DNA of 36,407 nucleotides from a virus. Below, in pieces: positions 1 to 36,407 of the stretch; position 1 is the stretch's first letter; each line of letters starts with the position of its first letter. The translations under genes were made by a program, and so were the position numbers. Below the pieces are notes generated by a model, which was given only the letters and a program-made list of their open reading frames with translations, was not told the origin of the DNA and made no database searches. The DNA lies in IMG/VR virus record IMGVR_UViG_3300004805_000018, positions 1-36,407 of that record. One strand, 5' to 3'.

Positions 1-34
1 AATTTTGGGGGGTAGGTAGGAAAAAGGAAAAATC

Positions 35-502
35 ATGGCAAAAGAAAAAACATTACCATCCGAATTGAGAATTATTCGCACAACCGACAAAACAATTGAT
101 TTGCCACAAAAAATTAAATCGCGTGTTCCGCAAGCGGATTGGCTTGAAAATCCTGATGCGTGGAATGCCAGCATTTTTATAAAAGAAACTGCCGATTTTA
201 TGTTTGAAATTTATGGAATTGATGCTGACCAAGACAAACACTTGCTGGCAATGTTGGCTGACCAAATTAGCATTTATGTGGAAGCCAAAAAAGGCATTGC
301 GCGTGATGGCATTGTGGCTGAATTTAATGGCGGCAAGACGATGGGCGCATCCCCATATTTTGCTGTGATGAAAGAGGCATTAAATAAAATTGTGGTGCTA
401 ATGAATGAATTAGGATTGACACCAAAAGGGCGCATGGGCAAGACAACCAGCAACACGGCAACCTATGATGATTTGCTTGGTGGGGTTCAAGTTAAGAAAT
501 GA
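35..502 (+). CDS. terS: Phage terminase small subunit, P27 family
   Basis: The 155-residue protein fits the P27-type small terminase family: an N-terminal basic stretch, a helical core (about residues 40-90) and the family's C-terminal ELGLTPKGRM segment at residues 125-134. The small subunit recognises the packaging site on concatemeric phage DNA and recruits the large subunit. The ATG at 35 follows a purine-rich ribosome site (GGAAAAAGGA). It overlaps the methyltransferase start by an ATGA at 499-502, so the two are probably translationally coupled. In a circular or concatemeric genome it would directly follow the HNH nuclease at 35946-36365. Family assignment rests on the C-terminal motif and the position immediately before the large terminase, with a methyltransferase between them. 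Confidence 0.85.
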   Translation: MAKEKTLPSELRIIRTTDKTIDLPQKIKSRVPQADWLENPDAWNASIFIKETADFMFEIYGIDADQDKHLLAMLADQISIYVEAKKGIARDGIVAEFNGGKTMGASPYFAVMKEALNKIVVLMNELGLTPKGRMGKTTSNTATYDDLLGGVQVKK

Positions 503-1236
503 TAAATTTAATGCAAGGTGATTGTTTAGAATTGATGAAGTTAATACCTGACAGCAGTATTGATTCAATTATTACAGACCCACCTTATGGCACAACTGCG
601 TGTAAATGGGATAGCGTTATCCCGTTTGAACCTATGTGGGCAGAATTAAAAAGAATTATTAAGCCTAATGGTGCAATTGTATTGTTTGGTCAAGAGCCAT
701 TTAGCAGTTATTTAAGAATCAGTAATATAGATTGGTATAAATATGATTGGTATTGGCAAAAAGAAAGACCAACTAATGTTATGCAAGTAAAGCGCAGGGC
801 TGGTAAGGTAATTGAAACAATATCTGTGTTTTATAAAAATCAATGCACATATAATCCACAAAAAACAACACACAATGGAAAATTGGTTACTAATCGTGTT
901 GGTAAAAATGGTTCATTTAGCGCATTAGTTGATAGCAAAGAAACAAGACCCTATAACTATCGGGATGATAGAACAAGATATCCATTGCAACTTATAAAAA
1001 TAAATCGTGACACCATTGGAGTTTCAGGTAAAAATTTACATCCAACACAAAAGCCCGTTGCATTATGTGAGTATTTAATTAAAACATTTACTAATGAAAA
1101 TGAAATTGTTTTAGATTTTACAATGGGGTCAGGCACAACAGGCGTGGCTTGCAAAAACCTTAATCGCAATTTTATTGGCATTGAATTAGATAATAATTAT
1201 TTTGAAATTGCGCGGAATAGAATAAATGAAACTTGA
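499..1236 (+). CDS. DNA methyltransferase (adenine-N6 or cytosine-N4), beta-type motif order
   Basis: A site-specific DNA methyltransferase of 245 residues. Catalytic motif IV, DPPY, lies at residues 27-30, and the S-adenosylmethionine-binding motif I (DFTMGSGTTG, from residue 206) lies near the C-terminus, preceded by HPTQKP at 181-186. The order IV, target region, I is that of the beta class. DPPY methyltransferases modify the amino group of adenine or cytosine-N4; the sequence alone does not tell which base or site. It has no partner restriction gene here, so it is an orphan enzyme, most simply explained as protection of phage DNA against host restriction or marking of DNA for packaging. 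It sits between the two terminase genes, overlapping TerS by 4 bases and TerL by 11. Confidence 0.9.
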   Translation: MINLMQGDCLELMKLIPDSSIDSIITDPPYGTTACKWDSVIPFEPMWAELKRIIKPNGAIVLFGQEPFSSYLRISNIDWYKYDWYWQKERPTNVMQVKRRAGKVIETISVFYKNQCTYNPQKTTHNGKLVTNRVGKNGSFSALVDSKETRPYNYRDDRTRYPLQLIKINRDTIGVSGKNLHPTQKPVALCEYLIKTFTNENEIVLDFTMGSGTTGVACKNLNRNFIGIELDNNYFEIARNRINET

Positions 1237-2884
1237 AGATGGTGTTTTTTATGCAATAGATGTTGTTAAAGGTAATATTGTTGTATGCAATAAGGTTCGG
1301 CAAGCGTGCCAGCGATTTTTAAACTTTCTTGAAGACAAGCATTGGGAATATGAATTTATTGCCGATTATGTTGACCATGTTTTAAAATTCTTTGGAACAT
1401 TGAAGCATACAAAAGGTGCTGATGCTGGCAAACCTTTAATTCTTGAACCTTGGCAAATTTTGGCAATATGTTCCATTTATGGCTTTCGCAGTAAAAAAGA
1501 CCACACCAAACGCATGGTGACGGATGTCATTATTTTTATTCCCCGCAAAGCAGGCAAATCAACTTTCACCGCTGGCATTGGTCTTTATGAATTGCAATTT
1601 GGTGAAGCGGGTTCTGAAGTATTTACTTTGGCAACCAGCCGAGAACAGGCAACAATTGTGTTTGATGCTTCAAAGGGATTTATTGAAAATATGCCTAATG
1701 AAGTCAAAAATGTATTTGATTTAAGTAAATATGAAATCAAAAAGACTGGTGATAGTCAATCAACTTATAGGGCATTAAGTCGTGATAACAAAAAATCGGG
1801 TGACGGAAAAGCACCATCGTGTTGCCTGATAGATGAAGCCGCGGCAATCGTTGATAGGAACAGCATTGAAGTGTTGCATTCGGGGATGGTTGCCCGAAAG
1901 AATCCATTAAGGATTTATATTACAACTGCCAGTTTTACTAAAGACACAAAATTCTATGAAGATATGCAAGCGTTTGAAAATATGCTTGATGGCGAAGCAA
2001 AAGACAATCCGCATTGGTTTGGTTTGCTATATGGTTTAGACCCTCAAGATGATTGGCGCGACCCAACAACATGGGCAAAAGCAAACCCCATGCACGGCAT
2101 CAGCATATATCAATCAGCCATTGAGGAAAGGTGCGAGCAGGCAAAGTTAAAACCAGCCGCATTAAATGAGTTTCTTTGCAAGACATTGAATGTTTATGTA
2201 TCAGCCAATGATGCTTGGATTGATAGGCAATGGTGGGATGATTCTGTTGGGGAACAACCAACACAAATTCCCGAATCGGTTTATATTGGATTTGACTTGG
2301 CGGCAACGCGGGATTTGAATGCAGTTTGCACTTTAAAGCGTTATGCGGAAGACAATTTCTTTGCTGAATTCAAATTCTTTTTGCCTGAAGACGGGTTGAA
2401 ACTTGTTCCAACGCATTATCAAGATATATTTCAACAAGCAGTTAAATCAGGAATATTACACATTACAGAAGGCAATGTGATGGATGATAGGGAAATTTCT
2501 GAATATATTAAAAATCAAGCGACTATATACAATGTAAAAGAAGTGGGGTATGATGCCTATAATGCGGCAAGTTTAATTGCTCGCCTTAACGAAACTGGCA
2601 TACCAGTTAAAAAGGTTGGTCAAGGGATGGCGGTTTTAAGCAATCCATCAAAGCACACCGAAAAACTGATTATGTCCCATGCTATAAGACATGACGGCAA
2701 CCCATTTTTGGGCTGGCAAATCGGAAACTGTGATGCGTGGTATGATATAAACGGCAATGTAAAAGTGCGTAAAAATGAAGACGATAAAGCGGCAAAGGTT
2801 GACGGAATAATTGCCCTTATTATTGCAATGCATTGTGCATTAGACCATCCATTATCATTTAACATTGGTTTCCGTAGTTTCTAA
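1226..2884 (+). CDS. terL: Phage terminase large subunit
   Basis: The packaging motor ATPase and nuclease, 552 residues, of the Terminase_1 / HK97-like type. The Walker A loop is IPRKAGKS at residues 105-112 and Walker B is CCLIDEAA at 199-206. The C-terminal RNase H-like nuclease shows its acidic residues at D357 (GFDLAATRDL), D443 (GYDAYNAA) and D526 (KVDGIIAL). Length is normal and the frame is intact. The enzyme docks on the portal, cuts the concatemer and pumps DNA into the prohead. The start overlaps the methyltransferase end by 11 bases. It ends 10 bases before the portal start. Confidence 0.95.
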   Translation: MKLEDGVFYAIDVVKGNIVVCNKVRQACQRFLNFLEDKHWEYEFIADYVDHVLKFFGTLKHTKGADAGKPLILEPWQILAICSIYGFRSKKDHTKRMVTDVIIFIPRKAGKSTFTAGIGLYELQFGEAGSEVFTLATSREQATIVFDASKGFIENMPNEVKNVFDLSKYEIKKTGDSQSTYRALSRDNKKSGDGKAPSCCLIDEAAAIVDRNSIEVLHSGMVARKNPLRIYITTASFTKDTKFYEDMQAFENMLDGEAKDNPHWFGLLYGLDPQDDWRDPTTWAKANPMHGISIYQSAIEERCEQAKLKPAALNEFLCKTLNVYVSANDAWIDRQWWDDSVGEQPTQIPESVYIGFDLAATRDLNAVCTLKRYAEDNFFAEFKFFLPEDGLKLVPTHYQDIFQQAVKSGILHITEGNVMDDREISEYIKNQATIYNVKEVGYDAYNAASLIARLNETGIPVKKVGQGMAVLSNPSKHTEKLIMSHAIRHDGNPFLGWQIGNCDAWYDINGNVKVRKNEDDKAAKVDGIIALIIAMHCALDHPLSFNIGFRSF

Positions 2885-2894
2885 AGGCGAAAAC

Positions 2895-4301
2895 ATGGCA
2901 ATTTTAGATATATTCAAAAGCAAACAAAAGAATTCAACAGAAAGCAATACGCTTTTTGGTCAAACCGCATTAGGTAATGTGGTCTTACGCAATGCCAATC
3001 AACCCGCAACTGCCGCTGGATATCAACTTTTATATGTAACAACATCAAGCGTGACGGATGCTGGTCGCGTTATTGATATGTCAGTTTTGTCGCGCAATAG
3101 CACAATTATGTCATGTATTGGTGTCAAAGCACGCGCAATATCGCAATTGCCAGTTAAGGTAATGACTTATGGCAATAATGGCACAATGGTTGATGCTTGC
3201 ACCGACCCATCAGTAAGCAAACGCGACCAAGCCAAAGCCCGTTCAGTTTTATCCTTATTGCAAAATCCTAATCATTTTCAAAGCCAATACGAATTTTGGT
3301 ATCAATTCATTATGTGGCATGAATTGGCTGGCGAAACATTTACTTTGCTTTGGCGCAAAGACCAAGAACAAGTGTTGCAAACGCCATTGGAAATGTATGT
3401 ATTGGATTCAACGCTTATTACAGCGCAATTAACTGAAACTAGATATCCAGCATATAGAGTATCAACGCCAACTTATGGATTTTCAAAAGATGAACCATTA
3501 AAAGCGCATCAAATTATTCACATGATGGATGCGGCATGGCAAGGGTCAGGTTCATTTAATAAAGGCATATTGGCAACTGAATTGGTTGCTTTAGACCAAG
3601 ACATTGATTTATATGCCAACTTTGTTATGCAAAATGGGGCAAAGCCAACAGGCTTATTTAAAACAGACCAAGTTATTCCTGATTCGCGTTACAAAGAAAT
3701 TGCCGCCCGCCTAAAAGAAGCATGGGCAAGTATGACAGGTTCAAAGCAAACCGATTTAAGCAAGGCTGGTCAATCAATGCTGTTGGATAATGGCATGAGT
3801 TATGAAACAGTCAAAATGCTAACATTGCAGGATGCTGATGCGGCAAAATTAAAAGAACAAACTATGAAGCGCATTTGCGGATTGTTTGGTGTGCCGCCAC
3901 AGATGATTGGAATTGAAGCGGGCAAATTTAATAATTCACAAACAACCATTGATGAATTTTACAAAACATCAGTTTATCCAGTTTTAGTAAATGTTCAGCA
4001 AAAGTTAAAAGCAAGTTTATTGCAAGGATATCCAAACCTTTGCATTGAGTTTCAAACACAAGACTTTTTGAAAGGTGCGCCATTAGACCAAATGAATTTT
4101 GTGGTGGCTGGCGTATCAAACGGAATAATGACACCAAATGAAGCCCGTGAATATTTAGGCAAAGCAAATATTAATGGCGGTGATGAATTAAAAGACGGCA
4201 GTAGCCCAGCCCAACCAATTGCTGGCACAAGCCCGCAAGACACGGGCGGTGGCGGCAATACAAATTCAGTTGGCAAAACTGGTCAAGCTGGCAAAGCATA
4301 A
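2895..4301 (+). CDS. Portal protein, HK97 family
   Basis: A 468-residue portal protein, the dodecameric ring at the capsid vertex through which DNA enters and leaves and on which the tail is built. Family features are the CIGVKARAISQLPVKVM stretch near the N-terminus, the conserved YEFWYQFIMWHELAGE region, and the clip/stem-like GVPPQMIG and NNSQTTIDEFYKTSVYPVL-type segments in the second half. The C-terminus is low in complexity, rich in Gly, Pro and Thr. I chose the ATG at 2895 because AAAGGCG lies just upstream at suitable spacing. An in-frame TTG at 2865 would start inside the terminase gene and lacks a ribosome site. Confidence 0.93.
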   Translation: MAILDIFKSKQKNSTESNTLFGQTALGNVVLRNANQPATAAGYQLLYVTTSSVTDAGRVIDMSVLSRNSTIMSCIGVKARAISQLPVKVMTYGNNGTMVDACTDPSVSKRDQAKARSVLSLLQNPNHFQSQYEFWYQFIMWHELAGETFTLLWRKDQEQVLQTPLEMYVLDSTLITAQLTETRYPAYRVSTPTYGFSKDEPLKAHQIIHMMDAAWQGSGSFNKGILATELVALDQDIDLYANFVMQNGAKPTGLFKTDQVIPDSRYKEIAARLKEAWASMTGSKQTDLSKAGQSMLLDNGMSYETVKMLTLQDADAAKLKEQTMKRICGLFGVPPQMIGIEAGKFNNSQTTIDEFYKTSVYPVLVNVQQKLKASLLQGYPNLCIEFQTQDFLKGAPLDQMNFVVAGVSNGIMTPNEAREYLGKANINGGDELKDGSSPAQPIAGTSPQDTGGGGNTNSVGKTGQAGKA

Positions 4302-4313
4302 CAAGGGGATATT

Positions 4314-5117
4314 ATGAAAGACATCAAGTTTTTATTTGAATCACAAGTTGTTTTAGGCGTTTCGGCAGATGAAGCCAAAGGCACAGGAACAATTGAAGCC
4401 CAATTCACAACATGGGGCGCACGCGAGGGCGCAGACGGGCGCAAATTTAATTATCAACCACAACCATTCATGGAATGGGCAAAAGCGCAGGAAACATCAG
4501 GAAAACCGCTTCCTATGTATTTTCAACACAATGATGAAGCTATGCCTGTTGGCGAATGGACATCATTTGAATTTGATGATGAGGGAATGAGTGGCATTGG
4601 TCGTTTATTCACCAATACAAACACAGGTAAAGATTTATATACCATTATGACGGAATCACCTAATATGGTTGGCGGTGTTTCTGTTGGCGCGTATGCTGAT
4701 GAATATCAAATGGTTGATGCCGAAGGCAACCCAATGACGGATGGAAGCCCAACGGATGAAGGATATTTTCAAATCACTAAAGGTGGCTTGCGTGAAGTGT
4801 CAATTGTAATGCAACCAAACAATTTGCAAGCCAATATTAAAAAATTAGAATCATGCCTTGAAGTTGATGGCACGATTAACCCAAGAAATTTGGAATCTGC
4901 CTTGCGTGATGCAGGGGTTTCAAAGCAGAATGCGGCAGTTGCCGTTTCTGTATTTAAGGAAGTAGTTGCACGCGGGCGTGATGCTGGCAAAGCGGTTGCC
5001 CTTAAAAACGACTCGGTTCGGAGTGATTCTGAAACGATAACTGCCGAAGAAGCATTGCTTGCCGCATTTGCGGAAAGAGAATTGCTTAAAAAACTAAACC
5101 AAAGAATCAAAGGATAA
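4314..5117 (+). CDS. Prohead maturation protease, HK97 U35-like
   Basis: A 267-residue capsid maturation protease of the herpesvirus-assemblin/HK97 fold. The likely catalytic residues are H72 in YFQHNDEAMPVGEW, S123 in GGVSVGAY and the acidic E161 in LREVSIVM, in the order His, Ser, Glu/Asp usual for this family. It would remove the scaffold-like N-terminal region of the capsid protein after shell assembly. The C-terminal 90 residues are helical and charged, as expected for an encapsidated scaffold-associated tail. It lies between portal and capsid genes, the standard place. The ribosome site is AAGGGGA before the ATG at 4314. Confidence 0.92.
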   Translation: MKDIKFLFESQVVLGVSADEAKGTGTIEAQFTTWGAREGADGRKFNYQPQPFMEWAKAQETSGKPLPMYFQHNDEAMPVGEWTSFEFDDEGMSGIGRLFTNTNTGKDLYTIMTESPNMVGGVSVGAYADEYQMVDAEGNPMTDGSPTDEGYFQITKGGLREVSIVMQPNNLQANIKKLESCLEVDGTINPRNLESALRDAGVSKQNAAVAVSVFKEVVARGRDAGKAVALKNDSVRSDSETITAEEALLAAFAERELLKKLNQRIKG

Positions 5118-5120
5118 ATC

Positions 5121-6473
5121 ATGTCAGAAAAAATCATGGAAAAGCTAGATGCTATTGAGGCACAATCTGTTGCTGAAATTGCAAAAGTAAACGAAGCAGT
5201 TGCATTGCAAGTTGCCGCTGTTGAAGAAAAACTAACACAAGAATTTGCAGAAAAAGTTGCGGCTTTGGAAGCAAAAGTTGCTGATATCAAATCACCATCA
5301 ATTCTTAAACTTGAAAAAACTGTTACTGGTGATGTAAACAAGCGCGTGCGTGAAGCGTTGTCATCATTTGTAAAAGGTAGTGGTCGGCATGAAAAAGAAT
5401 TGGCTTTGTTTGCTGATGAAGCAGAACAAGTTGCATTCTTAAAAGAAGCATCAGCATTAACGGGTGGCGGTGCTGGTGTCGGTGGTCGTGTTGCTTATGA
5501 CCCAGTTTTCGTTGCATTGCGTTTAGCTAATCCAATGCGTGGCGTTGGTCGTAATGTTACAACTGATGGTGCGGCTTATACCTTCCGTGCAAAAGACGGA
5601 AACGCTGGTGCGGCATGGGGTTATTCATTAAACAACAATGGCACAGCAACAACAGAAACAACTAACATTTGGCAATTAACATTGCAAGATTTGAATGTGG
5701 CATTCCCAGTAAGAACAGCGGCTTTGGATGACATTGATGGTCTTGAAGCAAACTTGGTTGCAGATATGATGGTTGAATTTAGCCAAGCTGAAGCATTATC
5801 AATGATTCAAAATAATGACCAAGCGGCACAATCAAGCACAAATCCTTATGGTGGCACAAACGGCTTGCGCGGCTTAAATCAATATGGTGGTGCAAATTCA
5901 TCTTACACAGGCGGCACAACATCAACAGCAGGCTTTGGCACATCAGGCACAGGTTCAACAACTGGTTTGCATTCATTAGCCACTTATGACCAATTAACAA
6001 CTAACGGCAATACAGTTGCAAACAAAGTAACTTATGCTGATATTGTGAATTTTATTTATTCACTTCCACAGCAATATTGGACTGAATCAGCAAAATTTGT
6101 TATCAGCCCAGTTATGTTATCAGCAATTCGCGGTTTGACAGACAGCAATGGTCGCCCAATCTATGTTGATGGTTTAGCACGCACAGATGGCATCGTTGGT
6201 TCATTGCTTGGCTTTGATGTTGTTGTAAATAAATACCTAGATGTTCCATCAATTGCTTCAACTGCAAGCACACAAAGTTTATATCCAATGTATTTTGGTG
6301 ATTGGCAAAAAGCATTTGCAATTGTTGACAGATTGAACATGATTTTACGCAGATATGACCAAACACTTCCAGGTTCTATCACTTTCTTTGGCGAAAAACG
6401 CCTATGCAGTTCAGTCGTTGACCCTAATGCAATCGTGCGTTATCGTTCAACAGCAACAGTAACAAAACCATAA
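5121..6473 (+). CDS. Major capsid protein, HK97 fold (copy 1, with scaffold domain)
   Basis: A 450-residue HK97-type capsid subunit. Residues 1 to about 60 are an Ala/Glu/Lys-rich coiled coil, matching the delta (scaffold) domain that the upstream protease would remove. The shell domain starts near residue 109 (EASALTGGGAGVGG) and contains conserved segments such as LRLANPMRGVGRNV, FPVRTAALDDIDG, GTNGLRG and the C-terminal RYDQTLPGSITFFGEKR. A clear paralogue follows at 6537-7583. It lacks about 78 residues at the N-terminus relative to this copy. An intrinsic terminator sits between them. This copy, with the complete domain set and no terminator before it, is the likely main shell protein. 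Confidence 0.93.
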   Translation: MSEKIMEKLDAIEAQSVAEIAKVNEAVALQVAAVEEKLTQEFAEKVAALEAKVADIKSPSILKLEKTVTGDVNKRVREALSSFVKGSGRHEKELALFADEAEQVAFLKEASALTGGGAGVGGRVAYDPVFVALRLANPMRGVGRNVTTDGAAYTFRAKDGNAGAAWGYSLNNNGTATTETTNIWQLTLQDLNVAFPVRTAALDDIDGLEANLVADMMVEFSQAEALSMIQNNDQAAQSSTNPYGGTNGLRGLNQYGGANSSYTGGTTSTAGFGTSGTGSTTGLHSLATYDQLTTNGNTVANKVTYADIVNFIYSLPQQYWTESAKFVISPVMLSAIRGLTDSNGRPIYVDGLARTDGIVGSLLGFDVVVNKYLDVPSIASTASTQSLYPMYFGDWQKAFAIVDRLNMILRRYDQTLPGSITFFGEKRLCSSVVDPNAIVRYRSTATVTKP

Positions 6474-6487
6474 TATCGGTGAAAATT

Positions 6488-6520
6488 GGGGGTGGATATT
6501 CCATCCCCTCTTTTTAATTT
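6488..6520 (+). terminator. Intrinsic terminator between the two capsid genes
   Basis: A 9-bp stem (6488-6496 pairing with 6500-6508, one G-U pair) with a 3-base loop is followed by TCTTTTT and a further run of T. This is a textbook factor-independent terminator on the plus strand. It lies in the only sizeable gap of the head gene cluster. It should end part of the transcripts after capsid copy 1 and lower expression of copy 2 and the connector genes. Confidence 0.75.
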
Positions 6521-6536
6521 TTTAGGGAATAAAACC

Positions 6537-7583
6537 ATGAAGACTGAACAGATTTTTAATGGCATTAAGGAAGCGTTGATTGATGGAAAGTCAATGGTTA
6601 AAGTTTCCGAGAAAGCCCAAGTAAATGAAGCATCCGCATTAACAGGTAGTGGTTTAAATGTTGGCGGTAAGATTTATTTTGACGATGCCTTTGCGGCATT
6701 GCGTTATGCAAACCCATTTAGACAAGCGTGCCGCCAAGTTATTGGTAATGGTTCAATGGCGCAGTTTGTAGCAAAAACAGGAAATGCGGCATCAAGCACA
6801 AACCCATTTGGTTATACAGTTTCAGCCAATAGCGGTTCACCAAACATTGCAACATCGTTTTGGCAATTGCCAATGCGAGTTATTTCTGCACAACTTCCCG
6901 TTAGAAGTGCAGTATTATCAGACATAAATAACCTTGATGAATCTATTGTCAGCGATTTAATGCTTGAATTTTCAAGTATTGAGGCATCATCAATGGCATT
7001 AAATAATGACCAATCAGGGTCAACAACAACAACACTTGGCGGAACAGATGGATTGCGTGGTTTTGTAAACTATTCAACAAGCACATCAGCCGCGGCATTT
7101 GGCACAAGTGGCACAGCAATCACAAACGGATTGCATACAATTCTTAAACAAACATTTACAGCGGCATCAGTTACTTATGACAACATTGTTGATGCGGTTT
7201 CATTATTGCCATCACAATATTGGGCATTGCCTGATGTAGCATGGCATTTGCATCCAGCATTAATTGCCCAATTGCGTAAATTAAAAGGCACATCAGGTGG
7301 CGCACCAATGTTTGTTGAAGTGGGTGACAATGATGGCGGTGCAGTTGCTTATATGTTTGGTTTCCCAGTAATTCCAAACCCATATCTTGCAACACCAGCC
7401 GCTGGCGCAATATCAGGCGTGTTGGCAAGTTGGGGTCAATTCTTAACCATTGTGGATGGTGAGGAAATGACAATTCAACGCTTTGACCAAACAAGCCCTG
7501 CCACAATTACCCTGTATGCTGAAAAACGCATGGCATCAAGCGTGCGCGACCCATTTGCTGGTGTATTCTTAATCGGGGCATAA
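6537..7583 (+). CDS. Second major capsid protein paralogue (no scaffold domain)
   Basis: A 349-residue HK97-fold protein clearly related to capsid copy 1. Shared elements are EASALTGSGLNVGG (from residue 31), LRYANPFRQACRQV, LPVRSAVLSDINNLD, GGTDGLRGF and RFDQTSPATITLYAEKRMASSVRDP. It lacks the 60-residue N-terminal coiled coil, so it would not need, or could not support, scaffold-driven assembly by itself. It may be a minor shell component, for example occupying special lattice positions or replacing some copy-1 subunits, or a diverging duplicate. The ATG at 6537 follows AGGGA. An in-frame TTG at 6486 would start within the terminator and is rejected. Its stop is followed after two bases by the next gene. 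Confidence 0.88.
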   Translation: MKTEQIFNGIKEALIDGKSMVKVSEKAQVNEASALTGSGLNVGGKIYFDDAFAALRYANPFRQACRQVIGNGSMAQFVAKTGNAASSTNPFGYTVSANSGSPNIATSFWQLPMRVISAQLPVRSAVLSDINNLDESIVSDLMLEFSSIEASSMALNNDQSGSTTTTLGGTDGLRGFVNYSTSTSAAAFGTSGTAITNGLHTILKQTFTAASVTYDNIVDAVSLLPSQYWALPDVAWHLHPALIAQLRKLKGTSGGAPMFVEVGDNDGGAVAYMFGFPVIPNPYLATPAAGAISGVLASWGQFLTIVDGEEMTIQRFDQTSPATITLYAEKRMASSVRDPFAGVFLIGA

Positions 7584-7585
7584 TA

Positions 7586-8236
7586 ATGGCTGATACCATA
7601 TACGGACTGACAGCATACGCGGCAACCCGCAATCCTTTCAATTATGAAAAAGTTGAACAGATTGATAGGGACATAGCAACTAATTGGTTGTCATTAACCG
7701 AAATGACCAATCAATTAAATTTGTTTGGTGATACATCACAAGATGATTATTTGCTGGATTTAGAATTGTCGGTTCGTATGCACATTGAAGATTATTTAGG
7801 AATGCCAATATTCCCTGTTACATATCGGGTTTATTATGGCGTTTCATCTTCATACAATACGCCAATGAGTTTGGATTTGCCTGAAACTTCAATTGATGGT
7901 GTAACAATTAACAGCGTGGGTTATTACAATTCAAGCACACCAAGCACATTTGTTACGCTGGCATCAAGTCAATATTATTATGATGTGACAGGTAATAAGG
8001 TTATTTTGACGGCTGGCGTGCCATCTAATGTTTCAACATTTAGAACATCACCAATTGTGGTTGAATATGAAACAGACCCAAGCCTTTTGGCGCAATATCC
8101 TGTAATTAAACAAGCTGGCTTATTATTGTTCACACATTTGTATAATAATCGTAGCGACACGACATCAGGAATACTGCAAAAAATTCCTTTTGGGGTTGAT
8201 GTATTATTGCGCCCCTATAAGCCATTAGTGATGTAA
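7586..8236 (+). CDS. Head-tail connector protein, gp6-like
   Basis: A 216-residue protein resembling the HK97 gp6 / phiE125 gp8 head-tail connector family, which forms a ring below the portal. Typical features are an N-terminal helical part containing SQDDYLLDLELSVRMHIEDYLG (given here only as a region, residues about 51-73), a variable beta-rich middle and the conserved end IKQAGLLLFTHLYNNR followed by PFGVDVLLRPYK. It follows the capsid genes and precedes the head closure gene, the standard order. The ATG starts two bases after the previous stop. Assignment is by motif and position. Confidence 0.8.
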   Translation: MADTIYGLTAYAATRNPFNYEKVEQIDRDIATNWLSLTEMTNQLNLFGDTSQDDYLLDLELSVRMHIEDYLGMPIFPVTYRVYYGVSSSYNTPMSLDLPETSIDGVTINSVGYYNSSTPSTFVTLASSQYYYDVTGNKVILTAGVPSNVSTFRTSPIVVEYETDPSLLAQYPVIKQAGLLLFTHLYNNRSDTTSGILQKIPFGVDVLLRPYKPLVM

Positions 8237-8245
8237 GGAATAGGC

Positions 8246-8590
8246 ATGGCAATTGCACGCTTTGAAAATGTGGATGTAAATACGCTAACATTTGCGGTGG
8301 ATAGCTATGGGTCGGGGAATACTATAATAACCAAAAAATTTACCAGCCGCCCTTTAGTTTCATCCGTAAAAAACTCGGTTGCAATTCTTGAAAAATATCG
8401 TGTTTATTCTGATTTGATTCAGTTTAAATTTAATTACACGCCTTGGTTAAGGGATGTTATTTTTAATCAAAATTTATATTCTTTCACTTGGAATGGTCAA
8501 GATTGGCGCGTGACGGATGCAATTGAAGCCAACGATAGAATGTCAGTAACAGTTATGTGTTATAGAAGCGACCCAGCGACAAAGGTATAA
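8246..8590 (+). CDS. Head-tail joining (head closure) protein
   Basis: A 114-residue, beta-rich protein that fits the SPP1 gp16 / phage head-tail joining family. The best clue is its second half, with FTWNGQDWRVTDAIEANDR followed by a strand MSVTVMCYRSDP, a pattern these proteins use in their final beta sheet. Such proteins close the portal channel after packaging and offer the docking face for the tail. A ribosome site AAGGAA precedes the ATG. The neighbours, connector upstream and tail terminator-like protein downstream, agree. Confidence 0.72.
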   Translation: MAIARFENVDVNTLTFAVDSYGSGNTIITKKFTSRPLVSSVKNSVAILEKYRVYSDLIQFKFNYTPWLRDVIFNQNLYSFTWNGQDWRVTDAIEANDRMSVTVMCYRSDPATKV

Positions 8591-8591
8591 T

Positions 8592-9020
8592 ATGACAACG
8601 CAAAATGACATTACGCAATACGCGCAAGCAATACAAGAAGAATTGGCAAGTGTATTTTCGCCCGTGCCTGTATATGCGTTATTTAATCGTAATTTTGCAA
8701 CGCAACCAAAGTTTGTAACATGGCAATTAAGAAATGTTCATCAACCTGTTTATACTGGTAAATATCAAGGCAATAAAGGCATTGATAGACCAATATTTCA
8801 AGTAAGCATTTTTACATCAGGGTTACAAACTGGAATGGCTGACGGATTAACATTGGCAAATACATTGATTCAAGCCTTGCATGGTTACGCTGGAACATTT
8901 GGGACAACGCACGCTTTTGAAGTTGCAAAAACTGATGTTTCTATGTTGTATCATGGATATGATGATGCGATTGATTTGTTTAATGTTTTCTTGGATGTTA
9001 CATTAGACATATCTGCATAA
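8592..9020 (+). CDS. Tail terminator / tail completion protein, DUF3168-like
   Basis: A 142-residue protein that fits the DUF3168 / lambda gpU-like tail terminator group: an N-terminal helix (residues 5-20), a strand pair with the RPIFQVSIFTSG segment, a long helix GMADGLTLANTLIQALHG and a C-terminal strand rich in hydrophobics (LFNVFLDVTLDIS). Tail terminators cap the tail tube when it reaches full length and join it to the head. It lies between head closure and the tail tube genes, as expected. Similarity is at the pattern level only. Confidence 0.65.
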   Translation: MTTQNDITQYAQAIQEELASVFSPVPVYALFNRNFATQPKFVTWQLRNVHQPVYTGKYQGNKGIDRPIFQVSIFTSGLQTGMADGLTLANTLIQALHGYAGTFGTTHAFEVAKTDVSMLYHGYDDAIDLFNVFLDVTLDISA

Positions 9021-9062
9021 TAAGACAGTAACTTTTAACTATTTAATAAGGAATTTTTAATT

Positions 9063-9557
9063 ATGGCATTACCATCAAAAGTTTTAGCAGGGTTCACAGC
9101 ATCCCTATATATCCAGCCAACAGCAACACCAACAGCGTTGACATTGGCACAATTATCAACATTAGCAAGCGTTTCAGCAATTGCGGTGTCAGGCAATTTA
9201 TTGAATGTGGAAGCAATCCCTGCGTTTGGTCAAGATGATGCCGTTGCTTCATTTAGCGTTGCTGGTAGCCGTCAATCAGACAAAATCCCAACACAAACAG
9301 CACCAACTTCATTAACAATTACTGCACCTTGGAATCCAAGTGATGCAAACTTATTATTAATTCGCGGTGATGCTTACAGCGGTGTTATTGATAGAACATT
9401 TGTAATTGCCGCAACAGATGGCACAAACATTGTTTATTACGCATTTAATGCGCGTGTATCAGAATTTAAAATTGATGCTCAACCATCTGCTGAAGCAAAA
9501 GCAGTATTCACAGTTCATCCGCGTGGCAACCTATATGGTTGGTCTAACAACGCTTAA
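9063..9557 (+). CDS. Major tail tube protein, copy 1
   Basis: A 164-residue protein, one of two tandem paralogues. Its position (after the tail terminator, before the chaperone and tape measure genes) and its size mark it as a major tail tube subunit. The two copies share an almost identical start (MALP-KVLAGFTASL), the AFGQDDAVASFSVAG core, SDKIPTQ, TAPWNPSDA-LLLIRGDAYSG and the end IDAQPSAEAKAVFT-HPRGN-YGWSN. A 42-base gap with AAGGAA before the ATG separates it from the previous gene. I do not recognise a named Pfam family with certainty. Confidence 0.75.
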   Translation: MALPSKVLAGFTASLYIQPTATPTALTLAQLSTLASVSAIAVSGNLLNVEAIPAFGQDDAVASFSVAGSRQSDKIPTQTAPTSLTITAPWNPSDANLLLIRGDAYSGVIDRTFVIAATDGTNIVYYAFNARVSEFKIDAQPSAEAKAVFTVHPRGNLYGWSNNA

Positions 9558-9572
9558 TTAAGGGGATTAATC

Positions 9573-10091
9573 ATGGCATTACCTAATAAAGTTTTAGCAG
9601 GATTTACCGCATCATTATGGATGCAAACAGGAACAACACCAACAACATTAACAACTGCCAATCTATCAGTGTGGACAGCGCAAGTTGCAACTATTGTTGG
9701 CACAGTTGCAAACGGCACGGGGGCGGCTGGAACAGCATTAAATGTGGAAGCCGTGCCAGCATTTGGACAAGATGATGCAGTTGCATCATTTAGTGTTGCA
9801 GGCGCACGCCAAAGCGATAAAATTCCAACGCAAAACGCACCAACATCCCTTACAGTTACAGCCCCATGGAATCCATCTGATGCGGCATTGTTATTGATTC
9901 GTGGCGATGCTTACAGCGGTTCAGTTGATAGGACTTTTGTTATTGCGGCATCTGATAGCACAACAACTGTTGCTTATGCTTTCAATGGTCGTGTAAGTGA
10001 ATTTAAGATTGATGCTCAACCAAGTGCTGAAGCCAAAGCGGTGTTTACAATTCACCCTCGTGGCAATCAGTACGGTTGGTCAAATACATAA
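9573..10091 (+). CDS. Major tail tube protein, copy 2
   Basis: A 172-residue paralogue of the preceding tube protein, starting 15 bases after its stop with the ribosome site AAGGGGA. The main differences are in the first 60 residues, where this copy has an 8-residue longer Gly/Ala-rich loop (VANGTGAAGTA) before LNVEAVPAFGQDD. The rest of the core is highly alike, which points to a tandem duplication. The two may mix in the tube, or one may form a surface-decorated version. The nucleotide sequences have drifted at many codon third positions, so the duplication is not very recent. Confidence 0.75.
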   Translation: MALPNKVLAGFTASLWMQTGTTPTTLTTANLSVWTAQVATIVGTVANGTGAAGTALNVEAVPAFGQDDAVASFSVAGARQSDKIPTQNAPTSLTVTAPWNPSDAALLLIRGDAYSGSVDRTFVIAASDSTTTVAYAFNGRVSEFKIDAQPSAEAKAVFTIHPRGNQYGWSNT

Positions 10092-10104
10092 TGATTTAAC
10101 AAGC

Positions 10105-10145
10105 CCTGCCGTCAATCAACTGCTAACATAGAGGGAAACGGCAGG
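10105..10145 (+). other. Inverted repeat / RNA hairpin after the tail tube genes
   Basis: CCTGCCGT at 10105-10112 is the exact reverse complement of ACGGCAGG at 10138-10145, with a 25-base loop. It fills the 70-base gap after the highly expressed tail tube genes. There is no T run after it, so it is not a standard terminator. It could protect the 3' end of a processed tail tube message. Confidence 0.4.
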
Positions 10146-10161
10146 CAACAAAGGATAAGAC

Positions 10162-10392
10162 ATGACAGAAACAAAAATAAATTCAAATAGTGATTTGCTT
10201 GGTTTTCTTGTAATGAAAATGGCAAGCGACAAAAAAGACTGGTTTGGGTTTCCCGAACAGCGCGTGACGGGCATTAATCTTGTCCATGAAATTGCAAAAA
10301 ATCATGCGGATAAAATGTCACCGCAAGATGTTGTTTTGTATGTCAAAGAATTAAATGATGCTATTTACCAAGGTTTTATTAAGGTGCGATAA
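10162..10392 (+). CDS. Small hypothetical protein in the tail module
   Basis: A 76-residue charged protein without a membrane segment, not recognised. The sequence is predicted to be mostly helical (LLGFLVMKMASDKKD near the start, a C-terminal helix VVLYVKELNDAIYQGF). The ribosome site AAGGATAAG precedes the ATG and the stop overlaps the next start by TAATG, so it is a real, coupled gene. Placed between tail tube and tail completion genes, it may help tail assembly, but nothing in the sequence shows how. Confidence 0.65.
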   Translation: MTETKINSNSDLLGFLVMKMASDKKDWFGFPEQRVTGINLVHEIAKNHADKMSPQDVVLYVKELNDAIYQGFIKVR

Positions 10393-11039
10393 TGGCAAGC
10401 CCAAAACAAATAAATCCTAATGCTCAAACATTTGCTATTACTGGCATGGAAGAAACTTTGGCTGTTTTTCAACAATTAGCCGAGGAAATTGGTGATAAAA
10501 AAAAGTCATCCAAGATTTTAATAAACGCCTGCAAGGAAGCATTAGCCCCAGTTTTGGGAATGGCAAAAATGTTAGCCCCTAAAGGTGAAACGCATTTACT
10601 TTCTAATTCATTAACTATTGTTGGTAGAAGACCAACTAGCAAAGACAGAAAATCTAAATATGTATCATCAACTGATACAGTAATTGCAATTGTTACAACA
10701 AAAAGCATTCCAATTAAATATAAAAAACAATTCAATGCAACGCATTCTAGTTTATTAACCGATTATTCCCGTTCAGTAAAAGGCTCGGAATTTAGAAATA
10801 TTACACATAAACAAATTCGTTCACACCAAAAAAAGTTTTATGCTGGCATTGGCATACCTTATGATGGTCGCGCACCAGCAATGGAATGGGGAACAAAAAC
10901 AGAATTTGGAACAGCACATAATAGTGCTAGACCATTTATGCGCCCTGCAATGGATTTAAAGGGTGAGGAAGCCGCCAATAAACTTGGTGCAATTTTAATG
11001 AAACATATAGAACAATATAGGAGTAAGAATATAAAATGA
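10392..11039 (+). CDS. HK97 gp10-like tail completion protein
   Basis: A 215-residue protein of the HK97-gp10 type. The family signature is the C-terminal region with EFGTAHNSARPFMRPAMD at about residues 174-191, followed by a helix. The N-terminal half has the helical ITGMEETLAVFQQLAEEI stretch common in the family. The middle is longer and more basic than usual (about residues 85-150). It should take part in finishing the head-proximal tail end. In most siphoviruses this gene lies before the tail tube gene, but here it comes after both tube copies. The ends overlap the neighbours (TAATG upstream, ATGA downstream). Confidence 0.75.
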   Translation: MASPKQINPNAQTFAITGMEETLAVFQQLAEEIGDKKKSSKILINACKEALAPVLGMAKMLAPKGETHLLSNSLTIVGRRPTSKDRKSKYVSSTDTVIAIVTTKSIPIKYKKQFNATHSSLLTDYSRSVKGSEFRNITHKQIRSHQKKFYAGIGIPYDGRAPAMEWGTKTEFGTAHNSARPFMRPAMDLKGEEAANKLGAILMKHIEQYRSKNIK

Positions 11040-11515
11040 GTAAATTAGCATCCGCACTTGGGCAAAAATATCAAGACCATCGTCTTTCAGTTATAACCCG
11101 TCAATTTGTATTGGGTGACCATACTTTTAAAGTGCGTGTTCCAAGCGCATGGGAAATTGAAAACATTTATAATTATTTTAAAAATCCCAATGAAAATGAT
11201 ATTCAAAAAAATTATGATGAATTAACAAAATCATTAATTGAATTAAAAGAATCAGCCGATGATACTGTTCAATATTTGGATAATGACATTATTGTTGATG
11301 GTCGTTCAATGAAAGAAGCGGCAAAAAACAAAACTGTTTTACAATATCGCATAACAGAATATATCAAACTTTTAATTCCCGAAAATGGGGAAACGCTTGA
11401 AAATTTGGAATATAAAGATGTTGACGAAGAATGGTCATTGGCTATTCAGTTAAGCATTGTTGACAAAATTAATGAAGTAATATCACCCAACTATAAAGAA
11501 ATTCGGGAAAAGTAA
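11036..11515 (+). CDS. Tail assembly chaperone, first frame (G-like)
   Basis: A 159-residue acidic protein lying just before the tape measure gene, the place of lambda gene G. It is mostly helical after residue 40. Lambda-type chaperones coat the tape measure protein and recruit tube subunits. The gene ends with the codons GAA AAG TAA at 11507-11515. The -1 frame is open from 11497 through this point to 11856, so a fraction of ribosomes probably shift to give a longer G-T product. The start overlaps the previous stop by ATGA. Confidence 0.8.
   Translation: MSKLASALGQKYQDHRLSVITRQFVLGDHTFKVRVPSAWEIENIYNYFKNPNENDIQKNYDELTKSLIELKESADDTVQYLDNDIIVDGRSMKEAAKNKTVLQYRITEYIKLLIPENGETLENLEYKDVDEEWSLAIQLSIVDKINEVISPNYKEIREK
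11506..11515 (+). promoter_or_regulatory. Probable -1 ribosomal frameshift site
   Basis: The zero-frame codons GAA (11507-11509) and AAG (11510-11512) come right before the TAA stop. Shifting back one base would place the two tRNAs on GGA and AAA, tolerable for the first (one G-U at the middle) and perfect for the second. Lambda uses GGGAAAG at the same place. Here the run is GGGAAAAG in a different phase. A small hairpin (11537-11542 with 11546-11551) lies downstream, further away than usual. Confidence 0.55.
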
Positions 11516-11856
11516 CAGGCTCATTAAGGGCGCAAGTAAGGGCATCCCTTATCTTTAATGGGCATACAACCGAAAGTATTGATGCAATAGATGAATCAAC
11601 CATGAATGAAATCATGGTGATGTATTCTGATGGAATTATTGGAAACCAAGGAATAATAAGTGGAATTGGGGCATTAACCGCTGGCGTGTTTAATTATATG
11701 AGAAGTGGCAATTCACCGCCCTATTCATTAAAGCAAGTTTTAGGGAATAGTTATGGTTATATATTCTCGGAAATAGAAACAAATCCTGATGATGCTTTGT
11801 TATTGTTTATGACACAAGCAAAAGGATTTAGCATGGACAAATTTAATAAGGAATAA
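11512..11856 (+). CDS. Tail assembly chaperone, second frame (T-like extension)
   Basis: This is the -1 frame extension of the upstream chaperone gene. It reads VTGSLRAQVRASLIF from 11512, continues through IDAIDESTMNEIMVMYSDGIIGNQG, and ends with an AGVFNYMRSGNSPPYSLKQVLG segment. The pattern of a short Arg-rich helix, then D-D-E-T-N-MYADG-IG type residues and FNYLR-PPY is one I associate with second-half tail chaperones. The first ATG in this frame (11602) has no ribosome site, and about 30 conserved-looking codons lie open upstream of it, so separate initiation is unlikely. The product should be a G-T fusion of about 273 residues made at low frequency. Confidence 0.7.
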   Translation, partial: VTGSLRAQVRASLIFNGHTTESIDAIDESTMNEIMVMYSDGIIGNQGIISGIGALTAGVFNYMRSGNSPPYSLKQVLGNSYGYIFSEIETNPDDALLLFMTQAKGFSMDKFNKE

Positions 11857-11858
11857 TC

Positions 11859-14441
11859 ATGTCATTAGTTTCAAGGCTTGGCATTGTTTTAGGTTTAGAT
11901 TCAGCCGAATTTAGTGCTGGTCTTGGCAAGGCTGAAAGTAGTCTTGGAAAATTTGGCACATCCTCATTAGCGGCTGGTGTTTCTGTTGCGGCAATTGGCA
12001 CGGCATTCATAAGTGCGGCATCAAGCGCAGTTATGTTTGCTGATGGCATTAATGATATAGCCCAAGCAAATAATTTAGCAGTTAGTTCAGTTTTAGAATT
12101 TACACAAGCCCTTTCTGTTAGTGGTGGTCATGCTGAAAATGCAACAAAACTTCTTTCAAGTTTAACCAACAAAATAGATGAAGCCGCTGGTGGCTCTCAA
12201 AAAACTCGCGATAGATTTAAAGAGTTAGGCATATCACTTAAAGATTTAGGCACTTTAAGCGAACAGGATTTGCTTGAAAAAACCATTCAAGGTTTAGCAC
12301 AAATTCCTGACACAATACATCGTAATGCTTTGGCATTTGAAATATTTGGCAAAGCAATTAAAGGCGTTGACATTGTTGGTTTTAATGAACAATTGCAAGC
12401 CCTTAAAGGCACGGGCGCGGATGCAGATAAGCCATTTTCAGATATTGGCGATTCATTAGATAGACTTGATGTATTAAGTCGCAAAATGAAAACTGATATG
12501 GCAATTGGTATTGCTGAACCATTAAAAATTGCAACTGAAGCTGTATCAAATTTTTATGATTGGCTTACTAAAATAAACGGCTGGTTGGAAAACCATACAG
12601 GCGGTTTTAATTTGTGGGATTTTATATTGCCTTGGAAGGGTGCGGTAAAATATGACACAAAGATTGCTGAATGGATAGCCGCAAAACGCAAGGCAATGCA
12701 AGATGATGCCAATTCAGGACATTACACGCCAATTGATACAATGGTTCATCCTGATTATGGAAGCGCATCCGACCCTAATAAAAGAACAATAGCACAAACG
12801 CCCGAACAAATTGCCGCGGCAAAAAAACTTGCTGATGAATACAAAAAGCAATCAGAAGCATTGTCGCAACAAGAATTACAAATTCAAAGGCAAATAGATG
12901 GGATTGGATTAGAGCAAACTGGCTATGAAAAATTAGCTATTGAATTTGAAAAAGGTGGTAAATATTATCAGTTGCGTGGGACTGCCGAAGAAAAAACCAT
13001 ACTAAATCAACAAAAGATTTTAGACCAAAAAACGCAAGAATATAAACGCGCCCAAGCACTTGCCCAATTGCAAATTCAAGCGGCTAAAACCTATCAAACT
13101 CAACTTGATTCTGCAAATCTTGAAAAGGATAGATTAGATTATGCCACATCATTAGTTGGTCAATCCGATGCTCAAATTGCAAAAGCATTGGAATTATTTG
13201 ATGTTGAAAAAGAAATTATCAAGCTGAAAAAAGATAATCCCGCCATGACTGATAGGGATTTAGAAGCAATTAAAGCGGCAAAAATTGCCGCAATTAATGC
13301 TAAAGAATTAAACAGCAAATCCAAGATTTATCAAACTACTTTAGACACAATTCAATTAGAGCAGGACAGAATTGATTACGCTTCAACATTAGTTGGACAA
13401 GCTGATTCACAAGTTAATAAAGCAATGGCTTTATATGATGTTGAAAAGGAAATGATTAAATTAAAAAAAGATAATCCATCAATGTCTGATGCTGAAATAG
13501 CAAAAATTAAAGCTGGAAAAGTTGCTCTTATTAACTCACAAGAATTAACCAACCAAGCAAAATTTTATCAAACAACTATGGAAACCGCACAACTTGAAAA
13601 AGAAAGAATAGATTATGCAACAACATTAATTGGAATGTCTGATTCTCAAGTGCAAAAAGCAATGGCTTTATATGATGTTGAAAAAGAAATGATAAAGATT
13701 AAAAAAGAAAATCCAAATATGAAACAAGAAGAATTGGATAATATTAGAGCAGTTAAAGTTGCAACTATTGAATCGCAAGAAACCAATACACGCGCATCCA
13801 AAACATTTCAAGCGGGATGGGATAAGGCATGGTCAAACTATAAAGAAAGGGCTTTAGATTCTGCCGCAATTGCACAGAAAGGGTTTGATAGCATGACATC
13901 AAGCATGGAATCAGCCTTGGATAATTTTGTTTCAACTGGCAAACTATCATTTTCAAGTTTGGCGCAATCAATTATTCAAGATTTAATTAAAATTCAATTA
14001 AAAGCGCAAGTAACGGGATTGTTTAGTTTGCTAACAGGTGGCGCAGGCGCAAGTGGCGGTGGTTTAAATGATATGTTTAGTGGAATATGGGGGTCAGCCC
14101 CATTAGGCGAAGCAGGGACAGGTTCGGGCATTGCGGGCTTCTTATCAGGGTTGGGATTTGCTGATGGTGGTTCACCGCCAATTGGTAAGGCAAGTTTGGT
14201 TGGTGAAAGAGGCGCGGAATTATTTATTCCCAAAACCGCAGGAACAATTATTCCAAACAATCAATTGTCTTCAATGATGGGCAATCAACCCCAAGTCGTT
14301 TATAATGCACCATATATTGCAAATTTGCAGACCATTGATTCTAAATCATTTGAACAGCGTTTATATCAATCGTCAGGGGCAGTTTGGGCGGCAAATGCTT
14401 ATGCCAATAAATCAATGGCAACGACAGGTGGCAGAACATGA
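11859..14441 (+). CDS. Tape measure protein, lambda-type
   Basis: An 860-residue protein, the length ruler of the tail. It starts with a short basic/Ala-Gly region and a hydrophobic helix (about residues 36-62). The middle is helical and highly charged with three exact-period 79-residue repeats (about residues 410-646). The C-terminal part has the lambda tape-measure C domain (DKAWSNYKERALDSAA, SFSSLAQSIIQDLIKIQLKAQ) and a Gly-rich hydrophobic section with LVGERGAELFIPKTAGTIIP near the end. At about 0.15 nm per residue such a protein would set a tail of roughly 130 nm (an estimate from family behaviour). The start has AAGGAA at good spacing. The stop overlaps the next gene by ATGA. Confidence 0.92.
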   Translation: MSLVSRLGIVLGLDSAEFSAGLGKAESSLGKFGTSSLAAGVSVAAIGTAFISAASSAVMFADGINDIAQANNLAVSSVLEFTQALSVSGGHAENATKLLSSLTNKIDEAAGGSQKTRDRFKELGISLKDLGTLSEQDLLEKTIQGLAQIPDTIHRNALAFEIFGKAIKGVDIVGFNEQLQALKGTGADADKPFSDIGDSLDRLDVLSRKMKTDMAIGIAEPLKIATEAVSNFYDWLTKINGWLENHTGGFNLWDFILPWKGAVKYDTKIAEWIAAKRKAMQDDANSGHYTPIDTMVHPDYGSASDPNKRTIAQTPEQIAAAKKLADEYKKQSEALSQQELQIQRQIDGIGLEQTGYEKLAIEFEKGGKYYQLRGTAEEKTILNQQKILDQKTQEYKRAQALAQLQIQAAKTYQTQLDSANLEKDRLDYATSLVGQSDAQIAKALELFDVEKEIIKLKKDNPAMTDRDLEAIKAAKIAAINAKELNSKSKIYQTTLDTIQLEQDRIDYASTLVGQADSQVNKAMALYDVEKEMIKLKKDNPSMSDAEIAKIKAGKVALINSQELTNQAKFYQTTMETAQLEKERIDYATTLIGMSDSQVQKAMALYDVEKEMIKIKKENPNMKQEELDNIRAVKVATIESQETNTRASKTFQAGWDKAWSNYKERALDSAAIAQKGFDSMTSSMESALDNFVSTGKLSFSSLAQSIIQDLIKIQLKAQVTGLFSLLTGGAGASGGGLNDMFSGIWGSAPLGEAGTGSGIAGFLSGLGFADGGSPPIGKASLVGERGAELFIPKTAGTIIPNNQLSSMMGNQPQVVYNAPYIANLQTIDSKSFEQRLYQSSGAVWAANAYANKSMATTGGRT
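13089..13802 (+). repeat. Three tandem 237-bp repeats in the tape measure gene
   Basis: The codon for Tyr in the YQT motif recurs at 13092, 13329 and 13566, an exact 237-base (79-residue) step. Each unit has the same order: YQTxx, LExxRxDYAxxLxGxxDxQ, KAxxLYDVEKExIKxKKxNP, then a charged helix and a K-A-I-N-x-E end. Copies differ at many positions, so they have diverged under selection. A degenerate fourth start (KTFQ) follows at about 13800. Confidence 0.9.
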
Positions 14442-15097
14442 GTTTCCAAGACATTTTAGAAATCAGTCAATCAATTGGCGTTAATGACCATCGCGTTGTT
14501 GGACAGCAAGTTAGCCGTTCAGGACAAGTTACTGTTGCACAATATGTGACAGCCGTGCCATTTGTATTTACAGTTAAACCACATAATTTTTTATACTATC
14601 CACAGGCAAGAAAAATTCTTAATGATTTAAGAATTTTAGACAGGCAAATTCCTGATTCAATTTATTTTAATAGCATAAATTTAAAATGGTTTACTGCTAA
14701 TCAAGGACAATTAACAACATTACAATATAATTCATTGCAACTTAATGCCATTCCAGCCGCCAATTCAACAATTTTTGTAATGAAAAATTTACCATCGGTT
14801 TCTGCTGGAACAATTATATTTAAAGAGGGTGATTATGTAATGGTTGGAAGTTATCCCTATATAGTAACAAATGAAGTTGACAGGGGGTCGGGAACAACTG
14901 TTAATGTAAATGTTCACCGACCAATTATTATTGATTTATCTGTAACTGTTGGTTCAGTTATTTATAGTGGAAACAATGTTTCATTTTATGTAATGATGGA
15001 ATCATATCCAACTTATACTTTAATTCCAATGACTAATGGCGCATGGATTCAATGGGATTCTGATTTTGTTTTTAGAGAAGCAATAGGACAACCATAA
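14438..15097 (+). CDS. Tail protein (distal tail-like by position)
   Basis: A 219-residue, mostly beta-strand protein directly after the tape measure gene, where siphoviruses encode the distal tail or minor tail proteins joining tube and tip. The sequence contains SRSGQVTVAQYVTAVPFVF near the start and a C-terminal end WIQWDSDFVFREAIGQP. I do not recognise a named family with certainty. The gene overlaps tape measure (ATGA) and the next tail gene (TAATG), so the trio is translated together. Confidence 0.6.
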   Translation: MSFQDILEISQSIGVNDHRVVGQQVSRSGQVTVAQYVTAVPFVFTVKPHNFLYYPQARKILNDLRILDRQIPDSIYFNSINLKWFTANQGQLTTLQYNSLQLNAIPAANSTIFVMKNLPSVSAGTIIFKEGDYVMVGSYPYIVTNEVDRGSGTTVNVNVHRPIIIDLSVTVGSVIYSGNNVSFYVMMESYPTYTLIPMTNGAWIQWDSDFVFREAIGQP

Positions 15098-15744
15098 TGG
15101 CAACAACAATTGCGGCAATCAACAATAATCCAAACATAACACATTCTGAATTTATCAGATTGACTATGACAACTGGCACTTATACTTTTTGTTCAGCGGC
15201 ATCACCAATAACTGTGGCTGGGGTTACTTATACAGGGCTTGGTTCATTGCTTTCAATTAGCAATGTAACTCAAGATGTAAAATCAACAAGCAAAGATTTA
15301 ACCATTTCACTTGCTGGCGTTGATGGTGTCAATGTTGGACTTGTATTACAAAATGATATTAAAGGAAGCACAGTTGAGGTTTGGCGTGGTTTTTTTAATG
15401 GCAACAATCAAATTTTAACTATTGGTGGAGTTTTACAATTTTTTAAACGCTATCAAGGAATTGTTAATAACATTAACATTCAAGAAACTTTTGATGACCA
15501 ATTAAGACGCAGAATTGCAACTGTTTCAATTTCTTGCGCTTCATTTAAAGTTGTTTTACAAAATAGAATATCGGGCGAAAAAACAACATCAACATTGTGG
15601 CAAAATAAGCATCCTAATGACACATCAATGAATCGTGTTGCAGTTATCACAGCGCAATATTTTGATTTTGGTAAAGCCCCAACTGGTGGTGGACAGCCAA
15701 CCCCAACAGCCCCAGCAAATTATTCCGCAGGAAGTTTAGGTTGA
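15097..15744 (+). CDS. Tail protein, hub/upstream-of-tip type
   Basis: A 215-residue beta-rich protein. It has a pattern often seen just upstream of phage tail tip genes: an N-terminal FIRLTMTTGTYTFCSAASP strand pair, VAGVTYTGLGSLLSISNVTQ, IKGSTVEVWRGFF and a C-terminal NKHPNDTSMNRVA followed by FDFGK. The last 20 residues are Gly/Pro/Thr-rich. It probably forms part of the tail tip or baseplate hub, linking distal tail protein and tip. Family not named with confidence. The start overlaps the preceding stop (TAATG) and the end overlaps the GNAT start (TTGA). Confidence 0.6.
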   Translation: MATTIAAINNNPNITHSEFIRLTMTTGTYTFCSAASPITVAGVTYTGLGSLLSISNVTQDVKSTSKDLTISLAGVDGVNVGLVLQNDIKGSTVEVWRGFFNGNNQILTIGGVLQFFKRYQGIVNNINIQETFDDQLRRRIATVSISCASFKVVLQNRISGEKTTSTLWQNKHPNDTSMNRVAVITAQYFDFGKAPTGGGQPTPTAPANYSAGSLG

Positions 15745-16187
15745 TAAGAAAAGCAAATAAATTTGATATCCCAATTTTGGCTGAATTTATGCGACACTAT
15801 GCCGCAGAATCACCAGTTAAAATTTTAAATAATGCTGAACATCACGATGATAATTATATTGCTAATTTATTAAATAGCATTATAGCAGGGCGTGGATTTA
15901 TATTAGTTGATGACGAAATAAATGGAATGATTGCGGCAATAATAACGCCCAATATTTGGTGTCAAAAAGTATTGGAATTGCATGAATTGGCTTGGTGGAT
16001 TAAGCCCGAACATCGCAACTGGATATTAGGTGGCAGGCTTTGGAAAGCATTTAATGATGAAGCGGATAAAATGCTAAAAGAAAATCGCGTGCAATTAGTA
16101 ATGGTTACAAAAATGGCAACATCGCCTGATTTAAACTATGAAAAACGCGGTTTTAAATTATTAGATATGAATTATTTTAAGGAATAA
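15741..16187 (+). CDS. GNAT-family N-acetyltransferase
   Basis: A 148-residue acetyltransferase of the GNAT fold: N-terminal IRKANKFDIPILAEFM helix pair, the strand FILVDDEINGMIAAIITP (residues about 53-70), the strand LHELAWWIKPEHR and the acetyl-CoA loop region HRNWILGGRLWKAF at residues 91-104, and the late MATSPDLNYEKRGFK segment in which Tyr, Arg and Gly are typical. The substrate is unknown. It starts at TTG 15741 in a TTGA overlap with the previous tail gene; AGGAAG lies upstream. Placed between two tail genes, it may acetylate a virion or host surface component, or be a passenger. Confidence 0.8.
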   Translation: MIRKANKFDIPILAEFMRHYAAESPVKILNNAEHHDDNYIANLLNSIIAGRGFILVDDEINGMIAAIITPNIWCQKVLELHELAWWIKPEHRNWILGGRLWKAFNDEADKMLKENRVQLVMVTKMATSPDLNYEKRGFKLLDMNYFKE

Positions 16188-16189
16188 AA

Positions 16190-19100
16190 ATGCCAGCCGC
16201 ATTAATAGCCGTTTTTGAATTTGTGGGAATGTCAACTGCCATTGCGACAATTGCCGCAAACATGGTCATAACATTTGCTGTTTCAGCAGTTTTTACACGA
16301 TTATTTTCACCTAAAATCCCAAGCGGCACAAATCAATCATTGCCTGACCAAGGCGTTAGACAACAAATTCCGCCATCAACCACAAATAGTTTACCAATTG
16401 TTTATGGTGATGCTTATTTAGGTGGCACATTTGTTGATGCCGCTTTATCGCAAGACCAAAAATATATGTGGTATGTTTTGGCAATTTCCAGCATTTCACC
16501 CAATGGACAATTTAGTTTTGATACAACCAATTTTTATTATGGGGACAGAAAAGTTGCATTTAGTGGAACAACAGTTGCTTCTTTAACTGACGGGACAGGA
16601 AATGTTGATACAAGCATTGCTGGAAATTTTAATATTTGGTTATTTACTTCAAATGCAAGTGGAACAATTACGCCATTAAATTCATCATTACAACCTTATC
16701 AAGTGATGGCATATAGTGCAAGCGACCAATCAACTGTTCCATCATCATTAGCTTGGGCTTCAACCAATCGTCAAATGAATGGTTTGGCTTTTGCAATTGT
16801 TAAACTTCATTACAATCAACAGGCAGGCATTACAGGATTGCAACCCATTACATTTAGATGCAGTCATTATTTAAACAGTCAAGGATGTGCAAAAGCTGGT
16901 GATGTTTGGGTTGATTATTTATCAAACACAAATTATGGCGGTGCTGTTCCATCAAATCTTATTGATACAACATCAGCCACAGCATTAAATACTTATGGTG
17001 ATACAACAATTCCCTATATTAATAATGTTGGCGTGGCTTCTACAATGCCCCGTTATAGAATTAATGGAGTATTGGACACAGCAACAAATATATTGGATAA
17101 CATTGATAAAATTTTAATTGCGGCTGATTCTTGGATGGCTTACAACGCGGCTCAAGGGCAATGGAGTATTGTTATCAATCAAACGGCAACTTCCTCATTT
17201 AGTTTTACTGATGATAATATTATTGGGGAAATAACAGTTGGATTAACCGATATTAATCAATCCGTAAATCAAATTGAAGCGCGTTTCCCAAATGGATTAA
17301 ATAAAGATATTTCAGATTTTGTTGCATTGCAAACTTCATCAGGGCTTTTATATGCCAATGAACCAGTTAATAAACAAACTATTGATTTTAATTTAGTAAA
17401 CAATAATGTAACTGTTCAATATTTAGCCAATAAAATATTAAAGCAAGCGCGTGAAGATTTGCTTGTTTCTTTTGCATCAAATTATCAAGGCATTCAAGTT
17501 AATGCTGGTGATGTTGTTACAGTAACAAATACGGCTTATGGCTGGTCAAGTAAATTATTTAGAGTGATGCAAGTTAATGAAGCATCATTGCCTGATGGAA
17601 GTTTAGGCGCATCGTTCCAAATGATTGAATACAATCCAACAGTTTATGATGTTTCAAGCATTACACAATATCAACCCGCCCCTAATAGTAGCATTCCATT
17701 CTTGGGTTATTTTGGGGCATTATCCGCACCAACTGTTACAGACCAACAACCTAATGCCGCTGTTCCAAGTTTTTCTGTTAATTGTGTTTTGCCATCTGTT
17801 GGACAAATTTTAAGCGTTACATTGTTTTATACTAATGTGGCATCACCATCAACAACTGATTGGGTTTTATGGGGTGTTTTAACGGCTTCTAATTCAAGCC
17901 CATTTACTAATGGCACAACATTAAAATTTCCACACATTGGGCTTCCAACTGATACTTATTATTTTGCATTTTTAGTTGGTAATAATTCGGGCAATTCTGC
18001 ATTAAGCGCACAATCATCTAGTTATGTTTGGTCACCTAATCCATCAACATCAGCGGTGGCAGGCACATTTATTTCGCAATTTAGCCCTCAAAATTTATCT
18101 GTTCCTTATGATGGAACAACGGCAACATTGACAGGAATTATTCCAACGCTTTATGGTAATGCCGCTGGCGGTTCAATTGATTTTGTTGGCGCACAAACTG
18201 ATACTGATTCATTATTTGTAAATAACACATGGCGCATTGGCGGCAGTTCAACCACAGGTTATGGGGACATTGTTAAATCAGGCATTACTATTGGCAATCC
18301 AAGTGATGGTGGATTTTATGCGTTATTTCCAACGCCAACAGCCATGTCAACTAATCCAGCAACCATTGTTGTTCCAGTTAGATATAAAGGGTCAACAGGC
18401 GCGGTTACGCAAGGCGCAAATGCCACATTGCAATTAGTTTATGCGGTTAAAGGGGCAACGGGGACTGCTGGCGCAAATGCTAATAAAAATGGCATTGCTT
18501 ACTTATATCAATGGGCAACCACAACGCCAAGTAATCCAACAGGTTATTCAACATTTACATGGGCATCATTAACTAATAGTAGTTATACAGGCGGGGGAAG
18601 TTGGACAACATCCATTCCCGCAAATCCATCAACTGCTGGCATTGCTTTATGGCAAGCGGCAATTGCGGTGGTTGATGTAACAACAGCGGTAACTTCATCA
18701 GTTAATTGGGCAAGTGGATTTTCAATTAGCAATATTTCTCAAAATGGAGTTGCTGGAACAAACGGAACAAATGGTGCAAATGGTGCAAATGGAACACAAA
18801 CTGCTATTGCCGCAGTTTTCCAATGGGCTTTAACTATTCCTGCCGCACCAACTGGCACGGCAACATATACATGGTCATCAGGAACATTTACACCAACGCC
18901 AAGCGGATGGACATTAAGCCCAACGGCATCACCAAGTGTTGGTTATACATTATGGCAAGCAAGTGTTCGTTTGCTTGATACTGCAACAGTAACCACATCC
19001 ACAATTAATTGGACATCATCAACAATTTCAGCCGTTGGTTATGCAGGCACAAATGGAGTGCAAGGGACATCAGCAAGGACTTGCTATACAAAAACAACAT

Positions 19101-20305
19101 TATCTGCATTAGCAACTACACCAACAACAATTACAACAACTGGGTCAACATCCTTTCCGCCTAATGATTCATGGGGAACAGGCACAGTTTGGGGGGCAAC
19201 AGCACCAGCAATTGTTGCGGGCGAATCAGTATATCAATCTGATGGTTTTTATGACCCATCAACATCAACCCCAAGCACAGTTTGGAATGTGCCATATCTT
19301 TCAACATTAAAAGTTGGTTCACTTTCAGCTATATCAGCCAATTTGGGTTCAATAACAAGCGGAAATATTGTTCTTAATTCATCAAGTTATATTGAGGGCG
19401 GACAGACTGCATTTAATACAGGGTCAGGATTCTTTTTAGGGTATGACACAACAACAACATCAGCATATAAATTTAGTATTGGCAGTCCATCGGCACAATA
19501 TTTAACTTGGGATGGCTCATATTTAAGAAGTAGCGGAATGCCAAAGCAAGCAGGAATGCAAGTTTTTACATCAACTACAACTTTTAATGTTCCAGTTGGA
19601 ATTTATGTTTTATATGTTACACAAATTGCAGGCGGTGGTGGTGGTGGTGCAAGGGGAACAAATGGCGGGGCTGGTTATGGCACATATTTAGGTGGTGGCG
19701 GTGGTGCTGGTGATGTAAAAGAATGGATTAGAATTCCAGCAAGCGGACAATTTTCAGGCGATGGAACAGAACAACTTTTAATTACTGTTGGGCAAGGTGG
19801 AACAGCAGGAACATCGGCAGTTGGTGGATATACAACAGTATGGTCATCAGCAAAATCAGGGGGTGATGGAACAGCATCAAGCGTTGCATTAGTTGGTGGT
19901 GCAACTTATGTTACAGTTGGCGGTGGGTTTGGTGGTTATAATGATTCCTATGTTTATAATTATCCATCAAATCCAGTTTTACCTTGGCAGGGAATAAGTG
20001 CAAACCTAACAACTTGCATAACACAATATACTTTGGACAGATTTGGACTTTACGAACCTGCTTATGGAACAACTGGTTATACTTTTTTTAATTCGTTTAC
20101 ACAAACTTTTGGAAGTCCAAATGGCGTGGGAAATATATTAGGAAATGGCGACCAAATTAATGCAAACTTATCATCAGGTGCATTAACAGTAATAAAATCA
20201 TCCATTGCAGGAACAGGTGGTGCAGGTGGTAAAGTTAGCACGGCTAATGCTGTTATATCGGTTGCACAATCGGGTCAAAATGGCATTGTTGTTTTGCAAT
20301 GGTAA
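16190..20305 (+). CDS. Tail tip / host-specificity protein (J-like)
   Basis: A 1371-residue tail tip protein with receptor-facing C-terminus. The first 60 residues contain a hydrophobic helix (STAIATIAANMVITFAVSA) and the typical TTNSLPIVYGDAYLGG motif of phage tip proteins. The region to about 500 matches the general hub arrangement of J-like proteins (QVNAGDVVTVTN and QVNEASLPDGSLGASFQMIEYNP near its end). Then come fibronectin-like parts, two similar domains in tandem (about 766-857 and 870-957) separated by a collagen-like TNGTNGANGANGT linker, a SLSAISANLGSITSGNIVL segment near 1043, and a Gly-rich C-terminal domain from about 1147 (GGGGGGARG) as in Gly-rich phage adhesins. ATG after AAGGAA. 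Confidence 0.85.
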   Translation: MPAALIAVFEFVGMSTAIATIAANMVITFAVSAVFTRLFSPKIPSGTNQSLPDQGVRQQIPPSTTNSLPIVYGDAYLGGTFVDAALSQDQKYMWYVLAISSISPNGQFSFDTTNFYYGDRKVAFSGTTVASLTDGTGNVDTSIAGNFNIWLFTSNASGTITPLNSSLQPYQVMAYSASDQSTVPSSLAWASTNRQMNGLAFAIVKLHYNQQAGITGLQPITFRCSHYLNSQGCAKAGDVWVDYLSNTNYGGAVPSNLIDTTSATALNTYGDTTIPYINNVGVASTMPRYRINGVLDTATNILDNIDKILIAADSWMAYNAAQGQWSIVINQTATSSFSFTDDNIIGEITVGLTDINQSVNQIEARFPNGLNKDISDFVALQTSSGLLYANEPVNKQTIDFNLVNNNVTVQYLANKILKQAREDLLVSFASNYQGIQVNAGDVVTVTNTAYGWSSKLFRVMQVNEASLPDGSLGASFQMIEYNPTVYDVSSITQYQPAPNSSIPFLGYFGALSAPTVTDQQPNAAVPSFSVNCVLPSVGQILSVTLFYTNVASPSTTDWVLWGVLTASNSSPFTNGTTLKFPHIGLPTDTYYFAFLVGNNSGNSALSAQSSSYVWSPNPSTSAVAGTFISQFSPQNLSVPYDGTTATLTGIIPTLYGNAAGGSIDFVGAQTDTDSLFVNNTWRIGGSSTTGYGDIVKSGITIGNPSDGGFYALFPTPTAMSTNPATIVVPVRYKGSTGAVTQGANATLQLVYAVKGATGTAGANANKNGIAYLYQWATTTPSNPTGYSTFTWASLTNSSYTGGGSWTTSIPANPSTAGIALWQAAIAVVDVTTAVTSSVNWASGFSISNISQNGVAGTNGTNGANGANGTQTAIAAVFQWALTIPAAPTGTATYTWSSGTFTPTPSGWTLSPTASPSVGYTLWQASVRLLDTATVTTSTINWTSSTISAVGYAGTNGVQGTSARTCYTKTTLSALATTPTTITTTGSTSFPPNDSWGTGTVWGATAPAIVAGESVYQSDGFYDPSTSTPSTVWNVPYLSTLKVGSLSAISANLGSITSGNIVLNSSSYIEGGQTAFNTGSGFFLGYDTTTTSAYKFSIGSPSAQYLTWDGSYLRSSGMPKQAGMQVFTSTTTFNVPVGIYVLYVTQIAGGGGGGARGTNGGAGYGTYLGGGGGAGDVKEWIRIPASGQFSGDGTEQLLITVGQGGTAGTSAVGGYTTVWSSAKSGGDGTASSVALVGGATYVTVGGGFGGYNDSYVYNYPSNPVLPWQGISANLTTCITQYTLDRFGLYEPAYGTTGYTFFNSFTQTFGSPNGVGNILGNGDQINANLSSGALTVIKSSIAGTGGAGGKVSTANAVISVAQSGQNGIVVLQW

Positions 20306-20334
20306 TTGACATATAATATTAAAAAAGATAAAAC
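20306..20334 (+). promoter_or_regulatory. Candidate sigma70 promoter for the fibre/lysis genes
   Basis: A perfect -35 hexamer TTGACA (20306-20311) is followed after 17 bp by TAAAAC (20329-20334), a 4/6 match to the -10 box. It starts one base after the stop of the tail tip gene and reads into the 86-base leader of the next gene. The spacer itself is AT-only except one G. Confidence 0.5.
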
Positions 20335-20339
20335 ATTGC

Positions 20340-20383
20340 CGCCCTCGGTAAGCACATCGGGGCGTTATTTTACCAAGTGAGGG
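20340..20383 (+). promoter_or_regulatory. Leader RNA with two mutually exclusive hairpins at the ribosome site
   Basis: Structure A pairs 20340-20347 with 20358-20364 (7 bp, one bulged T) and is followed by TTATTTT, like a weak terminator. Structure B pairs CCCTC (20342-20346) with GAGGG (20379-20383) and GGTAA (20347-20351) with TTACC (20370-20374). GAGGG is the ribosome site of the ATG at 20391. A and B use the same 5' bases, so one would block or free translation of the next gene. Confidence 0.45.
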
Positions 20384-20390
20384 ATGCGTA

Positions 20391-20876
20391 ATGGCTATTT
20401 TTAATAAAAACACTTTGACCCAAGTTTCAGGGTTTGACAATCCAATTATTGCTGGCGAATTAGTTTACAACCAAAAAACATTTTGGAATTTAACTATGCA
20501 GGCATCAGATGGCACGCCAATAAGTTTGGTGGGTGCAACAATAGATGCTTCAATTATTCGCAGACAATTATCCAACATTCAAGACACGCGATATGGTTTA
20601 ACATTTGACATTGCCGATTATACAGTTTCAACACCAACAGCAATTTCATTAACCATCAGCAATCGCGTTGATGCTAATGGCACATTTACATTAACCATTG
20701 ATGAATCAGCATGGTCAGTATTAACAAGTGACACGCAATTAGATATTAGTGCAACATCCCCTGTTGGCTTTAGTGGTCGCATAAAGATTAGTTTTCCAGC
20801 ATCAGGCACAACCCCAGCCCAAGACAGCATTATTTTCTTATTGTTCTTGGTGCGTAGTGATGGAGTAACAAACTAA
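20391..20876 (+). CDS. Fibre-module protein, unknown (baseplate/fibre-attachment-like)
   Basis: A 161-residue beta-rich protein. The layout (a short N-terminal tail, strand FWNLTMQASDGTPISLVGATIDASI, a middle Thr/Ser-rich sheet, and SFPASGTTPAQDSIIFLLFLVRSD at the end) recalls BppU-like domains placed before phage fibre genes, but I cannot name a family. It is translated from a GAGGG ribosome site in the leader described above, and overlaps the following fibre gene by TAATG. It may anchor that fibre to the tail tip. Confidence 0.6.
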   Translation: MAIFNKNTLTQVSGFDNPIIAGELVYNQKTFWNLTMQASDGTPISLVGATIDASIIRRQLSNIQDTRYGLTFDIADYTVSTPTAISLTISNRVDANGTFTLTIDESAWSVLTSDTQLDISATSPVGFSGRIKISFPASGTTPAQDSIIFLLFLVRSDGVTN

Positions 20877-23170
20877 TGGACATCAAAATAAGCAAAGCAT
20901 CGGGCAATGATATAACGCTAGTCGTTACACCACAAGCCAAACAAACCATTGTTATTGATAGAACAGCATCTAAAGGCACAGTAACTAGCGTTGCCGCAGT
21001 TGGTGGCACGGGCATATCTGTTACAGGCTCGCCAATTACATCAGATGGCACATTAACAATAACAAATACTGCCCCCGACCAAACAGTTGCATTAACGGCA
21101 GGCACGGGCATTACAACAAGTGGCACATATCCAAACTTTACAATTACAAATTCTGCCCCTGACAGAACAGTTGCATTTACAAACGGCACGGGCATAAGCA
21201 CGACAGGTACTTATCCAAATTTTACAATTACTAATACTGCACCTGACCAAACTGTTGCTTTAACTGGTGCTGGCACAACAACTGTTACTGGCACATATCC
21301 AAACTTTACCATTACATCAACTGGTGCAAGCGGTACAGTTACAGGTGTAACAGGCACAGCCCCAATTGTTTCGTCAGGTGGAACAACGCCAGCAATTAGC
21401 ATTACATCAAGTGGTGCAAATTCAGCCGTATTGCGTGATTCAAATTTAAACATTAGCGCAAATTCAATTAGCGAGGGTTATTCAAATGTTGCCGCGGCTG
21501 GCACAACAACAATTTTAACTGCCGCATCCGTGCCTAATTATGTTGTTACTGGGTCAGGTGGGCAAACTTATCAATTGCCCAATGCAACAACATTAGCAAA
21601 TGGCACAAATTATCAATTTAATAATAATCAATCAAGCGGCACAATTGTTGTTAAAAATAATTCAGGAACAACAGTTGCAACAATTCAATCAGGCGGCTTT
21701 GTTGATGTTTCATTATTAAGCAATGCAACTGCCGCTGGTTCTTGGGACACGCATAATATTGCCCCATCTAATGTTTCATGGTCAACTAATACTTTTGATT
21801 ATGCTGGTTCAATTACATCAGCTACATGGAATGGCGCAACAATTGCTGTTAATCGGGGCGGCACAGGCGCATCAACTTTAACGGGATATGTTAAGGGGTC
21901 AGGAACAACGGCATTAACAGCAAGCGCATCAATTCCTGTTGCAGATATAAATGCCACAGGAATACCATCAAGCACAACTTATTTGCGTGGTGATAGTACA
22001 TGGTCAACTATTCCTGCTGGCATGGTTTATCCATCCGCTGGAATTCCTAATTCAACAGGAAGCGCATGGGGAACATCTTATGGTGTTACTGGCACGGGGT
22101 CGGTTGTTTTATCTAATAGCCCCGTTTTAACTGGCAATGTTTCAGCCAATGTTAATTTAAGATATGACATACTTGCAAATTTATTAAATTTAGCTGGTGG
22201 AAATTATGAAATAGGATATGCAACGGATGCTAATGTTTTAGTTAAATTTAATGGTACAGCAGGCGGTGCAGTTATTTTAGGTAATGAAAATGGCGGTACT
22301 GTAAATATTTCATTAAATCCAACTAATTATTTGGCTTATACAACAACAGGTGCAGGGCAAACATTTATTGATTGTTCAAAAGCAAGCAGATTGATTATAA
22401 GTTTTAGTAGTGATATGACTGGGATAAGCATATCAAATTTAAATGTTCAAATGCCATCCCAAAGCGTTAGTGGTCAACTTTTAATTCCAAAATTAGAAAT
22501 AATTATGGGAAATGGTTTTAATGTTGCGTTTGCATCAACATTTACAATTACTTTGGCTTATGCCGCTGATGATGTAGCTAATGGTATTAATTATTATGTG
22601 CCAATTGCCGCAGAAGGGTTGGCAACAACAAAGCCAACATTTAAATTTCTTGGTGCTCAATATCCTGCATATTTTAATGTTCAATTACTTCAAGCCCCAA
22701 TTCAAAACGGCTGGACTCGCTTACCATTGGTTGGTGAAAGTACGGTTACTTATGCCCCAGCAGTTGGTTATATTGGCGAAAAAGTGCAAGGAACAACAAA
22801 TGCAGTAACTTTGACAACCAGCGGAACAGTTTATTCAAGCGGTTCTATATCATTATCCGCAGGATTGTGGATGATAACTGGTGGCGTTACTTTTAATGTA
22901 ACTTCAACCAATGTTGCTACCACATTAGCCGCGGCAATTGGATTGAATACTGTTAGTCAAGACCCAAGCGTATCAACCTTATCAAGTTGTAATATTCCAA
23001 TAAATAATTCGTTAGGAACACAAATAAAATTAAGTTTAGCACCAACAATTGTTGCTGTATCTTCAACAACAAATACATCATATTATGCAAATGCTAAATT
23101 TATTGCGGGGACTGGAAATAGTGGGACAATAACTGCTAGTGTTTATCATTCTGCTTATAGGATTGCATAA
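20876..23170 (+). CDS. Tail fibre protein with tandem repeats and C1q-like tip
   Basis: A 764-residue beta-rich fibre. The N-terminal ~60 residues are followed by GTVTSVAAVGGTGISV-type fibre motifs, then three 28-residue repeats (about residues 64-147), a segment with AVNRGGTGASTLTGYVKGSG near residue 325 that is very common in phage tail fibres, and a middle beta region. The last ~135 residues (from AVGYIGEKVQGT near 627 to YHSAYRIA) look like a C1q/TNF-like receptor-binding jelly roll: GLWMITGGVTFNV, then Asn/Thr-rich strands. The protein should trimerise and bind the host surface. It overlaps neighbours by TAATG on both sides. Confidence 0.8.
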   Translation: MDIKISKASGNDITLVVTPQAKQTIVIDRTASKGTVTSVAAVGGTGISVTGSPITSDGTLTITNTAPDQTVALTAGTGITTSGTYPNFTITNSAPDRTVAFTNGTGISTTGTYPNFTITNTAPDQTVALTGAGTTTVTGTYPNFTITSTGASGTVTGVTGTAPIVSSGGTTPAISITSSGANSAVLRDSNLNISANSISEGYSNVAAAGTTTILTAASVPNYVVTGSGGQTYQLPNATTLANGTNYQFNNNQSSGTIVVKNNSGTTVATIQSGGFVDVSLLSNATAAGSWDTHNIAPSNVSWSTNTFDYAGSITSATWNGATIAVNRGGTGASTLTGYVKGSGTTALTASASIPVADINATGIPSSTTYLRGDSTWSTIPAGMVYPSAGIPNSTGSAWGTSYGVTGTGSVVLSNSPVLTGNVSANVNLRYDILANLLNLAGGNYEIGYATDANVLVKFNGTAGGAVILGNENGGTVNISLNPTNYLAYTTTGAGQTFIDCSKASRLIISFSSDMTGISISNLNVQMPSQSVSGQLLIPKLEIIMGNGFNVAFASTFTITLAYAADDVANGINYYVPIAAEGLATTKPTFKFLGAQYPAYFNVQLLQAPIQNGWTRLPLVGESTVTYAPAVGYIGEKVQGTTNAVTLTTSGTVYSSGSISLSAGLWMITGGVTFNVTSTNVATTLAAAIGLNTVSQDPSVSTLSSCNIPINNSLGTQIKLSLAPTIVAVSSTTNTSYYANAKFIAGTGNSGTITASVYHSAYRIA
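21065..21316 (+). repeat. Three 84-bp repeats in the fibre gene
   Basis: Units beginning at 21065, 21149 and 21233 encode 28 residues each, of the type N(T/S)APD(Q/R)TVA(L/F)T...TYPNFTIT. The step is exactly 84 bases. Only the middle of each unit varies. These repeats are coding and probably form successive turns of a trimeric beta fibre. They could also recombine and change the fibre length. Confidence 0.85.
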
Positions 23171-24600
23171 TGACTATAAATATTAATGGGGGGGTTGTTT
23201 CTGCAAATTTTAATGGATGGTCATCTTTATTAAATCCAATTATTAGCACTTCTCAATATACAACTACATCAGGCGGTTCATTATCAACAAATGTAATTAA
23301 TGAGGCAACAATCACAACAGTTTCAACAACAAATGCAATTATTAACAATACTATATATTGCTCACAATCAATAAACACACCATATTCAACATCAATTGTA
23401 AATAATACGCCAACAATATGTGATGCAACAACATTTCCCAATGTGGTTTCACTTGCAAATGGGAATGGAAAATTATCCATTATGACTTCAAATGGTGCAG
23501 TTCAAGCATCATTTTTATGTTCCATTAGTTCTACATTACAAAATTATTATTTATCTTTATTGGCAACAAATTCATTAACTAAAAAAATTAATGATTTAAT
23601 TCTTTTAGCAATAGGAAGCAATACAACCCCAAATGCTTCATTTATGAATTTATATACAACGCCCGATGGAACAGGTTATTATTTTAATGGCGCGCCATAT
23701 AATACAAATTTATATACTAAAAATATTATTGACTTAACTGCCTATTCTGAAAATAGTGTTGGCAATGTTAGTTATGGGGGCGCATCACTTATTTCACCAA
23801 GACACATTATAACAATAACTCATGCTGGAATTTTTCAAGTTGGTCAACAATATACATTCACAGATAAAAATGGCAATTCACAACTTAAAACTATTATTGC
23901 AGTTTCAACAATAGATAATTATGGGGTTTATGGTGCAGATATTTGTATTGGATATTTAGATAGTGCGGTAACAGGAATTACCCCATATTCTGTATTGCCC
24001 AATAACACAACTTTGGCAACTAAAATTCCTTTAGGGGCAAGTTATACTGGTTCGTATGGAACATTACCAATTGGAATATTAGGTTTTACTGCTAAAAGAC
24101 GATATTCTTTTGGCAATTATGATTATGTTCGTCAAATGCAAATAAGCAGAATGACATCAATATCGGGAGTTTCAACACAAGGCGGTTATAGTATTGTTGG
24201 ACAAGGATATAATTTTAGTTATTGTAATACTTTATATCCTTTGCAAAATAATAGCGACATAAGATTGCCATTTTCATCTTGGTGGACTAATGTTTGGGAT
24301 GGTGATTCTGGCTCGCCAAGTTTTATGCCAACTGGATTAACTACTCCAACAGGAACACCATTAACAATTTATTTAGGTTGTCAAGGCGGTATTACAAATT
24401 TTAGACCAATTTCTTATTATATTTCATCAATCAATACAATAATGAATGCTCAAAAAACAACCGCAAATAATGCTGGTCAAACTCCAGTTGATAATACAAC
24501 ATATGCATTAGATGTAATTAGTTCATCAACAACATCCATTACAAATAATGGCACAACCACAACTGGTGCTTCTTGGTGGTCAAGTTTTAATTCATATTAA
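23170..24600 (+). CDS. Putative trypsin-like serine protease in the fibre module
   Basis: A 476-residue protein. The N-terminal ~200 residues are Asn/Thr/Ser-rich and beta-like, unrecognised. Residues about 200-430 carry the marks of a chymotrypsin-fold protease: GGASLISPRHIITITHAG with catalytic H218 (compare LISPRHVLTAAHC), GADICIGYLD with D257 and WDGDSGSPSF with nucleophile S380 in GDSGSP (378-383). The order His, Asp, Ser and the spacing are right. This may be a virion protease that cuts host surface protein, or processes a fibre. It starts by a TAATG overlap with the fibre gene, which supports a virion role. The C-terminal 45 residues are Thr/Ser-rich. Confidence 0.75.
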   Translation: MTININGGVVSANFNGWSSLLNPIISTSQYTTTSGGSLSTNVINEATITTVSTTNAIINNTIYCSQSINTPYSTSIVNNTPTICDATTFPNVVSLANGNGKLSIMTSNGAVQASFLCSISSTLQNYYLSLLATNSLTKKINDLILLAIGSNTTPNASFMNLYTTPDGTGYYFNGAPYNTNLYTKNIIDLTAYSENSVGNVSYGGASLISPRHIITITHAGIFQVGQQYTFTDKNGNSQLKTIIAVSTIDNYGVYGADICIGYLDSAVTGITPYSVLPNNTTLATKIPLGASYTGSYGTLPIGILGFTAKRRYSFGNYDYVRQMQISRMTSISGVSTQGGYSIVGQGYNFSYCNTLYPLQNNSDIRLPFSSWWTNVWDGDSGSPSFMPTGLTTPTGTPLTIYLGCQGGITNFRPISYYISSINTIMNAQKTTANNAGQTPVDNTTYALDVISSSTTSITNNGTTTTGASWWSSFNSY

Positions 24601-24610
24601 AGGAAAAGTT

Positions 24611-24877
24611 ATGGCATTAATCAAAAATGAAAAAACAGGGACAGGCATTGATATTACTTATTGGAATATTAATTTCATCAATGAAAATTATAAAAATAAA
24701 ACAATTGAAATTTTATTAAATGGATATATTTCAAAAGAAATAAGGGATAATAATTTTTATCCAGCATCTACTCAAACAATTATTTTTTCTGAAAATGATT
24801 ATATTGTTGATGCAACCCGCGCCCAAATTTATGACGCATTAAAAACTAAAGATTTTGCAGATGCCCAAGACGCATAA
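24611..24877 (+). CDS. Small hypothetical protein after the protease
   Basis: An 88-residue protein, not recognised. It has strands and one helix (YDALKTKDF near the end) and begins MALIKNEKTGTGIDITYWNIN. The ATG at 24611 follows AAAGGAAAAG, 10 bases after the protease stop. A longer reading starting at 24548 lies inside the protease gene and is less likely. Its frame runs 17 bases into the next gene. Its position suggests a tail fibre-associated or lysis-region function. Confidence 0.6.
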   Translation: MALIKNEKTGTGIDITYWNINFINENYKNKTIEILLNGYISKEIRDNNFYPASTQTIIFSENDYIVDATRAQIYDALKTKDFADAQDA

Positions 24878-25055
24878 AAAATCAGACAATCAATTGGTTG
24901 ACGAATATTTTAACCACATGATTGGCAAAAAGATTGTGGGCGTTGCTATTGAGCAGGATGAATTAGAAGTGACATTAGATGATGGAAGTTTGGTGGTTGT
25001 TTTCTCAAGCGAGGATTTATCAATGTTTATACAATACGCAAAGAAACTTAATTGA
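24861..25055 (+). CDS. Small hypothetical protein
   Basis: A 64-residue protein starting at ATG 24861 (an in-frame TTG six bases upstream is less likely), overlapping the preceding gene by 17 bases. The sequence pattern, an N-terminal amphipathic helix (DNQLVDEYFNHMIGKKIVG) then beta strands ending with DGSLVVVFSSEDLS, resembles short phage proteins of unknown function. No ribosome site is obvious, so coupling to the upstream gene is likely. Function unknown. Confidence 0.5.
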   Translation: MPKTHKKSDNQLVDEYFNHMIGKKIVGVAIEQDELEVTLDDGSLVVVFSSEDLSMFIQYAKKLN

Positions 25056-25062
25056 GAATATT

Positions 25063-25323
25063 ATGGATGACCAAACAACACGCCTTAACCGCATTGAAGA
25101 AAAGCTGGATAAAGTAGGGGAAGCAATTATATCGCTGGCTCGGATGGAAGAAAGGATGATTACGCTGTTTAAGCGTATGGACACTTATGACCATCAGCAA
25201 TCGTTGCTTGAAACTCGCGTCAATAGCATTGAAGTAAAAAATGCAAGTGGGGCATGGATAGAAAGATTTATTTGGATAATCATTGGTGCGGTTATAACTG
25301 GCACTATTTATTTGGGGAAATAA
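25063..25323 (+). CDS. XhlA-like membrane-anchored coiled-coil lysis protein
   Basis: An 86-residue protein: residues 5-55 form a charged coiled coil (RLNRIEEKLDKVGEAI...), residues about 67-82 are one membrane helix (FIWIIIGAVITGTIYL), then LGK. This is the layout of XhlA-type haemolysin/holin-accessory proteins. It would sit in the cytoplasmic membrane with its coil inside and assist the holin encoded next. The ATG at 25063 has only a weak GAG upstream. The longer reading starting at 24979 would overlap the preceding gene by 77 bases and I reject it. Only one base separates it from the holin start. Confidence 0.7.
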   Translation: MDDQTTRLNRIEEKLDKVGEAIISLARMEERMITLFKRMDTYDHQQSLLETRVNSIEVKNASGAWIERFIWIIIGAVITGTIYLGK

Positions 25324-25324
25324 T

Positions 25325-25633
25325 ATGGATAAAATTTTAGCGGCATTCAGTGTGTTTCGCAAAGGAAGCGTTGTTGCAAATCCAACGGCATGGAAAAATG
25401 GGCAAATTACTGCATCAATTTTGGCTGGTTTATTTGGCGCACTTGTCGCGCTTGGTAAAACTTTTGGGTATGATTTATCGTTATCTGATGACCAACTGCT
25501 TACCATTGGTGGTGCTATTGTTGCAATTACAGGGCTGTTCATTAATCCAGCCGCAACCATTGCATCAAGCGACAAAGTGGGATTGCCAGCCAGCGATAAA
25601 GCTGTTGAGCAGTCACCCATTACAGGGCATTGA
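25325..25633 (+). CDS. Holin, two-membrane-helix type
   Basis: A 102-residue protein with two hydrophobic helices, about residues 28-46 (ASILAGLFGALVALG) and 58-76 (LLTIGGAIVAITGLFI), a short N-terminal amphipathic part, and a polar tail. It lies between the XhlA-like gene and the endolysin region. Two helices with short loops are typical of class II holins that make membrane holes at a set time so that endolysin escapes. ATG follows GGGGAAATAAT. The family is inferred from topology and place. Confidence 0.72.
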   Translation: MDKILAAFSVFRKGSVVANPTAWKNGQITASILAGLFGALVALGKTFGYDLSLSDDQLLTIGGAIVAITGLFINPAATIASSDKVGLPASDKAVEQSPITGH

Positions 25634-25691
25634 ATGGAATAAACTTGATGGCTTTTTTGTTTCTATAACTTGTTTAAATTAAGGAAAAATT

Positions 25692-25997
25692 ATGATTAAC
25701 GCATTTTTAATGTCAATTTTAACACACGCGGTTCAAGCAATTATTGGGTCAGGCGTATTTCAAGAAATTGAAAGATTGGTTTTGATTGAATTATCAAATA
25801 CAAAAACAGGTGCAGAAAAAGCGGCATCAGTAAAAGAAGGTTTAAAAAATGTCAAAGGTGAATTGGGTGCGGCATTAAATGGCACGGCTAATTGGGCATT
25901 AAATTTAGGCATTGAAACAGCGGTTGCATCAATCAATACTAAACTTGGTCAGCCAGCAACAGTTAATCCAGCAACTATTCCGCCAACAGGTGCGTAA
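25692..25997 (+). CDS. Small hypothetical protein in the lysis cassette
   Basis: A 101-residue protein. The N-terminal 30 residues are hydrophobic (AFLMSILTHAVQAIIGSGVF), then an amphipathic helix rich in Lys/Glu/Ala, and a Pro/Thr-rich end. AAGGAAAAA precedes the ATG and the stop overlaps the endolysin start by TAATG. It may be a second holin-like or anti-holin protein, or another membrane partner of the lysis system. There is no recognisable family. Residues 7-22 might cross or bind a membrane. Confidence 0.55.
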   Translation: MINAFLMSILTHAVQAIIGSGVFQEIERLVLIELSNTKTGAEKAASVKEGLKNVKGELGAALNGTANWALNLGIETAVASINTKLGQPATVNPATIPPTGA

Positions 25998-26413
25998 TGA
26001 TTAATTCCCGTAGCCTTTCGGATTTAAAGCCAAAGGTTGCGGCAATGTGTAGCGAGTTTATCAATCAATGCAAAGCAAAAGGCATTGATGTCATTATCAC
26101 ATCCACATATCGTGATATGGAAGCACAAACCGCATTATACGCACAGGGTCGCACAACCGCGGGCAAGATTGTTACCAATGCTAAAGCTGGTCAATCATTC
26201 CACAATTACAAGGTGGCGTTTGATTTTTGCCCGATAGTCAATGGCAAGGCGCAATGGAATGATGCCGTTTTGTTTTCTGAATGCGGACGGATTGCCGAAG
26301 GGATTGGTCTTGAGTGGGCAGGTAGATGGAGTGGAAAATTCCGCGAGTATGCTCATTTGCAGTATACTAATGGTTTATCATTAGCGGATTTTCAAAATGG
26401 AAAAACAATTTAA
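25997..26413 (+). CDS. Endolysin, M15-type peptidase
   Basis: A 138-residue cell-wall peptidase of the VanY/T5-endolysin group (M15). Zinc ligands are H69 and D76 in SFHNYKVAFDF and H120 in EYAHLQY; E117 (E-Y-A-H) is the likely catalytic acid. TSTYRDMEAQTALYAQGR near residues 36-52 is also typical of the family. It would cut the peptide crosslinks of peptidoglycan. There is no signal peptide, so it needs the holin for release. Linked to the upstream gene by a TAATG overlap. The next gene begins inside its last codons. Confidence 0.88.
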   Translation: MINSRSLSDLKPKVAAMCSEFINQCKAKGIDVIITSTYRDMEAQTALYAQGRTTAGKIVTNAKAGQSFHNYKVAFDFCPIVNGKAQWNDAVLFSECGRIAEGIGLEWAGRWSGKFREYAHLQYTNGLSLADFQNGKTI

Positions 26414-26957
26414 TGATTTAATATGTGAATATTGCAAAAATAATTTTTATGTAAATGATTCCCCATACCATGCAAAACGCAGAAAATACTGTTCTAGAAA
26501 ATGCAGTAATTCAGCAAATGCAATTAAAAAATCAACTGGGTTAAATCGTGTTGAATATGAAAAAAATTATTGGGCAAAACCTGAAAATAAATTGCGTCAA
26601 AAAGTAAATAAAGAAAATGCGCGATTAAAAAGAATGCTTGGTCTTGGTGAAGCCTATGTTAAAAGTATGCTTAATAGATGTAAAGCACGCGCCAAGACAA
26701 AAGGATATGATTTTAATTTAGATGTTTCAGATATAGTCATTCCACAAAAATGCCCAATTTTAGAAGTTGAATTAAAATATGTTACTGGGCGAGGGGGCAG
26801 TTGGAATTCACCATCAATAGATAGAATTGATAGTTGCAAAGGTTATGTAAAAGGCAATATTCAAATAATATCAAAGCGTGCAAATATTATTAAAAATGAT
26901 GCAACATTTGATGAAATTGAAAAAGTTTATTTATTTTTAAAAGATAAAATAATTTGA
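26397..26957 (+). CDS. HNH-type endonuclease with N-terminal zinc ribbon
   Basis: A 186-residue nuclease-like protein. C10, C13, C32 and C36 make a zinc finger; the second half has CPILEVELKY (from residue 119) followed by SPSIDRIDSCKGYVKGN and a IISKRANIIKNDAT helix, a pattern known from phage HNH-like endonucleases. It is probably a homing-type or DNA-processing nuclease. Codon use looks more AT-rich than the endolysin. It overlaps the endolysin gene by 17 bases and has no clear ribosome site. Its stop TGA is used by the next gene as part of TTGA. Confidence 0.7.
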   Translation: MEKQFNDLICEYCKNNFYVNDSPYHAKRRKYCSRKCSNSANAIKKSTGLNRVEYEKNYWAKPENKLRQKVNKENARLKRMLGLGEAYVKSMLNRCKARAKTKGYDFNLDVSDIVIPQKCPILEVELKYVTGRGGSWNSPSIDRIDSCKGYVKGNIQIISKRANIIKNDATFDEIEKVYLFLKDKII

Positions 26958-27385
26958 CCAAGTTTTGCAAAGCGTGTCAGACAGAAAAGCCCATCGCTGA
27001 ATATTATTTAATCAGGCGAAAAGAAACTAATACCACAAGGGTTGATAGCATTTGCAAGCATTGCAAAAAAGTTAAAAGCAAAAAGTGGTTTAAAGAAAAC
27101 AAAGAATCAGGAAGTAAGTCACGGCTTAAATCAAAGCTAAAAAAACGCTATAACATCACCATTGATGACTACAATACCATGTTAATCAATCAAGATGGTC
27201 GCTGTGCCATCTGTAGTAAGCGTCAGGCGCGTAGAAATCTATCGGTTGACCATTGCCATTCAACTAATGTTGTTCGTGGCTTATTGTGCGATAAATGCAA
27301 TATGGCGTTGGGACTGGTTGGTGATAATCTTGAAATACTTGCGGGCATGAAAGCATATTTGCAAAAAAGAAAAGGGGCGTTTTAA
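26954..27385 (+). CDS. Recombination endonuclease VII-like protein
   Basis: A 143-residue protein with the endonuclease VII/HNH core: GRCAICSKRQ with C84 and C87, SVDHCHSTNVVRG with D99 and H100, and LLCDKCNMALG with C112, C115 and N116. An N-terminal zinc ribbon uses C5, C8, C34 and C37. Endonuclease VII enzymes cut branched DNA such as Holliday junctions before packaging. It starts at TTG 26954 in a TTGA overlap with the HNH gene. Its last codons lie within a hairpin that ends the opposite-strand operon. Confidence 0.85.
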   Translation: MTKFCKACQTEKPIAEYYLIRRKETNTTRVDSICKHCKKVKSKKWFKENKESGSKSRLKSKLKKRYNITIDDYNTMLINQDGRCAICSKRQARRNLSVDHCHSTNVVRGLLCDKCNMALGLVGDNLEILAGMKAYLQKRKGAF

Positions 27386-27392
27386 GCCCCTT
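27362..27392 (-). terminator. Terminator of the leftward operon (minus strand)
   Basis: A 7-bp stem (27372-27378 with 27386-27392) has a 7-base loop. Read on the minus strand it is followed by a T-rich run (TTCTTTTTTG). It overlaps the last codons of the endonuclease VII gene on the plus strand, and could stop plus-strand transcripts weakly too. A second hairpin, 27395-27400 with 27405-27410, lies beside it without a T run. Confidence 0.75.
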
Positions 27393-27426
27393 AATGACGG
27401 AATCCCGTCAAAGTGCAATTAAGCAA

Positions 27427-27546
27427 TTAATTATCAATTGTGGCTTCATAGATGTCAACAATCAAAAGCCATAAAACTACAAATGGCAACCATATTGGAC
27501 TGGTGGCAATAATTAAACACAATTTTTGCTTAACCGACAGTTTCAT
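27427..27546 (-). CDS. 39-residue membrane protein
   Basis: A tiny open frame on the minus strand: MKLSVKQKLC, a long hydrophobic segment (LIIATSPIWLPFVVLWLLIV) and DIYEATIDN. The hydrophobic core would make one membrane helix. The start overlaps the preceding 57-residue gene by TAATG, which supports translation. It is the last gene of the leftward operon, ahead of the terminator at 27362-27392. Function unknown. It may be an inhibitor or superinfection-exclusion peptide, but that is a guess. Confidence 0.5.
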   Translation of the reverse strand: MKLSVKQKLCLIIATSPIWLPFVVLWLLIVDIYEATIDN

Positions 27547-27719
27547 TAAAAATTATTTCTTAACCTATCAATTGAATCACATAGTGCGGCAACAAAAGAA
27601 AATGCCAGCACCAACATTAGCCACCAATTATTGTCGTATTTAGTGGCAAGCCAAATGGCTAATCCCTGCCCAACCAAATCAATTACATTGTAACGCTTAA
27701 AGATTAAAAATTTAATCAT
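27546..27719 (-). CDS. 57-residue membrane protein
   Basis: A small minus-strand gene: MIKFLIFKRYNV, a first hydrophobic stretch (IDLVGQGLAIWLA), a short polar loop with KYDNN, then WWLMLVLAFSFVAALC and a basic tail DSIDRLRNNF. Two membrane-spanning parts are likely. The start ATG overlaps the stop of the winged-helix gene by ATGA, and its own stop overlaps the next start by TAATG, strong signs that it is a real gene. Unrecognised. Confidence 0.58.
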   Translation of the reverse strand: MIKFLIFKRYNVIDLVGQGLAIWLATKYDNNWWLMLVLAFSFVAALCDSIDRLRNNF

Positions 27720-28219
27720 ACTGAAGCCCCATCATAAAGTGAAAAAGTTGAACCAATGCTAGGCGTGCCAAAAGCGGATGATTTTATTTTCTGCCAAGCA
27801 TAATCAGACCCAGCACGACCAAGGTTTAGATAAGTTTTTGCATTGGGATTTTTAGGGTCAATCAATATTTTTTGATGCGGGGCTTTTTGGACTGGCAGAT
27901 TGCGTTTGGGTCTGTTTTCAAAATTGATATTATCAACCATTGTGCGCTGATTTTCTGTTGCCGCAATGTTGGGCATTGGGAATTTTTTATTTTTGGTGAA
28001 ATACGCAAAAACATATTTGGCGCAAGCTGGGTCAAACTTTCTTTCACGACTTAAATATTTGCCATTATATAAGCGTTTCAAATCCGTTTTAATTACGCTA
28101 AAAGAATCGGATATGTGTTGCGCGACTTCCGATGATGTAAGTTTTTTATTATCCAACAATTCCAAAATCATCATTCTGCGTTTATAAGCCAGTAATCTAT
28201 TTATTGCGCTTGCATTCAT
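27716..28219 (-). CDS. Winged-helix transcription regulator
   Basis: A 167-residue protein on the minus strand. Residues about 5-60 form a winged helix-turn-helix: RMMILELLDNKKLTSSEVAQHI is the first part, SVIKTDLKRLYNGKYLSRE the recognition helix and wing. The C-terminal half is Pro/Asn/Lys-rich and likely flexible. It may control the leftward operon or the rightward early genes. It has its own candidate promoter at 28293-28320 and a tandem GTTACAG repeat in the leader, possible binding sites for itself. Coupled to the 57-residue membrane gene. Confidence 0.7.
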   Translation of the reverse strand: MNASAINRLLAYKRRMMILELLDNKKLTSSEVAQHISDSFSVIKTDLKRLYNGKYLSRERKFDPACAKYVFAYFTKNKKFPMPNIAATENQRTMVDNINFENRPKRNLPVQKAPHQKILIDPKNPNAKTYLNLGRAGSDYAWQKIKSSAFGTPSIGSTFSLYDGASV

Positions 28220-28247
28220 TTTTTGTTTCCTTTGTGTAATGTGTAGC

Positions 28248-28261
28248 GTTACAGGTTACAG
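28248..28261 (-). repeat. Tandem 7-bp repeat in the regulator leader
   Basis: GTTACAG occurs twice without a gap (28248-28254 and 28255-28261), about 30-40 bases upstream of the winged-helix regulator start. It could be an operator for autoregulation, but two copies of seven bases may also be chance. Confidence 0.35.
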
Positions 28262-28292
28262 TTGGGGTAATCATGCGGTTAATATAATAATC

Positions 28293-28320
28293 ACAATATA
28301 TTGTATTTTAAGCATAGCAA
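28293..28320 (-). promoter_or_regulatory. Leftward promoter of the regulator gene with overlapping palindrome
   Basis: On the minus strand TTGCTA (28320-28315) is followed after 16 bp by TATTGT (28298-28293). The same TTGC/TATTGT arrangement occurs at 30351-30379 and 30731-30759. The -10 box lies in the 12-bp perfect palindrome ACAATATATTGT (28293-28304), a good place for a repressor to bind. Confidence 0.55.
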
Positions 28321-28351
28321 AAAATAACAGGACACTTTCCCCCAATTTTAA

Positions 28352-28603
28352 TTAAAACGGCATTGATTCATCAATTTCATCAAGCCCGCCAGCATTTTGA
28401 TTGCGTGGCGCACCATCTTTAGGTAAAGGTTCACGCATTTGAATCCATCCATCAAAGTTGGTTGGTAGTGATTCAATGTTTAGCGCAATTCCGCCATTTT
28501 TTGTTTCCATTGCAACACCGCATTTATGCCAGCGCACTTTTTCATTGCCCTGCTTGTCCTTATATGCGCCTGCTTTTGCGATTAAATCATGGGTAATAGC
28601 CAT
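28352..28603 (-). CDS. Small SSB-like protein with acidic C-terminal tail
   Basis: An 83-residue protein on the minus strand. It begins MAITHDLIAKAGAY, followed by a strand pair (EKVRWHKCGVAMETKNGGIAL) and a Trp-containing strand GWIQMREPL. It ends with GGLDEIDESMPF. Bacterial and phage single-stranded DNA-binding proteins have such acidic tails ending in PF, used to recruit partner enzymes. Size and place, in an operon with an annealing protein and an exonuclease, agree with a small ssDNA-binding function. No full OB fold can be seen, so this is tentative. It overlaps the upstream gene by TAATG. Confidence 0.55.
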   Translation of the reverse strand: MAITHDLIAKAGAYKDKQGNEKVRWHKCGVAMETKNGGIALNIESLPTNFDGWIQMREPLPKDGAPRNQNAGGLDEIDESMPF

Positions 28604-28779
28604 TATTCAGTTTCCTTTTGTTTAAATTTTGCATCAGTTTCTTCAATCCATTTTAAAATTTCATCTAAAACAAAATGCGCTGGAGTTGCATTTTCTTTAT
28701 TTTCAATTGAGGCATCCAATTCTGTTGATATTTGCACCCCATCATCAGTATCTTCAATAACAATTTTTACAATAGCCAT
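28603..28779 (-). CDS. 58-residue acidic hypothetical protein
   Basis: A small minus-strand gene: MAIVKIVIEDTDDGVQIS is a strand pair, then an acidic linker and a helix FVLDEILKWIEETDAKF. AAAGGAAAC lies before the ATG and the stop overlaps the SSB-like gene by TAATG. It lies right after the exonuclease gene. It may work with the recombination enzymes. Unrecognised. Confidence 0.6.
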   Translation of the reverse strand: MAIVKIVIEDTDDGVQISTELDASIENKENATPAHFVLDEILKWIEETDAKFKQKETE

Positions 28780-28780
28780 T

Positions 28781-29398
28781 TTACTTGTTTCCTTTTTTTA
28801 GTTGATTAAATAATACATTTACTTCATTCAAAAAAGCCGTTATGGCGGCTTCCATTTCAGCAATATATGCTTCATCGCGAGGGACACGACAAACATATAA
28901 GGCTAAATCATCCCCAACATCGGGGCAATAACTAATAAAATCGCACCATTGATGCCCTGTGCAAGACATTTGAAATTGCATTTGTGGGTAATACTTTGAT
29001 GGCGAACCACCGCCTAATATTGTTTCAATATGGTTTGCCGCTGTTGGGCATTTAATTTCAATTTGCCCGTCAGGTAACATCCCATCAGGTGATGCGCCAG
29101 CCATTTCAATTGTGGGGTGATGAATAAACCCTATTTCAGTCACAAACACATCATTTTGGGCTTCATATAACGCACGCGCAATAGGTTCTAACCGCACGCC
29201 CCGTTCCATGTGATGGTTGATATAGGTTTCTTCTTTTAAACCCGTCAGCCTTTCGCAAACAAGCTGAATGCGATAATTTCTGCGTGATGTGGCTTCACCT
29301 GTTTTAACTGTTGCCATGACATCAGCAACGCGGCTGGCGGTTACTTTGCCAAGCCGAACATTAAACCATTCATCAGAACCTTGAATAATTGTTTCCAT
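28781..29398 (-). CDS. YqaJ/lambda-type viral recombinase exonuclease
   Basis: A 205-residue exonuclease of the YqaJ family (PD-(D/E)XK fold). Motifs: the N-terminal QGSDEWFNVRLGKVTAS, E71 in VRLEP, D105 in GASPDGM, E114 and K116 in IEIKCPT, and the YYPQMQFQMSCTG segment. It degrades one strand of double-stranded DNA ends from 5' to 3', leaving a 3' tail for the annealing protein. Together with the adjacent Erf-like gene it makes a two-part recombination system like lambda Red. The ATG lies 9 bases downstream of the Erf stop on the minus strand. Confidence 0.9.
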   Translation of the reverse strand: METIIQGSDEWFNVRLGKVTASRVADVMATVKTGEATSRRNYRIQLVCERLTGLKEETYINHHMERGVRLEPIARALYEAQNDVFVTEIGFIHHPTIEMAGASPDGMLPDGQIEIKCPTAANHIETILGGGSPSKYYPQMQFQMSCTGHQWCDFISYCPDVGDDLALYVCRVPRDEAYIAEMEAAITAFLNEVNVLFNQLKKGNK

Positions 29399-29406
29399 TG
29401 TTTTTC

Positions 29407-29985
29407 CTATGGGTGATGTAATTCAAACAACGACTTCATTTCATCCTTTGCCTTAACAACAGCATTGGTTGCATCAACATTGCCTTTGCAACGCGCCACA
29501 GCCGTTTTATAGGCTGTTTGTAATTCTGCTAGGGTTTTGGTATCAGTTACCAATTTAACAGCCGCTTCCACATCCACAGCATTATTTGTAGCATTATATA
29601 TAGCACCAACGCCATCATCATCGTCAGCATAAAGACCACAAATAGCGGAAAGGCTATAACGACGCAAATAAGTGAGAGCAGACCCCAATCCCTGCGGGTC
29701 TTGTTTTTGTAACGGACACGTTGCGGTATCTTCAATCCATTCCCCTGATTCGTGAATTAATCGTGTTGTTAAGTTTAAACGACCATCATCACTTGGCGAT
29801 GGTGTTTGCAAAAATGCAATGCCGTTTTTATTTAATGCGGCTTTGACTGCATTAATCACAGATTGCAAGTCAGCATATTTGCTTTTAAGGTGCGGGTTTT
29901 TGGCATTTTCAATAGCGTAGGTAATGCCCATTTGTGCCTTAATTAAAGCAGGCGCAATTTTAATAAGTGATTCACTTGTTTTCAT
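29407..29985 (-). CDS. Erf-type single-strand annealing protein
   Basis: A 192-residue protein of the Erf family: KNPHLKSKYADL at residues 30-40, a middle strand set, QGLGSALTYLRRYSLSAICGLYADDDDG at about residues 98-125, then a helical C-terminal part. Erf proteins bind single-stranded DNA and anneal complementary strands. The start chosen, ATG 29985, has GGAAATAAC before it and follows the small membrane gene's stop by one base. An earlier in-frame TTG at 30000 has no ribosome site and would overlap it. Confidence 0.9.
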   Translation of the reverse strand: MKTSESLIKIAPALIKAQMGITYAIENAKNPHLKSKYADLQSVINAVKAALNKNGIAFLQTPSPSDDGRLNLTTRLIHESGEWIEDTATCPLQKQDPQGLGSALTYLRRYSLSAICGLYADDDDGVGAIYNATNNAVDVEAAVKLVTDTKTLAELQTAYKTAVARCKGNVDATNAVVKAKDEMKSLFELHHP

Positions 29986-29986
29986 G

Positions 29987-30082
29987 TTATTTCCAATCAA
30001 AAAATTTGGCTAATGCTTCACCAGCCAAAAGAATGGCTAAAAATACAACCAGCCCCAAAATTACAATAGTCAAATTGTCCAT
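29987..30082 (-). CDS. 31-residue membrane peptide
   Basis: A short minus-strand frame MDNLTIVILGLVVFLAILLAGEALAKFFDWK. The hydrophobic part (residues 4-20) would span the membrane once; the charge is at the C-terminal end. It sits exactly between two genes of the operon, with its start two bases after the preceding stop and its stop one base ahead of the Erf start. GGGGCTTAAC precedes the ATG. Function unknown. Confidence 0.5.
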   Translation of the reverse strand: MDNLTIVILGLVVFLAILLAGEALAKFFDWK

Positions 30083-30083
30083 G

Positions 30084-30305
30084 TTAAGCCCCAGTCACAA
30101 TATTAAAAATTTCGTTTTCAATTTTTTCAATAATGGTATTGCAAAGAATTGGAAGTAAATCAACGGTGTCATTTAATGTTTCAACTGCAACCAATTGAAT
30201 GTTGTGATACGTTGGCGAATCGCCTGTGCCAAATGGGTCTTTTTCAACTTCATGTAAAAAGTAAACATCAAGTGTAATGCCGTTAATAATTAAAGTTTCT
30301 AACAT
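30084..30305 (-). CDS. First gene of the leftward operon, hypothetical
   Basis: A 73-residue protein on the minus strand, not recognised: two or three strands (LETLIINGITLDVYFLHEVEK), a loop with FGTGDSPT and a C-terminal helix with LLPILCNTIIEKIENEIFNIV. The ATG at 30305 has AAGGGGAAACAA upstream. An in-frame ATG at 30335 lacks that. It is the first gene after the leftward promoter at 30351-30379, so it is expected early. Confidence 0.6.
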   Translation of the reverse strand: MLETLIINGITLDVYFLHEVEKDPFGTGDSPTYHNIQLVAVETLNDTVDLLPILCNTIIEKIENEIFNIVTGA

Positions 30306-30339
30306 TTGTTTCCCCTTGTTTCCGTTAATATGCAAAAGC

Positions 30340-30403
30340 GCATAAGTGATACAATACAGATGTTTTATACATTATGCAACCACTTTTATACAAATATTAA
30401 AAA
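30340..30403. promoter_or_regulatory. Divergent control region between the two early operons
   Basis: The leftward operon and the rightward VRR-NUC gene diverge here. GCATAA (30340-30345) and TTATGC (30372-30377) form a 6-bp inverted repeat, and AAGTG (30344-30348) faces CACTT (30381-30385). TTTTATACA occurs twice (30363-30371 and 30384-30392), either of which may be a rightward -10 box. The VRR-NUC ATG has no ribosome site, so if the second is used the mRNA would be nearly leaderless. Confidence 0.45.
30351..30379 (-). promoter_or_regulatory. Leftward early promoter
   Basis: On the minus strand TTGCAT (30379-30374), a 17-bp spacer and TATTGT (30356-30351) match in spacing and boxes the promoter of the structured RNA at 30731-30759. 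It should drive the recombination operon that begins at 30305. Confidence 0.6.
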
Positions 30404-30745
30404 ATGAATGAACATCAAATACAAGTTGCCGTTATTACATGGTTTCGCCTGCAATATCCCAAGCTGATTATGTTTGCCATTCCTAATGGTGGAGTGCGTA
30501 ACATTGGCACAGCCGTCAAATTAAAAAATGAGGGCGTGTTGGCTGGCGTGGCTGATTTATTTTTAATGTCACCCAATGCAACCAGTCATGGATTATTTAT
30601 AGAAATGAAAGCGGCAAAGGGTAAAGTGTCAGACCAACAGAAATACTTTCTAGAACAGGCAAAGGCGCAAGGTTATTCGGCTTGCGTATGCCATTCATTT
30701 GATGAAGCCCAGGTGGTAATAAATAAATACTTGCACAATAGATAG
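30404..30745 (+). CDS. VRR-NUC domain nuclease
   Basis: A 113-residue stand-alone VRR-NUC protein (PD-(D/E)XK superfamily). Features: N-terminal NEHQIQVAVITWFRLQYP, AIPNGGVRNIG at 25-35, D51 in GVADLFL, E67 and K69 in LFIEMKA and the Q78 region SDQQKYFL. VRR-NUC proteins cut branched DNA structures, so it may process replication or recombination forks. The ATG has no visible ribosome site, consistent with leaderless or weak initiation. The gene is followed by a structured RNA with its own promoter. Confidence 0.88.
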   Translation: MNEHQIQVAVITWFRLQYPKLIMFAIPNGGVRNIGTAVKLKNEGVLAGVADLFLMSPNATSHGLFIEMKAAKGKVSDQQKYFLEQAKAQGYSACVCHSFDEAQVVINKYLHNR

Positions 30746-30759
30746 ATTTATATTATTGT
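30731..30759 (+). promoter_or_regulatory. Promoter for the structured RNA
   Basis: TTGCAC (30731-30736), a 17-bp spacer, and TATTGT (30754-30759). Transcription would begin near 30766, exactly at the first base of the structured part. The -35 box overlaps the last codons of the VRR-NUC gene. Confidence 0.55.
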
Positions 30760-30765
30760 TTTGTT

Positions 30766-30872
30766 TAAGTGGTAGAAGCAATGACCCGTGCGAGGGGTTT
30801 CAATTGCTACTACTATTTGTAGTAAGCCGTTAATCTTAATTCTCGCACAATTAAGGTTAGCGGTTTTTTTTT
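30766..30872 (+). ncRNA. Structured RNA with kissing hairpin loops
   Basis: About 107 bases between two genes. Hairpin 1: 30772-30782 pairs with 30803-30813 (one A-A mismatch) and 30784-30787 with 30795-30798, leaving a 7-base loop GTGCGAG at 30788-30794. Hairpin 2: 30827-30841 pairs with 30849-30863 (15 bp, two G-U) around the 7-base loop CTCGCAC at 30842-30848, followed by nine T. The two loops are exact reverse complements over their full length, so they can kiss. The region has a matched promoter upstream and the second hairpin is an intrinsic terminator. I do not recognise it as any known RNA family. It could be a free small RNA or a leader for the T5orf172-like gene. Confidence 0.65.
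30827..30872 (+). terminator. Intrinsic terminator of the structured RNA
   Basis: A 15-bp stem (30827-30841 with 30849-30863) followed by nine T at 30864-30872. The stem is longer than needed for termination, and its loop is complementary to hairpin 1. The next gene's ribosome site GGAG follows at once, so genes from 30884 need read-through or control of this stop. Confidence 0.85.
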
Positions 30873-30883
30873 GGAGTTTTGAT

Positions 30884-31237
30884 ATGGCTTATTATGGTTT
30901 TGTATATGTAATGGCAAATGAAGCAATGCCTGATTTTTTTAAAATAGGATTTACAGACAAAGCACCAAGTCAAAGGGCGGCTGAATTATCTAACACATCT
31001 GTGCCTTTTAATTTTCAATTGGTTTGTTATGGTGAAGTAGAAAATGCACAAAATTTTGAAAGAAAATTGCATGAAATTTATAGCGAAAATAGAGTAAATA
31101 CTCAAAGGGAATTTTTTAAATTTAGTGCTTCTGAAGTTTTAAAATTGTGTAATGTTATAAAAGAGCATTGTGATTTTTTTACTACTGGCGAAATTTATAA
31201 TTTTATTGAATATCAAGTTAGTAAGAAGGATATTTAA
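30884..31237 (+). CDS. T5orf172/GIY-YIG-like domain protein
   Basis: A 117-residue protein with the T5orf172 (MUG113-like) fold, related to GIY-YIG nucleases: GFVYVM at residues 5-10 (equivalent of the GIY strand), FKIGFT at 19-24, R31 in SQRAAEL, FERKLHEIY with E at 59 and 64, and REFFKF at 75-80. Proteins of this type occur in phages and may cut or bind DNA. The ATG at 30884 follows GGAG at good spacing. An upstream reading from 30788 would run through the structured RNA and is rejected. It ends one base ahead of the replication gene. Confidence 0.75.
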   Translation: MAYYGFVYVMANEAMPDFFKIGFTDKAPSQRAAELSNTSVPFNFQLVCYGEVENAQNFERKLHEIYSENRVNTQREFFKFSASEVLKLCNVIKEHCDFFTTGEIYNFIEYQVSKKDI

Positions 31238-31238
31238 T

Positions 31239-31919
31239 ATGCATTATTATCAATTTAACATAGCAGATTATCAATCACACACTAGGCATTTATCTTTAAT
31301 TGAGGATGTTTGTTATAGACGATTATTAGATTGGCATTATTTACATGAAAAACCTTTGCCGCTTGATATTGAAAAAGTAGCAAGATTGTTATTGTTAAAC
31401 GAATGTTTAGCGGATGTTGAACAAGTGTTAAACGAGTTTTTTAACAAAACAGAAGATGGTTGGGTTAATGTTCGTGCAATAGCAGAAATTCAAGAATATA
31501 AAGAAAAGATTGAAAAGGCTTCTATTGCTGGTAAAGCAAGTGCGGCTAAAAGAAAGGATAATATTAAACAATCTTTTAACGACTGTTCAACGGATGTTCA
31601 ACCAAACAATAACCATAAACCATTAAACAATAACCATAAACCAACAACCAATAAAAAACCATCGTGCGAAATCGCACTTGTTGTTGATGATAATTTTAAT
31701 TTGTTTTGGAAAGCATATCCCAAAAAATCAGCACCTGATGCCGCTAAAAAATCTTGGAATAAATTAAAGCCAAATATAACCGAAGTGTTAAATGCGCTTC
31801 AATGGCAACGGCAATCAGAACAATGGCAAAAAAATGGTGGGCAATATATACCAAACCCAGCCACATATCTTAATCAGGGTCGTTGGAAAGATGAACCGCC
31901 AGTTGAGGAGTTATGGTAA
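31239..31919 (+). CDS. DUF1376 / O-like replication protein
   Basis: A 226-residue protein. The N-terminal ~90 residues are a DUF1376 domain: MHYYQFNIADYQSHTRHLSLIEDV, then RRLLDWHYLHEKPLPLD and the winged-helix-like core. A linker with Asn/His/Lys/Pro repeats (NNNHKP twice) follows, then a C-terminal domain FNLFWKAYPKKSAPDAAKKSW with WQRQSEQWQKNGGQYIPNPATYL as in phage replication proteins. It should bind the phage origin and open it for the helicase. The repeated DNA that encodes the linker may itself be the origin (31604-31677). AAGGA precedes the ATG at 31239. The stop overlaps the next start by TAATG. Confidence 0.75.
   Translation: MHYYQFNIADYQSHTRHLSLIEDVCYRRLLDWHYLHEKPLPLDIEKVARLLLLNECLADVEQVLNEFFNKTEDGWVNVRAIAEIQEYKEKIEKASIAGKASAAKRKDNIKQSFNDCSTDVQPNNNHKPLNNNHKPTTNKKPSCEIALVVDDNFNLFWKAYPKKSAPDAAKKSWNKLKPNITEVLNALQWQRQSEQWQKNGGQYIPNPATYLNQGRWKDEPPVEELW
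31604..31677 (+). other. Candidate replication origin inside the replication gene
   Basis: The same 19-base sequence (AAACAATAACCATAAACCA) occurs at 31604-31622 and 31625-31643, a 21-base step of two helical turns, followed by a degenerate third copy to about 31661. Directly after is a hairpin, GTGCG (31664-31668) with CGCAC (31673-31677). The region is AT-rich. Lambda has its iterons in gene O in the same way. Confidence 0.5.
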
Positions 31920-32740
31920 TGAATCCATATTTAATTACAGAACCAACTTGTATTAGTTTTAGTGGTGGCAGAACATCAGCATTTATGTTGAGAAAAATAT
32001 TAGATGCTAATAATGGTCTTCCAAATGATTGTTTTGTTTGCTTTGCCAATACAGGTAAAGAAGATGAAGCAACATTAAAATTTGTTAAAGATGTTGAAAG
32101 TAATTGGAATGTAAAAATAACATGGCTTGAATTTAATCATAAATCTGAAAATGGATTTGATGTTGTTAATTATGAAAATGCAAGTAGAAATGGTGAACCT
32201 TTTGAAAGATTAATAAAATATAAAAATATGTTGCCAAATGTTTTTATGCGTTTTTGCACTCAAGAATTAAAAGTAAAAATTATTAGAAATTATCTTAAAA
32301 GCATTAATATTGATATTGATGATAGGTCACATTATGTTGGCATAAGGGCTGATGAACCTAGAAGATTAGCAAAAGTTGGAATTGATATGTGTCCATTGGC
32401 GCGTGATGGCATAACAGAACAAAATGTTGGGGAATTTTGGTCAAAAAACAATTTTGATTTAAAGTTGCCTAAAGTTGGATTAAATACATTATCTAATTGT
32501 GATTTATGTTTTCTTAAAGGCGATAAAATTTTGGCTTCATTAATTAAAGACAAGCCATCACGCGCGGTTTGGTGGATTAAAATGGAAAAAATGGAACAAG
32601 ATAAAATGATTGAACAAGGAAAAACAGGAATTGCAACATTTAGGAAAGGTTCTGTTAGTTATCAAAAGATGATGACATTTTCAGAAAATCAAATTGATAT
32701 GTTTTCTTCAGAATCTATTTCATGTTTTTGTGGGGATTAA
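31919..32740 (+). CDS. PAPS-reductase-like PP-loop protein
   Basis: A 273-residue protein of the adenine-nucleotide alpha-hydrolase (PP-loop) family. The nucleotide motif SFSGGRTSAFML starts at residue 13, FANTGKE follows at 42-48, RFCTQELKVK at 111-120 and YVGIRADEPRRL at 139-150. Cysteines C113, C194, C197 and C269/C271 could hold an iron-sulfur cluster, as in some members. Related phage proteins are annotated as phosphoadenosine phosphosulfate reductases, but sulfate reduction is unlikely to be the job. A role in nucleotide or DNA thio-modification is possible. The ATG at 31919 was chosen because GAGGAG lies 8 bases ahead and it gives a TAATG overlap; ATG 31913 is too close. Confidence 0.8.
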   Translation: MNPYLITEPTCISFSGGRTSAFMLRKILDANNGLPNDCFVCFANTGKEDEATLKFVKDVESNWNVKITWLEFNHKSENGFDVVNYENASRNGEPFERLIKYKNMLPNVFMRFCTQELKVKIIRNYLKSINIDIDDRSHYVGIRADEPRRLAKVGIDMCPLARDGITEQNVGEFWSKNNFDLKLPKVGLNTLSNCDLCFLKGDKILASLIKDKPSRAVWWIKMEKMEQDKMIEQGKTGIATFRKGSVSYQKMMTFSENQIDMFSSESISCFCGD

Positions 32741-32741
32741 T

Positions 32742-33065
32742 ATGACAGATTCTGAAAAAGCACAATTCAAAGCAATGATGAAGGCATTAACCCAATTGTT
32801 TAATAAGCCAGATTTAGATATTGAGTTACTGCGTATTTGGTGGCACAAACTACAACGCTTTGAATTTCACATTGTAAGCAAAGCATTTGACACATGGGTT
32901 GATGCCAACAAGCGTATGCCAACACCAGCCGACATTCTTGAATTATGTAAGGCACAGGAAGCCAAAACATTTAGCGTTAAGATTGGGCGCAAATGGACTG
33001 ATGAGGATAAACAGCGCAACCATGAAAGGCTGGAAAGCATAAAAAAACAATTGGGTTGGAGTTAA
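32742..33065 (+). CDS. Helicase loader-like replication protein
   Basis: A 107-residue helical protein: residues about 5-70 carry FKAMMKALTQLF, DIELLRIWWHKLQRFEFHIVSKAFDTWV and RMPTPADILELC. This Trp-rich arrangement followed by a P-x-ADI motif is the one seen in small phage helicase loaders such as those of the G40P/gp39 type. The rest is charged (GRKWTDEDKQRNHERLESIKK). It follows the replication initiator region and fits the usual order initiator, loader. The ATG at 32742 follows GGGGATTAAT; a longer start at 32694 is inside the previous gene. Confidence 0.65.
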   Translation: MTDSEKAQFKAMMKALTQLFNKPDLDIELLRIWWHKLQRFEFHIVSKAFDTWVDANKRMPTPADILELCKAQEAKTFSVKIGRKWTDEDKQRNHERLESIKKQLGWS

Positions 33066-33067
33066 AC

Positions 33068-33093
33068 ATTGTTTATACAATATCATATATAAT
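33068..33093 (+). promoter_or_regulatory. Operator/promoter region of the Cro-like gene
   Basis: ATTGT (33068-33072) and ACAAT (33077-33081) form a 5-bp inverted repeat with a 4-base centre, next to a perfect TATAAT at 33088-33093. The -35 box is weak, as often for regulated phage promoters. AAAGGAG and ATG 33117 follow. Confidence 0.5.
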
Positions 33094-33116
33094 ATTACAC
33101 AAAGGAGTGGTTAAAT

Positions 33117-33284
33117 ATGACGGGCGATGAATTAAAGAAGTTACGCAATCAACTTGAATTAACGCAAACGCAATTGGCTTTGTTGGTTGATAGAACACGG
33201 GACTGTGTTGCTAAATGGGAAAGCGGCAAGCATCCTATTCCTCAAAAGATTAAACAACGGATTTGGGATTTGAAAAATGACTAA
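33117..33284 (+). CDS. Cro/C1-type helix-turn-helix protein
   Basis: A 55-residue protein: MTGDELKKLRNQLELTQTQLALLVDRTRDCVAKWESGKHPIP..., a complete HTH_3 fold. The recognition helix is residues about 26-36 and the W-E-S-G motif that ends it is typical. It would bind operators as a dimer. The ATG at 33117 follows a strong AAAGGAG, and a symmetric site lies in its promoter, so it may repress itself. It ends 8 bases into the next gene. It is below the size limit of usual gene finding. Confidence 0.8.
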   Translation: MTGDELKKLRNQLELTQTQLALLVDRTRDCVAKWESGKHPIPQKIKQRIWDLKND

Positions 33285-33468
33285 AGACGAAGCATTAACA
33301 AGGGATTGGAAAGAAACAATAGATGAACGCATTGCTAGGGATAGTGAATTTAAAGAAGCACTAGAACAACCAGCGCAAGATTATGTATTGATATGTAAAA
33401 GATGTGGTGATGATTTATGGCTTGATTATGTACCTGACAAACAAGCATTAAAGGAAAAGAATGGCTAA
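33277..33468 (+). CDS. Small zinc-ribbon-like protein
   Basis: A 63-residue protein: an N-terminal helix (EALTRDWKETIDERIARDSEFKEAL) and a C-terminal part with CKRCGD, where C40 and C43 could bind zinc as half a finger. It overlaps the Cro-like gene by 8 bases and the next gene by 8. The function is unknown; small proteins of this type occur in phage early operons. Confidence 0.55.
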   Translation: MTKDEALTRDWKETIDERIARDSEFKEALEQPAQDYVLICKRCGDDLWLDYVPDKQALKEKNG

Positions 33469-33721
33469 ATGGGATAAATGGGGTTCATACGCCATTAAAA
33501 CTAAAGGGTATTCAATCAGTAAGTCATACATTCAGGGCGCATGGCTTTACACATTATGGAAATTGCCAAAAACAATGCTTGGAAACTATGGGAATGTAAA
33601 TGATGCAAAAAAAGCGCATTTGGAAATTGTCGGAAGCCAATCGGCAGAATTTGATTCAGTTAATAATGGAATTGGATTGCCAAAAGAATTGGCAAGTGAT
33701 TATTCAAGAGTCAAAGGATAA
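33461..33721 (+). CDS. Hypothetical protein
   Basis: An 86-residue protein with several aromatic residues (KWDKWGSYAIKTKGYSIS, then GAWLYTLWKLPKT) that seem to form a small beta sheet, and a Lys/Ala helix (NDAKKAHLEIV). Not recognised. AAGGAAAAG before the ATG. Its last ~56 bases overlap the NinB-like gene in another frame. Confidence 0.5.
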   Translation: MAKWDKWGSYAIKTKGYSISKSYIQGAWLYTLWKLPKTMLGNYGNVNDAKKAHLEIVGSQSAEFDSVNNGIGLPKELASDYSRVKG

Positions 33722-33974
33722 AGACCAGCGCACGCTTGACCAAAACAGGCGTTATTGGGATTTGATGCGACATGGCGGCACATACCTTGGATATACTGCC
33801 GATGAATTGCACTTGTTGATGGGTTACAAGTTTTTAAGGCAACACAAGTATGTAGGCAATACGCTGGTGGAATACATACAAAGCACGACAGAATTAGACA
33901 CATCGCAAATGGCTGACTATCAAAACCAAATAGAATATTGGTTGACACAACTGGGATGGAGTTGGGATGATTAA
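33666..33974 (+). CDS. NinB-like recombination protein
   Basis: A 102-residue protein: an N-terminal WQVIIQESKDKDQRTLDQNRRYWDL with the NinB-typical R-T-L-x-Q-N-R-x-x-W, then GYTADELHLLMGYKFLRQHK and a C-terminal helix MADYQNQIEYWLTQLG. NinB-like proteins bind single-stranded DNA and help recombination in lambdoid phages. The first start in the frame is ATG 33600, but the family's domain begins near 33666. Neither has a good ribosome site. The gene ends 8 bases into the next. Confidence 0.6.
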   Translation: MELDCQKNWQVIIQESKDKDQRTLDQNRRYWDLMRHGGTYLGYTADELHLLMGYKFLRQHKYVGNTLVEYIQSTTELDTSQMADYQNQIEYWLTQLGWSWDD

Positions 33975-34347
33975 AAATCAAGATTTTGCGGAAAAATTTA
34001 TAAATTTCAATAGCCTGCAATTTGGTAGCATATCCCCAACTGACATTGATGGATTTATTGAATACAAAGATAAATGGTTTATATTTATTGAAACAAAATT
34101 TAACAAAGCGCAAATGCCGCGTGGTCAAGAATTGGCATTGGAAAGATTATGCGATGCTGTGCAATCAGAAACTAAAAATGCCATTGTCTTTTTTACATCG
34201 CATCAAGATGACGGCATAGATGTGGAAATTGATATTGGGCTTTCATTGGTCACTAAATATCGTTATATGGGTAAATGGGTTAAACCCAAAGCCCCAATTA
34301 ATTTACATGATGCAATTGAAAGGTTAATACCAAATGACATTATTTGA
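33967..34347 (+). CDS. Putative PD-(D/E)XK nuclease
   Basis: A 126-residue protein with the core order of the PD-(D/E)XK fold: S24-P-T-D-I-D with D26/D28, strand WFIFIETKF with E42 and K44, then Q54 (PRGQELALERLCDAV) in the helix. The C-terminal part is strands and a helix. It may be a small resolvase-like or end-processing nuclease. No named family recognised. The ATG overlaps the preceding gene by 8 bases and the end overlaps the next by 14. Confidence 0.6.
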   Translation: MIKNQDFAEKFINFNSLQFGSISPTDIDGFIEYKDKWFIFIETKFNKAQMPRGQELALERLCDAVQSETKNAIVFFTSHQDDGIDVEIDIGLSLVTKYRYMGKWVKPKAPINLHDAIERLIPNDII

Positions 34348-34588
34348 ACAAGTGCGCGATAAGTTTGAGTTGTGGGCAACTGAACATGGCTTTAATTTAA
34401 CCCGCCATCCCAACGATGATGATTTTTATTTTAATAAAGATGTATCAATGCTTTTTGTTTGTTTTGCTGATGGCTTTGCTTTAGGATGCAATACACAAAT
34501 GGATAGGATTGAAACTGAATTTAATAAACTTGCGGAAGCCCCGCCAGCGCAAATTGCATTGATTGAAAGACTTTTAGATGATGAATAG
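34334..34588 (+). CDS. Hypothetical protein
   Basis: An 84-residue acidic protein with a mixed alpha-beta order: helix FEQVRDKFELWATEHG, then short strands (DDFYFNKDVSMLFVCFADGFALG) and a C-terminal helix RIETEFNKLAEAPPAQIALIERLL. Not recognised. The start overlaps the nuclease-like gene by 14 bases, so it is translationally coupled. An 87-base gap with a promoter follows it. Confidence 0.5.
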   Translation: MTLFEQVRDKFELWATEHGFNLTRHPNDDDFYFNKDVSMLFVCFADGFALGCNTQMDRIETEFNKLAEAPPAQIALIERLLDDE

Positions 34589-34626
34589 TTTATTTTTTGT
34601 TTGTAATCTATACTAAAAGATTAGTT

Positions 34627-34654
34627 TTGCTTGTAATTTTAAACCAATTATTCA
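34627..34654 (+). promoter_or_regulatory. Candidate promoter for the 34676-36365 genes
   Basis: TTGCTT (34627-34632), a 16-bp spacer, and TATTCA (34649-34654) resemble the other TTGC/TATTGT promoters. It lies in an 87-base gap, and transcription would start near 34661, just ahead of AAGGGAAC and the ATG at 34676. Confidence 0.4.
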
Positions 34655-34675
34655 ACACAACAGCAAGGGAACAAA

Positions 34676-34975
34676 ATGCCATTTGATAAAATTTATGAAT
34701 TAGAGCAACAAATATTAAAAGCCGAAATGTTAAATGATGATATTAAGTTGCTGGCTAATGATGCTGATTGGACTGTGATTGACCCAAAGCTTTTAAATCG
34801 TATGTTAAGCATTGCCACAGTTTATCAAATGCGAATTGAGGAATGCTATGAATTGCTTGAGGAAATTTCAGAGCAATGTTATATAAAAATAAAACAAAAT
34901 GAATCAAAGGTTGATATGAATGATGTTGTTGATAATGACGATTTGATTGATTTTTCAGCAATTATTAACAAGTAA
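34676..34975 (+). CDS. Hypothetical acidic helical protein
   Basis: A 99-residue protein, nearly all helical: YELEQQILKAEMLNDDIKLLA, then LLNRMLSIATVYQMRIEECYELLEEISEQ and an acidic C-terminal part. AAGGGA precedes the ATG and the stop overlaps the Ref-like gene by TAATG. Not recognised; the coil-like regions may bind another protein. Confidence 0.55.
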   Translation: MPFDKIYELEQQILKAEMLNDDIKLLANDADWTVIDPKLLNRMLSIATVYQMRIEECYELLEEISEQCYIKIKQNESKVDMNDVVDNDDLIDFSAIINK

Positions 34976-35259
34976 TGGCAACCAAAAGTGAAAAGCAACG
35001 ATTTGAAAAGCTGGTTGAATGGGGTTGCGTTGTATGTTTACGCCAAGGGTTTGGTTACAGCCAGCCTGAAATTCATCATGTTAGATTTAATGCATCAGCA
35101 GGGAAGAAAAGCAAAGACACGATTCCTTTATGCCCTAATCATCACAGGCTTGGTGGTTATGGCGTTGCATATCATGCAGGAAAACGAGGCTTTGAGGAAA
35201 ACTTTGGAACAGAACAAAGCCTGCTAGAGTTTATAAATAATTTATTGGGGGAAGTATGA
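34975..35259 (+). CDS. Ref-like HNH nuclease
   Basis: A 94-residue protein with an HNH/zinc-type core: C18-V-V-C21, EIHHVR with H34 and H35, PLCPNHHRLGG with C53, H56 and H57, and GVAYHAGKRGFEENFGTE. This combination fits the Ref (recombination enhancement function) nuclease family of phage P1 and relatives, whose activity is RecA-dependent. It would add to the set of recombination nucleases of this phage. The start overlaps the preceding stop by TAATG and the end overlaps the next gene by ATGA. Confidence 0.65.
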   Translation: MATKSEKQRFEKLVEWGCVVCLRQGFGYSQPEIHHVRFNASAGKKSKDTIPLCPNHHRLGGYGVAYHAGKRGFEENFGTEQSLLEFINNLLGEV

Positions 35260-35654
35260 AACAGAAATTTAATATAGTGGAAAGCAAAGAAACGCCATTA
35301 TCCATTGGCGAATACTTTTTAAACCTATTGCACAGCGCAACCAACACGCATTTGTTGCATTTACAATCACGCAGTTTTTCACAGCATATGGCATTAGGCA
35401 CATACTATGAAGAAGTTGTGGAATTGATTGATAGTTTAATAGAAGCCTATCAGGGCAAAAATCAAATCATTGTGCAATACCCAAATATTTATTATCCGCC
35501 TGTGGATGATGCCTTAACCGAATTAATTAACATATCAGCCTATGTTATTAAGAATCGCGCAATAGTTGGCAATGATACTGAATTGCAAAACATTACCGAT
35601 GAAATCCAACAGTTGATTGATTCAACTATCTATAAACTTACTTTTCTTAAATAG
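35256..35654 (+). CDS. Dps-like DUF5856 protein
   Basis: A 132-residue helical protein with a DUF5856 / ferritin-like (Dps-like) layout: first helix YFLNLLHSATNTHLLHLQSRSFSQHMALG (residues about 19-48), where T, H and H positions recall the Dps metal site, a second helix YYEEVVELIDSLIEAYQG, then further helices. Proteins like it occur in several phages, role unknown, perhaps binding or protecting DNA. ATGA overlap with the preceding gene. Confidence 0.55.
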   Translation: MKQKFNIVESKETPLSIGEYFLNLLHSATNTHLLHLQSRSFSQHMALGTYYEEVVELIDSLIEAYQGKNQIIVQYPNIYYPPVDDALTELINISAYVIKNRAIVGNDTELQNITDEIQQLIDSTIYKLTFLK

Positions 35655-35665
35655 GAGTATTACAA

Positions 35666-35968
35666 ATGAGTCCTGATTTACAATTAGCAGTTGATACGCT
35701 TAAAGCCAGCTATGGTGACATTGATAGGGAAGCCGCAACATATATTAACCTAGACCCTAAAGACATCGCCAACGCGCTTAAAAGCACACAGATAGACACA
35801 GCCGACTTTGTTGTATTGGCATTGTTATCAACACATTTTCCAGTAACAACCACAAAGAATACAAAGGTTGTGAATGATGTTGTTGCACCATCATCAGTTA
35901 TCAATGAAGCAGTTGTTGATGTTGCCCCTGTAGAAGTTGCACCAGTTGCCGACAGCACCCCTCAATAA
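35666..35968 (+). CDS. Hypothetical protein with Val-Ala-Pro-rich tail
   Basis: A 100-residue protein: helical N-terminal 55 residues (DLQLAVDTLKASYGDIDREAATYINL..., DIANALKSTQ...DFVVLALLS) and a C-terminal part with VVDVAPVEVAPVAD and similar. AGGAGTAT precedes the ATG. The tail of this gene overlaps the HNH start. Not recognised; low-complexity tails often join domains. Confidence 0.5.
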   Translation: MSPDLQLAVDTLKASYGDIDREAATYINLDPKDIANALKSTQIDTADFVVLALLSTHFPVTTTKNTKVVNDVVAPSSVINEAVVDVAPVEVAPVADSTPQ

Positions 35969-36365
35969 ACTGTGCAGAGAATTGGGGTGTCATAACCCCA
36001 AGACTGGTCGGTCAACCTTTTGCGTTAAGCATGGCGGTGGCATAACGGAAAAAGGAAAGCAGAACAGTAAGTTATACGGGCAATCGTATTGGAAGAAGCA
36101 AAGGCAGGCACAGTTAAGCAAAGACCCGCTATGTGCCGCTTGTCTATTAGATGGTAAGGTTGTGCAGGCAGAACACATTGACCATGTGTTCCCTCACAGA
36201 CAGGATGCCACACGCTTCAGGCTTAATCATTTCCAAAGCCTATGCCAATACCATCATGTTATTAAGACACAGTTTGAGGGTCGCGGTGTCTATATATGGT
36301 ATGCCAAGCACGGGGCTGTTACCTATACCGAGGGTGACTATGCAAGAATATTTAATCAACAGTAA
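35946..36365 (+). CDS. HNH endonuclease next to the terminase genes
   Basis: A 139-residue HNH nuclease (start at TTG 35946 gives MPTAPLNKLCRELGCHNP). The core is PLCAACLLDG with C63 and C66, AEHIDHVFPH with H77 and H80, and SLCQYHHVIKT with C100 and H103/H104. Phages with an HNH gene just before the terminase genes (HK97-like) need it for specific cutting at the cos site. If the two ends of the window join, this gene lies ahead of TerS, exactly that order. AGAAG lies 9 bases before the TTG, better than the TTG at 35937. Confidence 0.8.
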   Translation: MPTAPLNKLCRELGCHNPKTGRSTFCVKHGGGITEKGKQNSKLYGQSYWKKQRQAQLSKDPLCAACLLDGKVVQAEHIDHVFPHRQDATRFRLNHFQSLCQYHHVIKTQFEGRGVYIWYAKHGAVTYTEGDYARIFNQQ

Positions 36366-36407
36366 CAAGGGCTTACACGCACGCGCATTTATGGGGCATC
36401 GTAAGTC
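36366..36407. other. Non-coding end, candidate packaging-site region
   Basis: The 42 bases after the HNH stop, with bases 1-34 at the other end (including GGGGGG and GTAGGTAGG), form the gap between HNH and TerS genes if the genome is circular. A cos site usually lies there. CTTAC and GTAAG flank the right-end segment. No shared terminal repeat is visible. Confidence 0.35.

Follow-up and report, generated by a model that had tools for sequence, protein, structure and literature searches.

The window, by which we mean the whole stretch of 36,407 nucleotides of viral DNA analysed here (IMG/VR record IMGVR_UViG_3300004805_000018), contains a structured RNA between a VRR-NUC gene and the genes of a replication operon (Table 1). 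The VRR-NUC gene directly upstream serves as a syntenic marker of the place where the RNA lies. The T5orf172 gene separates the RNA from the DUF1376 gene, and its protein had a close relative in only two other contigs, identical to each other, in the protein search. The promoter, the terminator and the ribosome-binding site listed are read from the sequence.

Table 1. Genes and predicted RNA features at the locus
Feature	Position	Strand	Basis or remark
VRR-NUC gene	30404..30745	+	Pfam PF08774 E=5.4e-11; PHROG Holliday junction resolvase/endonuclease matches
Putative sigma-70-like promoter, TTGCAC-17-TATTGT	30731..30759	+	sequence; overlaps the end of the VRR-NUC gene; predicted start ~30766
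RNA of the window, assigned to type II	30766-30872	+	stable terminated form put at about 105 nt
P1 hairpin, 21 bp	30766..30819	+	fold; geometry matched in type II relatives
Loop L1, GTGCGAG, kissing partner of L2	30788..30794	+	sequence, fold; compensatory changes in relatives
P1 3-nt bulge	30800-30802	+	3' side, 5 bp under the loop
P1-P2 linker, 4 nt	30820..30823	+	fold
P2 terminator hairpin, 18 bp	30824..30866	+	fold, terminator scanner
Loop L2, CTCGCAC, exact reverse complement of L1	30842..30848	+	sequence, fold
U-run (nine T) of the terminator	30864..30872	+	sequence
Ribosome-binding site GGAG, for the 30884 gene	30873..30876	+	sequence
T5orf172 (GIY-YIG-like) gene	30884..31237	+	Pfam PF10544 E=1.2e-16; start 11 nt after the U-run
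DUF1376 primosomal/replication protein, next operon gene	31239..31919	+	Pfam PF07120 E=1.2e-21; PHROG primosomal protein E=3.6e-52

The RNA of the window folded with a minimum free energy of -42.6 kcal/mol (z -6.1), and none of 200 shuffled sequences was equally stable. The earlier note had proposed two hairpins with complementary loops, and the positions and the exact reverse complementarity of L1 and L2 were confirmed in the sequence; in both the minimum free energy and the centroid fold the two 7-nt segments are complete hairpin loops. Both stems are real but longer than it had stated, and P1 consists of 10 bp, a mismatch, 6 bp, the 3-nt bulge and 5 bp, with one further unpaired base on the 3' side. 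The nine T after the second stem were found as described. A terminator scan reported 18 pairs followed by the T-run (30824-30872) as an intrinsic terminator, the sole one between 30300 and 31300. It was also correctly placed directly before the next gene, since the U-run is followed by GGAG and then by the ATG at 30884. By eye, the 3' base of P1 and the linker (30807-30825) could form a small hairpin instead (TACTAC/GTAGTA). Such an alternative was also seen in the type II RNAs of L387 (GATGCC/GGTATC), L453, L456 and L463 and is possibly a competing structure.

The proposed promoter stood in part. Its boxes are present and their position at the base of P1 is kept in the relatives of type I described below, but the putative promoter is weak, with only 8 of 12 consensus positions, and was unreported by the scanner. 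In 120 of 159 type I members the P1 loop is preceded, at a distance of 16-17 nt, by a TATAAT-like -10 box, and this fixed distance places the predicted start at the base of P1.

Relatives with the same outline were found by several routes. When 2.45 Mb of phage DNA was scanned for terminators with a loop complementary to that of a hairpin further upstream, six distinct hits were obtained, and all had the outline that we call type II: a long hairpin at the 5' end, in which a 7-nt loop sits above a 3-nt bulge, then a terminator hairpin of 16-18 bp whose loop is the exact complement of the first, a U-run and a gene start close by. A pattern search for type II gave 40 stretches with 28 distinct sites. 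The loops were complementary in 22 of these, and none of the other six exceeded 16 bits against the type II model. Folding showed the same geometry in unrelated sequences, with L1, 5 bp, the 3-nt bulge, an outer stem and a short linker, followed by a P2 of 16-18 bp with a 7-nt loop; L468 is a type II member without the bulge. In the type II alignment 93.2% of the positions were paired and 26 of 42 pairs were altered on both sides, which no shuffle reached (0/500).

A type II model, R2, was built from 14 relatives, with the window excluded. It scored the window RNA at 60.4 bits (E=3e-13, a rough value as for all model E-values; whole window, filters off), with the runner-up at 11 bits; the window was missed when a larger set was searched under default filters. 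The geometry of R2 is found in the window: a 7-nt loop on 5 bp, a 3-nt bulge on the 3' side, a longer outer stem and a terminator stem of 16-18 bp with a complementary 7-nt loop. We assign the RNA of the window to type II of a new family of phage RNAs.

The commoner form, type I, occupies the same genomic place and comprises 159 distinct members at loci from protein and DNA-pattern searches. Its 5' hairpin P1 is short and bears a 7-nt loop, and its long P2 (8+1+8 layers) closes in a U-run; U-runs were also present in relatives that came from the protein search, without the DNA pattern. P2 holds a three-way junction with a linker complementary to the P1 loop, and in a second pseudoknot the strand joining P1 and P2 pairs with the P3 loop. 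The length of P2 is fixed, and its 5' strand was free of indels in 100 of 100 members. Among 37 type I sequences 97.4% of the cells paired, 34 of 41 pairs were altered on both sides, and no shuffle of 500 matched this; in the same 37, each of the six pairs that form the second pseudoknot was altered on both sides. In 100 sequences the nested helices were 99.1% paired. The second pseudoknot had at least 4 bp in all 100 members and 6 or 7 bp in 74, and since 4 bp are common in shuffled pairings too, its support comes from the column-by-column covariation. The type I model R1, with three-way junction, kissing linker and second pseudoknot, gave no match in the window.

The model used to align the 100 type I members left out the kissing helix. 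Nevertheless, the helix was full in 96 of them and had 6 of 7 pairs in the other four, with 10 sequence types. A first type I search pattern had fixed most of the kissing letters; with a second pattern that left both sides free, the exact 7-nt complement was found in 97 of 97 real members, in five types, and the single further hit was a chance match and not a member. The 159-member set was not used as a test of complementarity because one collection step had demanded it. The kissing pairs of type I were also recovered de novo by mutual information. As the members are related, sequence counts are not event counts; on a tree, 10-11 changes were found at each of three kissing pairs. Pair counting hinted that the kissing code is under diversifying selection. 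Tree parsimony gave no such signal, with the kissing pairs changing no faster than the other stems, and the idea was dropped.

Stem and loop-loop pairing are thus kept in the relatives of both types through compensatory changes, and the conservation of loop complementarity, whose absence had been named beforehand as grounds for overturning the proposal, was found. An ordinary terminator beside an unrelated hairpin, with loops that match by chance, is therefore extremely improbable. A single 7-nt match, at about 1 in 16,000, is all that speaks for it, against the compensatory changes (0/500 shuffles) and the 22 type II relatives whose loops are exactly complementary. It was rejected on these, on the 97 free-pattern complements and on the 2.45-Mb scan. 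Comparison of the relatives demonstrates the stems, the kissing helix and a fixed link to the next gene start.

The RNA had been thought uncatalogued, and no family of Rfam 15 reached its gathering score in the window; the family to which the RNA belongs is missing from that catalogue. The best match below threshold was CopA with 23.6 of 60 bits, and the CopA, MIR5200 and plastid matches were all discarded as far under the cut-off. The models of c4 RNA (RF01695) and int-alpA RNA (RF02996) had no match in the window. As far as Rfam and the available parts of the open-access literature describe them, none of IsrK, P4 CI RNA, c4 and putRNA has a kissing terminator. IsrK, P4 CI RNA and c4 are precedents for phage small RNAs that influence regulatory or replication operons of phages (PMC4825925, PMC12197685). 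IsrK of the Gifsy-1 prophage is like the window in having its own promoter and giving a short terminated RNA as well as an mRNA that reads through into a regulatory gene of the phage; it is unlike the window in that the accessible part of the source describes no kissing between a 5' hairpin and the terminator (PMC4825925). IsrK acts on an upstream ORF of an antirepressor mRNA (PMC4825925), and the window has no Rfam match. The P4 CI RNA with seqA-seqC resembles the window as a leader before replication genes with complementary segments and premature termination, and is described there as an antisense RNA that is processed and has two separate targets (PMC4825925). In contrast, both partners of the window lie within one RNA that closes in its own intrinsic terminator. 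The c4 RNA of P1/P7 is likewise a small structured phage RNA, which controls an antirepressor gene and has complementary segments probably in loops (PMC12197685, PMC2864571); antirepressor genes also follow some type II RNAs. It targets the RBS region of its mRNA, and such a partner was not found in type I by mutual information. The int-alpA RNA shares the slot between the VRR-NUC gene and the replication genes in L007, but differs from the window in fold and sequence, and by eye it has no terminator.

The space after the VRR-NUC gene was surveyed in viral contigs that were searched with the VRR-NUC protein, so that the RNA itself was unconstrained. This space is the slot of the RNA: type I was present in 38 of the 76 loci searched, and type II RNAs were found in L387, L390, L391, L393 and L398. 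Other slots hold an int-alpA or int-alpA-like RNA, in L007 (5356-5423) by Rfam and in L357, L359, L362, L367 and L368 by eye, below the Rfam cut-off, and some hold none of these. By eye, the int-alpA(-like) RNAs have a hairpin loop whose complement occurs once or twice about 20 nt further on, close to the RBS. In L380 the VRR-NUC gene is followed by a cluster of TTATNCACA DnaA-box-like repeats (1830-1950) and then by the type I RNA; the cluster is possibly a replication origin in one clade. As a general neighbour such clusters were discarded, being present by count in one collected member, with L429 similar by eye.

The RNA lies just before DNA-replication genes in many freshwater phages, and nearly all members are on metagenome contigs. 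Among named phages, MW202462 and MW202544, two Manatee Spring records of equal length, matched type I in BLAST; in MW202462 the RNA was confirmed by the model (L473:913-1015), and an unannotated open frame after it resembles the replication genes of the family. The closest VRR-NUC protein among named phages (55.7%) is that of Methylophilaceae phage P19250A (L474), where only 51 nt separate the gene from the next one, too few to accommodate the RNA; the match hints at a Methylophilaceae-like host for the phage of the window. A search with a single type I model found the RNA in 1 of 300 genomes of one order, that of an uncultured Burkholderiales bacterium, and by eye a DUF1376-like gene is nearby. 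The pattern hits in bacterial genomes gave no real member in 118 loci among the matches listed, which says little on absence.

Of the 125 genes downstream of the RNAs that were scanned with Pfam, 32 were DUF1376; others were HNH/NUMOD4, Lin1244-like or ParB-like, and many were unmatched. They span replication, HNH/GIY-YIG and antirepressor genes, the last of which follow type II RNAs in L038, L456 and L458. Since these genes are unrelated, control by a single gene product is argued against. In L038 a Rha/KilAC antirepressor gene is preceded by a type II RNA and an apparent replication gene by a type I RNA, and the kissing codes of the two differ (RNAs at 2864-2969 and 3657-3762).

In 149 of 153 type I members the next start codon lies 8-16 nt beyond the U-run, whereas a comparable spacing was found at 21% of 42 other terminator-like sites of the same loci. 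The anatomy suggests that the roughly 12 nt between U-run and start leave no room for a second promoter, so downstream expression would need read-through, and an operon transcribed through a terminator suggests a leader from which a small RNA is made as well. We therefore favour, with a probability of roughly 55%, that the RNA of the window is a type II leader heading the replication operon, at which termination is partial, read-through sets expression and a small RNA is also made. What counts against this is the weakness of the window promoter, the outcome of the type I scan described below, in which no conserved pairing able to switch the terminator was found, and the fact that an independent small RNA, together with compact gene packing, would give much the same anatomy, a spacing of this kind being present at 21% of ordinary terminator-like sites. 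Such an RNA would act in trans or bind a protein, and the read-through into the next gene would be incidental, from upstream promoters. The putative own promoter with the strong terminator, the compact fold without a conserved alternative pairing and the int-alpA RNA in the slot of L007, typed as sRNA by Rfam, are consistent with it. Yet the co-oriented start codon is found far more often than at other terminators and the downstream genes are diverse and unrelated, and we regard it as a rather unlikely explanation, though one to be reckoned with.

If the RNA is a leader with read-through, its own promoter of the sigma-70 type would start transcription at the base of P1, and the RNA would fold while being made. 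The P1 loop would then pair with the terminator loop in type II, or with the junction inside the terminator in type I. Most transcripts would stop at the U-run and give the stable RNA, and only the read-through transcripts would reach the start codon a few nucleotides on. The element would so set the expression level of the replication operon and yield a small RNA. Termination would be partial or conditional, and the kissing fold may tune it or may stabilise and protect the RNA. Within the type I RNAs and 30 nt beyond them, mutual information revealed no conserved alternative pairing of the antiterminator or RBS-sequestering kind, in a scan of limited sensitivity that missed the second pseudoknot, probably because its register varies. 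A classical two-state attenuator is thus not supported.

The fixed length of P2 in type I and the conserved bulge in type II suggest, indirectly, that the kissing contact occurs within one molecule. In a different scheme, the terminated RNA would pair in trans with nascent copies of the leader, or dimerise, and favour termination, with the loop as a specificity code. The many interchangeable kissing types among close relatives and the two codes in L038 would suit this self-silencing, and P4 CI RNA, c4 RNA and IsrK are phage precedents for action on phage operons (PMC4825925, PMC12197685). The scheme appears doubtful to us, as the kissing pairs change no faster than other stems on the trees, giving no sign of diversifying selection, and the fixed P2 and the bulge fit an intramolecular contact.

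The putRNA of HK022 binds the beta' zinc-binding domain and in this way suppresses termination downstream. That the RNA of the window is put-like, binding to RNA polymerase as it transcribes and making it resistant to terminators, is very unlikely. The likeness lies in the two stem-loops that open an early phage transcript, as in putL (PMC9378689). However, the element of the window itself closes in a full intrinsic terminator with a U-run, whereas putRNA promotes read-through, is about 70 nt long, and in that source neither a terminator of its own is described nor a pseudoknot mentioned (PMC9378689).

Taken together, two related classes of structured RNA are added to the phages, where few such RNAs are known. 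Both have strong covariation that includes the kissing helix, type I also has a second pseudoknot, and both have a fixed place before replication genes. As the pairing is easily broken and restored, the effect of a loop-loop contact with a terminator on a phage operon is directly testable. If the self-silencing were true, a phage would count its genomes or exclude relatives without a separate antisense gene. The outcome would be control of copy number or immunity to superinfection, and it would be the loop sequence that defines the compatibility group.
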